Shown: in pieces, positions 1 through 42,094 of the stretch
How the letters are laid out: the number at the start of each line of letters is the position of its first letter
Position numbering within the stretch: the first letter of the stretch is position 1
Assembly: GCA_947484175.1 (NCBI GenBank)
Contig: CANKOI010000032.1
Location: 1 to 42,094 of the forward strand
DNA length: 42,094 bases
DNA from: Deltaproteobacteria bacterium
Lineage (GTDB): Bacteria; Myxococcota_A; UBA796; SXON01
Reading direction: 5' to 3'
Notes under the pieces: generated by a model
Database searches by the model: none
Told to the model about the DNA's origin: nothing
What the model saw: only the letters and a program-made list of their open reading frames with translations
Program-made: the position numbers and the translations under genes

Positions 1-5
1 CCTCC

Positions 6-2327
6 TCAGCCCCTGACCCACACCCGCCCGCTCCGCCCGTCCAACGTGACTTCTTGGCCGTCGTGGAGCAGTTGGGTAGCGCCGCGCACGTTGGCCACGG
101 CGGGCAAGCGGTACTCGCGTGCGACGACGGCTCCGTGGCTCAGGAGGCTGCCAAGCTCCACAATCAGTCCGCCGGCGCGGGCGAACAGGGGCGTCCAGGC
201 CGGGTCGGTGCTGGTCGTCACGAGGATTTCTCCGTCCTGCAGTGCGGCGCCCTGCTCGGGCGAGGACAACACGCGCACCCTCCCCGTGACCACCCCCGGA
301 GAAACGCCTAGGCCGTCGAGCTGGGGCGTGGCGGCGGGCAGGGCGATGGCCTCGTTCCCCCGCAGGAAATCGGGGGGGTGAGGATCAACCGGTTCGGCTC
401 GTCGCCGCTCGATGAGCGCGGGCCAAGCCGTTGCCGGAAGATCGAGCTCCTCCACCGTGAGAAACCGGACGTCGGCTGGCTCCGGCAGGCACGCGCCCAG
501 GGTCACGAGCTTCCCCCGCAGCAGCGCGAGAATCCGCTCGAGGTGGTAACGCTGTTCCTCGCGCAGGTTGAGGTACGCGCGGGCGAGGCGCACGGACGCC
601 CGCAAGACCGGAGGGAGCGCGGCGAGGCGGTCCTCCACGTCGTGCGAGGGCGGGGGCGGCGGTGCAGCGCGGGCCAGCTCGGCGAGGTGCAGCACCCGCT
701 CGGGGCGGTCCCGCCAGCGGGTGGAGAACAGCTCCCAACTTGCGTCGGACCGGTGGCCGTGCCGGGCGAGGAAGGCGCCTAGGGTAGCGGGCGTCAACGC
801 GCGCAGTTCGCGGTTGATCTGGGTGGTGAGGCTCCCCTCGGGCGGGACGAGCAGTGCGTCACGATCCGGCGCGGACAGAAAACCTTCCGTCCATTGCCAC
901 CACAGGTTGGCAAATAGCAGGGACGTGATGTGCACGCGGATGTAGTCACGCAGGATCGGCTCGGCGGTGGCGAGGGCGGCGGCCGGCGGCACCTCGGCGA
1001 GCGTGGCGAGGCGCGCGTCGAGGCCGGCCAGAAAGGACTTCCACGCGCGAGGGTTGGCGAACGGGTTCCAGCGGAATCGTTCCCAGCGCCGCTCGCGGAA
1101 GGTGGTGTGGAAGATGCTGGCGTACACGCGCAGATCGGGAGGCGCGGCGGAGCGCAGCGTGAAGGCGGCCACTTCGTCGGGCGGGAAGAACTCCAGCATG
1201 AAGCGGGGGGGCGGAAAGCCGGGAGCTTTGAACGCGAGATGCCGAAATACGGTGGCGTTGAGGTAGGGGTGGCCGTTGACCCGCCGCAGCGGTGGCTCGC
1301 CGCCGAGGTAGCGGGCCTGGGTGTCGGGGTACTCGATGAACCACGAGAGCAGCGGCTCCACCACACTCCAGCCCAGCGGGCTGGCGCCGTGCGGGAACCG
1401 TTCGCCGAGGAAGCGCCGCGTCCACAGAGCGGCACCGCCGCGCGGCAGGCGCGTGAGCGTGGTGATGGGTCGCGCTTGGAGGAGCAGGGTGCGCCCCTCC
1501 CTGTCGAGCGCGAATTCGATGTCTTGCGGGCCCCCGAGGGCGCTCTCCACGCGCAGTCCGAGCCGCCCGAGGCGGCGCAGTTCGTCGGGGCGGAGTTTGC
1601 GCGCAAGCGGTGTCTCCGTGGGGCGGCGCTCGGGGCGCCCGTCGCGCCCCAGCCCCAGCTCCTCGACCTGCGGCTGGATGGTCTCCTCCTCCACCGCCAC
1701 CCTCACCCGCGCCAGCATGCGCTGCACGGGCCCCGGGGTGCGCCGCGGGCGCCGGAGCAGGTATCGGTCTGGCACCGTCGTTCCGGCCATGAGCCCCTCT
1801 CCGAGCCCCCAAACCGCCTCGACGCTCAGCTCGCGCCAGCTCCCCGTTCCGGGGTTCACCGTGAAGAGCACGCCGCTCACGCGCGCGTCTACGACCTCCT
1901 GCACCAGCACGGCCACATCGGGGATGGTGTCGGTGCCGCGGTAAGCACGAACGCTCTCGCCCGCCGCGCTGGCCCACACGGTGCGCACGGCGGCAACGAG
2001 CTCATCCGTGCCCACCAAGCCCACTACCGAGCTGAGCTGCCCTGCGTGCGACCGGGCCTCGCCGTCCTCGCCAGCGGCGCTGCTCCGCGCCGCGAGCGGG
2101 GCGGTGGAGGGCGCCTCCAGCACGAACGGGAGCGGCAGGGTGCTGAGCTGGAGCGCGAGGTCGGGCTCATTTCCGCGCAGGCCGTGGGCACGAAGCATGG
2201 CGCGCAGCGCCTCGTAGGGCAGCACCCAGCTCCGCGGCACCCGGAACCCCGCGAGCGCGAGGCGTCGCAGGGCGGCGGCTTTGCCACCGATTCGTTCGGG
2301 GTCGGCCGCGGTGAGGGCGGTGAGCAC
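6..2327 (-). CDS. PEP-utilising phosphotransferase, rifampin-phosphotransferase/PEP-synthase-like
   Basis: 773 residues from a GTG start. The N-terminal part (about 1-290) is a PPDK-type ATP-grasp domain: GGKAAALRRL near residue 15, the ARSSAAGEDGE loop near 80-90, and a QDIEFALD/LLQARPIT block near 270-290. The last 80 residues are a PEP-utiliser swivelling domain with the phosphohistidine motif SHGAVVAREYRLPAV. There is no C-terminal PEP/pyruvate TIM barrel as in PpsA or PPDK, so the order (ATP-grasp, unassigned middle, His domain) is that of rifampin phosphotransferases and related dikinases. The natural substrate cannot be read from sequence. The start lies 4 bp after the stop of the upstream glucan phosphorylase gene, so the two are probably co-transcribed. 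A glucan or other metabolite as phosphate acceptor is possible but only inferred from that neighbour. Confidence 0.85.
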   Translation of the reverse strand: MLTALTAADPERIGGKAAALRRLALAGFRVPRSWVLPYEALRAMLRAHGLRGNEPDLALQLSTLPLPFVLEAPSTAPLAARSSAAGEDGEARSHAGQLSSVVGLVGTDELVAAVRTVWASAAGESVRAYRGTDTIPDVAVLVQEVVDARVSGVLFTVNPGTGSWRELSVEAVWGLGEGLMAGTTVPDRYLLRRPRRTPGPVQRMLARVRVAVEEETIQPQVEELGLGRDGRPERRPTETPLARKLRPDELRRLGRLGLRVESALGGPQDIEFALDREGRTLLLQARPITTLTRLPRGGAALWTRRFLGERFPHGASPLGWSVVEPLLSWFIEYPDTQARYLGGEPPLRRVNGHPYLNATVFRHLAFKAPGFPPPRFMLEFFPPDEVAAFTLRSAAPPDLRVYASIFHTTFRERRWERFRWNPFANPRAWKSFLAGLDARLATLAEVPPAAALATAEPILRDYIRVHITSLLFANLWWQWTEGFLSAPDRDALLVPPEGSLTTQINRELRALTPATLGAFLARHGHRSDASWELFSTRWRDRPERVLHLAELARAAPPPPPSHDVEDRLAALPPVLRASVRLARAYLNLREEQRYHLERILALLRGKLVTLGACLPEPADVRFLTVEELDLPATAWPALIERRRAEPVDPHPPDFLRGNEAIALPAATPQLDGLGVSPGVVTGRVRVLSSPEQGAALQDGEILVTTSTDPAWTPLFARAGGLIVELGSLLSHGAVVAREYRLPAVANVRGATQLLHDGQEVTLDGRSGRVWVRG

Positions 2328-2331
2328 GGGG

Positions 2332-4323
2332 TCAGCGGGGTGCGTAGAACTTCGTTGCGTACTCGCCCACCATCCGGTCGGTGTGGAACAGCTGCAAGCA
2401 GGTTTCGAGGCTCGACCGCATCCGTTTCACCCACGCTCGCGGGATGCCGTGGGCGTCCCGGTCGAAGTATTCGGGCACCACCTGGTCCTCGAGGATGCGG
2501 AAAAGGCTCTCGGCATCGGCGGCGTCCTGTTCGGCTTCGCTATCGTAGTCGCGCGCTTCACCTACGGCAAAGCCGTTGAGGCCGTCGTAGACCTCGGGCC
2601 ACCACCCGTCGAGCACGCTCACGTTCACCCCGAGGTTGAGCGGCACCTTCATGCCGCTCGTGCCGCTCGCCTCTCGCGGGCGGCGCGGAAGGTTGAGCCA
2701 GATGTCCACGCCCTGCGTGAGCCGCCGCCCCAACTCCATGTCGTAGTCGGGCAGGAACACCACCCGGCCCCGGAACCGCTCGTCACGGGTCCATCGCAGC
2801 ACCTCGCGGATGATCGACTGCCCGGCTTCGTCGCGCGGGTGGGATTTTCCGGCGTAGAAGAGTTGGATGGGGTGACGGAACAGTAGGCGCGCGAGGCGGT
2901 CGGGGTCGGAGAACAGCAAGTTTCCGCGTTTGTAGGGTGCGAAACGCCGTGCAAATCCGAGGCAGAGCGCTTGGCTGATCAACGTCTTGTGTCCGGTGCG
3001 GCGACGAGCGTAGCCGACGAGCTCGTAGCGGAGGTCGCTGCGGAGCGTCCACAGTTCGTGATCGCTCACCTCCGCAAGAGAAACGGACCCTCCTTCGCGC
3101 CAGCCCGGAGCCACTCTGTCGAGCAGGAGCGCCACACGGGGGTGGATCCACGACGGCACGTGCACGCCGTTGGTAACGTGCTGGATCGGCACCTCCGGCA
3201 CCGGCAGCTTCGGCCACAGGCCCGTCCACATTTCGCGGCTCACGTGCCCGTGCAGCTCGCTCACCCCGTTGGCCGCCCGGCTGCCGCGGAGGGCCAGAAC
3301 GGTCATGCAGAGGGTCTCCTCCATGCGTCCCGGCTCCACCCGGCCGAGGTCCATGAAGGCCCCTTCAGGGAGGCCCATCGACACCCGCATCCCGGCGAGC
3401 GCGCCATCCACCAGGTCCCAGCCAAACCGATCGTGGCCGGCGGGAACGGGGGTGTGGGTGGTGAACACGCAGCGCTGCGCGGCGGCGTCCAGAGCGGCGT
3501 CACGCCCCAGCCCCGCGGCGATGCCCTCCCGCCACAGCTCGAGCACCGCGAAGGCGCAGTGGCCTTCGTTCATGTGCACGACGGCCGGTTCGATGCCGAG
3601 CGCCCGCAACAGTCGCATGCCGCCGATGCCGAGCAGCACCTCCTGGCGAATGCGCATTCCTTGGTCGCCGCCGTACAGGTGGCGGCTCAACAGGCGGTGG
3701 TCGGGGGCGTTCTCCGGAAGGTCGCTGTCCAGCAGCAGGAGGCGCACGCGGCCCACCTGCAGCTCCCACGCGGTGGCCAGGTAGGTGCCCCGGCCGTGGG
3801 GAACTTCCACGGTGATGTCGAGTTTTCGAAGGGGCAGGACGTCAAGCGGAACCCGTGGGTAGGCGGCCACTTGCCCGCCGTACTCGATCACCTGCTTAAA
3901 ATAGCCCTCCCGGTACAAGAGTCCGATGCCCACGAACGGAAGCCCAAGGTCGGAGGCAGACTTCACGTGGTCGCCGGCGAGCACCCCGAGCCCTCCGGAG
4001 TAGATGGGCAACGATTCGTGGAGCGCGAACTCCATGGAGAAGTAGGCGACGGGAGCGGTGAGCGACGGAACGTTTTTGGCGGCCCAAGTCTTTTTCTCGG
4101 CGAGGTAGGCGTGGAACCGAGTTTCCACTGCGTCGAGTTGCGCGGGCACCGTCCTCGCCGACAACGAATCGTCGGAGAGCTCGGCGAGCAGGTGAACGGG
4201 GTTGTGATGCAGTTCGGCCCAGCGTTCGGCGTCGAGGGAGCGGAACAGCGCGACGGCGTCGGGCTGCCAGCACCACCAGAGGTTGTTCGCGAGGGCTTCG
4301 AGGCGGGGGCGGATGGGGCGCAT
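2332..4323 (-). CDS. glgP: Alpha-glucan (glycogen/maltodextrin) phosphorylase, DUF3417 type
   Basis: 663 residues from the ATG at 4323. It opens with a DUF3417-type segment (LANNLWWCWQPDAVALFRSL), followed by the phosphorylase fold: YFSMEFALHESLPIYSGGLG, FTTHTPVPAGHDRF, and the PLP-lysine region EASGTSGMKVPLNLGVN near the C terminus. It should release glucose-1-phosphate from alpha-1,4-glucans in the cytoplasm. The frame stays open to 4839, but that extension has no family similarity and runs antisense to the lipoprotein gene at 4427, so the start at 4323 is preferred. At 663 residues it is shorter than classical glycogen phosphorylases (about 800-850), as is usual for this subgroup. A PEP-utilising phosphotransferase follows 4 bp downstream. 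Confidence 0.9.
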   Translation of the reverse strand: MRPIRPRLEALANNLWWCWQPDAVALFRSLDAERWAELHHNPVHLLAELSDDSLSARTVPAQLDAVETRFHAYLAEKKTWAAKNVPSLTAPVAYFSMEFALHESLPIYSGGLGVLAGDHVKSASDLGLPFVGIGLLYREGYFKQVIEYGGQVAAYPRVPLDVLPLRKLDITVEVPHGRGTYLATAWELQVGRVRLLLLDSDLPENAPDHRLLSRHLYGGDQGMRIRQEVLLGIGGMRLLRALGIEPAVVHMNEGHCAFAVLELWREGIAAGLGRDAALDAAAQRCVFTTHTPVPAGHDRFGWDLVDGALAGMRVSMGLPEGAFMDLGRVEPGRMEETLCMTVLALRGSRAANGVSELHGHVSREMWTGLWPKLPVPEVPIQHVTNGVHVPSWIHPRVALLLDRVAPGWREGGSVSLAEVSDHELWTLRSDLRYELVGYARRRTGHKTLISQALCLGFARRFAPYKRGNLLFSDPDRLARLLFRHPIQLFYAGKSHPRDEAGQSIIREVLRWTRDERFRGRVVFLPDYDMELGRRLTQGVDIWLNLPRRPREASGTSGMKVPLNLGVNVSVLDGWWPEVYDGLNGFAVGEARDYDSEAEQDAADAESLFRILEDQVVPEYFDRDAHGIPRAWVKRMRSSLETCLQLFHTDRMVGEYATKFYAPR

Positions 4324-4426
4324 GTGCCGCCAAGGTCGCGCGGCGGCGGCGATCCGGCAAGGGGTGTCGGGGAAACGGGACGGCGAGCGCGGCGAGCGGC
4401 TCCCCTTCGTTGGGTTACTCGATGCG

Positions 4427-5011
4427 ATGTTCAGCTGTTGGCTGGCGCTCCTCGCCTGCGCCCATTCCCCGCCAGTGCCGCACGTCCAGACGGGGGGCGA
4501 GTCGGTGCCCAGCTTCACCGAAGCCCCGGCCGGAGAGCTCGCGCCCCATCCCTCCACGGTGGAACAACTGCGCGCCGGCATGCCGCTGGGGGCGACGCTC
4601 GTGTTCGAGAAGCGCACTGCGGGCGAGGCGCCGATTCGGGAGCGGTGGGAGGTGACGGCAAACGACGAGACGGGCATGACGATCCGCACGACCGTCGTCG
4701 ACGAGACCGGCGCGATTGTACGGGACGAGGGCTCCGGGACCGCCAGTTGGGAGGAGCTGCACCACCACGCCGATTTCTTGGCGGCAGAGAATGTACGCGA
4801 GGAGAGCTCGGTCACGGTTCCCGCGGGAACGTTCGCCACTTGGCACTACACCGTGCGTGATGTCGCCAAGGACACGGTGTCTCGGTTCCATTTCGCCAAG
4901 GACCTGCCGGGGCCGCCGGTGAGCTTTACGATCGTTCAGGGGAAGGGAACCGTATTCGAGATGGTGCTCATCGAGCACTCTCAGGCCAAGCCCAAGGGGG
5001 CGGCAGACTGA
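4427..5011 (+). CDS. Predicted lipoprotein of unknown function
   Basis: 194 residues from the ATG at 4427, chosen because it gives a compact lipoprotein signal (MFSCWLALLACAHS) with cleavage expected before the Cys of LLAC. An in-frame ATG at 4283 would add an arginine-rich segment antisense to glgP and is less likely. The mature part is a beta-rich domain (FEKRTAGEAPIRERWEVT, then GMTIRTTVVDETGAIVRDEG) and a pattern VTVPAGTFATWHYTVRD resembling DUF3108- or TapB-like outer-membrane-associated proteins. That similarity is only an impression. It diverges from glgP and converges with the phosphoesterase downstream. Confidence 0.7.
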   Translation: MFSCWLALLACAHSPPVPHVQTGGESVPSFTEAPAGELAPHPSTVEQLRAGMPLGATLVFEKRTAGEAPIRERWEVTANDETGMTIRTTVVDETGAIVRDEGSGTASWEELHHHADFLAAENVREESSVTVPAGTFATWHYTVRDVAKDTVSRFHFAKDLPGPPVSFTIVQGKGTVFEMVLIEHSQAKPKGAAD

Positions 5012-5019
5012 GCGCTGTC

Positions 5020-5703
5020 CTAAAGCCGGTGCAGCGTCACTCGGTCGCCCTCCACGGCGCCCCATGTTTGGTGGCGCACCCAATCGCCGGGATTCAGAAA
5101 AACGCCCCCAGGCAGCTCGCGGCGCTCGGGTTGGTGGGTGTGCCCCATCACCAGGAGTTGCCTCCCCTGGCTGACTCGCTCCGCGGCGAGGGCGTGCTGC
5201 CGACTCACCAGGAGCGGGCTGGGTTGGCCGTCTCCGAGGCCACCCGCGAGGCGGTGCAGGAGGCTCCACGCGCCGTCGGCGCCGAGGCGATCGAGGCTCC
5301 ACCCGAACGCGGCGCCGCGGAGGAGCCGATGCAGCGCCCGATACCGCGGTGAGTCGTCCACCTCGTCGCCGTGGCTCACCTCGGTGTCCAGCTCGCCCAA
5401 GCGGAGGCGCACGCGGGTGCCGATCGCCGACGAGTCCGCCGCGGGGGTGCCTCTCAGGGCACCCGGCAAAGCCCAGTCGTGGTTGCCCGGAAGCACCACG
5501 AGGTCAAAATCGGCGAGGGCGTCCAGCACTGGCTTGTACGCAGGAAATGGGGCGCCGCCCGGACACCAGAAGGTGTGGAAGATGTCACCGGCCAAGACCA
5601 GTTTGCGTGTGCGGAGCGCGGATAGGAAGCCCAAGAACGCGACTTGGGTGGGGGAGTCTGGGCCGTCGCAGTGCACATCGCTGACCACGACGGCGTCGAA
5701 CAT
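5020..5703 (-). CDS. Calcineurin-like metallophosphoesterase, LpxH-like
   Basis: 227 residues. All metallophosphoesterase motifs are visible in order: SDVHCDG (residues 8-14; D-x-H), AGDIFH (GD near 40), LPGNHDWA (GNHD), SHGDEVD and MGHTHQPERRE (GHTH), ending in a typical LNPGDWV strand. The size and SDxHxD opening fit the UDP-2,3-diacylglucosamine pyrophosphatase (LpxH) group of lipid A synthesis, but short phosphoesterases of this kind also act on other substrates, so LpxH is only suggested. It lies 9 bp after the stop of a small unknown ORF on the same strand, probably in one transcript with the DUF4388-J-TPR gene. Confidence 0.85.
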   Translation of the reverse strand: MFDAVVVSDVHCDGPDSPTQVAFLGFLSALRTRKLVLAGDIFHTFWCPGGAPFPAYKPVLDALADFDLVVLPGNHDWALPGALRGTPAADSSAIGTRVRLRLGELDTEVSHGDEVDDSPRYRALHRLLRGAAFGWSLDRLGADGAWSLLHRLAGGLGDGQPSPLLVSRQHALAAERVSQGRQLLVMGHTHQPERRELPGGVFLNPGDWVRHQTWGAVEGDRVTLHRL

Positions 5704-5712
5704 CGCGCGCGC

Positions 5713-5955
5713 TCAGGGCTGGGTGAGGCGGGAGTTTCGTTCCGCTAACACCGCGACCAGCACCGCTCGCACGCCGTTCTCGTCCAACCCGCGCAGCGCT
5801 TCGAGGAGCTCCGCTTGCCAGGATTGGAGGCCGAAACGAGCGACCTCCCACGCGCCCAGCGGGCAGCGGAGGTCGCCGCTGATCAGCGCCCGAAACAGGG
5901 ACTTGAGCGTGTCGGTGGGCACGTCGGCGAGGGCTCGGCCGGGGCCGGCGGCCAT
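5713..5955 (-). CDS. Small conserved-looking hypothetical protein
   Basis: 80 residues from the ATG at 5955, which lies 2 bp after the TAG of the upstream gene. Translation is therefore probably coupled. The frame extends to 6042 inside the upstream gene, but that part is a shadow. The protein is mainly helical (DTLKSLFRALISGDLRCPLG, then WQAELLEALRGLDENGVRAV) with no signal peptide or membrane segment and no motif I recognise. Its position between the DUF4388-J-TPR protein and the phosphoesterase is the only functional hint. Confidence 0.6.
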   Translation of the reverse strand: MAAGPGRALADVPTDTLKSLFRALISGDLRCPLGAWEVARFGLQSWQAELLEALRGLDENGVRAVLVAVLAERNSRLTQP

Positions 5956-5957
5956 CG

Positions 5958-7337
5958 CTAATTGCCTCCGAAGAACTTTCTGAACAAGCCCCCCCCCGGC
6001 TCCTTTGGGGGTGGCTTCTCGCGCTCGAGCCGTTTCATCCACGCAAGCGCGTCGGGGTTGGACGGTCGAATGCGGAGGGCCTTCACGAACGCTTCGCGCG
6101 CAGCGTCTATATCGCCGCGTGCTTGGTGCGCCTGCCCCAGCAGCACCCAGGCCGTGTCTACCTTCTCGTTCGTTTCCAACGTCGCTGTCAACCGGGCCAG
6201 GCCCTCCGCGGCCAGCTTCGGGTCGCGGGTCTGATTGATCTTGAAGGTGGTGAACGCGGCGTAGGCAGCAAATTCTGGCTGATCAGGGACGGTCGAGGCG
6301 CAGCGCGTAAACGTTTCGTGCGCCGGACCGAGTCGGCCCGCGGAGAAGTCGAGCAGGGCTCGCTTAAAATCGCTTTCGGCGTCGAGGATGATGCGCACCG
6401 TATCCATCGCCAACTCGTCCTCGGACTTCTCGCCGTGGACTTCTCGCTTGATGTAGGCCTCGCGCCGCGTATCGTCGCTGAGCACCTCCCAGGCGTCACG
6501 GACTCGGTTGAAGAACTCCTCGGCCATCGAGCGAAGCTCGTCGGGGCCGGCCAAGAATAGGTCGGGGTGGAGCTCGCGCGCGAGGGCGACGTAGGCGCGC
6601 CGGAGGGTGTCGGGGGGGTCTTGCCAGGTGACGCCGAGGGTCTCGAAGTGATTTTTGGACTCTCGAAGGCGTTGGAGGACGGGACCGAAGCGCACGGTGG
6701 CGGCGTCCGGCGCCGGGGCCGCCGGTCGGGGTGGGGGAGGGGGCAGCCCCAGCCCTTCGCTGATCATGGCAGCGATGTCGGTGTCGTCGCTCGCGGTGGA
6801 GCGTGGACGCTTGACGCTGCGCACCTCGTAGGTTGCGCTCTCGATCCCGACATCCGAGAGGGCGCCGACCGCGAAACCCACCCGAAGCCACCGCTCGGCG
6901 GCGTCCGGGCCTCCGGGAGCAAAGGAGCCCACTTCTTCGGTGGTGCGGGTGCCGTCGAGCCCCATCAGGTATTCGGCCAGTTGGGGCTCGATGGGGAGCC
7001 GCCCGAACCACGCGGCGCCACAGCCCACGACTTTTAGGTAGCTGTTCGCGCTTGGTCCGGGCGACCCCGCGGCGAGGATCGCCTCCGACAGGTCTGCGGG
7101 ATCGCGCTGCGGCGGCGCCACATCGTCACGCCACTGCATCTCGCCACCTCGCTCGCGGAGGCACCCGGTCAGGCGCGCGAGGGCATCCTCGGCCCCGCTG
7201 TCGAGGTTCGACTGCACCATCACCACCGCGCCAGCCTCAAAGTAGACGACCCGCTGCCCTCGGGCGTCGCTCCACTCCAACGCGCCGGTGCTGCCCGCCA
7301 AGGCCCGGCTGCAGATGGAGGCGGCGAGTGCGTTCAT
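5958..7337 (-). CDS. DUF4388 / DnaJ-like J-domain / TPR fusion protein
   Basis: 459 residues with three readable parts. Residues 1-60 resemble DUF4388 (PATAN-type) domains: ALEWSDARGQRVVYFEAGAVVMV. Residues about 227-300 form a J domain (HFETLGV, RRAYVALARELHPDLF with the HPD tripeptide, then AWEVLSDDTRREAY). Residues about 330-440 are TPR-like (GRLGPAHETFTRCAS, WVLLGQAHQARGDIDAAREAF). The J domain with intact HPD should stimulate a DnaK-type ATPase, while TPRs and DUF4388 suggest a scaffold or signalling role. This architecture is one I associate with Myxococcota. A proline-rich linker (about 205-217) precedes the J domain. It is the first gene of a minus-strand cluster and diverges from ssb. 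Confidence 0.85.
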   Translation of the reverse strand: MNALAASICSRALAGSTGALEWSDARGQRVVYFEAGAVVMVQSNLDSGAEDALARLTGCLRERGGEMQWRDDVAPPQRDPADLSEAILAAGSPGPSANSYLKVVGCGAAWFGRLPIEPQLAEYLMGLDGTRTTEEVGSFAPGGPDAAERWLRVGFAVGALSDVGIESATYEVRSVKRPRSTASDDTDIAAMISEGLGLPPPPPRPAAPAPDAATVRFGPVLQRLRESKNHFETLGVTWQDPPDTLRRAYVALARELHPDLFLAGPDELRSMAEEFFNRVRDAWEVLSDDTRREAYIKREVHGEKSEDELAMDTVRIILDAESDFKRALLDFSAGRLGPAHETFTRCASTVPDQPEFAAYAAFTTFKINQTRDPKLAAEGLARLTATLETNEKVDTAWVLLGQAHQARGDIDAAREAFVKALRIRPSNPDALAWMKRLEREKPPPKEPGGGLFRKFFGGN

Positions 7338-7418
7338 CGGGCCGCCGTCCGGGTCAGCATGCGTTTTTTCACCCTCAAACCGTACCGCGCTCGCGACGGC
7401 GCAGCCATTGAATCACAA

Positions 7419-7435
7419 CGACCATTTTTTGGTCG
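7419..7435 (+). promoter_or_regulatory. Short perfect hairpin upstream of ssb
   Basis: CGACCA and TGGTCG form a 6-bp perfect stem around a 5-T loop, about 50 bp before the ssb start in the divergent gap 7338-7483. It could be a protein-binding palindrome or an RNA hairpin. Nothing else in this gap is clear. A GAGGAG Shine-Dalgarno sits just before the ssb ATG. Confidence 0.35.
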
Positions 7436-7483
7436 GGGTCCCGTTGGCCTCGTGATACATCGACGGGGAATCGAGGAGCATCC

Positions 7484-8026
7484 ATGGTCAACAAGGTCAT
7501 TCTGGTGGGCAATCTGGGGCAGGACCCCGAACTTCGCAACACGGCGGGCGGGCAGGCGGTCGGCTCCCTCCGCATCGCCACCACGGAGAAGTTCAAGGAC
7601 CGTGAGGGGGCGCTCCAGGAGCGTACCGAGTGGCACACCGTGGTGGTGTGGGGCCGCGACGCGGAGAATGTGCACAAGTACTGCAAGAAGGGTCGGCAGC
7701 TGTACATCGAGGGCCGTCTGCAAACGCGGAAATGGCAGGACAAGGAGGGGAAGGATCGGTACTCCACCGAGGTGGTGGCCGACGTCGTGCGCTTCCTCGG
7801 CACCGGCCAGGGCGGAGCCGGGGGTGGCGAGGAAGGCGGTGGCGGCTACGGCGGCCGTGGCGGCGGCGGCGGCGGCAGCGGCGGCGGCAGCGGCGGCGGC
7901 AGCGGCGGCGGCTACGGCGGTGGCGGCAGCCGAGGCGGCGGCGGTGGAGGCGGCGGTGGCCGCAGCGGCGGTGGTGGCGGTGACGAAGCGCCGCCGTACA
8001 AGGACGACGAAGAAATCCCGTTCTAG
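7484..8026 (+). CDS. ssb: Single-stranded DNA-binding protein
   Basis: 180 residues starting at an ATG preceded by GAGGAG. The N-terminal OB fold is classical ([58 protein letters not shown]). Residues about 107-165 are a glycine/serine-rich linker, and the protein ends in the acidic tip DDEEIPF, which recruits replication and repair partners. It binds ssDNA during replication, recombination and repair. The linker is encoded by near-tandem GGC codons. The gene is monocistronic-looking, diverging from the J-domain protein and converging with a small lipoprotein-like gene. Confidence 0.97.
7846..7980 (+). repeat. GGC-rich low-complexity repeat inside ssb
   Basis: Imperfect tandem GGCGGC(A/G)GC units encode the Gly/Ser linker of Ssb. 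The tract could vary in length by slippage without breaking the frame when it changes by multiples of three. Confidence 0.8.
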
Positions 8027-8054
8027 CGGCCGCGGGGCTGGCGGGCTCTGTCGC

Positions 8055-8504
8055 TTACCAGGGCCTGTCGGCGTCGATGGGCGAGGCGGCGGTGTCCACG
8101 TGCCAGCCTCGTGCATCTCGCACCCAGCGCTGCTCTTCGGCCACCACCTCAAGGCGGTCGGAGTTCAGGGCGAAGGCTTCCACCTGCACGAGGGCGGTGC
8201 CCTCGCGCCAACGCTGCGTGCGGTCAGTCTTGCTGCGCGCGCGCGGCTCCACCAGCTCGCTGCCAACGACGACCTGCAGCACCCGCGTGTCGGTCACCCG
8301 GAGCTTGGGGGTGGCCACCACTCGCGCCACGGCGAGGCGGTCTGCCGGCTCCGTCAGAAACGCCCCGAGCGTGCCGGCATCGCCCCAGCGGGCGGCTTTC
8401 CAGTAGGTGTCTACCGCCGCGGCGAGAAGCCGCTCTTCGCCGGCCTCACGAATTTCCGCCTGTCGCGCGGCGCTGCAGGCGAAGGTCAGGAGGAGGAGGG
8501 GCAC
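8055..8504 (-). CDS. Small secreted or lipoprotein-like hypothetical protein
   Basis: 149 residues from a GTG. The N terminus (MPLLLLTFACSAARQ) is a short hydrophobic stretch ending in Cys, like a lipoprotein signal, although the box TFAC is not canonical. The mature part looks like an SnoaL/NTF2-type or DUF4440-like alpha+beta domain: a helix YWKAARWGDAGTLGAFL followed by strands (LRVTDTRVLQVVVGSELV, GTALVQVEAFAL, EEQRWVRDARGWHV). That fold is a guess from the pattern of one helix, strands and a final W-x-V strand. It converges with ssb. Confidence 0.6.
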   Translation of the reverse strand: MPLLLLTFACSAARQAEIREAGEERLLAAAVDTYWKAARWGDAGTLGAFLTEPADRLAVARVVATPKLRVTDTRVLQVVVGSELVEPRARSKTDRTQRWREGTALVQVEAFALNSDRLEVVAEEQRWVRDARGWHVDTAASPIDADRPW

Positions 8505-8571
8505 GCCGCCGCTTTAGCCGCTCGGGCTGGGAAGTGCCGGTGGCACCGCAGCCCGGCCGGCAAGATAGGCC

Positions 8572-9153
8572 GTGGAGGTGCTCCGTCGCTTCCTCCGCAA
8601 CCTCGCCGATCGTGCCTTCGTGGGCCCGCCTCCCGCGCCCCGCGAAGCCCGACGGGAAGAGTCGTCCTGGACCCGCGCGGAAGCCTCCCGTCCGGCTCCC
8701 GAGCCTGAAGCCACCGACCTTGGGGTGGAGTCCCCGATCGTCGGCTCGCTCCTCCTCGACATCCGGGAGCCCGGCGAATTCGCTTCGGGCGTGGCCGTAG
8801 GCGCCCTGCTCTTGCCGATGGACCTTGTGCCCCACCATCTGGAGCGCCTCCCCACCGATCGGGCCATCACCGTCTACTGCGCCGCGGGGGCTCGTTCCTG
8901 GGGTGTGGCGCACTGGCTGCGTGAGCAGGGGTTCGCGCAGGCGTGGTCGCTCAGCGGCGGCATCGGCGCGGTCGGCCCCACGAGGGTGCCCGAGGGCCAG
9001 CCCGGCCGGATGATCGACCTGCCGGCGGGCCAGGTGGACGGGGCTTGGGTGCCCGCCCAGCGGGGCGAGGTGATCGAACAGACAGAAGCCGGGCTTCGGT
9101 GCCGGGTGCGGGATCCGCAGGGATTCTGGCTGGAGCGCTTGCTGCCGGTCTGA
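8572..9153 (+). CDS. Rhodanese-like domain protein
   Basis: 193 residues from a GTG (GTG GAG GTG CTC). A variable, proline-rich segment (about 20-58) leads into a rhodanese domain: LLLDIREPGEFASG (residues 61-74), the active-site loop VYCAAGARS with the sulfur-carrying Cys near residue 103, and WSLSGGIGAVG. About 50 further residues (GRMIDLPAGQVDGAWV to FWLERLLPV) form a C-terminal extension of no recognised family. It is likely a cytoplasmic sulfurtransferase or sulfur-carrier domain. It stands alone, converging with the ATPase-SLOG gene. Confidence 0.8.
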   Translation: MEVLRRFLRNLADRAFVGPPPAPREARREESSWTRAEASRPAPEPEATDLGVESPIVGSLLLDIREPGEFASGVAVGALLLPMDLVPHHLERLPTDRAITVYCAAGARSWGVAHWLREQGFAQAWSLSGGIGAVGPTRVPEGQPGRMIDLPAGQVDGAWVPAQRGEVIEQTEAGLRCRVRDPQGFWLERLLPV

Positions 9154-9165
9154 GCGGTCCCGGGT

Positions 9166-10359
9166 TCAGGCGCCGAACGACCGAACGAAAAGGTCGTCGA
9201 TGGCGGCCCGGCCCTTCTCGGACAGGTGGCGGGTGCCGGTGCCGCAGAACGACTCGCTGCCCAGCAGGGGGACTTCGGGCACCCACTCGTCGTGGCTCCA
9301 CCGGTACCAGCCCTCTTTTTCCTGATCGTACACCCACAAGCGCTTGTTCCACATTCGGGCCAGCTCCACGGACCAGCCCGTGCCCCCCGTCACGGTGCCG
9401 TCTTCCTGGATCGTGCCCACCACCAGCACCACCTGGGCGCTGCGCACCTGATGCCAAAGGCTCTGGAGCACGCGCCGGATCATGGCGCTTCCGCTGTACG
9501 ACCGCCGCAGGCGGCGAGAAACGTAGGCCAACGAAACGTCGCCCTCGGCCAACTCCCGCTCGGTGAGCGGGTGGGCGCCTCGGGTACGTGCCTGCACATG
9601 CCCCGTGAAGGTGAAGTTCACCTCCCGCACGCCGTGGCGCTCGGCCGCAGCGCCGAACGCCTCCTCGGTGCCGCCGGCGCCGCCCGAGTACAGCACCGCC
9701 GCCCCGGTTGCTTCGTCGTCGTTCGTTCCGAGCGGCTCGGCGGAGGCGAGGCTGCCTCGGGGCACGCGCACCGGTTCGTGTGCCGGGCCCCGTACGGAGT
9801 TGAGCCAGAGCTCGCCCGCCCGGTAGCTGAGCGACAGCACCACGTTCCCGACGGGCTCTTCGTCCGTTTCCGGAGTCCACGCGAACCACAGCGCGAGCTT
9901 GTGCGCCAAGGCGAGCTCCCGCAACGCGGGCAACGCCGAAGCGTCGGGCGCCTGGCCGTCGATCACCACCAGCCGGGGGTGGAACTCCACGACATCCCCG
10001 AGGGTCTTCAGGAGCGAACGAAGCCGCGCCTCGTCCACCACTCCCCCGCCGGTGCTGTGAATCATGCGCCGGCGTTCCACGCCGTGCATCGCCGCCGCTC
10101 TCGCCTCGCCGTTCTCTCCGTACATGCTCGACAGCGTGCTGTCGTACGCGTCGCGCACGGCGAGCACCGACTCCCGCACGGCCACATGGAGCACCAGGTC
10201 GCCCGCGAGGAGCCGCTCCAGTGCGGTGTAGATGAGGAGTTGGCTCTTCCCGATGCCGGCGGGCGACACGAGGGCGCCCACCTCGCCAGCGCGGAGTCCG
10301 CCGGGGAGAATCGCTTGCAGCGCGCGAACGGCTGCGCCCTCCTGCCCGGCCTTCGCCAC
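9166..10359 (-). CDS. P-loop (RecA/KaiC-like) ATPase fused to a SLOG-like Rossmann domain
   Basis: 397 residues from a GTG. The N-terminal half has a Walker A-type loop SPAGIGKS (residues 32-39, with Ser in place of the first Gly) and a Walker B-type strand RLVVIDG near 127-133, in a RecA/RepA/KaiC-like order. From about residue 218 a second domain begins with VLYSGGAGGTEEAFG and later has VVLVVGTIQEDGTVTGGTGW followed by SVELARMWNKRLWVYD. This is the glycine-rich nucleotide pocket and helix-strand order of the SLOG/LOG superfamily. SLOG domains bind or cleave nucleotides and often act as sensors in bacterial conflict systems. The gene lies 7 bp after the EF-G stop and may share its transcript. 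No partner effector is adjacent. The domain calls are by eye. Confidence 0.65.
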   Translation of the reverse strand: MAKAGQEGAAVRALQAILPGGLRAGEVGALVSPAGIGKSQLLIYTALERLLAGDLVLHVAVRESVLAVRDAYDSTLSSMYGENGEARAAAMHGVERRRMIHSTGGGVVDEARLRSLLKTLGDVVEFHPRLVVIDGQAPDASALPALRELALAHKLALWFAWTPETDEEPVGNVVLSLSYRAGELWLNSVRGPAHEPVRVPRGSLASAEPLGTNDDEATGAAVLYSGGAGGTEEAFGAAAERHGVREVNFTFTGHVQARTRGAHPLTERELAEGDVSLAYVSRRLRRSYSGSAMIRRVLQSLWHQVRSAQVVLVVGTIQEDGTVTGGTGWSVELARMWNKRLWVYDQEKEGWYRWSHDEWVPEVPLLGSESFCGTGTRHLSEKGRAAIDDLFVRSFGA

Positions 10360-10366
10360 GGGCGCC

Positions 10367-12469
10367 CTACTTCTCTTTCCGCTCGGCCTGGTACTTCTTC
10401 ATCAGGTCTTCCGTCACGTTGCCGGGAGCCCTCTCGTAGCGCGCGAACTCCATGGAGAACTCGGCCTTGCCCTGTGTTGCTGAGCGCAAAGTGGTGGAGT
10501 AGCCGAACATCTCGGAGAGCGGCACCTCCGCGTCAATCTGCGAGAAGTGGTCGGCCTCGCTGCTCCCTACGATGATGCCCCGGCGCTGCATGATGGTGCC
10601 CACCATCGCCCCGTGGAACTCGGCGGGCCCTTCGATGCCCACCTTCATGATGGGCTCGAGCACGATGGGCTTGGCCTTGTGGTACGCCTCCTTGAAGCCG
10701 CCGATCGCGGCGAGCTGGAAGGCGATGTCCGACGAGTCCACCTGATGCGAGGAGCCGTCGTTGATGCCGCACTTCAGCCCCACGACGTTGGCGCCGATGA
10801 GCTCTCCCTTCTCCAGGCACTTCTTGAAACCCTTGTCGCACGAGGAGATGAACTCGCGGGGAATCGAGCCACCGACGATGTCGTCGATGAACTCGTAGCC
10901 GCCCTCGGCGGGCTCCAGCCACCCAGCCACGCGCCCGAACTGACCGGAGCCGCCGGTCTGCTTCTTGTGGGTGTAGTTGAAGTCGGCGCGCTGGCTGATG
11001 GTCTCGCGGTAGGCCACCCGCGGGGGTGATGTGAGCACTTCGCAGGCGTACTCCCGCTTCATGCGCTCCACGTAGACTTCCAAGTGGAGCTCGCCCATGC
11101 CGCTGATGATCGTGTCGCCCGTCTCCGGATCGGCCGCCACGCGGAACGTCGGGTCTTCCTTGCTGAAGCGGCGCAGCGCCTTGGACATGTTCGCCTGGCC
11201 CGCCGCCGTCTTCGGCTTGATCGTGAGGTCGATCACCGCCGCGGGAACGTGCATCGAGGTCATCGCGAGCTCGCGTGAGCCGTCCGTAAATGTGTCACCC
11301 GAGAAGCAGTCGACGCCGAAGATCACGCAGATGTCGCCGGCGTAGGTGTCGTCGATCTCCTGCATCTCGTTGGAGTGCATCCGGCCGAGGCGGCCGACCT
11401 TGATCTTCTGGCGCCCGCGGGTGTTGATGATGGTGTCACCCTTCTTCATCGTCCCGGAGTAGATGCGCAGGTAGGTGAGCTGGCCGTACCGACCGTCTTC
11501 CAGCTTGAACGCGTAGGCGGCGAGGGTGCCCGCGGGGTCGCAGGGCATCACCACCTTCTCGTCGTTCTTGCCGGTGTCGACCGCCTCGTTCACCACTTCC
11601 ATGGGGTTCGGCAGGTACTCGATCACGCCATCGAGCAGCTTCTGAACGCCCTTGTTCTTGTAGGCAGAGCCGCAGAACACCGGCACGAGCTTCAACGCGA
11701 GGGTGGCGGTGCGAATCGCGGCCTTCAGCGTGGGCACCTCCACGCGCTCTTCGAGGATCTGCTCCATCAGCTCGTCGGAGTACATCGACACGTTGTCGAG
11801 CAGTTCGTCCCGGTAGGTCTGGGCGTCGTCGGCCATGTCGGCCGGGATGTCCGCGATGGTGATGTTCTCGCCGTTGTCGCCCTCGAAGTACCAAGCCTTC
11901 ATCTCCACGAGGTCCACGATCCCCGCGTGCTTTTCTTCGAGCCCGATGGGAAGCTGAAGCATCACGGCGTTGTGGCCGAGCTTCTCTTTGAGCTGGCCAC
12001 GCACGCGAACCGGGTTGGCGCCTTGACGGTCGCACTTGTTCACGAACGCGAGGCGCGGCACGTTGTACCGGCGCATCTGGCGGTCGACGGTGAGAGACTG
12101 GGACTGCACGCCAGCCACGGCGCAGAGCACGAGCACCGCGCCGTCGAGCACCCGGAGCGCCCGCTCCACTTCAATGGTGAAGTCCACGTGGCCCGGCGTG
12201 TCGATGATGTTGATCACGTGCTCGGCGTAGGACTCCTTGATCGCGCCGTTCCACGTGCAGTGCGTGGCCGCGCTCTGAATCGTGATCCCGCGCTCGCGCT
12301 CGAGCTCCATCGAGTCCATGGTGGCGCCGACGCCGTCCTTGCCCTTGACTTCGTGGATCGCGTGGATCATGCCGGTGTAGTAGAGGATGCGCTCCGTGAG
12401 CGTCGTCTTCCCTGAGTCGATGTGGGCGCTGATGCCGATGTTGCGGATGATCTTCAGGTCGGTGTGCAC
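10367..12469 (-). CDS. fusA: Elongation factor G, mitochondrial EFG1-like (spdEFG1) type
   Basis: 700 residues from the GTG at 12469, which follows a GGAG. The frame is open to 12820, but that extension is proline- and glycine-rich shadow. G1 is [15 protein letters not shown] (residues 15-29), G3 [16 protein letters not shown], and G4 [10 protein letters not shown], followed by domains II-V with the usual order and length. Key segments ([45 protein letters not shown]) match what I know of mitochondrial EFG1 and of the spirochaete/planctomycete/delta EF-G class rather than ordinary EF-G with AHIDAGKTT. It should be the GTP-driven translocase. The genome may hold a second EF-G for ribosome recycling. 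No rpsL, rpsG or tuf is adjacent. Confidence 0.95.
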
Positions 12470-12597
12470 GGCGGCTCCAAAAGGCGGCGAATCGTGGGCG
12501 CAGGGAATGGCTCCGCTGCGGGTCGCGCGGGCTATCGGGGATCCCCCCCCCGCGCAAGCGTCCCGGCTATCTGTGCGCGGTTGGCGATCTCTGGGGG

Positions 12598-12626
12598 TTG
12601 ACGGGGCAAGAGCTTGGGCGTACGCT
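12598..12626 (+). promoter_or_regulatory. Predicted sigma-70-type promoter for the lysine-tail lipoprotein gene
   Basis: TTGACG at 12598-12603 and TACGCT at 12621-12626 are separated by exactly 17 bp and would start transcription about 30 nt before the ATG at 12663. The rest of the 193-bp gap back to the EF-G start holds no ORF or repeat that I can support. Confidence 0.5.
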
Positions 12627-12662
12627 CGAAGCGGTCGCAATCCTCGATCCCCAAGGTGTCTC

Positions 12663-13211
12663 ATGTCTGTTCGTCTTTCCGGGGCCCTCGCCCTTGCTCT
12701 CGGCTTCGCCCTCGCCTGCACAGGAGGCACGCCCGAGGCGCCGCCCCCTCCCCCTCCCCCCGAACCGCCCCCGCCCGTCGTCGAGGCGCCCCCGCCGGTC
12801 GTTGCCGCAACCGGCGACATCGGCGTTCCGGAGTGCGATGCCTACGTGGTGAAGATGACCGCCTGCCTCGCGCAGATGGACCCTGCGGGGAAAGCGGCCA
12901 CCGAGGTTGGCTTCAAGCAGGCCGTCGACGCGTGGCGCGCAGCGGCCGCCACGCCGGAAGGCAAGGCCGGCCTCGCGATGGGCTGCAAGGCGGCGCTCGA
13001 CGCGATCCCGGCCACGTGCGCCCCCGGCGCGGCGGCAGCGGTCCCCGCGGCAGCCGCCGCGGTGGAAGTGAAAGCCACCGAGCCCGTGGCTGTAGAGGCC
13101 GACCCCAGCCATACCCAAGGCAAGGCGTTCACGCCCCGGCCCGGCCAAGGCGACGACGGCGATGACGACAAGAAGAAGAAGAAGAAAAAGAAGAAGAAGA
13201 AGGACGACTGA
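12663..13211 (+). CDS. Predicted lipoprotein with proline-rich linker and lysine tail
   Basis: 182 residues from the ATG at 12663. An in-frame extension to 12387 would run antisense to EF-G. The signal [22 protein letters not shown] ends in a likely lipidated Cys. A Pro-rich segment (residues about 25-50, [10 protein letters not shown]) is followed by a compact helical domain with three cysteines ([17 protein letters not shown] near 58-74, [14 protein letters not shown] near 105-120) and an Ala-rich stretch. The end is GDDGDDD followed by eleven lysines and DD. The cysteine-helix block resembles small Myxococcota lipoprotein domains of unknown role. The basic tail could bind nucleic acid, phosphate-rich lipid or cell-wall polymers, but that is only inference. 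Confidence 0.75.
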
Positions 13212-13281
13212 TCGGAAATGGGGGGCAAAGCCGCGCACCCCGCGGATGGCCTCGCCCCCTACCCTCGCCGACCCCTCGCCC

Positions 13282-14253
13282 TCAGCCGTTGCGCAGCGCC
13301 GTGAGCGCTCGCCGCACGAAAACTGCCGCCATCTGGCGGCGCCATGCCGCGCCCCCGTGGACACTGTCCTGGGGGCGCGTCTGTTTGTGCGCTAACGCCG
13401 CGATCTCCAGCACGGCCGCATCGTCGAGGGGCCGCCCGAGAAACGCCTCGAGCCCCCGGAGCGGCTTCGGCTGTGGACTGGCGGCGCCGATGACGATCTC
13501 GAGGCGCGTCGCGGTGTCGCCCGCCCACTCGCCGCACACGGCCACGCCCAACTGGGGAAAATCGATGCTGTCGCGCGTCCGGAGCTTTTGGTAGCTCCCG
13601 CGGAAACCGGCGCCGGGCCGCGGTACCACCACATCGGTGAGCAGCTCGGAGGGCTCGATGGCGAGGTGATCCATGCCGTTGAACCTGTAGAGATCACGGA
13701 TCGCCACCTCTCGTGCGCCCGAAGGGCCGAGCAGGTGGAGCTTCGCGTCGAGCGCCAACAGCACGGGAACGGTGTCACTCGACTGGGAGGCCACGCAGGT
13801 TTTCGGGCCTCCGATGACGTGACACCACGTGCCCTCTGCCTTCAGGCAATACCCGAGGGCCTGCCGCCACGACTCCGTCTGGTTGTAGTAGAGGCAGCGG
13901 GTGTCGAGGAGGATGTTGCCGCCCAGCGTGGCCATGGCGCGAATCTGGGGGCTGGCCACCAGCGCGGCGGCGGTGGCCAGCGGGCCGAGCAGGCGCTGCA
14001 CGTCCGGGTGCTCGGCGAGGTCGGCCAGCCGCGTGGCGGCGCCGATCTTCACGCTGTCGTCGCGGAGCTCCACGCCGCCCGCGATCCCCGAGAGCCCCAC
14101 CAGCGTGCGCGGCTTGAAAATCCCATGCTTCACGTTGGGGAGCAGGTCCGTGCCGCCGGCCACGTAGCGGGCGTCGGGGTGGGCGCTCCACAGCTCCAAG
14201 GCGTGCGCCCAGGAGGTGGCGTGGCGGTAGGTGAAGCCGTCCATGCGCAGCAT
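13282..14253 (-). CDS. FAD subunit of a molybdenum hydroxylase, 4-hydroxybenzoyl-CoA reductase beta-like
   Basis: 323 residues. It has the FAD-binding fold of CO-dehydrogenase/xanthine-dehydrogenase medium subunits (YVAGGTDLLPNVKHG near 30-44, SPQIRAMATLGGNILLDTRC near 101-120) and the usual C-terminal domain. Between the two lies a cysteine-bearing insert, with Cys at 120, 136, 144 and 153. I recall this spacing (16, 8, 9) from the extra [4Fe-4S] cluster of the 4-hydroxybenzoyl-CoA reductase beta subunit (HcrB), where it allows electron input from ferredoxin. The ATG lies 1 bp after the stop of the fused iron-sulfur/molybdopterin gene, so the two form an operon. Function as an aromatic-CoA dehydroxylase is plausible, but other substrates are possible. 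Confidence 0.85.
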   Translation of the reverse strand: MLRMDGFTYRHATSWAHALELWSAHPDARYVAGGTDLLPNVKHGIFKPRTLVGLSGIAGGVELRDDSVKIGAATRLADLAEHPDVQRLLGPLATAAALVASPQIRAMATLGGNILLDTRCLYYNQTESWRQALGYCLKAEGTWCHVIGGPKTCVASQSSDTVPVLLALDAKLHLLGPSGAREVAIRDLYRFNGMDHLAIEPSELLTDVVVPRPGAGFRGSYQKLRTRDSIDFPQLGVAVCGEWAGDTATRLEIVIGAASPQPKPLRGLEAFLGRPLDDAAVLEIAALAHKQTRPQDSVHGGAAWRRQMAAVFVRRALTALRNG

Positions 14254-14254
14254 G

Positions 14255-17047
14255 TCAGGCCCTCGCCTCCCGGATCGCGGCGAGCACGCGATCCGGCGTG
14301 AAGGGGATGCGGCGCAGCCGTACGCCGACGGCGTCGGCGATGGCGTTGGCGATCGCCGGGATGATGGGGTGCAGGGGGCCTTCGCCGGCTTCCTTCGCCC
14401 CGTACGGGCCGCCGGGGTCGATGGACTCCACGATGCTCGCCAAGAAGTCGGGGCATTCCTTCGAGGTGGGAATGCGGTAGTCGAGCAGGTTCGGGCCGGT
14501 GTGGAGCCCGCGTTCGTCGAAGGTGTGGGCCTCCATGATCGCTTCGGCGTAGCCCATGTACACGCTCCCCTCGATCTGTCCCTCGACGATCTGGGGGTTC
14601 AGCGCCCGCCCGCAGTCGTGCGCCGCCCACACCCGCTCCACCCGCACGATCCCCGTCTCCTCGTCGACACTCACCTCGCACACGTGCGCCGTGGCCGAGT
14701 AGGCGGGCGACGCCCCGATGGTGCCCCCGCGGTAGTCGCCGCCCACCTTGCGCGTGCGGTAGCCGCCGACGGCGCTCAGGGGGGTGCCGGCTGCCGCCTC
14801 GGCGAGGATCAGTGCATCACGCGTGGTCACGCGTCGCCCTGCGTCTTCGCTGTCCACCACCGCCCCAAAAGTGATGCGGACCCGCTCGACCGGCAGCTCC
14901 CACTTGGCCGCCACCGCCGCCTTCATCTTGGCCCCGAGGTCGGCCCCCGCCTCCTGCGCCGCGATTCCGCACATGAAGGTCACGCGGCTGGAGTACGACC
15001 CCAAATCCACCGGGGTGAGCTCGGTGTCTCCCGACACCACGGTGATGTCGTCGGGCGCGATGCCGGTCTCCTCGGAGATGACGTAGGCGAGCATCCCGTC
15101 GCTGCCCTGGCCGATGTCGTTCGCTCCGCAGAAGATGGTGATCTTGCCGCTACGATCGGCCCGGAGGAGCACGCCGGACTGCGGCATGTCGTTGGGGTAG
15201 ATCGGGTAGGCGGTGCCGGAAATGTACATCGAGGTGGCCACGCCGAGGCCGCGCCCCCGCCCAAGTTTGCCCCGGCGGGACTTCCACCCGCTCGCAAGCT
15301 CCACCGCGTCGAGGCACGCGAGCGCCCCGGACGACGTGACCAGCTGCCCGTTCACCGTTCGCTCTCCGGCGCCGACCACATTGCGCCTACGCATCTCCAG
15401 CGGGTCGAGGCCAAGGCGGTCGGCCAGCTCGTCCAGAGCGCACTCAAACGCGAAGCGCGGTTGCACGCTGCCGTGCCCCCGCTTGGGGCCGCAGCACGGC
15501 TTGTTCGTGTACACCCGCCGCGACCGAAACCGGTAACTCTCGAAGCCCACCGGCCCCGTGAGGAGCTGGCCTGCGTAGTAGGTCGTGACGAGGCCGAAGC
15601 TGTGGTACGCCCCGCCGTCGATGAGGATGTCGCTCTCCACGGCGGTGATCCGCCCGTCTTTCGTTCCCGCCACCTTGAACGCCATGTCCATCGGGTGGCG
15701 CCCGCGGTGGGCGTAGAACACCTCTTCGCGGGTGTAGAGGATTTTGACGGGGCGCCCCGCTTTTCGCGCCAGCACCGCCACACAAAACTCCAAATCAAAG
15801 GGCTCGGATTTTCCGCCGAACGCGCCGCCGAGCGCGGGTTGGATCACCCGAACGTCCTCCCCCCGCAGCCCGAGCACCTTGGCCAACTCGCGGTGCAAAT
15901 AGTGGGACACTTGGGTGGCCGACCAGACGGTGAGCCCGCCATCCTGCGACCAGCGCCCGATCGCGCAGTGGGGCTCGATCGCCGCGTGGTTGCTGCCCTC
16001 GTAGAACCATCGCCCCTCCACCACTTCGTCGGCCGCGGCGAAACCGGCGGGCACATCTCCGAAGCTGAGGTCTACGTCCTTACAAACGTTGGATTCCCAG
16101 GGGCGCCCCTTCCAGTCGAGCTCGTGCACCAGCGGGGCGCCCGGAGCCACGGCCGCGGCGGCATCGGCCACGATCGGCAGCAGCTCGTACTCCACGCGGA
16201 TGAGCGCGAGGGCGCGGTTCGCCGTTTCTTCGTCCACGGCGGCCACGGCGGCCACGCCTTCGCCCACGTACCGCACCTTGCCCACGGCGAGCGCGGTTTC
16301 GTCCGGCGTCCACGGAATGATGCAATACGCAGTCGGGACGTCCGCGCCCGTCATCGTGGCAAAAACACCAGGAAGGGCGTCGGCCGCGGACGTATCGATG
16401 GACAGGATTCGTGCGTGCGCGTGCGGGGAGCGGAGGATTTTGCCGTGCGCCATGCGCGGCAGTTGGATGTCGTCGGTGTACAGCGTTTCGCCGGTCGCTT
16501 TGGCGATGCTGTCGGCCTTCCGCCCGCGTGCGCCAACGACCAGAAAGCCCGGCGCTGGCTCCCCGTACCGCACGGGCACCTGCCGCTCACACCCGGCCGC
16601 CGCGAGGCGCACGGCCTCGAATATTTTGGTGTAGCCCGTGCATCGACACAAGTTTCCGGACAGGGCTTCGCGGATTTCTCCGTCTGTCGGTTGGGGGCAC
16701 CGCGAGAGCAGCGCTTTGGCCGACAGAATCATCCCCGGCTGGCAGAACCCGCATTGGAGCGCGCCGCACACGTCGAAGGCGCGTTGCACGGGGTCGGGAC
16801 CGTCCGGGCCGGCCACGCCCTCGATGGTGGTGACCTCCCCGCGCACCGCGTGCGCCAGTGTGAGGCAGGACAAGGTGGGCTTGCCGTCGACCAGCACGGT
16901 ACAGGCTCCACAGTCGCCCTTGTCGCAGCCCTGTTTGGTGCCGGTGAGCCCCGCGGCGTAGCGCAGCGCCTCCAGCAGGGTCCACGCCTCGGGCACGGCC
17001 ACGCGCACGCCTTCGCCGTTCACCCGCAGATCGAGCAGCGCCTTCAT
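14255..17047 (-). CDS. Fused [2Fe-2S] and molybdopterin subunits of a xanthine-oxidase-family enzyme, 4-HBCR-like
   Basis: 930 residues. Residues 1-150 are the small iron-sulfur subunit: plant-type cluster cysteines 41, 46, 49 and 61, and second-cluster cysteines 99, 102, 134 and 136 (CGFCQPGM, NLCRCTGY). After a short linker, residues about 165-930 are the molybdopterin subunit (GETLYTDDIQLPRMAHGKIL, GGAFGGKSEPFDLEF, GSDGMLAYVISEETG), with the active-site region GPYGAKEAGEG holding the expected Glu. In the characterised 4-HBCR these are two proteins (HcrC and HcrA); here they are one. With the downstream FAD subunit the complex should move electrons through FeS, FAD and an additional cluster. 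Only 33 bp separate it from the divergent FGE-like gene. No molybdenum-cofactor chaperone gene is next to it. Confidence 0.88.
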   Translation of the reverse strand: MKALLDLRVNGEGVRVAVPEAWTLLEALRYAAGLTGTKQGCDKGDCGACTVLVDGKPTLSCLTLAHAVRGEVTTIEGVAGPDGPDPVQRAFDVCGALQCGFCQPGMILSAKALLSRCPQPTDGEIREALSGNLCRCTGYTKIFEAVRLAAAGCERQVPVRYGEPAPGFLVVGARGRKADSIAKATGETLYTDDIQLPRMAHGKILRSPHAHARILSIDTSAADALPGVFATMTGADVPTAYCIIPWTPDETALAVGKVRYVGEGVAAVAAVDEETANRALALIRVEYELLPIVADAAAAVAPGAPLVHELDWKGRPWESNVCKDVDLSFGDVPAGFAAADEVVEGRWFYEGSNHAAIEPHCAIGRWSQDGGLTVWSATQVSHYLHRELAKVLGLRGEDVRVIQPALGGAFGGKSEPFDLEFCVAVLARKAGRPVKILYTREEVFYAHRGRHPMDMAFKVAGTKDGRITAVESDILIDGGAYHSFGLVTTYYAGQLLTGPVGFESYRFRSRRVYTNKPCCGPKRGHGSVQPRFAFECALDELADRLGLDPLEMRRRNVVGAGERTVNGQLVTSSGALACLDAVELASGWKSRRGKLGRGRGLGVATSMYISGTAYPIYPNDMPQSGVLLRADRSGKITIFCGANDIGQGSDGMLAYVISEETGIAPDDITVVSGDTELTPVDLGSYSSRVTFMCGIAAQEAGADLGAKMKAAVAAKWELPVERVRITFGAVVDSEDAGRRVTTRDALILAEAAAGTPLSAVGGYRTRKVGGDYRGGTIGASPAYSATAHVCEVSVDEETGIVRVERVWAAHDCGRALNPQIVEGQIEGSVYMGYAEAIMEAHTFDERGLHTGPNLLDYRIPTSKECPDFLASIVESIDPGGPYGAKEAGEGPLHPIIPAIANAIADAVGVRLRRIPFTPDRVLAAIREARA

Positions 17048-17080
17048 CGGCGTGGGCTAACTCGGATAGCTTCGGCAGCG

Positions 17081-17842
17081 ATGGTCGCCCTCCTGCTGTT
17101 TTTGGCGTTCACCCCGCACTCGGCGGTGAGCATCGCGGAGGGAACCTTCACGATGGGCGATGCCGATCTGCCCGACGCCCGACCGGCCCGTGCGGTACAG
17201 GTTTCGGCGTTCCGCATCGACCGCACCGAGGTGAGCGTGGCTGCGTTTGAGCAGTTCGTGGGCGGCGCCGGGTGGGGGGACGATCGGTGTTGGTCGACCG
17301 AAGGCGCGCGGTGGCGGAAGGAGCACCCGACCGGCGCGGGCCCCACGGCGCGGGCGGCCGGCCGCACCGGAGACCATCCCGTCGTGGCCGTCTCGTTCTG
17401 GGAGGCGGAGGCCTACTGTGGGTGTGCCGGCGGAGCCTTGCCCACCGAGGCGCAATGGGAGCGTGCCGCATGCGGGGTGGACCCCCGGCCCCCCCCCTTG
17501 GCGGACGACTCGGGCGTGGCCTGGTGGTACGAAGAGGGGAAACACGGCAGCCTGCCGGGCGTTTTCACCCACGCCACGACCGCCGCCTCGCCCCCCAACC
17601 TCTTCGGCCTCCAGGACATCTTCGGGAACGTGTGGGAGTGGACCCGCGACACCTACCGCCCCGACGCCTACGGCCGCCTCCCCCCCACCGACCCGGTCGA
17701 CGTGGTGCCCTCCACGTGGACGACCGTTCGCGGCGGCTCCTACATGAACCTGCCCAGCTACGCAGGGTGCGCGCATCGGGAGCCGGTGCGCCGCGGCGAG
17801 CCCCGGCTCACGGTGGGCTTTCGTTGTGTGTACCCGCCATGA
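17081..17842 (+). CDS. FGE/SUMF1-like (formylglycine-generating-enzyme-fold) secreted protein
   Basis: 253 residues from the ATG at 17081. The open frame reaches far upstream only because it is antisense to the molybdenum enzyme. An N-terminal hydrophobic stretch (MVALLLFLAFTPHSAVS) suggests export. The SUMF1 fold is clear: GTFTMGDADLPDARPARAVQ, FRIDRTEVSVAAFEQF, HPVVAVSFWEAEAYC, GALPTEAQWERAA, NLFGLQDIFGNVWEWTRD, and a terminal VRGGSYMNLPSYAGC to VGFRCV. In true FGEs the pattern GGSYMC-x3-YC supplies the copper-binding cysteines; here these positions are Asn and Ala. It is therefore unlikely to make formylglycine and is probably a binding module. Its TGA overlaps the next start (ATGA). Confidence 0.85.
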   Translation: MVALLLFLAFTPHSAVSIAEGTFTMGDADLPDARPARAVQVSAFRIDRTEVSVAAFEQFVGGAGWGDDRCWSTEGARWRKEHPTGAGPTARAAGRTGDHPVVAVSFWEAEAYCGCAGGALPTEAQWERAACGVDPRPPPLADDSGVAWWYEEGKHGSLPGVFTHATTAASPPNLFGLQDIFGNVWEWTRDTYRPDAYGRLPPTDPVDVVPSTWTTVRGGSYMNLPSYAGCAHREPVRRGEPRLTVGFRCVYPP

Positions 17843-18771
17843 TGTTCTGGCTGCTTGCTTGTAACGGGGGCCCTTCGCCCGCCGAGGTCGCGGCGGTGGA
17901 GCGGGGCGTGGGCGAGTTCGCGGGGATGCTGCACATCCCGGCGGCGGAGGTGAACTCGGGGCCTCGCGGGGCGGTCCGGCTTCCGCCTCCGCGCTCGCGT
18001 CCGCTCGCGCTGCCGACGTTTGTTTGCACCCCGTCGGAGGTGGCGGGCGCCGCCTGCCCGGGGCTCGCCCACGACCCGCTCGCTGCGCGGGTGGTGCGCG
18101 TGTCGGGCTTTTGGATCGATGAAACCGAGGTCAGCCGCAACGCCTACGGCCTCTTTTTGGGGGCCACCGGCTACCGCCCTCCCCACGTGGAAGAGCCTTG
18201 GGCGGAAGCGGACTGGAACTGGGACGGCCCCACCCCGCCCGCGGGCACCGAGAGTCACCCCGTGGTGCTCACCAGCTGGTACGACGCCCGCGAATACTGT
18301 GCGTGGCGCGGCGGTCGCCTGCCCACCGAAGCGGAGTGGCACCTCGCCGCCCTCGGCCCCGCCGCGTCGGAAACGGCGTTCCCGTGGGGCCCCCACTACG
18401 CGGAGGGCCGCATGAACCGCGGCATGCTCGACGCTCCCAACTACGACGAGACCGACGGCTGGCTCACGACCTCGCCGGTGGGCACCTTCCCCAAAGGTGC
18501 GAGCCGCTACGGCCTCTTGGACGCCTACGGCAACGCCTGGGAGTGGGTCGACACCCTGCGTATGCGGAGCTGGGACGAGGTGCCGTTCGCCGACCCCGCC
18601 ACCCAGCTCAACCCCACGACTGCGTCGCTCGGCCTCTACGCGGCCGCGCGGGGGTTCAGCTACTTCGCCGACCCCCGCCCCAACCTCGCGATGGACTTCA
18701 ACGCCTTCCCCGTGGAGCTGCGCCGCAAGACCAGCGGTTTTCGCTGCGCACGGTCGGAGGTGGGCGCGTGA
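17839..18771 (+). CDS. FGE/SUMF1-like lipoprotein
   Basis: 310 residues from the ATG at 17839, overlapping the preceding stop by 4 bp. The N terminus MMFWLLACNGG is a very short lipoprotein signal with the box LLAC. The FGE-like fold begins near residue 85 (VVRVSGFWIDETEVSRNAYGLFL), continues with SHPVVLTSWYDAREYCAWRG, GRLPTEAEWHLAA and YGLLDAYGNAWEWVD, and ends TSGFRCAR. The copper-cysteine pattern is absent (ARGFSYFADPRPNL). As the second FGE-like protein in a row, and lipid-anchored, it probably works at the cell envelope with its neighbour. The next gene begins at a GTGA overlap. Confidence 0.83.
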   Translation: MMFWLLACNGGPSPAEVAAVERGVGEFAGMLHIPAAEVNSGPRGAVRLPPPRSRPLALPTFVCTPSEVAGAACPGLAHDPLAARVVRVSGFWIDETEVSRNAYGLFLGATGYRPPHVEEPWAEADWNWDGPTPPAGTESHPVVLTSWYDAREYCAWRGGRLPTEAEWHLAALGPAASETAFPWGPHYAEGRMNRGMLDAPNYDETDGWLTTSPVGTFPKGASRYGLLDAYGNAWEWVDTLRMRSWDEVPFADPATQLNPTTASLGLYAAARGFSYFADPRPNLAMDFNAFPVELRRKTSGFRCARSEVGA

Positions 18772-20840
18772 AGGGAGAGTCGGCGAGGTGGGTAGGGGTG
18801 CTCGGTGCGGCGGGCCTCACGTTCGCGGCGTGGTGGGGCTGGGCGGGCACGCGCCCCGAGTCGTTGGGGCCGGGGTGGGCCGCGGGAGCGCCACCGGTCG
18901 AGTTGGCGACGGCGGCGTTGGCCGGGCCGCTGCGGAGCGTTCCGTGGGCGGTGGAGCTGCGGGGCCTGCAGGCGGCTCAGGCCCCTGAGCCGCTGGTGGT
19001 GGGCGACAGCGTACGGATCACGGCCACCCTCCCCGACGGCGGCTCCCTGATGGTGCGGGCGGGCCGCAGCGGCGGCATCGCGCCGCCGCGGGCGGGCGGC
19101 GGCCCGCTGCCGCCCCCCGGCGGGGGGCCTCAGCCGCCGCCCGGCGGCGGCGCGTCGGGGCCGCCCGGCCCCGGGCCGGGGGGCGGGCGCGGTCCGGGCC
19201 CCGGTCCGGGCCCCGGTCCGGGCCCCGGCCCTGGCGGCGCCCAGGCCACCGGCGATGGCGTGCTTTTTGACCGCGGCCCCGCCGGTGCGGTGCGGGGCGT
19301 GGGCGGCTTCGCCTGCACGCCCCTGCCTCTGCCCTCGGGCGCCCTCGACGCCACGCTGCGCATCACCGCGACCGGCGTGGACATCGTCACCGCGGGTGGG
19401 TCCTCCACCTGCACGGGCGGCCGGCTCGCGGGGCCGTGGGTGCTGCGGCCCGGCGTGGAGCGGGTGCGGGTGCACACCGTCGAGATGCTCGGGCCGAAGG
19501 CCACGCCGTCGGCATCGGGGGCGGTGCCGTGGCTGCGCAGCCGGCTCGCTGGCGCGCTCGCGTGGGTCGTGGGGGGAGCGGCCGGTCTCCTCGCTGCGCG
19601 GCGAAAGTCGTGGGGGGTTCCGCTCTTGCCGATGGCGCTCTCCCCCCTCCTCACCCTGATTCCCGCCGAGCGCTGGTTGGAGTCGGTGCGCCTCCTGTCC
19701 TTTCCGGAGGCGCTGGTTCCGCTGGTTTTCCCCGGTATCGTCACCCTGCTGCTCGGTGCCCTCGCGCTGGCGCGGCACCTTCCGCTGCGGCTGGCGCTGG
19801 TGGGCAGCTCGCTCCCGGCGCTCTCGCTCCTGGCGTGCAGCCTTCGCTTCCCGGATGCCCCCGGCTGGGCGCTCCTCGCCGCGGCGCTGGTGCCGCTGAC
19901 CGGCCTGTTCTACGCGAATGTGCATCAGGTGCGTGCCGTAGGCCTGTGGTCGTGGGGTGCTTTGGCCCTCGCCGGCCTGATGGTGGAGGGCGGGCTGCGG
20001 CACACCCGGGCGGGGTCTACCTGGGTGCACACGGCCGGCTACGATCGCGCTGCCACCGAGTTCCGCGAGCTGCTGGAGCTGCGGGCGTACCGCGAGTACC
20101 CCTCCGAAGGGTTCCCGGTAAAGCCCCCCGAGCCGCGCGCAGGAGTGCGGCGGATCGTCGCGCTCGGCGGGTCGAGCACCGGCGGCGCCTACCAGATGGA
20201 CGACATCGACCTGTTCTGGCCCAAGGCGATGGAGTCGGCGCTGGCCGATCCGGGGTGGGAGGTGGTGAACCAAGGGGTGGGCGGGTGGAACACGCTGCAC
20301 ATCCGCCTCTACGCGGAGAGCCAGCTGGAGCGCCTCGCGCCCGACCTGTTGGTGCTCTACGTGGGTCACAACGACATTTTCTCGACCGGTTTCGCCACGC
20401 ACAAGCAGCTGCTCGCGCAGTACCAGCAGCCGGCGAACGCCACCCTCAGCCGCACCTTGGCGGGGCTCCACGGCATTCGGAGCTATGTGGGCTTTTCGTT
20501 TCTGCTCAAAAGCTGGCGGAGCGAGGCCGCAGTGGCCGTACCGCTCCCGGATGCCCGCGAGAACCTGAGCCTGCTCCTCGACCTCGCCAAAAAACGGAAC
20601 ACCCGCGTGTTGTTGATGACCGAAGGCCTGAACCCCGACCCCGCGCCCATGCGGCCCTACGCGGCACTCCTGCAGGAGCTCGCCGACGCGCATGGGGCTC
20701 GTGCGCTCGATGCCGCCGCGATGTTCGTGGCCGCCGGGGATCCCGACGACTTCCTCGATGACTGCCACCTCACGGTGAAGGGGCATCGGCGCCTCGCCGG
20801 GTGGGCGCTCGACGATCTGCGCACGGCCGGTTGGTTGTGA
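18768..20840 (+). CDS. Membrane-anchored SGNH/GDSL-type hydrolase
   Basis: 690 residues from the GTG at 18768, which overlaps the upstream TGA; the longer frame is a shadow. An N-terminal hydrophobic segment leads to a beta-rich region interrupted by a Gly/Pro tract (about residues 105-160). A block of about six membrane helices (residues about 255-415) precedes the SGNH domain. Its motifs are LGGSSTGG (Ser469/470), NQGVGGWNT, YVGHND (Asn535) and DDCHLTVKGH (Asp664/665, His667), i.e. a full catalytic set. Such proteins deacylate or acylate extracytoplasmic glycans or lipids; the substrate here is unknown. It is the third gene of an overlapping chain, followed 10 bp later by a small unknown gene. 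Confidence 0.82.
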   Translation: MKGESARWVGVLGAAGLTFAAWWGWAGTRPESLGPGWAAGAPPVELATAALAGPLRSVPWAVELRGLQAAQAPEPLVVGDSVRITATLPDGGSLMVRAGRSGGIAPPRAGGGPLPPPGGGPQPPPGGGASGPPGPGPGGGRGPGPGPGPGPGPGPGGAQATGDGVLFDRGPAGAVRGVGGFACTPLPLPSGALDATLRITATGVDIVTAGGSSTCTGGRLAGPWVLRPGVERVRVHTVEMLGPKATPSASGAVPWLRSRLAGALAWVVGGAAGLLAARRKSWGVPLLPMALSPLLTLIPAERWLESVRLLSFPEALVPLVFPGIVTLLLGALALARHLPLRLALVGSSLPALSLLACSLRFPDAPGWALLAAALVPLTGLFYANVHQVRAVGLWSWGALALAGLMVEGGLRHTRAGSTWVHTAGYDRAATEFRELLELRAYREYPSEGFPVKPPEPRAGVRRIVALGGSSTGGAYQMDDIDLFWPKAMESALADPGWEVVNQGVGGWNTLHIRLYAESQLERLAPDLLVLYVGHNDIFSTGFATHKQLLAQYQQPANATLSRTLAGLHGIRSYVGFSFLLKSWRSEAAVAVPLPDARENLSLLLDLAKKRNTRVLLMTEGLNPDPAPMRPYAALLQELADAHGARALDAAAMFVAAGDPDDFLDDCHLTVKGHRRLAGWALDDLRTAGWL
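19191..19226 (+). repeat. Three perfect 12-bp tandem repeats in a G/C-only tract
   Basis: The unit GGTCCGGGCCCC is repeated three times without mismatch and encodes part of a Gly-Pro run in the SGNH hydrolase. It sits in a nearly A/T-free tract (about 19080-19240) that could form strong hairpins or quadruplexes and is prone to slippage and sequencing error. Confidence 0.85.
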
Positions 20841-20850
20841 GGAGGAGCCC

Positions 20851-21288
20851 ATGAGCGCCGAAGAGGAGTGGCAGTCCCGCGTGGAGCGCACGGTGCGGGA
20901 GGCCGGTGCGTTTCAGGCCTTCGTGGGGGAGTGGACCGGCGAGGGTGTGGCCCACGGCGAGCCGACCAGCGCCCGGATGATGGCGCGCCCGCTCCTCGAC
21001 GGCAGTTTTGTGGAGGTGCGCGAGCTGGGCGACGACCATGAAGACCGTTGTTTCTACCGCTTCGAGATCGAAGATGGCAGTTTGCGGGTGATGCACCTGC
21101 TCCCGGGCGCAACTGTCCGCGAGTACCCGGTTGAACTCACGCCCGAGGGGCTCGTCTGGGTCACCTCGCCGTTGGAGCCCTCGGTGGAGTGGCGGTTCTT
21201 CGCTGACCGGCTTGAGTGCGACGTGCTCTGGCCCGGCGCCTCGGAGCCGGATGTGCGCATGGTGTGGCGTCGTGTGGAGGCGAGATGA
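20851..21288 (+). CDS. Small DUF1579/nitrobindin-like hypothetical protein
   Basis: 145 residues with a good AGGAG before the ATG. The pattern FVGEWTGEGVAHGEP, then LLDGSFVEVRELGDD, FYRFEIEDGSLRVMHLLPG and a last strand VRMVWRRVEAR, is that of a small beta-barrel like the DUF1579 or nitrobindin (THAP4-type) families. No heme-ligand His can be assigned with confidence. It is cytoplasmic. Its stop overlaps the aroC start (ATGA), which indicates translational coupling. Confidence 0.65.
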   Translation: MSAEEEWQSRVERTVREAGAFQAFVGEWTGEGVAHGEPTSARMMARPLLDGSFVEVRELGDDHEDRCFYRFEIEDGSLRVMHLLPGATVREYPVELTPEGLVWVTSPLEPSVEWRFFADRLECDVLWPGASEPDVRMVWRRVEAR

Positions 21289-22382
21289 GCGGCAACTCCT
21301 TCGGTCGGCGCTTCGTCGTCACCACCTTCGGGGAGAGTCACGGGCCCGCGCTGGGCGTCGTCATCGATGGCGTTCCGCCGGGCTTGGTGCTCGACTTGGA
21401 CCTGATGCGCGCCGACCTCGCCCGGCGGCGTCCCGGACAGAGCCCACTCACCACCCCGCGGTCGGAGTCCGACGAACCCGAAGTGCTGAGCGGGCTGTTC
21501 GAAGGGCGCACGTTGGGCACCCCGCTCGCGATACTTTTTCGCAACGAAGATGCACGATCAGAGACGTACGAAGCGTTTAAAGATGTGTATCGCCCCTCGC
21601 ACGCCGACTACACGTGGGAGGCGCGTTTCGGGGCGCGTGACTGGCGGGGGGGCGGGCGAGCGAGCGCGCGGGAGACGGTGGGGCGAGTGGCGGCGGGGGC
21701 TGTGGCCCGGCAGGTGCTGGCCGCCGAGGGCATTGAGGTGGTGGCATGGGTGCAGCGCGTGGCAAACCTCGACGCCGACGTTGTGGACCCCGCGCGGATC
21801 ACTCGCGCCGCGGTGGACGCGACCGCCGTGCGTTGCCCCGACCCGAGCGCGGCCGCCGCGATGGAAGCGGCGATCCGGGCCGCTCGGGCCGACGGCGATA
21901 CCCTTGGAGGTGTTGTCCGATGTGTTGCACGCGGGGTGCCGCCCGGCCTCGGCAGCCCGGTGTTCGACAAGCTGGAGGCCGATCTCGCACGGGCCATGTT
22001 GTCGCTCCCCGCCGCCAAGGGTTTTGAGTCGGGCAGCGGCTACGCGGGCACCTACCTGCGCGGGAGCGAGCACAACGACGCGTTTGTGCCGGGTGCGGAA
22101 GGGCGGCCGGTGACGCGCACCAACCGCTCGGGCGGCGTGCAGGGCGGCATCAGCAACGGCATGCCCATCGAGCTGAGCGTGGCGTTCAAGCCGGTCGCCA
22201 CCATCTTCCAGCCCCAGAACACCGTGAACCGGGCCGGTGAGGCCGTGATTCTAGAGCCTCGGGGTCGGCACGACCCCTGTGTGCTCCCCCGCGCCGTTGC
22301 GCTGGTGGAAGCCATGACTTGCCTTGTCCTCATGGATCACTGGCTGGAGCGCGTGACAGCAGCCCCCGCCGTGTGTACCTGA
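21285..22382 (+). CDS. aroC: Chorismate synthase
   Basis: 365 residues from the ATG at 21285. The family signatures are intact: TFGESHGPALGVVIDGVPPG at the N terminus, RRPGQSPLTTPRSESDE, the FMN-site region GGGRASARETVGRVAAGA, and GGVQGGISNGMPI. It converts 5-enolpyruvylshikimate-3-phosphate to chorismate using reduced FMN, the last step of the shikimate pathway. No other aro gene is nearby. It is inside a chain of overlapping genes, so its expression is probably tied to the surface-protein genes before it and tldDE after it. Confidence 0.97.
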   Translation: MSGNSFGRRFVVTTFGESHGPALGVVIDGVPPGLVLDLDLMRADLARRRPGQSPLTTPRSESDEPEVLSGLFEGRTLGTPLAILFRNEDARSETYEAFKDVYRPSHADYTWEARFGARDWRGGGRASARETVGRVAAGAVARQVLAAEGIEVVAWVQRVANLDADVVDPARITRAAVDATAVRCPDPSAAAAMEAAIRAARADGDTLGGVVRCVARGVPPGLGSPVFDKLEADLARAMLSLPAAKGFESGSGYAGTYLRGSEHNDAFVPGAEGRPVTRTNRSGGVQGGISNGMPIELSVAFKPVATIFQPQNTVNRAGEAVILEPRGRHDPCVLPRAVALVEAMTCLVLMDHWLERVTAAPAVCT

Positions 22383-22405
22383 ACCCCTCTCGCATTGGAG
22401 CCCGG

Positions 22406-23818
22406 TTGACCCATTTTTCTTCGTTCGGCGTTGACGCCGACCTCTGCCGCCGGGTGCTTCGCACCGCCCTCGCCCGCGGGGCCGACGACGCCGACTTGTA
22501 CTTCGAACACTCGGGCAGCACCTCGGTGGCGCTCTCCGACGGGAAGGTGAACCGGGCCAGCACGCACGTGGACCTTGGCGTTGGCGTGCGGGTCGTGGTG
22601 GGGGATCAGGTGGGCTACGCCTACACGGAGGAGCTGACGGAGGCCGCGATGACTCAGGCCGCCGAGGTGGCCTCGGAGATCGCGCGGGGGAACAAGGCCG
22701 TTTCGCCGGTGGCGCTGGCGGAGCGCCGCCTTGGGGATCGGTACCCGACGCAGCAACCGTGGGAGGGGGTGGACCTCGAAACGCGCGTGGCGATGGTGCG
22801 CGACTGGGAGCGTCGTGCGTTCGCGGCCGACCGCCGCGTGATTCGGGTCGAAACCTCCTTAGGCGACAGCTTCAAGCACGTGCTCATCGCCCGCCCCGAC
22901 GGCCGGCTCGTGTACGACTACCAGCCCATGACCCGCGGGTGGGTGGTGTGCACCGCTCAGGACGGCGAGAAGAAAGAAAGTTCGAGTGCAAACCTCGCTC
23001 AGCGCGCGGGCTTGGAGTTCTACGACGAGGCACATGTATCACGGATGTGTCAGAAAGCGGTAGACGACACACTGCTGTTGTTCGACGCCAGCAAGGCGCC
23101 CGCGGGCGAGATGACGGTGGTGCTGGGGGCGGGCTCGTCGGGCATTCTGTTGCACGAGGCCATCGGGCACGGGCTGGAAGCCGACTTCAATCGGAAGGGG
23201 ATCAGCATCTTCGCCGACCGGCTGGGCCAGCGCATCGCGCCCGCCGGCGTCACCGTGGTGGACGATGGCACCATCCCGCACGCCCGTGGCAGCATCAACA
23301 CCGACGACGAAGGAAACTCGCCCGAGCGCACCGTGCTCGTGGAAGACGGCATCCTGCGCGGGTTCTTGCACGACGAGATCAGCGCGCGCCACTACGGGGT
23401 TCTGCCGACCGGTTCGGGCCGCCGCGAAAGCTTCCGTCACGTGGTGCTGCCTCGGATGCGCAGCACCTACATGGAGTCGGGCACGCTCTCGCCCGAGGAG
23501 ATCATCGCCAGCGTGCAGAACGGCATCTACTGCGCCGACTTCGCGAATGGGCAGGTGCAGATCGGCGCGGGCGACTTCGCGTTCTACGTGCGCCGCGGCT
23601 ACCTCATCGAAGGCGGCAAGCTCACGCGGCCGATCAAGGACGTGAACCTCATCGGCAACGGTCCCGAGGTGCTCGCCACCATCGAGATGGTTGGGAACGA
23701 CTTGAAGATCGACGAAGGGGGCTGGACATGCGGGAAGGATGGCCAGAGCGTGCCGGTGAGCCAGGGGATGCCCACCGTGAAGGTGTCCAAGCTGTCGGTG
23801 GGCGGGGCGTCGGCATGA
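22406..23818 (+). CDS. tldD: TldD, metalloprotease subunit
   Basis: 470 residues from a TTG at 22406, chosen because GGAG lies 5 nt upstream and the protein then begins as TldD proteins do (FGVDADLCRRVLRTALARG, ADDADLYFEHS). An in-frame ATG at 22319 lies inside aroC and is less likely. The zinc motif HEAIGH (HExxxH) is at about residue 250, and the C terminus CGKDGQSVPVSQGMPTV is the usual one. TldD with TldE forms a heterodimeric protease that trims unstructured peptides, such as ribosomally made natural-product precursors or antitoxins. No precursor peptide gene was found in the window. Confidence 0.95.
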   Translation: MTHFSSFGVDADLCRRVLRTALARGADDADLYFEHSGSTSVALSDGKVNRASTHVDLGVGVRVVVGDQVGYAYTEELTEAAMTQAAEVASEIARGNKAVSPVALAERRLGDRYPTQQPWEGVDLETRVAMVRDWERRAFAADRRVIRVETSLGDSFKHVLIARPDGRLVYDYQPMTRGWVVCTAQDGEKKESSSANLAQRAGLEFYDEAHVSRMCQKAVDDTLLLFDASKAPAGEMTVVLGAGSSGILLHEAIGHGLEADFNRKGISIFADRLGQRIAPAGVTVVDDGTIPHARGSINTDDEGNSPERTVLVEDGILRGFLHDEISARHYGVLPTGSGRRESFRHVVLPRMRSTYMESGTLSPEEIIASVQNGIYCADFANGQVQIGAGDFAFYVRRGYLIEGGKLTRPIKDVNLIGNGPEVLATIEMVGNDLKIDEGGWTCGKDGQSVPVSQGMPTVKVSKLSVGGASA

Positions 23819-25137
23819 GCATCCTCGACCTTGCACGCAGCACGGTGGAACGCGCGCGGGCGCTCGGCGCCGAGGAGGTGTCGGTGTCGGTGTCGCGCAG
23901 CACGGAGCTCTCGCTCATGCGGCGCGCCGGCAAGCTGGAGCAGGCCACCCAGGCCACCAGCCGCGGGCTGAGCCTCGCGCTGCTGGTGGACGACCGGTTC
24001 TCGGCCCACAGCACCTCCGACCTGCGGCCCGAAGCGGTGGCAGAGTTTCTGGCGCGCGCCGTGGCGGCCACCCGTGTGTTGGAGCCCGAGCCCGAGCGGC
24101 GCCAACCCCCGCTCGTCGAGTGCGGGCGCGGCGCCACCGAGGCCGAGCTGGATGCCTTCGATGCGGGCCATGCCACGCTCCCCGTCGAGGCGCGCCGAGT
24201 GGCGGGCGAGGCCTTGGAAGCCGCCGTGGATGCGTTGCCCAACCGCGCTCAAGTGCTGAGTGCCACGGTTCACATCGGCGACTCCTCCGACGAGTCGGTG
24301 CGAGTGATGTCAAACGGTTTTGAGGGCGCTCGTTCGAGCACCGGCTTCGGGGCCGGCGTGGAGCTCACCCTCGAAGAGCCGGGCGGGCGCCGCCCCGAGG
24401 CCACGTCGTGGTACTCCTCGCTGCACCGCGCCGACCTTCCGGGCCCGGCGTTCATCGCCGACGAAGCTTGGCGAAAGGCCGCGGAGCGGCTGGGCAGCAA
24501 GCCCATCGCGTCGGGGCGGTATCCGCTGCTCCTCCAGAACCAGGTGGCGGGCCGGATTCTCGGCGTGCTCGGAGGGCCGCTCTCGGGCGGCGAGCTGCAC
24601 CAGCAGCGCAGCTTCCTCGCGGGTCGGCAGGGCACCGCCATCGGCAACGCCGCGCTCACCATCCTCGACGTTCCGAACATTCGGCGCGGCCTCGGCTCCC
24701 GCCCCTGGGACGGCGATGCGCTCGTGGCCCGCCCGATGCCGGTGATCGAAGCGGGCGTGCTCAAAAACTACTACGTCAACACCTACTACAGCCGCAAGCT
24801 GGGGGTGCCGGTCACGACGGGCGGGCGCAGCAACTGGGTGGTGTCTCCCGGCTCGCGCAGTCCTGCGGAGATTCTGCGTGACACACCGCGATGTATCGTG
24901 GTGACGGGTTTTTTGGGCGGCAACAGCAATGGGCTCACCGGCGATTTCAGCTTCGGCATCCAAGGTTTGCTGATGGAGCACGGTGAGGTCGCCGCCCATC
25001 TGGGCGAGATGAATGTGTCGGGAAACATCGAGGAGGTGTTGAAGCGCCTCGTAGAGCCCGCGAGCGATGTGTGGGAGTGGTCGGGAACCCGCTCGCCCTC
25101 GCTGTTCTTCGACGAGGTGCAGTTCTCGGGGACTTGA
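23815..25137 (+). CDS. tldE: TldE/PmbA, partner subunit of TldD
   Basis: 440 residues. The ATG at 23815 overlaps the tldD stop (ATGA). Family features: ARALGAEEVSVSVSRSTELS at the N terminus, a central domain, and the C-terminal SGGELHQQRSFLAGRQGT, LGVPVTTGGRSNWVVSPG, VTGFLGGNSNGLTGDFSFG and EMNVSGNIEEVLKRL. It lacks the metal motif, as expected of the non-catalytic subunit. It is the last gene of the plus-strand chain that starts at 17081 and marks the left edge of the accessory island. Confidence 0.95.
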   Translation: MSILDLARSTVERARALGAEEVSVSVSRSTELSLMRRAGKLEQATQATSRGLSLALLVDDRFSAHSTSDLRPEAVAEFLARAVAATRVLEPEPERRQPPLVECGRGATEAELDAFDAGHATLPVEARRVAGEALEAAVDALPNRAQVLSATVHIGDSSDESVRVMSNGFEGARSSTGFGAGVELTLEEPGGRRPEATSWYSSLHRADLPGPAFIADEAWRKAAERLGSKPIASGRYPLLLQNQVAGRILGVLGGPLSGGELHQQRSFLAGRQGTAIGNAALTILDVPNIRRGLGSRPWDGDALVARPMPVIEAGVLKNYYVNTYYSRKLGVPVTTGGRSNWVVSPGSRSPAEILRDTPRCIVVTGFLGGNSNGLTGDFSFGIQGLLMEHGEVAAHLGEMNVSGNIEEVLKRLVEPASDVWEWSGTRSPSLFFDEVQFSGT

Positions 25138-25165
25138 GGGGGTACCGGGCCATCGAGATGCGCGC

Positions 25166-25194
25166 TTGCGTCTGGTGCGGCTGGCGCGTATCCT
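25166..25194 (+). promoter_or_regulatory. Promoter of the AbrB/PIN toxin-antitoxin operon
   Basis: TTGCGT (25166-25171) and TATCCT (25189-25194) are spaced by exactly 17 bp. The -10 hexamer overlaps the palindromic operator that follows, as expected for autoregulation. Confidence 0.55.
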
Positions 25195-25213
25195 TACAGT
25201 AAGGAGTCCTTAC
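25192..25213 (+). promoter_or_regulatory. Operator with three CCTTAC half-sites, overlapping -10 and Shine-Dalgarno
   Basis: CCTTAC at 25192-25197 and GTAAGG at 25199-25204 form a perfect palindrome around one A. A third CCTTAC copy lies at 25208-25213, directly before the ATG at 25216. The AAGGAG Shine-Dalgarno is inside the block. Bound antitoxin would cover both promoter and translation start. Confidence 0.65.
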
Positions 25214-25215
25214 CC

Positions 25216-25452
25216 ATGCTCGCCAAGCTCACCTCGAAGAACCAGCTCACCTTGCCGGCGGAGCTCGTCCGCGCGCTCCCGGCGACCGACTACTTCGACG
25301 CCACGCTGGAAGCGGGCGCGATCGTGTTGCGGCCGGTGCAGGTGGTACCGCTCTTGGAGCTCGAGCGCATCCGTGACGCCGTTGCAAGCGCGGGCGCCAC
25401 CGAGGGGGATGTCGGCGCGGCCGTCCGCTGGGCCCGGAGCCGGAATCGCTGA
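25216..25452 (+). CDS. AbrB/MazE-type antitoxin
   Basis: 78 residues. The N terminus LAKLTSKNQLTLPAELVRAL is a SpoVT/AbrB swapped-hairpin DNA-binding domain. The C-terminal helix (LELERIRDAVASAGATEGDV) would hold the toxin. Its stop overlaps the toxin start as TGATG, the usual toxin-antitoxin arrangement. The gene is preceded by a promoter and a three-half-site operator, so it very likely represses itself alone or with the toxin. Confidence 0.88.
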   Translation: MLAKLTSKNQLTLPAELVRALPATDYFDATLEAGAIVLRPVQVVPLLELERIRDAVASAGATEGDVGAAVRWARSRNR

Positions 25453-25871
25453 TGCGCCTGGTGCTCGACACGAACGTGCTGGTGAGCGCGCTCCTGTTCC
25501 GGGGGCCGGCGAGCCGGCTTCGCGAATACTGGCGCACGGGTGACGTCGTGTTGCTGATCAGCGACGCCACGTTGGCGGAGTTGGCGCGGGTGTTGTGCTA
25601 CCCGAAATTCCGGCTCGGGCTTCGCGAGGCTGAATCGATCGTAGCCAGCGAGATCCTGCCGTTCAGCGTGCGCGTGGAGCCCGCGCGCGCCCCTCCCGCG
25701 TGCCGGGATTCGGACGACGACGAATTCCTCTGGTGCGCCAGAGATGGCCGCGCCGATGCGCTGATGACCGGCGATCCGGACCTGCTCGCGCTCGCACCCG
25801 CTTGGTCGGGGGTCAGAATCCTGTCGGTCGCGCAGGTGGTTGCGGTTCTGGGAGAAGCTGGCGCGGGGTGA
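25452..25871 (+). CDS. PIN-domain toxin (COG1569-type putative RNase)
   Basis: 139 residues. PIN-domain acidic residues are present: RLVLDTNVLVSALLF (Asp6), SDATLAELARVL (Glu near 45), DSDDDEFLWCARDGRAD (Asp cluster near 88-92) and LMTGDPDLL (Asp near 107). It should be a metal-dependent RNase neutralised by the AbrB-type antitoxin encoded directly upstream. Length and residues are complete, so this is the one pair in the island that looks intact. An inverted repeat follows at 25890. Confidence 0.88.
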   Translation: MRLVLDTNVLVSALLFRGPASRLREYWRTGDVVLLISDATLAELARVLCYPKFRLGLREAESIVASEILPFSVRVEPARAPPACRDSDDDEFLWCARDGRADALMTGDPDLLALAPAWSGVRILSVAQVVAVLGEAGAG

Positions 25872-25889
25872 GGCTTCTCGCAGCGCGGC

Positions 25890-25935
25890 GCGACCGAAGT
25901 CGCAGGGTGGCGGCTCACCCATCGACTTCGGTCGC
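25890..25935 (+). terminator. 13-bp perfect inverted repeat after the PIN toxin
   Basis: Positions 25890-25902 pair without mismatch with 25923-25935 around a 20-nt loop. There is no T run, so it may be a hairpin terminator of high-GC type, an mRNA-stabilising end or a mobile-element remnant. The rest of the gap 25872-26028 holds nothing else clear apart from the ATAGAAT repeats before vapB. Confidence 0.45.
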
Positions 25936-26002
25936 AGTCCCGGCAACTGCACGCCGTCGGCGCACGAAGTCCGATTCGTGTCCACGCACGCCTCCACGGC
26001 GT

Positions 26003-26028
26003 ATAGAATCTGCCTGATGAGATAGAAT
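26003..26028 (+). promoter_or_regulatory. Two ATAGAAT direct repeats before vapB
   Basis: Identical heptamers at 26003-26009 and 26022-26028 are 19 bp apart, the second touching the ATG. The first contains TAGAAT, a good -10 hexamer, which would give a leader of only about 13 nt. There is no clear Shine-Dalgarno. They may be VapB binding sites. Confidence 0.4.
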
Positions 26029-26283
26029 ATGGCGCTGAGCATCAAGAGCCAAGAGGCGGATCGGCTGGCGCGGGAGTTGGCCGCTCGCACCGGAGAGGGG
26101 CTCACCGAGGTGGTTGTGAACGCGCTGCGTGAGCGACTAAGGCGGGAGGTTGGGCGCACCGCGGTGCGCCCGCTTGCCGAGGATCTCCTCGAGATCGGTC
26201 GGCGCTGCGCGGCTCTCCCCGACCTCGACGCCCGGAGCGCCGACGACATCCTCGGCTACGACCGCGACGGCCTGCCGACCTGA
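26029..26283 (+). CDS. vapB: VapB-type antitoxin (Rv0623/PSK family)
   Basis: 84 residues: [20 protein letters not shown], then [20 protein letters not shown], a ribbon-helix-helix-like N terminus typical of this family. The C-terminal part ends with [13 protein letters not shown], the usual DDILGYDExGLP toxin-binding tail. Its TGA overlaps the toxin ATG. The antitoxin appears intact although its toxin is broken, so it could still act on related toxins or on its own promoter. Confidence 0.88.
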
Positions 26284-26735
26284 TGGTGATCGACACCTCC
26301 GCCTTGGCGGCGATTCTGCTCGGTGAGCCCGAGGGCTCGGTGTTCGCCCTGGCCATCGCCGAGGCCTCGGTGCGTCTCGTCTCGGCCGCAACGCTGCTCG
26401 AGGCCTCGATTGTGCTCGAAAGCAAGCGGGGCGAGGCAGGCGGCCGCGAGCTCGACCTCCTCCTTCACCGCGCGGCCGTGGTGGTGGTTCCGGTCACGCC
26501 GGCGCAAGCCGAGCTTGCCCGCGCCGCGTGGCGGCGTTTTGGCAAGGGCCGGCCCCTCGACGGCGGGGCAGATGGCGGGACTCATCGCCGCCATGAACTA
26601 CCTGTCGCGGGCGTAGGGGCCGTAGCTACTCGTGACGCTCGACAAGGACTTTGGCGAGCTCGCGATCGTCAAGGGCGCGCCGCACGCGGGCATCGTTCCC
26701 CTGGTCCTCGAGCGCCGGGCGATTCTCACCGTTGA
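26283..26735 (+). pseudogene. VapC toxin, C-terminally disrupted
   Basis: The first 90 or so residues are a normal Vap[18 protein letters not shown] (Asp4), AATLLEASIVLES (Glu near 40), up to AAWRRFGKGR near position 26552. The expected continuation (LNFGDC, YALA, LLFKGDDF) with the remaining catalytic acids is missing, and the open frame runs on as arginine-rich shadow. In another frame the bases after the break read STAGQMAGLIAAMNYLSRA and stop at 26616. GLIAA resembles the end region of a different PIN family, which suggests a mosaic of two toxin genes. It is unlikely to be an active RNase. Confidence 0.7.
26595..26619 (+). repeat. 25-bp direct repeat, left copy
   Basis: Identical over 25 bp to 27699-27723. 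It encodes the ending NYLSRA-stop in both places, and the bases on either side of the two copies differ. Confidence 0.85.
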
Positions 26736-26772
26736 ACCGGAGCGTGTGCGCGTCCGGCTGCCCGGCCCCTGA
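26626..26772 (+). pseudogene. C-terminal remnant of a DUF5615-like (PIN-like) toxin
   Basis: Directly after a TAG the frame reads LLVTLDKDFGELAIVKG, PHAGIVPLVLERRAIL, VEPERVRVRLPGP and stops at 26772. LVTLDKDFGELA and PHAGIV are what I know as the conserved C-terminal half of DUF5615 proteins, which are about 110-120 residues with an N-terminal KFLVDENL segment. That N-terminal half is absent, so only the last 48 residues remain. Confidence 0.7.
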
Positions 26773-26821
26773 TTGGGGCGGATGCTGCCTTCCGTGAACG
26801 GCATGCGGGCCACGAGGTAGG

Positions 26822-26848
26822 TGGTCAGGTCGTCGGGCGACCTGACCA
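26822..26848 (+). terminator. Perfect 11-bp hairpin between toxin remnant and Phd-like gene
   Basis: TGGTCAGGTCG and CGACCTGACCA flank a TCGGG loop. The stem is strong and perfect. There is no T tract on either side, so its role as a terminator is uncertain; an operator or element end is also possible. The rest of the gap 26773-26926 holds nothing I recognise. Confidence 0.5.
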
Positions 26849-26926
26849 AGGATGTGGAGGGCTGGCTTTCCGATCGCGGCGTTCGCTCAACCCCGTGGTA
26901 TGGTTAGCTTGAGGCGGGAGCGTGTC

Positions 26927-27157
26927 ATGAGTGCAGCGAAGGCCACGAACTTGAAGATGGAGAAGCTTCCCTCCGACGTTCGGGCCGCCCTCCAGCGCGG
27001 CGAGACCGTCGCGATCTCGGGCGCGGAAGGGCAGGTCGCTGAGTTGGTGCCGTTCCCGAGGGCGACACGTCGCCTCGGAGCGCTGGCCGGCCAGTCGGTC
27101 CTGGTTGGCGACATCGAGGCACCCACGAACGAACCGTGGGAGGCGATGCACGAGTGA
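26927..27157 (+). CDS. Phd/YefM-like antitoxin
   Basis: 76 residues from the ATG at 26927, which has GGGAG at good spacing; an ATG at 26900 would add nine residues. LPSDVRAALQRGETVAISGA followed by EGQVAELVPF resembles the Phd/YefM core (GETVxITRxGxPVAxLVP). The tail DIEAPTNEPWEAMHE is like the usual toxin-binding end. Its stop overlaps the toxin start as GTGA. Confidence 0.75.
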   Translation: MSAAKATNLKMEKLPSDVRAALQRGETVAISGAEGQVAELVPFPRATRRLGALAGQSVLVGDIEAPTNEPWEAMHE

Positions 27158-27546
27158 AGGTCGTTCTGGATACTCACGCGCTGTACCACGCCGTGGACAG
27201 CCCCGGCGAGTTGACGGCGGCGGGCAGGTCGGCAGTCGAGGACCCGGCGAACGAACTGCTGATCTCAGCCATCACGGCATGGAAGTTCGGGTTGCACGCC
27301 CAGCACGGAAAGATCGAGTTTGCCGGCGGCGTGGACCGGTGGGTGGACGCGGCGCTCACCAGTCTCGGCGTGCGGGTGGTGCCTGTCGACGTTTCCATCG
27401 TGCGCCAGACGTTCAAGTTGGCCGGGTTTGACCGCAGAGACCCGGCGGATCGGATCGTCGTGGCGACCGCGCTCGTTGAGGATGCCGTGCTGGTTACGCG
27501 CGACGAGTGGATGGTGCGGTGGACCGGCGTTCGAACCGTGTGGTAG
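27154..27546 (+). CDS. PIN-domain VapC-like toxin with Glu-to-Lys change at a conserved acidic site
   Basis: 130 residues from a GTG at 27154. The first Asp is present (VKVVLDTHALYHAV), as are later acids (RRDPADRIVVATAL, LVTRDEWM). The segment ISAITAWKFGLHAQHGKIEF corresponds to the family pattern SAxSxWEIAxK, in which Trp-Glu supplies a conserved acidic residue; here it is Trp-Lys. Loss of this acid normally weakens or abolishes PIN nuclease activity, so this may be a disarmed toxin. It pairs with the Phd-like antitoxin upstream. Sequencing error would need to be excluded. Confidence 0.8.
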   Translation: MKVVLDTHALYHAVDSPGELTAAGRSAVEDPANELLISAITAWKFGLHAQHGKIEFAGGVDRWVDAALTSLGVRVVPVDVSIVRQTFKLAGFDRRDPADRIVVATALVEDAVLVTRDEWMVRWTGVRTVW

Positions 27547-27642
27547 TTGGCGACGAGGTCGGCGCGGTGTGTCGAGAGCGGGGCGTGGAGCCGCCCGAGT
27601 GGGTCGGGCCCACGGGGAGCCCGACGCTTGGCGCTCCGGGTG

Positions 27643-27720
27643 CGGCTGATGATCGAGTCGCCGGCGCCGTTCAAGATCGGGAACGTTTTTGTGCCGGAGA
27701 ACTACCTGTCGCGGGCGTAG
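27643..27720 (+). pseudogene. C-terminal remnant of an unrecognised protein ending in NYLSRA
   Basis: Reads [17 protein letters not shown], then PENYLSRA and stop at 27720. It looks like a genuine protein end because the motif is coherent and its last codons recur at 26595. Just upstream another frame reads [13 protein letters not shown], which may be part of the same gene after a frameshift. I recall ESPxPFxxxN-type endings in small genes near toxin-antitoxin loci but cannot name the family. The gap 27547-27745 contains only this. Confidence 0.45.
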
Positions 27721-27723
27721 GGG
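27699..27723 (+). repeat. 25-bp direct repeat, right copy
   Basis: Same 25 bp and same strand as 26595-26619. The two copies start 1104 bp apart and enclose the DUF5615 remnant, the hairpin and the Phd-like/PIN pair. Confidence 0.85.
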
Positions 27724-27745
27724 GGCGCCTACGCGGCGCCGCCGG

Positions 27746-28087
27746 TCAGGGTACCGTGCGGGCCACACGGAATCCGACGCCCCAGCTTTGGAAACTCGGA
27801 ACGTTGGTGCTGCGGCTTGCGCCCCTGAGTTCGGAAGTGTTGAACCAGCCGCCTCCGCGGAGCAGCGTGTAGGTGGCACTGGTCGGGCCCTCGGGGTCGA
27901 TAGCCGCAGCCGAGCCGTACGTTGTGTACCAGTCATTCACCCACTCGTTGACGTTCCCGCTCATGTCGTACAGCCCGCACAAATTAGCGGACTTCCCACC
28001 CACCTCATGTGTCCGCCCGGAGCTGTTGGCCGCGCCCCACGCCACCGTCGACGCAGTGTCGGAACCCGCGTAGGTGAGATCGGTCGC
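27746..28087 (-). pseudogene. C-terminal fragment of an FGE/SUMF1-like domain
   Basis: About 113 residues of a well-preserved FGE-like domain: ATDLTYAGSDTASTVAWGAA, SANLCGLYDMSGNVNEWVND, DPEGPTSATYTLLRGGGW, and the end WGVGFRVARTVP. The N-terminal half (MGS opening and LPTEAEWE block) is missing. The frame upstream of about 28087 turns into arginine-rich shadow, and the lectin ORF's stop lies only 43 bp away. It is therefore the remainder of a larger gene joined to foreign sequence. The copper-cysteine pair of true FGEs is absent (RGGGWFNTSEL). Confidence 0.75.
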
Positions 28088-28130
28088 GAGCGGGTGGGCT
28101 CGGCGCTGGGGAAAGGCGCACCGGTCGGAG

Positions 28131-28472
28131 TCACCCCTCGCAGATGAAGGCCGTCTCCCCCGAGCACAACGCGTCGCGATACCCCTGGCTGCCACCCTGA
28201 TTGAAGTCCGCGCAGTTCTCCCCGCGGCCTCCCTGCGGTTCGCCCGCCTGCCAGTCATCGTACCCCGCCTCCCCGGTCACCCACACCCAGGAGCCCTCGC
28301 TGGCTTGGTCCGAGTAGCCAATCCACGGGATGGTGGAGCCATGGTAAACGTAGTCCGAGTTGAGGGTGCTGTTGATGAAGCTCCATTCTGCGGAGGTGTT
28401 GATCACGGCAAGGGTTTCCCCCCTGTCTTCGCAATACAACTCGGCATCGTTCCACGACAGGCCGAAGGTCAT
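28131..28472 (-). pseudogene. C-type-lectin-like domain, split from the Ig-repeat ORF by an in-frame TAG
   Basis: 113 residues counted from the first ATG; three more codons (HFC) connect to the upstream TAG. The fold is a C-type lectin-like domain: CMTFGLSWNDAELYCEDRGE, LAVINTSAEWSFINSTL, WIGYSDQASEGSWVWV, GEPQGGRGENCADFN and the end ETAFICEG. It is in the same frame as the PKD/Ig-repeat ORF, separated by only TAG at 28482-28484. Lectin domains of this type normally begin YxFC just before the first helix, so the stop falls at the natural junction. On its own it has no signal peptide or plausible ribosome site and is probably a separated 3' piece. Confidence 0.75.
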
Positions 28473-28481
28473 ACAGAAGTG

Positions 28482-30536
28482 CTACATGGACGACCCGTTC
28501 ACGTTGATGTCATACGAGTATGCCGCGGTAACCGTCGCGGACGCAGTTGCTCGCTCGGCGCCGTCGGAAACCTCCACCTCACAAGTCCAAACCTCCTCCG
28601 CCGCCACGTCCGTCCCGTCCACCACGCTCTCCATCGCCGCGTCCGTCGCCGAGGTGTACGCCACCCCGTCCACGTCCCACCCAAATGTGTACGAAATGGC
28701 GTCGCCGTCGTCGTCCGTACTCTCCGTGGTCACGGAGCAGGTGAGGTCGTCGCCCGCATGGACCTCGTCTGGGTAGAAGGTGACATCCATCGCCTCTGGT
28801 GCCGTGTACCCCGTGTTCACGGTCATGGTGCCAGAGAGCGCTCCGCTCCCGGTGTAGGTTTGACCGACGTACCCGATCGCCGTCCCAAACCCCGCGTCCG
28901 TCGGGAGCCCCGTTAGCCCGTAGTAGAATCGGACGCCCGACGTGCACGTCGTGGCCCAACCGAACGCGTAGTAGGTGCCCTCGCTGACGACAACGTCCAC
29001 ATCCCCCGCGCTCTGGTAGGCCGCAGAGCTGCTGATGCTGTTCCCGGTGGAACTCCATTCGAGCGTCCACGCCCCGGTGCTGCCAGAGGAGGACGACAAT
29101 ACGAAGTAGTCGATCGACGTGCAGGTCGAGCCGGACTGGTACACGCCAAAGGTCGCGAGCGTGCCTGAGCGCTCGGCGAGTACGATGTCCGCGTACAGGT
29201 ACGCTTGGTTCAAGTCCGCGTAGCTCGTCGTCGCGCCGAGCTCGGCGTAGACCTCGCCGAACACCTCCACCCCCGGCGCCGTCGGCGCCGTGTTGTCCAC
29301 GGTGACGCTGCTGCTGGTCAGGGAGTCGGTGTCCGCGCCGTCGTCGGCGGTCACCTCGACGTACACCTCCTCGTCGCGGTCGAAGTACGACGCGCCGGAG
29401 AGCGAGGCGCTGGCGCCGCTGCGGGCGAGTACGCCGTCCACGTACCAGTCGTACGTGAGGGTCAACGCGTCCCCGTCGGCGTCGCTGCTCACGACGGTCG
29501 CGGTGAGGGTGTCGTTGGTGGCCACGGCGCTCGGCGAGAGCGTGACACTGCTCACGACGGGCGCGGTGTTGCCGATGGTGACGCTGGCGCTGTCGGTGTC
29601 GGCGTCGGTGTCGCTGGCCGTGGCGGTGCAGGTGACGGTGTCGCCGGGGTCCTCGGCGGAGGTGAGGGTGACCGACGCGCCTGTCGCACCGGTGGACCAC
29701 GCGTAGCTGAGCGTGGGGCTGCCGCCGTCGGCGTCGGTGCTGCTCGCCGAGCAGGTGAGGCTGTCGCCGACGCCCCCGGATGCGGGCGCGATCGACACGG
29801 TGGTGACGACGGGCGCGGTGTTCTCGATCGTCAGCGTGTTGGAGGTGACCGCCGCGCCGGCGGCGGTGCCGTCGCTCGGGGTAACGACACAGGCCACGTC
29901 GTCGCCGGCGTCGAAATACGTGCCGGTGAGCGTGCGGGTGGTCGGGGCCGCGCGGGAGCCGTTCACGGTCCAGGCGTAGGTGTAGGAGAAGGTGGTGGTG
30001 CCGTCGATGTCGGTGGTGGTGCCGGCGGTGCAGGTGAGCGTGTCGCCCTCCTGCGCGGGGTCGGGCGTGAGGGTGACACTTGCGAGAACGGGCGGGGTGT
30101 TGTCGACGGTGACGCTCGCGGAGAGCGCGCTGCCGGTGTCGGTACCGTCGTCGGGGGTGACGGTGCAGGTGACGATGTCGCCCGAGGCGAACGCTCCCGA
30201 CAGCGTGCTGGCGGTCCCCACGGTTGCGCCTCCGATCGTCCAGTCGTAGCCGCTCTGATCCACGTCCCCGTCCGCGTCGTCGTACCCCGCGTAGCTGCAC
30301 GTGAGCGTGCTCGAAACGGTGGGTCTGGCCGGGCTCACGGACACCGCCGTGACCGAGGGCTCGCTGTTCTCGATGGTGACCGTGTTCGACGTGCGGGTGG
30401 TGCCATCGTCGGTGCCGTCGGTCGGCGTGGCGGTGCAGCTCACGGTGTCGCCGTGCGCAAAGTACACGTCTTCGAGTGTGTCGCTGTCGAAGCCGAGGGA
30501 AGCGCCGGAGACGGTCCAGTCGTAGACGACCGCCAC
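28482..30536 (-). CDS. PKD/Ig-repeat surface protein, 5' truncated and ended by an amber codon
   Basis: 684 codons. It contains one partial repeat, four repeats of about 85-95 residues of the form PxVxxVxLxP, DTLTC, DADGD, Y-W-V-G, DxVxCxVTxxDGxDTG, then an unrelated region of about 170 residues (LNQAYLYADIVLAERSGTLA) and a last repeat (DVTFYPDEVHAGDDLTC). These are extracellular tandem beta-sandwich domains. The ORF opens on a GTG inside a repeat, has no signal peptide, and the same frame is stopped by TGA about 60 bp upstream. The 5' end is therefore lost. The 3' end is a TAG, after which the frame continues into the lectin domain. Probably a decayed adhesin-like gene; the long intact frame argues that decay is recent. 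Confidence 0.75.
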   Translation of the reverse strand: MAVVYDWTVSGASLGFDSDTLEDVYFAHGDTVSCTATPTDGTDDGTTRTSNTVTIENSEPSVTAVSVSPARPTVSSTLTCSYAGYDDADGDVDQSGYDWTIGGATVGTASTLSGAFASGDIVTCTVTPDDGTDTGSALSASVTVDNTPPVLASVTLTPDPAQEGDTLTCTAGTTTDIDGTTTFSYTYAWTVNGSRAAPTTRTLTGTYFDAGDDVACVVTPSDGTAAGAAVTSNTLTIENTAPVVTTVSIAPASGGVGDSLTCSASSTDADGGSPTLSYAWSTGATGASVTLTSAEDPGDTVTCTATASDTDADTDSASVTIGNTAPVVSSVTLSPSAVATNDTLTATVVSSDADGDALTLTYDWYVDGVLARSGASASLSGASYFDRDEEVYVEVTADDGADTDSLTSSSVTVDNTAPTAPGVEVFGEVYAELGATTSYADLNQAYLYADIVLAERSGTLATFGVYQSGSTCTSIDYFVLSSSSGSTGAWTLEWSSTGNSISSSAAYQSAGDVDVVVSEGTYYAFGWATTCTSGVRFYYGLTGLPTDAGFGTAIGYVGQTYTGSGALSGTMTVNTGYTAPEAMDVTFYPDEVHAGDDLTCSVTTESTDDDGDAISYTFGWDVDGVAYTSATDAAMESVVDGTDVAAEEVWTCEVEVSDGAERATASATVTAAYSYDINVNGSSM

Positions 30537-30572
30537 CGCGTCGCCGTCCGCGTCGGAGGTGGCGTCAATCTT

Positions 30573-30654
30573 CCCGATCGGGCTTGTTGACCATCCTCCG
30601 AATCCCGATCAGGAACCTGTGCCATCCACGAGCGTCGCCAGATTCCCGATCGGG
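30573..30654 (+). repeat. Three copies of the palindrome CCCGATCGGG at a gene break
   Basis: Exact copies at 30573-30582 and 30645-30654 and a one-base variant (CCCGATCAGG) at 30604-30613. They lie in the 148-bp gap between the truncated Ig-repeat ORF and the acyltransferase, where the Ig coding similarity ends. Nothing else is seen in this gap. Confidence 0.6.
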
Positions 30655-30684
30655 CACACGGCTCCGGGCACCCTCCGCCCCGGC

Positions 30685-31611
30685 TCACGCCACGGCCGGT
30701 CCCTCGGGGCGGGGCCGGTGCTCAGGGGGGAGGAGCTGCGCGAGCGCGGCGTGCGTACTTTCGAGCCCCCCCCACTTTCCCGGAAACGCAGCGGGGGTGA
30801 GGCTCGGCCCGAAACGGAGCGATACCGGCGCCCGTTGCATCAAGCTCGCGCCGAGGGGAAACACCGCGTCTCCGCCTGTCTGCGCCAACGGCAGCACCTC
30901 CACGCCGGGAATGGCGAGGTAGCGGGCGGCTGCGCGCAGGAAGGGCTGCAGCCGCCCATCGCGGGAGCGCGTGCCTTCGGGGTAGAGCAGCACGATGTAG
31001 CCGGCGTCCATGAGCCGTTCGCAGTCGGCGATCGTTTCGAGCGCGATCGTGGCCAGCTCCCGCGGGCTCAGGCTGCCCTGCTCCGAGGCCACCATGCTGG
31101 ACTGGGCGGTCTTGCGCGTGTTCAGCGCGATGGCGGCCATCCGGCGCCACGGCTCGGTGTACACCTTGGGCCCCGCGATCGCGACGAGGCGGTCGGCCAC
31201 CGCGGCATGCCCGGTGAGCGCCATCACCGCATCGGTAGCCTGGGTGTCGGTGTAGGAGAGGTGGTTGCAGACGATCAGGCGGCGGGCGCTCGAGGAGGCG
31301 CAGAAGGCGCGTACGTGGCCCTCGCCCTCGAGCTGCCAGGGCTGCACGACCGCGGCCATGTAGGCGCGGGTCACGCTGCGGGCGAGCGGGTCGGCGGGGT
31401 GGAGGCGCCAGCCTTCGCCCGCGTGGAGGAAGGTGTTGCGCAGGGCGGCGATGTCTTCGTCCGTGGCACTTGCCACGATCATGGCGAGCTGTTCGGCGAG
31501 GCCGGCCTGCTCGGGCGCCGCGACGTCGAGGTGGCTGGCAATCCACGCCGGCAGGGTGCTGCGGATCGTCGAGATCGGCAGGGCCGCGAGCGTGTCGATC
31601 GTGAGTTCCAT
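30685..31611 (-). CDS. PlsC-like lysophospholipid acyltransferase
   Basis: 308 residues. The acyltransferase motifs are NHLSYTDT (NHxxxxD, near residue 117), the YPEGTRSRDG block (PEGTRS) near 215 and a later VEVLPLAQTGGDAVFP. The N-terminal 90 residues (PAWIASHLDVAAPEQAGLAE) are an extra helical region of no known family. It would transfer an acyl group to a lysophospholipid or a related acceptor at the inner membrane. It bounds the accessory island on the right and diverges from the DUF1704 gene. Confidence 0.85.
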   Translation of the reverse strand: MELTIDTLAALPISTIRSTLPAWIASHLDVAAPEQAGLAEQLAMIVASATDEDIAALRNTFLHAGEGWRLHPADPLARSVTRAYMAAVVQPWQLEGEGHVRAFCASSSARRLIVCNHLSYTDTQATDAVMALTGHAAVADRLVAIAGPKVYTEPWRRMAAIALNTRKTAQSSMVASEQGSLSPRELATIALETIADCERLMDAGYIVLLYPEGTRSRDGRLQPFLRAAARYLAIPGVEVLPLAQTGGDAVFPLGASLMQRAPVSLRFGPSLTPAAFPGKWGGLESTHAALAQLLPPEHRPRPEGPAVA

Positions 31612-31673
31612 CGCGCCGCCGTTAGCCCGAAAGCGGGTGGGCCGCTCACCCTCGACTCGGCTACACCCCCGCG

Positions 31674-32708
31674 GTGATCCTCCCCCCCGCGCTCCACCGC
31701 GCCGACGAGGCGTTGAGCGCGGTGCAGGCTCGGCTGGAGCCCTCCCGGTTCCTCAATCCGGTCGACGAGGTGGAGGCCCGATCCCGCTTCCTTCGGGGCG
31801 GCCCGGTGCAGTTCACCTACCATCCGCTCCGCAACGCCGACGACCTGCTGCGGAGCTGCGACAGCATCCGCCCGCCCGCTCACCCCTTGGGGGAGGAGGT
31901 GCAGGCGGCGGCGGACGATGTGCGGTTGGGGATCGTGGCCCTCCGCGACCGAACCCCGGAGTCCTTCGAAGCGCTCGCCGTGGCGTCGGGTTGGTGGGAC
32001 CAAGCCGAGGCGCCCACGTCGCCGCCGCCTCCCGCGCGCGCCCCCGACCCGCGGGTGCTGCTGTTGCCCGAGATCGTCTCCGCGTTTGAGCGTGCGCTGG
32101 CGGAGCGCCGCTTCACCACGTGGAGGGTGGTCACCGACCCGGTGATGAGCGCGCGGGTGGTGGTGGACAGCCCCCGCCGCTTGGTGCGCGTGAACCCGCG
32201 CGCCGTCGTGTCGCCCACCGACATGCAGGCGCTGGTGGCGCACGAGATCGGGGTGCACGTGGCCCGCTCGGAGGCGGGGGCGCGCCAGCCGCTGCGCATC
32301 TTCAGCACCGGCCTCGCGCGCTCCTTGGCCACGGAGGAAGGCCTCGCGTTGCGGGCGGAAGGTCTTGCCTGCGGGCTCCCCGAGGGCACGGCGAACCGGC
32401 TCGCGCTGCTGGCCGCCGCTGCCCGCCGCGCCCGCGACCAAGGGTTTACCGGCCTCTACCGCGGCCTCGAGCCACTCATCGGCGCCGAGGGCGCCTGGAC
32501 CACCTGCCTGCGCGTGAAGCGCGGACTGCGCGACCCCGAGCTACCGGGCGTGTACGCGAAGGACCGGGTGTACTGGCTCGGCTGGTGCGCCGTGACCCGG
32601 TTTGAGTCGGCCGGCGGCGATGTCGGGCTTTTGGGCGTGGGCAAAGTGGGGCTCCACCACCCGGTGGCGGAGTGGATCGCGCGCGGCTGGCTCAGTCCAC
32701 TTGAATGA
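31674..32708 (+). CDS. DUF1704 / QEGLA-motif (MATCAP-like) metallopeptidase-family protein
   Basis: 344 residues from a GTG. The core is [15 protein letters not shown] with the zinc-type motif HExxxH (His190, Glu191, His195), followed by [20 protein letters not shown], whose EEGLA is the third-ligand region. This matches the DUF1704 family (flavohemoglobin expression-modulating QEGLA proteins), which shares its catalytic core with the animal tubulin tyrosine carboxypeptidase MATCAP. The bacterial substrate is unknown. The last 17 bp overlap the convergent NifU-domain gene. Confidence 0.82.
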
Positions 32709-33363
32709 GGCTGCCGAAGCCCGTGAGCTCTTCTTTGAGCAGCGCTTCCACACCCATCTTCATGGTGAGGATCGACGACGGGCACGTGGAGCAGCTGCCC
32801 ACGAGGCGCACGTAAACGTCGTTGGCCTCGATGCGGATGAGCGTGATGTCGCCGCCATCGCCTTGCAGGGCGGGACGCACCATCTCGTCGAACAGCTCCT
32901 GTACCTGAGCCATCGAGAAGGCCGCGGGCCCAACGATGTCGTCGGCAGCGGGAGCGGCGGCGGTGGGCGCAGCCTCCACGGGGGCGGCCTCCGCCGCGGC
33001 GACCTTCTTGGCGCGAGGAGCCTTCTTCTTGGGCTTCGCGGGCGCGGCCTCGACGACGGGGGTCGCTTCAACAGCGGGCGCGGCCTCGACGACGGGCGCG
33101 GCCTCGACGACGGGTGCCGCCTCCGCGACGGGTGCCGCTTCCACGACCGGTGCCGCTTCCACGACCGGTGCCGCTTCCACGACCGGTGCCGCTACGGCGA
33201 CCGGCGCGGGGCGAGGAGGCTCCACCTTTACGGCGGGGGTGTCCTTCCACGCGGGCGGGGGGGCGGGGGGCGCTGCGGCGGGCCGCAGGTCGACGCCGAA
33301 CGCCCTCTTGAGGCCGGACTTGATTGCGGAACGGATCACCGAGGACCTCACCAGTGGAGTCAT
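32692..33363 (-). CDS. NifU C-terminal-domain protein with long Ala/Pro/Val repeat linker
   Basis: 223 residues. Residues about 150-223 are a NifU-like scaffold domain: [20 protein letters not shown], then [20 protein letters not shown] with the cluster-binding CxxC. It would bind a [4Fe-4S] cluster for delivery. Ahead of it are about nine hexads of the type AAPVVE (about residues 55-110), then a basic stretch [11 protein letters not shown]. The repeat resembles the flexible Ala/Pro linkers of lipoyl-bearing proteins and may let the domain swing. Its 3' end overlaps the convergent DUF1704 gene by 17 bp. Confidence 0.88.
33050..33205 (+). repeat. 18-bp imperfect tandem repeats encoding AAPVVE
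   Basis: About nine units of the type GGTGCCGCTTCCACGACC (plus-strand reading), with a few point differences, encode the hexad linker of the NifU-domain protein. Three adjacent units are nearly identical, which suggests recent slippage. Confidence 0.75.
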
Positions 33364-33449
33364 TATAAGCCCGCCACGCCGATCCGCCGGTAGTCCGGCG
33401 CACCGTCGCGCGGGCGCCGGTTATCTTGGTGGGCTTTCCCTAGGACCGA

Positions 33450-33842
33450 ATGTCGCTTCCTCATGTTCGCATCGTCGCCGCCGAGGTGGAGGTGGATGGC
33501 GCGTTCCTCATCACCCAGCGCCGCCCCGAAGCGGAGCTGCCGCTGTTGTGGGAGTTCCCGGGCGGGCGGGTGCAGGAGGGGGAGAGCGATACGGAGGCCC
33601 TGCGGCGGTCCCTGCGGGATCGCCTCGGAGTTGACATCCAGCTCGGTCATCGGGTGCTCCACGTCACCCACGCCTACTCGGCCTACACCCTCGACATGGT
33701 GGTGTACCGCTGTGCGGTCGTGGGCGTGCCCAAGCCCCTGCGGGTGGCCGACGTGCGGTGGGTAAAGCCCGAAGCGTTCGGCGACTACCGATTCCCGGGC
33801 GCCGACCAGCAGACGGTCGACACGTTGCTTCGCGACGCTTGA
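33450..33842 (+). CDS. Nudix-fold protein with degraded Nudix box (MutT-like)
   Basis: 130 residues with AGGA before the ATG. The fold is MutT-like: VRIVAAEVEVDGAFLITQRR, LLWEFPGGRVQEGES, HAYSAYTLDMVVYRCAV, VRWVKPEAFGDYRFPGAD. The Nudix box G-x5-E-x7-REUxEExGU reads GRVQEGE followed by ALRRSLRDRLGV here: the RE Glu is Ser and the EE pair is Asp-Arg. These Glu residues carry the catalytic metal, so hydrolysis of an 8-oxo-dGTP-like substrate is doubtful and a binding role is more likely. It is followed by a terminator-like hairpin. Confidence 0.82.
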   Translation: MSLPHVRIVAAEVEVDGAFLITQRRPEAELPLLWEFPGGRVQEGESDTEALRRSLRDRLGVDIQLGHRVLHVTHAYSAYTLDMVVYRCAVVGVPKPLRVADVRWVKPEAFGDYRFPGADQQTVDTLLRDA

Positions 33843-33849
33843 TCTCAGA

Positions 33850-33874
33850 GGGGGAACCGCTTCGCAGTTCCCCC
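33850..33874 (+). terminator. Hairpin after the Nudix-fold gene
   Basis: GGGGGAAC and GTTCCCCC form an 8-bp stem, with GC/GC able to add two inner pairs around TTC. It starts 8 bp after the stop codon. There is no T run. Confidence 0.5.
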
Positions 33875-33888
33875 ACCCGCCGATCCAA

Positions 33889-34100
33889 GACCCATCCCCC
33901 TCCGAACGCGACACCTCTGGGACCCATCCCCCTTGGGGTGCGACAGTGGGCGTTCGTGGCGAGCCGCCACGGTGGTCTCGCCACGGACGAAGGCTCTCTA
34001 TTTTGAAGTGCCGTCGACGGTGATCGGCCCAGAGCGCGCGAGGTGTCGCATCGGAGGGGGGATGGGTAGGTGGGGTGTCGCACTGGCGGGGGGATGGGTC
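33889..34100. repeat. 212-bp nested inverted-repeat element (MITE/REP-like)
   Basis: Both ends carry two tandem copies of a motif of about 30 bp, (G/T)ACCCATCCCCC followed by GCGACA: plus-strand copies start at 33889 and 33921, and minus-strand copies span 34042-34068 and 34075-34100. The middle holds a second inverted pair, CGTGGCGAG (33955-33963) and CTCGCCACG (33977-33985), around another palindrome. No ORF is supported inside. It fills the 267-bp gap between two convergent genes. Confidence 0.65.
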
Positions 34101-34109
34101 ATCCCAACC

Positions 34110-35090
34110 TCACTTCGACTCTCGAAGCACCCGCGGCAACAACTTCCCAGGTACGGGCTCGCTCTCGTCGGTGTCGCCGGGCAGGTAGGCCACCACGCCC
34201 GAGGCCTTCGCGCGTTCCACGTGCAACACGGTCAGCTCGTCGGTGAGGCCGTCGGCCGAGCGCTGGACGACCCAAACCTGGGTGGGGCTGCGCCAGTACC
34301 AGGACTTGATCGAGTTGTCCCACGTGCCCTGTCCGCCCATCGACTTGAGGCGGCTGTGGAGGGAGAAGGCGTCGTTGTCGCCGGTCACGCGCACTCGGAA
34401 GCCATAGAGGCCGGAGTCGGCGTCGTAGCTGAACATCAGGAGGCAGGGAACGCCGAGGAAGCGGGCGTTGTCGTCGAAGCCGCGCGTGTAGTGCGTGGCG
34501 TTGCGGTGGCTGCTGCTTCGGGAGCCTTCCACGAGTTGCGACGGTGGCGCGCCGAAGCGGCTGCCGGCGATGCCGTTGAAGCGGTCTACCCCCGTGGCGG
34601 TGCCCACGGGCGCCCTCGCGAGAGTGACCGTGTACGTGGCGCGAAGAGCGGGCAACGAGCTGCCGCCGTGGTGGGCCAGCGGAGCGAAGAGCCCGTCGGC
34701 CGCGCTGACGAAGCAGGTGGCGAGTCCCGAGGCGGCGCCGCTCGCGCGCGCGCTGAGCTGCCCGCGAACCGAGGACGCCGCGACGGTCATCGTAGTGGTA
34801 GCCCCCACCACGTCGCCGGCCGCCAGCGCGCAGGTGGCCACGGTGGGCGCGAGATCGGCGAGGAGCGCGTCGAGGGACGCCAGATCGGAGCGGCGGTCCT
34901 TGTACCGCTCCGTGACGTACACCCAGGACTGATAGGCCGCCTGCGTGTCGTTGCTCGGGCTCGTCGGGAAGCCGCCCTCGTAGCTGTCTCCTTTACGGGA
35001 GTAGCTCAGGCCGTCGGCGACCGTGTCTACCCGCTCGGGGGGCGGTTCAAGCTTTTCTTTCGCCAGGCACAGGGCCACCAGCATCAGCAC
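34110..35090 (-). CDS. Secreted hypothetical protein
   Basis: 326 residues. The N terminus MLMLVALCLAKEKLEPPPER is a short signal-like stretch. The middle has a helical Ala-rich region (LASLDALLADLAPTVATCAL, then AAGDVVGATTTMTVAASSVR) and the C-terminal part is beta-rich (FSYDADSGLYGFRVRVTGD, then WDNSIKSWYWRSPTQVWVVQ). I recognise no family. It is probably periplasmic. Its stop lies 10 bp from the edge of the 212-bp repeat element, and its start is 10 bp before... the stop of the fatty acid hydroxylase gene that precedes it on this strand, which suggests co-transcription. Confidence 0.65.
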   Translation of the reverse strand: MLMLVALCLAKEKLEPPPERVDTVADGLSYSRKGDSYEGGFPTSPSNDTQAAYQSWVYVTERYKDRRSDLASLDALLADLAPTVATCALAAGDVVGATTTMTVAASSVRGQLSARASGAASGLATCFVSAADGLFAPLAHHGGSSLPALRATYTVTLARAPVGTATGVDRFNGIAGSRFGAPPSQLVEGSRSSSHRNATHYTRGFDDNARFLGVPCLLMFSYDADSGLYGFRVRVTGDNDAFSLHSRLKSMGGQGTWDNSIKSWYWRSPTQVWVVQRSADGLTDELTVLHVERAKASGVVAYLPGDTDESEPVPGKLLPRVLRESK

Positions 35091-35100
35091 GCGACAGCCC

Positions 35101-35700
35101 TCAGGCGTAGGTGCGGAACACGTGGTCCCAGAGGGTGGTGGACACGCCGAACTTCCGCTCCACCTTGTTGTGGTGGTGGTTCATGTGGTGCGCACGCAAC
35201 TTCTTGAACCAAGGGCCGGAGACGGCGCCGTGATGCACGTAGTAGTGTGTCATGTCGTAAGCCATGTAGCCTGCGATCTTGCCCGCCATGAAGGGGAAGA
35301 CCCACGCCCCCATGAGCGCGTACCACAGGCCGTAGAACCCGGCGGCCAACACCGCCGCGGCGGCCGGCGGCATCACGAGCCGAAAGCGGTCGTTGATGTA
35401 CTCGTGGTGCACGCCGTGCAGGAAGAAATGGAAGCGCTCGCCCCAGGAGCCCTTCGGCACCCAGTGGAACAAGGTGCGGTGCAGCCAGTACTCGCTGAAC
35501 GTCCACACAAAAAGGCCGGCGCCGGCCGCGCCGAGCGAAGGAAGCAGCGCAAGGTTCAACGCCGACATGCCGTAGGCGAACGAGGCCACGACCACCGGCA
35601 CCCACACCAATGGCACCATGTACCAAGGAACCCGCGAGAAACCGTCGAGAAACTTGTTCTCGAACATCGGGGGCGATTCGGGGGTGGAAGGGAAGAACAT
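35101..35700 (-). CDS. Fatty acid hydroxylase / sterol desaturase family protein
   Basis: 199 residues; an alternative ATG at 35667 would remove 11. The di-iron histidine boxes are all present: HRTLFH, HGVHHEYIND, HYYVHH and HHMNHHHN, between hydrophobic segments (VPLVWVPVVVASFAYG, PAAAAVLAAGFYGLWYALMG). This is the pattern of fatty acid 2-hydroxylases, which hydroxylate sphingolipid or ceramide-type acyl chains. It is an integral membrane enzyme. The gene lies between a phosphatidylserine decarboxylase and a secreted unknown protein, all on the minus strand. Its 3' end overlaps the start of the next gene by none and is 10 bp from it. Confidence 0.9.
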   Translation of the reverse strand: MFFPSTPESPPMFENKFLDGFSRVPWYMVPLVWVPVVVASFAYGMSALNLALLPSLGAAGAGLFVWTFSEYWLHRTLFHWVPKGSWGERFHFFLHGVHHEYINDRFRLVMPPAAAAVLAAGFYGLWYALMGAWVFPFMAGKIAGYMAYDMTHYYVHHGAVSGPWFKKLRAHHMNHHHNKVERKFGVSTTLWDHVFRTYA

Positions 35701-35730
35701 CGGCGGTGCCTATCCGAGAACGTCGCGCTG

Positions 35731-36582
35731 TCAAACTGCGGCGTTTTGCTCGGGCCGTGCGCGCCCGATCCGCTCGCCAAAACGTACGGCTTCGCCGGGC
35801 TTTACGGTCCACTCTGCCGAGCCGGGCGGGAAGAGCAGCACCACGGTGGAGCCCATCTCGAAGCGCCCCACTTCCGCCCCCGCTGCGAGGGCCGGCGCAG
35901 GAAGGAGCGCCTTCTCGATCGTGTCGTTCCCGCCAGCGTTGGTGACGATGTCGTCGTACACCACGCGCATCCGGCCCACGCCGAACGCGCCCACCATCAC
36001 CAGCGCCACCTCTCCGAACGTGGTCCGCAACATCGTGGTGAGTCGTTCGTTACGCGAGAACAGGAAGGGAATTCGTTGGGTCGCCGCGGGGAACACCGGC
36101 CAGAGGGCGCCGGGCACATACTGAAAGCGGTCCACTTCGCCGGCGCAGGGGGTGTGCACGCGGTGGTAATCCCGCGGCGAGAGGTAGATCACGGCGTAGG
36201 CGCCGCCTTCGTAGCCCTCCTTTCCTGCCAGCAGCTCTCGTGCGGAGAAGTGCTGAGTATCGCTCTGGGGGATTCGGTCGTCGGTAACGACGCCGCAGGC
36301 GTACACCTTGCCGTCGGCGGGGCTGAGGATCGCGTCGGCGTCCGGACAGATGGGGCGGGAGCCCGTCACCAGCGCGCGGGTGAAGAAGGCCACGAGAGAG
36401 GGGTAGGCGGAGAGCGGCTCGGCGGCCTCGGCGAGGTTCACGTTGTACTTCCACACGTACCAACGGAGCAGCAACGACAGCAGGGGTCGGGGCAGCTCCG
36501 TGCGTGCCAGCGCGCCCATCCACCCCGACGCCGTGCGCTTCGGCACCAGCGAAAGCGCGGAAACGATCAGCGCGTCCTTCAT
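35731..36582 (-). CDS. psd: Phosphatidylserine decarboxylase
   Basis: 283 residues. Signatures: ILSPADGKVYACGVV, AVIYLSPRDYHRVHTPCAGE (catalytic His), LFSRNERLTTML, and the self-cleavage site in GRFEMGSTVVLLFPPGS, where Gly-Ser is cut to form the pyruvoyl group. The usual LGST is MGST here, which keeps the critical Gly-Ser-Thr. It makes phosphatidylethanolamine at the inner membrane. It is followed 30 bp later by the fatty acid hydroxylase gene on the same strand and diverges from the RsmB-like gene. Confidence 0.95.
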   Translation of the reverse strand: MKDALIVSALSLVPKRTASGWMGALARTELPRPLLSLLLRWYVWKYNVNLAEAAEPLSAYPSLVAFFTRALVTGSRPICPDADAILSPADGKVYACGVVTDDRIPQSDTQHFSARELLAGKEGYEGGAYAVIYLSPRDYHRVHTPCAGEVDRFQYVPGALWPVFPAATQRIPFLFSRNERLTTMLRTTFGEVALVMVGAFGVGRMRVVYDDIVTNAGGNDTIEKALLPAPALAAGAEVGRFEMGSTVVLLFPPGSAEWTVKPGEAVRFGERIGRARPEQNAAV

Positions 36583-36620
36583 CGCGGCGTGGCTAACTCG
36601 CCGGTTACGCGGCGGCCGTC

Positions 36621-37634
36621 ATGCCTGTGTGGTCTTGCGCGCTCCCTGTCCCTGAACCCCCGAGCCCCCGGGTGTGGCGGGTCGTGGAGCGGGTGTGGGC
36701 CAACATGGTGGCGAATCGGGCGATGGCGGGGCCTACGCTCTCGCGGGCGCTGCGCGAAGAGCGCAGCCTCGGCAGCAAGGAGCGCCCGGTGGCTGGCGAT
36801 GTGCTCACCGGGCTGGTGCGCCACCAGCGGGCGCTGGCCCGCCTCGACGCCGACCCGCTTGTCGCGTGGTTGCGGCTCTGTCACGATGGTGTTCCCGACC
36901 TGCCGGAGCCCGAACACCCCTTCGCGGTGGCCACCTCCGTGCCCGACGCCCTCGCCGCGGAATGGTGGGAGCGCCTCGGCCCGGAAGCCGCCGTGGCGTT
37001 GGCCCGCACCCTCGCCGGCCGGGCTCCCGTGTGGCTGAGGGCCTTGCATCCCGACGCTACCGTTCCCGTGGCCCACACCCGCGAAGGCGCCGCGATCCGC
37101 CTCGACGCGCGCGCGAACGTGAACCTGTTCGACGACTTCCGGGCGGGCCGCCTCGAGGTGCAGGACCTCGGTAGCCAGCGCATCGCCGAGGCTGCGTTTT
37201 TGGGGGAGGGCTCTCGCGTCCTCGACCTGTGCGCGGGGGCCGGAGGAAAGTCGCTCACCCTCGCCGCGATGGGCGCAACGGTGACGGCCTGGGACATCCG
37301 CCCCGCCGCCCTCCACGAGCTGGCCGACCGTGCCCGCCGCGCGCGGCTGCCCATCGTGATCGCCGAGCCGCACGGCACCTACGATTGTGTGCTCGTGGAT
37401 GCGCCGTGCAGCGGCTCCGGGGTGCTGCGCCGCCACCCCGAAAACCGGTGGAAGTGGCGGTGGCCCACCGACACGCAGCGCGAACTGCTGCGCCGGGCTC
37501 GGCAGCTTGGGGGGCGTGTCGTGTACGCCACCTGCTCGCTCGCGCGGGCGGAGAACGAAGAGATCGCCGGGGCCGGCACCACCCTCTGGCCCGAGGAGGG
37601 CGGCAGCGAGGGCTATTTCTGGTCGGTTTCCTGA
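36621..37634 (+). CDS. RsmB/NOP2-family RNA (cytosine-5) methyltransferase
   Basis: 337 residues. An N-terminal helical domain (TLSRALREERSLGSKERPVA) resembles the NusB-like part of RsmB in reduced form. The methyltransferase has the SAM loop VLDLCAGAGGKSLTLAAMGA, motif IV VDAPCSGSGVLRRHPENRWK (catalytic Cys after Pro) and motif VI VVYATCSLARAENEE (second Cys). It should methylate C5 of a cytosine in rRNA. At 337 residues it is shorter than E. coli RsmB (429), so its exact target is open. Its end overlaps the convergent arginase-family gene by 22 bp. Confidence 0.9.
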   Translation: MPVWSCALPVPEPPSPRVWRVVERVWANMVANRAMAGPTLSRALREERSLGSKERPVAGDVLTGLVRHQRALARLDADPLVAWLRLCHDGVPDLPEPEHPFAVATSVPDALAAEWWERLGPEAAVALARTLAGRAPVWLRALHPDATVPVAHTREGAAIRLDARANVNLFDDFRAGRLEVQDLGSQRIAEAAFLGEGSRVLDLCAGAGGKSLTLAAMGATVTAWDIRPAALHELADRARRARLPIVIAEPHGTYDCVLVDAPCSGSGVLRRHPENRWKWRWPTDTQRELLRRARQLGGRVVYATCSLARAENEEIAGAGTTLWPEEGGSEGYFWSVS

Positions 37635-38614
37635 CTGCGCAGCATGGCCCCGCAGAGCTTGTAGAAGAGGCGTGCAGCCACGTTGCCGTCCCACTCGTCG
37701 TCCCCGATCTCGTTCACGTCGAAGCCGACGATGCGTCGTTCTTCGGCAAGGGTGGAAATGAGCGTGAGGGTCTGGTTCCAGTCGAGGCCACCCGGCACAG
37801 GGGTGCCGGTGGCGGGGCAGAGGGAGGGTTGAAGGCCGTCTACATCGAAGCTGACGTGCACCTCCTCGGGGAGGGCGCGCACGATCTGCTCGCAGATGCG
37901 CAGCCACGTTTCCCCGCCCGCGAGGCGGCGCCCCGTTTCTACGTCGAAGAAGGTCGCAATGCGCGCGTCGGTGCGGATGCGCTCCAACTCGGCGGCTCCG
38001 AAGTCCCGAATTCCCACCTGCACCAGCGTTGATACACCCGGAATGTACCGCAACACATTATCCATGATGCTGGCGTGTGAGAACGAAAATCCTTCGTAGG
38101 CCACCCGCAGGTCGGCGTGGGCATCGATGTGCAGGATGCCCACGCCGGGGTGCCGCTCTGCAACGGCGCGGATGAGGCCGAACGGGGAAGCGTGGTCGCC
38201 GCCGAGCAGCGCCGGCAGTCGGCCCTCGCGCAACATCCCGGCGGCGGCCGTGTACACCGCTTCGTTCACGGCCTCCGAGAGCCGGTTCACGCGCTCGGCG
38301 GCTTCGGGGGAGCGCCCGCCGCTGGAGATCACCTCGAGGGCGTCGACCTCCGCGGCCTCGTCCCAAGCGGCGATTCGGGGGTCCACTGGCTCCAGCCAGA
38401 TGCCGGCTTGCCACACCTCGCCGTATTCGAGGTCGAGGAGGTCCACTTGACGGCTCGCGGCCACCGTGGCGGCTGGCCCGCCCCGCGTGCCGCGCCGGTA
38501 GCTGGTGGTGGCTTGCCAGGGCACGGCCTGAACGTGGATGCGCGAGGTTTCGGCCGTACACCGCAGGCCGTAGAGGCCGTCACCATCGGCGGGAGCGTCG
38601 GGGTCAAAAGACAT
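37613..38614 (-). CDS. Arginase/agmatinase/formiminoglutamase-family ureohydrolase
   Basis: 333 residues from the ATG at 38614, which has GGGAG upstream; the frame extends further but without similarity. Manganese-site motifs are complete: ALLGGDHASPFG, LHIDAHADLR (DAHxD), and SFDVDGLQPSLCPATGTPVP (DVDxxDP-type, with Gln-Pro at the end), and EIGDDEWDG. It hydrolyses a guanidino or similar group. The form GLQPSLCPATGTP suits the formiminoglutamase/agmatinase side, but the substrate cannot be fixed. The gene diverges from a TPR protein gene, with the two starts overlapping or nearly so. Confidence 0.9.
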   Translation of the reverse strand: MSFDPDAPADGDGLYGLRCTAETSRIHVQAVPWQATTSYRRGTRGGPAATVAASRQVDLLDLEYGEVWQAGIWLEPVDPRIAAWDEAAEVDALEVISSGGRSPEAAERVNRLSEAVNEAVYTAAAGMLREGRLPALLGGDHASPFGLIRAVAERHPGVGILHIDAHADLRVAYEGFSFSHASIMDNVLRYIPGVSTLVQVGIRDFGAAELERIRTDARIATFFDVETGRRLAGGETWLRICEQIVRALPEEVHVSFDVDGLQPSLCPATGTPVPGGLDWNQTLTLISTLAEERRIVGFDVNEIGDDEWDGNVAARLFYKLCGAMLRSQETDQK

Positions 38615-38629
38615 GCGCTCCCGATATTG

Positions 38630-38635
38630 TATACT
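38630..38635 (+). promoter_or_regulatory. Possible -10 element for the TPR protein gene
   Basis: TATACT lies 8 bp before the GTG at 38643. If used, transcription would begin at or next to the start codon, giving a leaderless or near-leaderless message. No clear -35 is seen. Confidence 0.3.
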
Positions 38636-38642
38636 TCTGCGC

Positions 38643-39365
38643 GTGACGACCCTCCTCTCCCTCTGTTTCGTATTCGCCGCTGCCGCCAAGAAGCCGCCCC
38701 CGATTCCGGAGGCCGCCTGGAAGCCCGGGGAGGCCGCCTCGGCCGCCTCCAAGGCGGGGAACGGCGCGACCTACGCGCCCGACTGGCCTCTCTCGGAAGC
38801 GTCGTTCCGCGAGGCGTTGGCCGTCGAGCCGAATTGCGGCATGGCGCAGCTCGGGCTCGGCCGCGCGCTGGTGATGCAGAGCCGCGTGGCCGAGGCCTTG
38901 GTGCCGCTGTCGCAGGCGAGCAGGGCATTCCCGGAGCAGCTGGATACCCACGTGTGGTACGCCCGCGCGCTTTTTGAGGCCGGGCTGCCTGCCGAGGCGG
39001 TGGTGGAGGCGAAGGCGGCCCTCACGCTGAAGCCGGGCAGCGTGGAGGCCCAGACGGTGGCGCAGCGCGCCCTTCGTGCCGAAAAACGGTACGCCGAGGC
39101 ACACGAGATGGTGGCCGCCGCCCGGGGGGTCGCCAACGCCGTGGCGTGGGACTGTTTTGACGGCGTGGTGTACGCGCTCGAAGATCGCTTGGGTGAAGCG
39201 ACCAAGACGAGCAGCCGATGCTCGGGCTCCCCCGACCCCGAGCTGTACCGGGAGTTGACGACGGCAATCATGGAGGCCGTGGCGCGTGCCGAGGCCGCCG
39301 CGCCGCCGCCTGAGCCCGAGCCGCCGGCCGTGGCTCCCGTCGCGCCGAAAAAACGCAGCAAGTAG
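38643..39365 (+). CDS. Secreted TPR-repeat protein
   Basis: 240 residues from a GTG at 38643; an ATG at 38613 would add ten residues (MRSRYCILLR) and overlap the divergent start. The GTG start gives a clean signal, MTTLLSLCFVFAAAA. TPR-like repeats follow (SEASFREALAVEPNCGMAQL, GLGRALVMQSRVAEALVPLS, THVWYARALFEAGLPAEAVV, EAKAALTLKPGSVEAQTVAQ). A Pro-rich tail ends in KKRSK. It is a probable periplasmic scaffold with no identified partner. Confidence 0.75.
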   Translation: MTTLLSLCFVFAAAAKKPPPIPEAAWKPGEAASAASKAGNGATYAPDWPLSEASFREALAVEPNCGMAQLGLGRALVMQSRVAEALVPLSQASRAFPEQLDTHVWYARALFEAGLPAEAVVEAKAALTLKPGSVEAQTVAQRALRAEKRYAEAHEMVAAARGVANAVAWDCFDGVVYALEDRLGEATKTSSRCSGSPDPELYRELTTAIMEAVARAEAAAPPPEPEPPAVAPVAPKKRSK

Positions 39366-39380
39366 CGCCCCGGCCGCTGA

Positions 39381-40694
39381 TTAGCGGAGGCGAACCTGCC
39401 CGGGCAGGGAGTCATGCGGCTCGCCGTACCCGAAGGCCGTGCCCAACGGCCCGGAGATGCTCGCACGCAGCGTGCCGTCGGGGCCGAAGTCGTCGATGAT
39501 GCCGACGGACGACCATGTCACCAGCATCGATCCGTCGTCGCGGGTGTTCACGTCGCCTAAGGCGAAGTCGTACACCGGGGGCTCGTGGAACCACTCGCCG
39601 GTGAAGGTGGCGGTCTTCGCCTCGTGGTCGAGCTGGTACTCCACGATGCGGGAGTTCAGGTCGACGTCGCGGTTGTCGTGAATCCGCACCTTGTCGCCGC
39701 TGAGCGAGATGTGGTGGGGACCGATCAGGCCGGGGTCGTTCACGAAAGTGAAGTCGCTCTGGCTGCCCCCGATGATGAGTTGCACGGCGCTGGTGGGCCG
39801 ATCGAGCGCCAAAAGGCAGTCGTCGTTCTGCACCGTCCACCAGTACCAGTCCCGTTCGCTGTCGTAGGTGATCGTGTTCACATGGGGGCCGAGGAACTCC
39901 GACTCGGGGGTCACTCCGTCGGGCCAGGTTTCCGCGCCGTCCCACACCACCGACGAGGAGCCGTCGGGCGCGATCTCCAACAGTGCTCCCCCGAGGCGCG
40001 GTTTTCCGTCGGCGATCACCCGCGTGGTCGCGAGCGTGCCGATCGTGCCGTCGGGCAGGAAAACGAAGTCGTGGGTGACGTGCAGGTCCTCGGCGAACCG
40101 CCGCTCCTCGGCGGAGCTCCAGTCCACGTCGGAGAGGTACTGCTCGCCGGAGCCCACGCCGGGCGCCCGGATGAAAGTGACCCCGAGTTGGTCGGGGCGC
40201 AGCCGCACGCGTGACAGCGACGACTCGCCGGAGGCCACGTGGTACCACGCCACGTTTCCGCGCTCATCCAAGATCATCGCCACGTTCACCACGCCCAGGG
40301 CGCTCGTGAAGTTGTAGCCCGTCCACCCCGGCTCGCCGGTGAGCTGGAGGACCGGCACCTGGCTGGGGAAGCCGCCCGTGGTGAACGGGGCTTCGTCGAG
40401 CTCATCGCCGCCCTCGGTGACCACTCGGGCTGTGAGCGTGCTCGACGCCGGGAGCGCCAGCAGCCGCGTGGAGACTCGCTTGGTGCCCGGCTCCGTCCAG
40501 TCGGTTGCCAACAGCGCGCCGTCGTCGTCCGCCACCTCCACTCGGGTGCGCTCGATGTCGTTTGGGACGAAGCTGAACTCCGCGACCGTGACGACATCCT
40601 CCGAGGGGGTCACCGTCAGATCGCCCCCCGCCGCATCGACAACCGTGTCGCAGCCAACGAGGGCCCAAGCTAGTGCTGTACGGACGGAGGGCAT
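39381..40694 (-). CDS. Arylsulfotransferase (ASST)-like lipoprotein
   Basis: 437 residues from the ATG at 40694 (an ATG at 40715 is also possible). The signal SVRTALAWALVGCDTVV ends in a lipobox-like VGC. After an N-terminal beta domain (about residues 20-110) comes a beta-propeller of the ASST type: LHVTHDFVFLPDGTIGTLAT, GPHVNTITYDSERDWYWWTV, LIGPHHISLSGDKVRIHDN. These His-bearing blade motifs are the family's hallmark. It may transfer sulfate between phenolic compounds or only have the fold. It is located at the envelope and diverges from the lipid kinase gene. Confidence 0.75.
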   Translation of the reverse strand: MPSVRTALAWALVGCDTVVDAAGGDLTVTPSEDVVTVAEFSFVPNDIERTRVEVADDDGALLATDWTEPGTKRVSTRLLALPASSTLTARVVTEGGDELDEAPFTTGGFPSQVPVLQLTGEPGWTGYNFTSALGVVNVAMILDERGNVAWYHVASGESSLSRVRLRPDQLGVTFIRAPGVGSGEQYLSDVDWSSAEERRFAEDLHVTHDFVFLPDGTIGTLATTRVIADGKPRLGGALLEIAPDGSSSVVWDGAETWPDGVTPESEFLGPHVNTITYDSERDWYWWTVQNDDCLLALDRPTSAVQLIIGGSQSDFTFVNDPGLIGPHHISLSGDKVRIHDNRDVDLNSRIVEYQLDHEAKTATFTGEWFHEPPVYDFALGDVNTRDDGSMLVTWSSVGIIDDFGPDGTLRASISGPLGTAFGYGEPHDSLPGQVRLR

Positions 40695-40744
40695 AGGGGA
40701 TGTTGCATACCCCACGCTGCGGCTCTTCGCGATAAACCGGCCGG

Positions 40745-41686
40745 ATGTCCGGTATCGCCGTCGTTTCCAACCCCCGGTCGCGGCAGAACCGGAAGAACCC
40801 GGCGTTGAGCGGGCAAATGTCGTTCATGCTCGGCACTCGCGGCAAGGTGGCGCAGCCCCAGAGCCGTGACGATCTCGTGGAGCAGGCGCGCCGCTTTCGC
40901 GACGAGCGCGTGGATGTGCTCGCTGTGAACGGGGGTGACGGCACGCTTCATATGGTGCTGACCGCCTTCATCGAGGCCTACGGCGACAGCCCGATCCCCC
41001 CGGTGGCCATCCTCCGCGGCGGCACCATGAACACCATTGCGGGCGGCCTCGGCGTGAGAGGCTCCCCCGAGGCTCTGCTCTCCGCCCTGCTCCTGCGGTA
41101 CCACACGGATCAGCCGATGCCGTGGGCGGAACGAAACATTCTACGCATCGAAGGCGGCGAGAAGCCCGAATACGGCTTCCTGTTCGGAAACGGGCTGATG
41201 AGCAACTTTCTCCAAGAGCACTACGCGGTCAGCGATCCCAGCCCCCTTACCGCTGCTTGGCTTCTGGCCCGCGCCGTCTGCTCCGCTGCCGTGAATGGCG
41301 CGCTCGTGAAACGCCTAAGCGCACCCGCGGAGTGTGAGGTGGAGGTAGACGGTTTTCGATGGGAGCCGAAGCGCTTCTTGACCGTCACCATGGGCACGGT
41401 AGACGACATCGGCTTCGGTTTTCGCCCCTTCTACGAAGCCCTCCGGCACCCGGGCCGCATGCAGGTCCTCGGCTTTGCGTGCGATGCGTTCGGCGTGGTG
41501 AAGTGCCTCCCGCGCATCCGAATGGGGCAGGCGATCCGCTCTCCCGACGTGTACAGCGCCGTGCCGGAGCGAGTGGTGCTGCGTTCGGAGAAGGCCATAC
41601 CCTTCATGGTCGACGGCGACTTCCACCCGGCCGGGCAAACGCTCACGGTCTCCGTGGGTCCGCGGATCCGGTTCCTTTTGCCCTGA
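40745..41686 (+). CDS. Diacylglycerol kinase-type lipid kinase
   Basis: 313 residues. The catalytic domain of the DAGK/YegS/sphingosine kinase family is clear: IAVVSNPRSRQNRKNP at the N terminus, LAVNGGDGTLHMVLTAF with the GGDGT nucleotide loop near residues 61-65, ILRGGTMNTIAGGLGV, and a C-terminal MVDGDFHPAGQTLTVSVG. It phosphorylates a lipid such as diacylglycerol or a long-chain base. It is probably peripheral at the inner membrane. It diverges from the ASST-like gene and converges with the hydrolase at the window end. Confidence 0.88.
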   Translation: MSGIAVVSNPRSRQNRKNPALSGQMSFMLGTRGKVAQPQSRDDLVEQARRFRDERVDVLAVNGGDGTLHMVLTAFIEAYGDSPIPPVAILRGGTMNTIAGGLGVRGSPEALLSALLLRYHTDQPMPWAERNILRIEGGEKPEYGFLFGNGLMSNFLQEHYAVSDPSPLTAAWLLARAVCSAAVNGALVKRLSAPAECEVEVDGFRWEPKRFLTVTMGTVDDIGFGFRPFYEALRHPGRMQVLGFACDAFGVVKCLPRIRMGQAIRSPDVYSAVPERVVLRSEKAIPFMVDGDFHPAGQTLTVSVGPRIRFLLP

Positions 41687-41754
41687 GGAGAGAGAGGCGG
41701 GGTCAGGGCGGCAGGTGGGGCGCCGATCTGCTCGTCCACCTTGGGGTGTCGGCG

Positions 41755-42094
41755 CTAGAGGAGGCGGTGCGCCTGGAGCACCTGAGGGCGGCTGCCTGTG
41801 CCGTGTTTGCGCTGGAGAGTTTGGGTGGAAACGGCGCCGAGGCTGTCGCGGCGCGGGTGGCGTCGAACCACGCGGCGGCGCGCTCCCCGCTCGTGCCCCC
41901 GCAGCCACGCTGCGATCAGCGGGTACACGTCCTTCTCGGCGTCCTCCCCGAGGCCGAGGTCGAGGTGGCCGTACTCGGGTAGCTCCACGTAGCGGGCCTC
42001 GGCGGCGTGGCCCTCGGCCCACGGGCGCACGAACTCCGGCCGGCCCACCCGGTCCAGTTCGCCCGCGAGGGCGAGCACCGGAACGTTCACCTCG
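41755..42094 (-). CDS. Alpha/beta hydrolase, C-terminal part (continues beyond the window)
   Basis: The frame is open to the last base, so the N terminus with the nucleophile lies outside. The visible 112 residues read VNVPVLALAGELDRVGRPEF (strand with the acid Asp), then ELPEYGHLDLGLGEDAEKDV, with the catalytic His in GHLDL, and PLIAAWLRGH. The order and spacing are those of the C-terminal end of an alpha/beta hydrolase. The last 40 or so residues are basic and of no family. The substrate cannot be inferred. Confidence 0.8.
   Translation of the reverse strand, partial: EVNVPVLALAGELDRVGRPEFVRPWAEGHAAEARYVELPEYGHLDLGLGEDAEKDVYPLIAAWLRGHERGARRRVVRRHPRRDSLGAVSTQTLQRKHGTGSRPQVLQAHRLL

Follow-up and report, generated by a model that had tools for sequence, protein, structure and literature searches.

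A P-loop–SLOG fusion gene behind a second elongation factor G

The window, by which we mean the entire 42,094-nucleotide stretch analyzed (contig C32 of a 4.37-Mb genome that is 94.7% complete), harbors on its minus strand, at 9166–10359, a gene for a 397-residue protein in which a RecA-fold P-loop module is followed by a SLOG module. The gene, which starts with a GTG codon, had been proposed as an ORF in a first-pass annotation made from the DNA letters. It is a real gene, read from the minus strand, and the same fusion is present in the translated loci of 42 further genomes. Comparison with a relative that shares 85% amino-acid identity yielded a dN of 0.10 and a dS of 0.81, a ratio of 0.12, and the gene is therefore under purifying selection.

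The encoded protein consists of an N-terminal RecA/KaiC/DnaB-like P-loop module (residues 1–205; 9745–10359), a linker predicted to be flexible (residues 210–218; 9706–9732) and a C-terminal SLOG module (residues 220–397; 9169–9702), all on the minus strand. In the AlphaFold2 model, which was computed from 71 aligned rows, the mean pLDDT is 91.5, and values below 50 over at least three residues occur only in the linker. The pTM of the full-length model is 0.68, and the folds of the modules, not their mutual arrangement, were taken from it. The motifs quoted in the first-pass annotation could all be located in the protein, with SPAGIGKS at residues 32–39, LVVIDG at 130–135, VLYSGGAGGTEE at 222–233, TVTGGTGW ending at residue 329 and ELARMWNKRLWVYD at 332–345.

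The ORF of a second elongation factor G (EF-G), of the subfamily spdEFG1, precedes the fused gene on the same strand (10367–12457, minus strand, with the true start slightly upstream and uncertain). It ends at 10367, and the ORF coordinates thus confirm the spacing of 7 bp given earlier for the two genes. The genome encodes two EF-Gs, and the other one lies in the str operon, between the genes for ribosomal protein S7 and EF-Tu and with those for S12 and the RNA polymerase β′ subunit adjoining. A three-residue KDG insertion is described, in excerpts of PMC3150367, as the mark of spdEFG1, a subfamily found in spirochaetes, planctomycetes and delta-proteobacteria and related to mitochondrial EFG1. 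The window EF-G contains this insertion in switch I, by both length and sequence, whereas the str copy lacks it; the spacing between the anchors is 17 in all 46 rows in which both anchors were found, compared with 14 in the str copy, and K-D-G or a close variant is present in 91 of the 93 F, S and X rows of the EF-G alignment. The window EF-G is spdEFG1, not the housekeeping copy. The spdEFG groups, according to the excerpted text of PMC4342817, gave rise to mitochondrial EFG1 and EFG2, which are subfunctionalized for translocation and recycling. As side observations, the fusion at locus L002 adjoins an EF-G that is 83% identical to the window copy, and the genome of locus L213 (G021:C14) carries two spdEFG1 copies, with a P-loop gene behind just one of them.

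Elsewhere in the window, a molybdenum hydroxylase is encoded at 13282–17047 (minus strand), where the gene for the FAD-binding subunit adjoins an ORF in which the 2Fe-2S part is fused to the molybdopterin-binding part. The minus-strand ORF at 5958–7337 encodes a protein with an N-terminal part to which no domain was assigned, a DnaJ domain at its center and TPR repeats at its C terminus, and the plus-strand ORF at 7484–8026 encodes what we take, by sequence, to be an SSB-like protein with a long Gly/Ser-rich tail and an acidic tip. The most extreme 2-kb step in composition lies at 18001–20000 (GC 75.6%, AT skew −0.24).

Folds and conserved residues of the two modules

Foldseek comparison of the P-loop half of the model returned, among the 50 PDB matches listed, RAD51C and other RAD51 relatives, T4 gp41, T7 gp4, KaiC and RadA, with E values of 1.7e-9 to 5.4e-8. 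These matches, together with the Walker motifs, support the RecA/KaiC-like character originally assigned to this half, and KaiC, with which a structural comparison had been proposed, is itself among the RecA-type folds that the model matches. PDB sequence searches returned RepA for the window protein (E 0.037) and T4 gp41 for separate P-loop genes (E 2.5e-4), and Pfam models remained below their gathering scores, with AAA_25 (PF13481) at 23 versus 27 bits for the window protein and KaiC (PF06745) at 20.6 versus 26.6 bits for the protein of locus L054. In the Walker A motif SPAGIGKS (10243–10266, minus strand), G35, G37 and K38 do not vary across all 43 fusions, and the GxGK[ST] core is likewise found in all 15 separate P-loop genes. 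The Walker B motif LVVIDG (9955–9972, minus strand) contains D134, which is conserved in 42 of the 43 fusions and replaced by E in one. As modeled, the P-loop half is a RecA-type fold that possesses both Walker A and the Walker B aspartate. Residue E227 of T4 gp41, which is the residue changed to Q in PDB entry 8gao according to the entry title, was aligned with the profile of the separate P-loop genes, in which its column is D in 13 of 15. Six of the 43 fusions have D or E in this column, 28 have an acid one residue later, and 34 have one at either position. Because the Walker motifs are kept and the canonical catalytic glutamate column is poorly kept in the fusions, the sequences suggest that ATP binding by the module is likely and that hydrolysis is uncertain.

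The C-terminal half contains a Rossmannoid core, an SGGxxG(D/E) signature after strand 1 and a GGTxxxxE helix. Its first SLOG motif, YSGGAGGTEE (residues 224–233; 9661–9690, minus strand), includes E232, and the second, GGTGWSVE (residues 325–332; 9364–9387, minus strand), ends in E332. These two glutamates, together with G226, G230, R286, D320 and GGTGW at 325–329, are invariant in all 43 fusions, and E17, R71 and E117, the equivalents of E232, R286 and E332, are present in 31 of 31 rows of alignment A5. Mean identity among the fusions is 0.58 in the SLOG half compared with 0.34 in the P-loop half. Charged residues that never vary, at the site where they are expected, make a putative enzyme or tight binder more likely than an inactive domain.

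Relationships of this half to characterized families are distant. The profile PHROG 768, named "DprA-like," matched the window protein with an E value of 1.5e-6 and two separate SLOG relatives with E values of 4e-9 and 0.0012, and one separate relative folded on its own gave a pLDDT of 92.8. Among the Foldseek matches listed for the SLOG model, the sole PDB fold of high probability was 3imk (probability 0.97, E 0.094, TM 0.45–0.51), titled a putative molybdenum carrier, which we take to be a SLOG protein of the cpYpsA family (PF12694); no match fell below an E value of 0.03, and the others listed were mostly low-probability dehydrogenases, a generic Rossmann signal. A PDB sequence search with the SLOG half returned just two unrelated matches at E 0.4, and Pfam and NCBIfam searches with the single fused sequence gave sub-threshold matches or none. 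The curated SLOG family YAcAr (PF10686) scored 13.8–16.9 bits against a cut-off of 28.2 (E 0.0055–0.053) for the window protein and its relatives, and cpYpsA was unmatched by the window protein at E values up to 10 and by its relatives at E values up to 1. Profile–profile comparison (hhalign) of the SLOG family plus seven phage relatives with four DprA sequences gave a probability of 82.5 (E 9.9e-6), which equals in strength the link between DprA and cpYpsA (probability 82.9, E 9.1e-6); the controls, namely the P-loop module, the EF-G G domain, an oxidoreductase and reversed DprA, gave E values of 0.089 or worse. Leaving out the phage rows makes the DprA link weak (probability 12, E 0.0024, with controls at 0.049 or worse), and the probability for cpYpsA is 5 without the phage rows and 45 with them. 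The DprA and cpYpsA rows used were confirmed by Pfam. Collectively, the PHROG match, the 3imk fold, hhalign and the motifs support the C-terminal half as a divergent SLOG domain that is remotely related to known ones. The SLOG-like assignment made at first thus stands as remote kinship, and no Pfam SLOG model reaches its cut-off.

SLOG-half relatives were also detected in 44 of 50,697 phage records, many of them from large phages, at identities of 22.8–31.5% (for the 40 listed of the 44 records), and a search of 72,556 plasmid records with one SLOG query returned no match. The PHROG 768 proteins, which are from large and crAss-like phages, have SGGA, GGT(G/A)W, R, D and GxG(S/T) in common with the SLOG half; among the seven phage rows aligned, the position at which the fused family has its E is occupied by GAD in six and GSD in one, and three of the seven have Q at the position of E332. 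In a crAss-like phage, one SLOG domain (L183:6001-6525) is embedded in a 13-kb coding sequence, which contains in-frame stops by table 11 and is therefore probably recoded. Another, in Klebsiella phage Pylas, is covered by a feature whose annotation reads virion RNA polymerase, and in Agrobacterium phage Atu_ph07 (L184:2621-5558) a SLOG gene is located two genes after an NAD synthetase gene. No P-loop module was seen beside the SLOG domain in the three phage regions examined. Viral SLOG domains are proposed, in excerpts of PMC9503650, to act on ADP-ribose derivatives, and because of this proposal an NAD/ADP-ribose-type ligand is our leading guess for the SLOG module.

Distribution of the two halves and linkage to spdEFG1

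The window protein has matches in 157 of 377 genomes of the phylum. Profiles of the individual halves matched the P-loop half in 143 and the SLOG half in 126 of these 377 genomes, with both in 116, the P-loop half only in 27 and the SLOG half only in 10; these counts are lower bounds, since the best seven or nine candidates per genome were scored, and some of the single-half matches are partial or at contig edges (e.g., in G290, G201 and G247). A scan of 84,980 species, for which only the window protein supplied the short query peptides, found four close relatives. Sister lineages encode the halves in two separate genes, of which the P-loop gene (∼229 residues) is located behind spdEFG1 and the SLOG gene (∼182 residues) elsewhere, where no conserved neighbor or common operon was found in the loci compared. 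The separate P-loop proteins end at or near LDPRTLLLVRS and the separate SLOG proteins start shortly before LYSGA, which places these ends on the two sides of the fusion linker.

Phylogenetic trees group the fusions. A single branch splits them from the other rows in both the P-loop tree (56 rows, support 100) and the SLOG tree (58 rows, support 98), which contain 13 and 15 separate rows, respectively, and leave out L174–L176. In the EF-G tree (96 rows), all 38 of the 38 fusion-linked EF-Gs fall in one clade with support 96; the tree omits the short rows L241 and L036 and three fused loci without EF-G, and its X rows were chosen from genomes that have no P-loop gene or have it elsewhere. The same clade includes five rows in which no adjacent P-loop gene was seen. 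Two of these (L242 and L243) are from genomes that carry the fusion elsewhere, two (L205 and L210) are from genomes without a P-loop gene, and the fifth (L214) has 135 bp of downstream sequence and comes from a genome without a P-loop match. A single fusion event would explain these trees most simply. Separate genes are found in both other branches of the part of the EF-G tree that bears P-loop genes, one of which is represented by a single separate gene (L174), and the separate state is therefore probably ancestral.

Where the halves are not linked, they still tend to occur together. In 297 genomes, which remained after 80 with a fused or unresolved P-loop gene were left out, both halves are present in 38, the P-loop half only in 25, the SLOG half only in 10 and neither in 224 (Fisher p 3.9e-22, kinship ignored); the 63 genomes with a separate P-loop gene were picked out manually on the basis of ORF length and family. 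When kinship was allowed for, a sign test on six independent pairs gave a median p of 0.25. With so few independent pairs, the fusion is better evidence that the halves work together.

The P-loop half is closely tied to spdEFG1. In a sample of 140 genomes of the phylum, spdEFG1 is present in 85 and the P-loop half in 48, and all 48 of the latter have spdEFG1 (Fisher p 2.6e-14, kinship ignored). We called spdEFG1 from a listed match with at least 59% identity to the window copy, a rule that may miss partial copies in other genomes; other EF-Gs, among the matches listed, are at most 49% identical to it. The P-loop half is located within 300 nt downstream of spdEFG1 on the same strand in 45 of the 48 genomes, and the three exceptions are from one genus that has both the fusion and spdEFG1, apart from each other. 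In longer loci, EF-G precedes 39 of 42 fused genes (38 of 41, plus L053) and 15 of 15 separate P-loop genes, with L001 and L095, which represent one genome, counted once. Three more P-loop genes lie behind EF-G (L174–L176); L176 runs into a contig edge, and it is therefore less certain to be a separate gene. A survey of neighbors in 77 loci, based on a crude gene call, found the P-loop or SLOG half in 69 and EF-G in 55, and the next most common neighbor in 12. The adjacency to EF-G, noted at first in a single genome, is thus considerably strengthened.

The converse does not hold, as 37 of the 85 genomes with spdEFG1 lack the P-loop half. We searched 40 loci for a decayed copy, comprising 36 from the 37 genomes without the P-loop half (not G047), 3 from genomes with the fusion elsewhere and 1 with a second spdEFG1 copy, and found none that was convincing behind spdEFG1; more than 0.8 kb of downstream sequence was available in 31 of the 36 loci, and less than 0.4 kb in 6 of the 40. 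The best candidate, an ORF at L235, is on the opposite strand (E 0.0074, 11 bits). Given these genomes and the lack of a convincing remnant, the P-loop half is not generally required for spdEFG1 function.

In the split-type genomes, a gene for initiation factor IF-1 lies ∼2–3 kb upstream of spdEFG1, and it is the sole IF-1 detected in seven of the eight genomes examined, none being found in G353; this gene thus does not look like the extra IF-1 paralogue that had been expected in the cluster. The order IF-1, hexapeptide transferase, formyltransferase, spdEFG1, P-loop gene was observed in L077, L080, L084, L091 and L093 (e.g., L091:627-6516). With these genes ahead of spdEFG1, the separate P-loop gene resides in a translation-factor neighborhood. 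In the window genome, IF-1 is encoded on another contig. A gene for a TerB-domain protein (Pfam TerB, E 2.8e-15 in L091) is found near the P-loop gene in 12 split-type loci (L076–L083, L085, L086, L091 and L094), downstream of it and on the opposite strand in the loci compared.

Possible functions and comparison with known systems

The fused ATPase-fold and SLOG protein beside spdEFG1 is a hint that protein synthesis may be controlled in a way not yet described, and it is plausible, as the first-pass annotation suggested, that nucleotide sensing and the state of translation might be linked. Our best explanation, which we hold tentatively, is that the fused gene product is a dedicated partner of spdEFG1 in which an ATP-binding module and a nucleotide-binding SLOG module would control the translocase. 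The protein would be made together with spdEFG1 from the adjacent genes and would act either on spdEFG1 or on the ribosome with which spdEFG1 works. The RecA-fold module of the protein would bind ATP, probably as an oligomer, with hydrolysis perhaps low in the fused form. The SLOG module would bind a small nucleotide, possibly an NAD/ADP-ribose derivative or a modified nucleotide, and would probably cleave it at the base–ribose bond; the state of this site could then be passed to the ATP-binding module and hence to the translocase. This reading is supported by the placement of the gene, the KDG insertion of its neighbor, the IF-1 context, the fusion boundaries, the co-occurrence of the unlinked halves, and the invariant SGGAxG(x)E, R and GGTGWxxE. 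A strict two-part machine is at odds with the genomes that have the P-loop half and no SLOG half (27 of 143), with those that show the converse (10 of 126, some of these single halves being contig-edge fragments) and with those that have spdEFG1 and no P-loop half (37 of 85). The more specific form of this idea, a translocase-specific, nucleotide-gated switch in which a RecA-fold ATP binder dedicated to spdEFG1 is controlled by a SLOG protein that processes or senses nucleotides of the NAD/ADP-ribose type or modified ones, the two being fused in one clade, we regard as doubtful.

The SLOG half might instead be an ordinary nucleotide-processing enzyme, either cleaving base–ribose bonds as LOG and PpnN do or clearing ADP-ribose derivatives, with the P-loop half serving to tether or dose it near translation and no signaling to EF-G. 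The better conservation of the SLOG half, its invariant E232, R286 and E332, the genomes with SLOG and no P-loop half (of which at least G290 reflects a contig-edge fragment) and the phage relative two genes after an NAD synthetase gene are consistent with such an enzyme; however, it is the P-loop half, not SLOG, that is tied to spdEFG1, and the P-loop half occurs without SLOG in 27 of 143 genomes. We hold this explanation to be rather unlikely. Simple read-through from a highly expressed EF-G gene into a functionally unrelated gene would fit the 37 genomes that have spdEFG1 and no P-loop half, but no other neighbor is nearly as widely kept in the loci read and the placement persists in both the fused and the separate states, and we consider it unlikely.

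DprA acts as a mediator for RecA, and a RecA/DnaB-like ATPase joined to a DprA-like domain could accordingly be a recombination or single-stranded DNA mediator, its position next to EF-G being due to chance or dosage. The nearest folds of the P-loop half among the matches listed (RAD51C, T4 gp41, KaiC and RadA), the full name of PHROG 768, "DprA-like DNA recombination-mediator," and the hhalign probability to DprA of 82 with phage rows, which falls to 12 without them, bear on this possibility. It is made distinctly improbable by the widely kept linkage to a translation factor, by the presence of the sole IF-1 detected nearby in the split genomes and by the column of T4 gp41 E227, which is acidic in most separate genes and in few fusions, although 28 of the 43 fusions have an acid at the next residue. 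Least probable of all is an anti-phage or conflict system in which SLOG would sense an infection signal and the ATPase would shut down translation at EF-G. A precedent exists in the SLOG-bearing ThsA of the Thoeris system, which is activated by cyclic ADP-ribose isomers (excerpts of PMC9503650), and the phage SLOG relatives could be countermeasures. PADLOC, however, matched no family at E values up to 10, no effector domain was recognized, the plasmid search with one SLOG query was empty, and one fusion kept at a fixed location across a clade is not the turnover of an island. The hint of a conflict system in the first-pass annotation is therefore not supported.

We know of no earlier SLOG domain tied to translation elongation and of no earlier accessory factor specific to the spdEFG1/mtEFG1 lineage; if the partner reading is true, the fused protein would be the first of each. 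A domain that figures, in the literature as excerpted, mainly in immunity and cytokinin chemistry would then be placed in core translation. The bacteria that use spdEFG1 are little studied, and nothing that we found accounts for its regulation; a widely kept gene behind it, and a fusion that names a second partner, make the question accessible to simple tests of binding and activity.

Both folds of the protein are known, and it is their combination and tie to spdEFG1 that we did not meet in the literature examined, as far as the excerpts extend. Searches for SLOG together with KaiC found no paper in the collection searched, and in the one paper found for SLOG together with EF-G the latter is mentioned only in a reference title; the view in the first-pass annotation that this domain order is undescribed is not contradicted by these searches, nor, among the matches listed, by broader ones. 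With KaiC-, RadA-, RAD51C- and DnaB-type ATPases the P-loop half has the fold, Walker A, Walker B and the strand of the catalytic carboxylate in common; unlike them, it is a single small module below Pfam cut-offs, is located behind spdEFG1 and does not keep the canonical catalytic glutamate position in the fusions. The C-terminal half shares SGGAxG(D/E), GGTxxxxE and the Rossmannoid core with the SLOG superfamily members DprA/Smf (PF02481), cpYpsA and YAcAr, but it stands apart as a subfamily in which the middle part is longer and a W-rich hairpin is present. LOG-type phosphoribohydrolases carry the motif PGGxGTxxE, which the GGTGWxxE of the SLOG half resembles, and their reaction, in which the base is freed from a nucleotide 5′-monophosphate, is a putative activity of the latter. 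Thoeris ThsA, a SIR2–SLOG protein in the excerpted account, similarly joins SLOG to another module, but neither SIR2 nor TIR was recognized in the fused protein and no defense context was found. Finally, excerpts of the literature on spdEFG1 and mtEFG1 (PMC3150367, PMC4342817) mention no comparable accessory gene, and the EF-G that precedes the fused gene shares with these translocases their KDG insertion.
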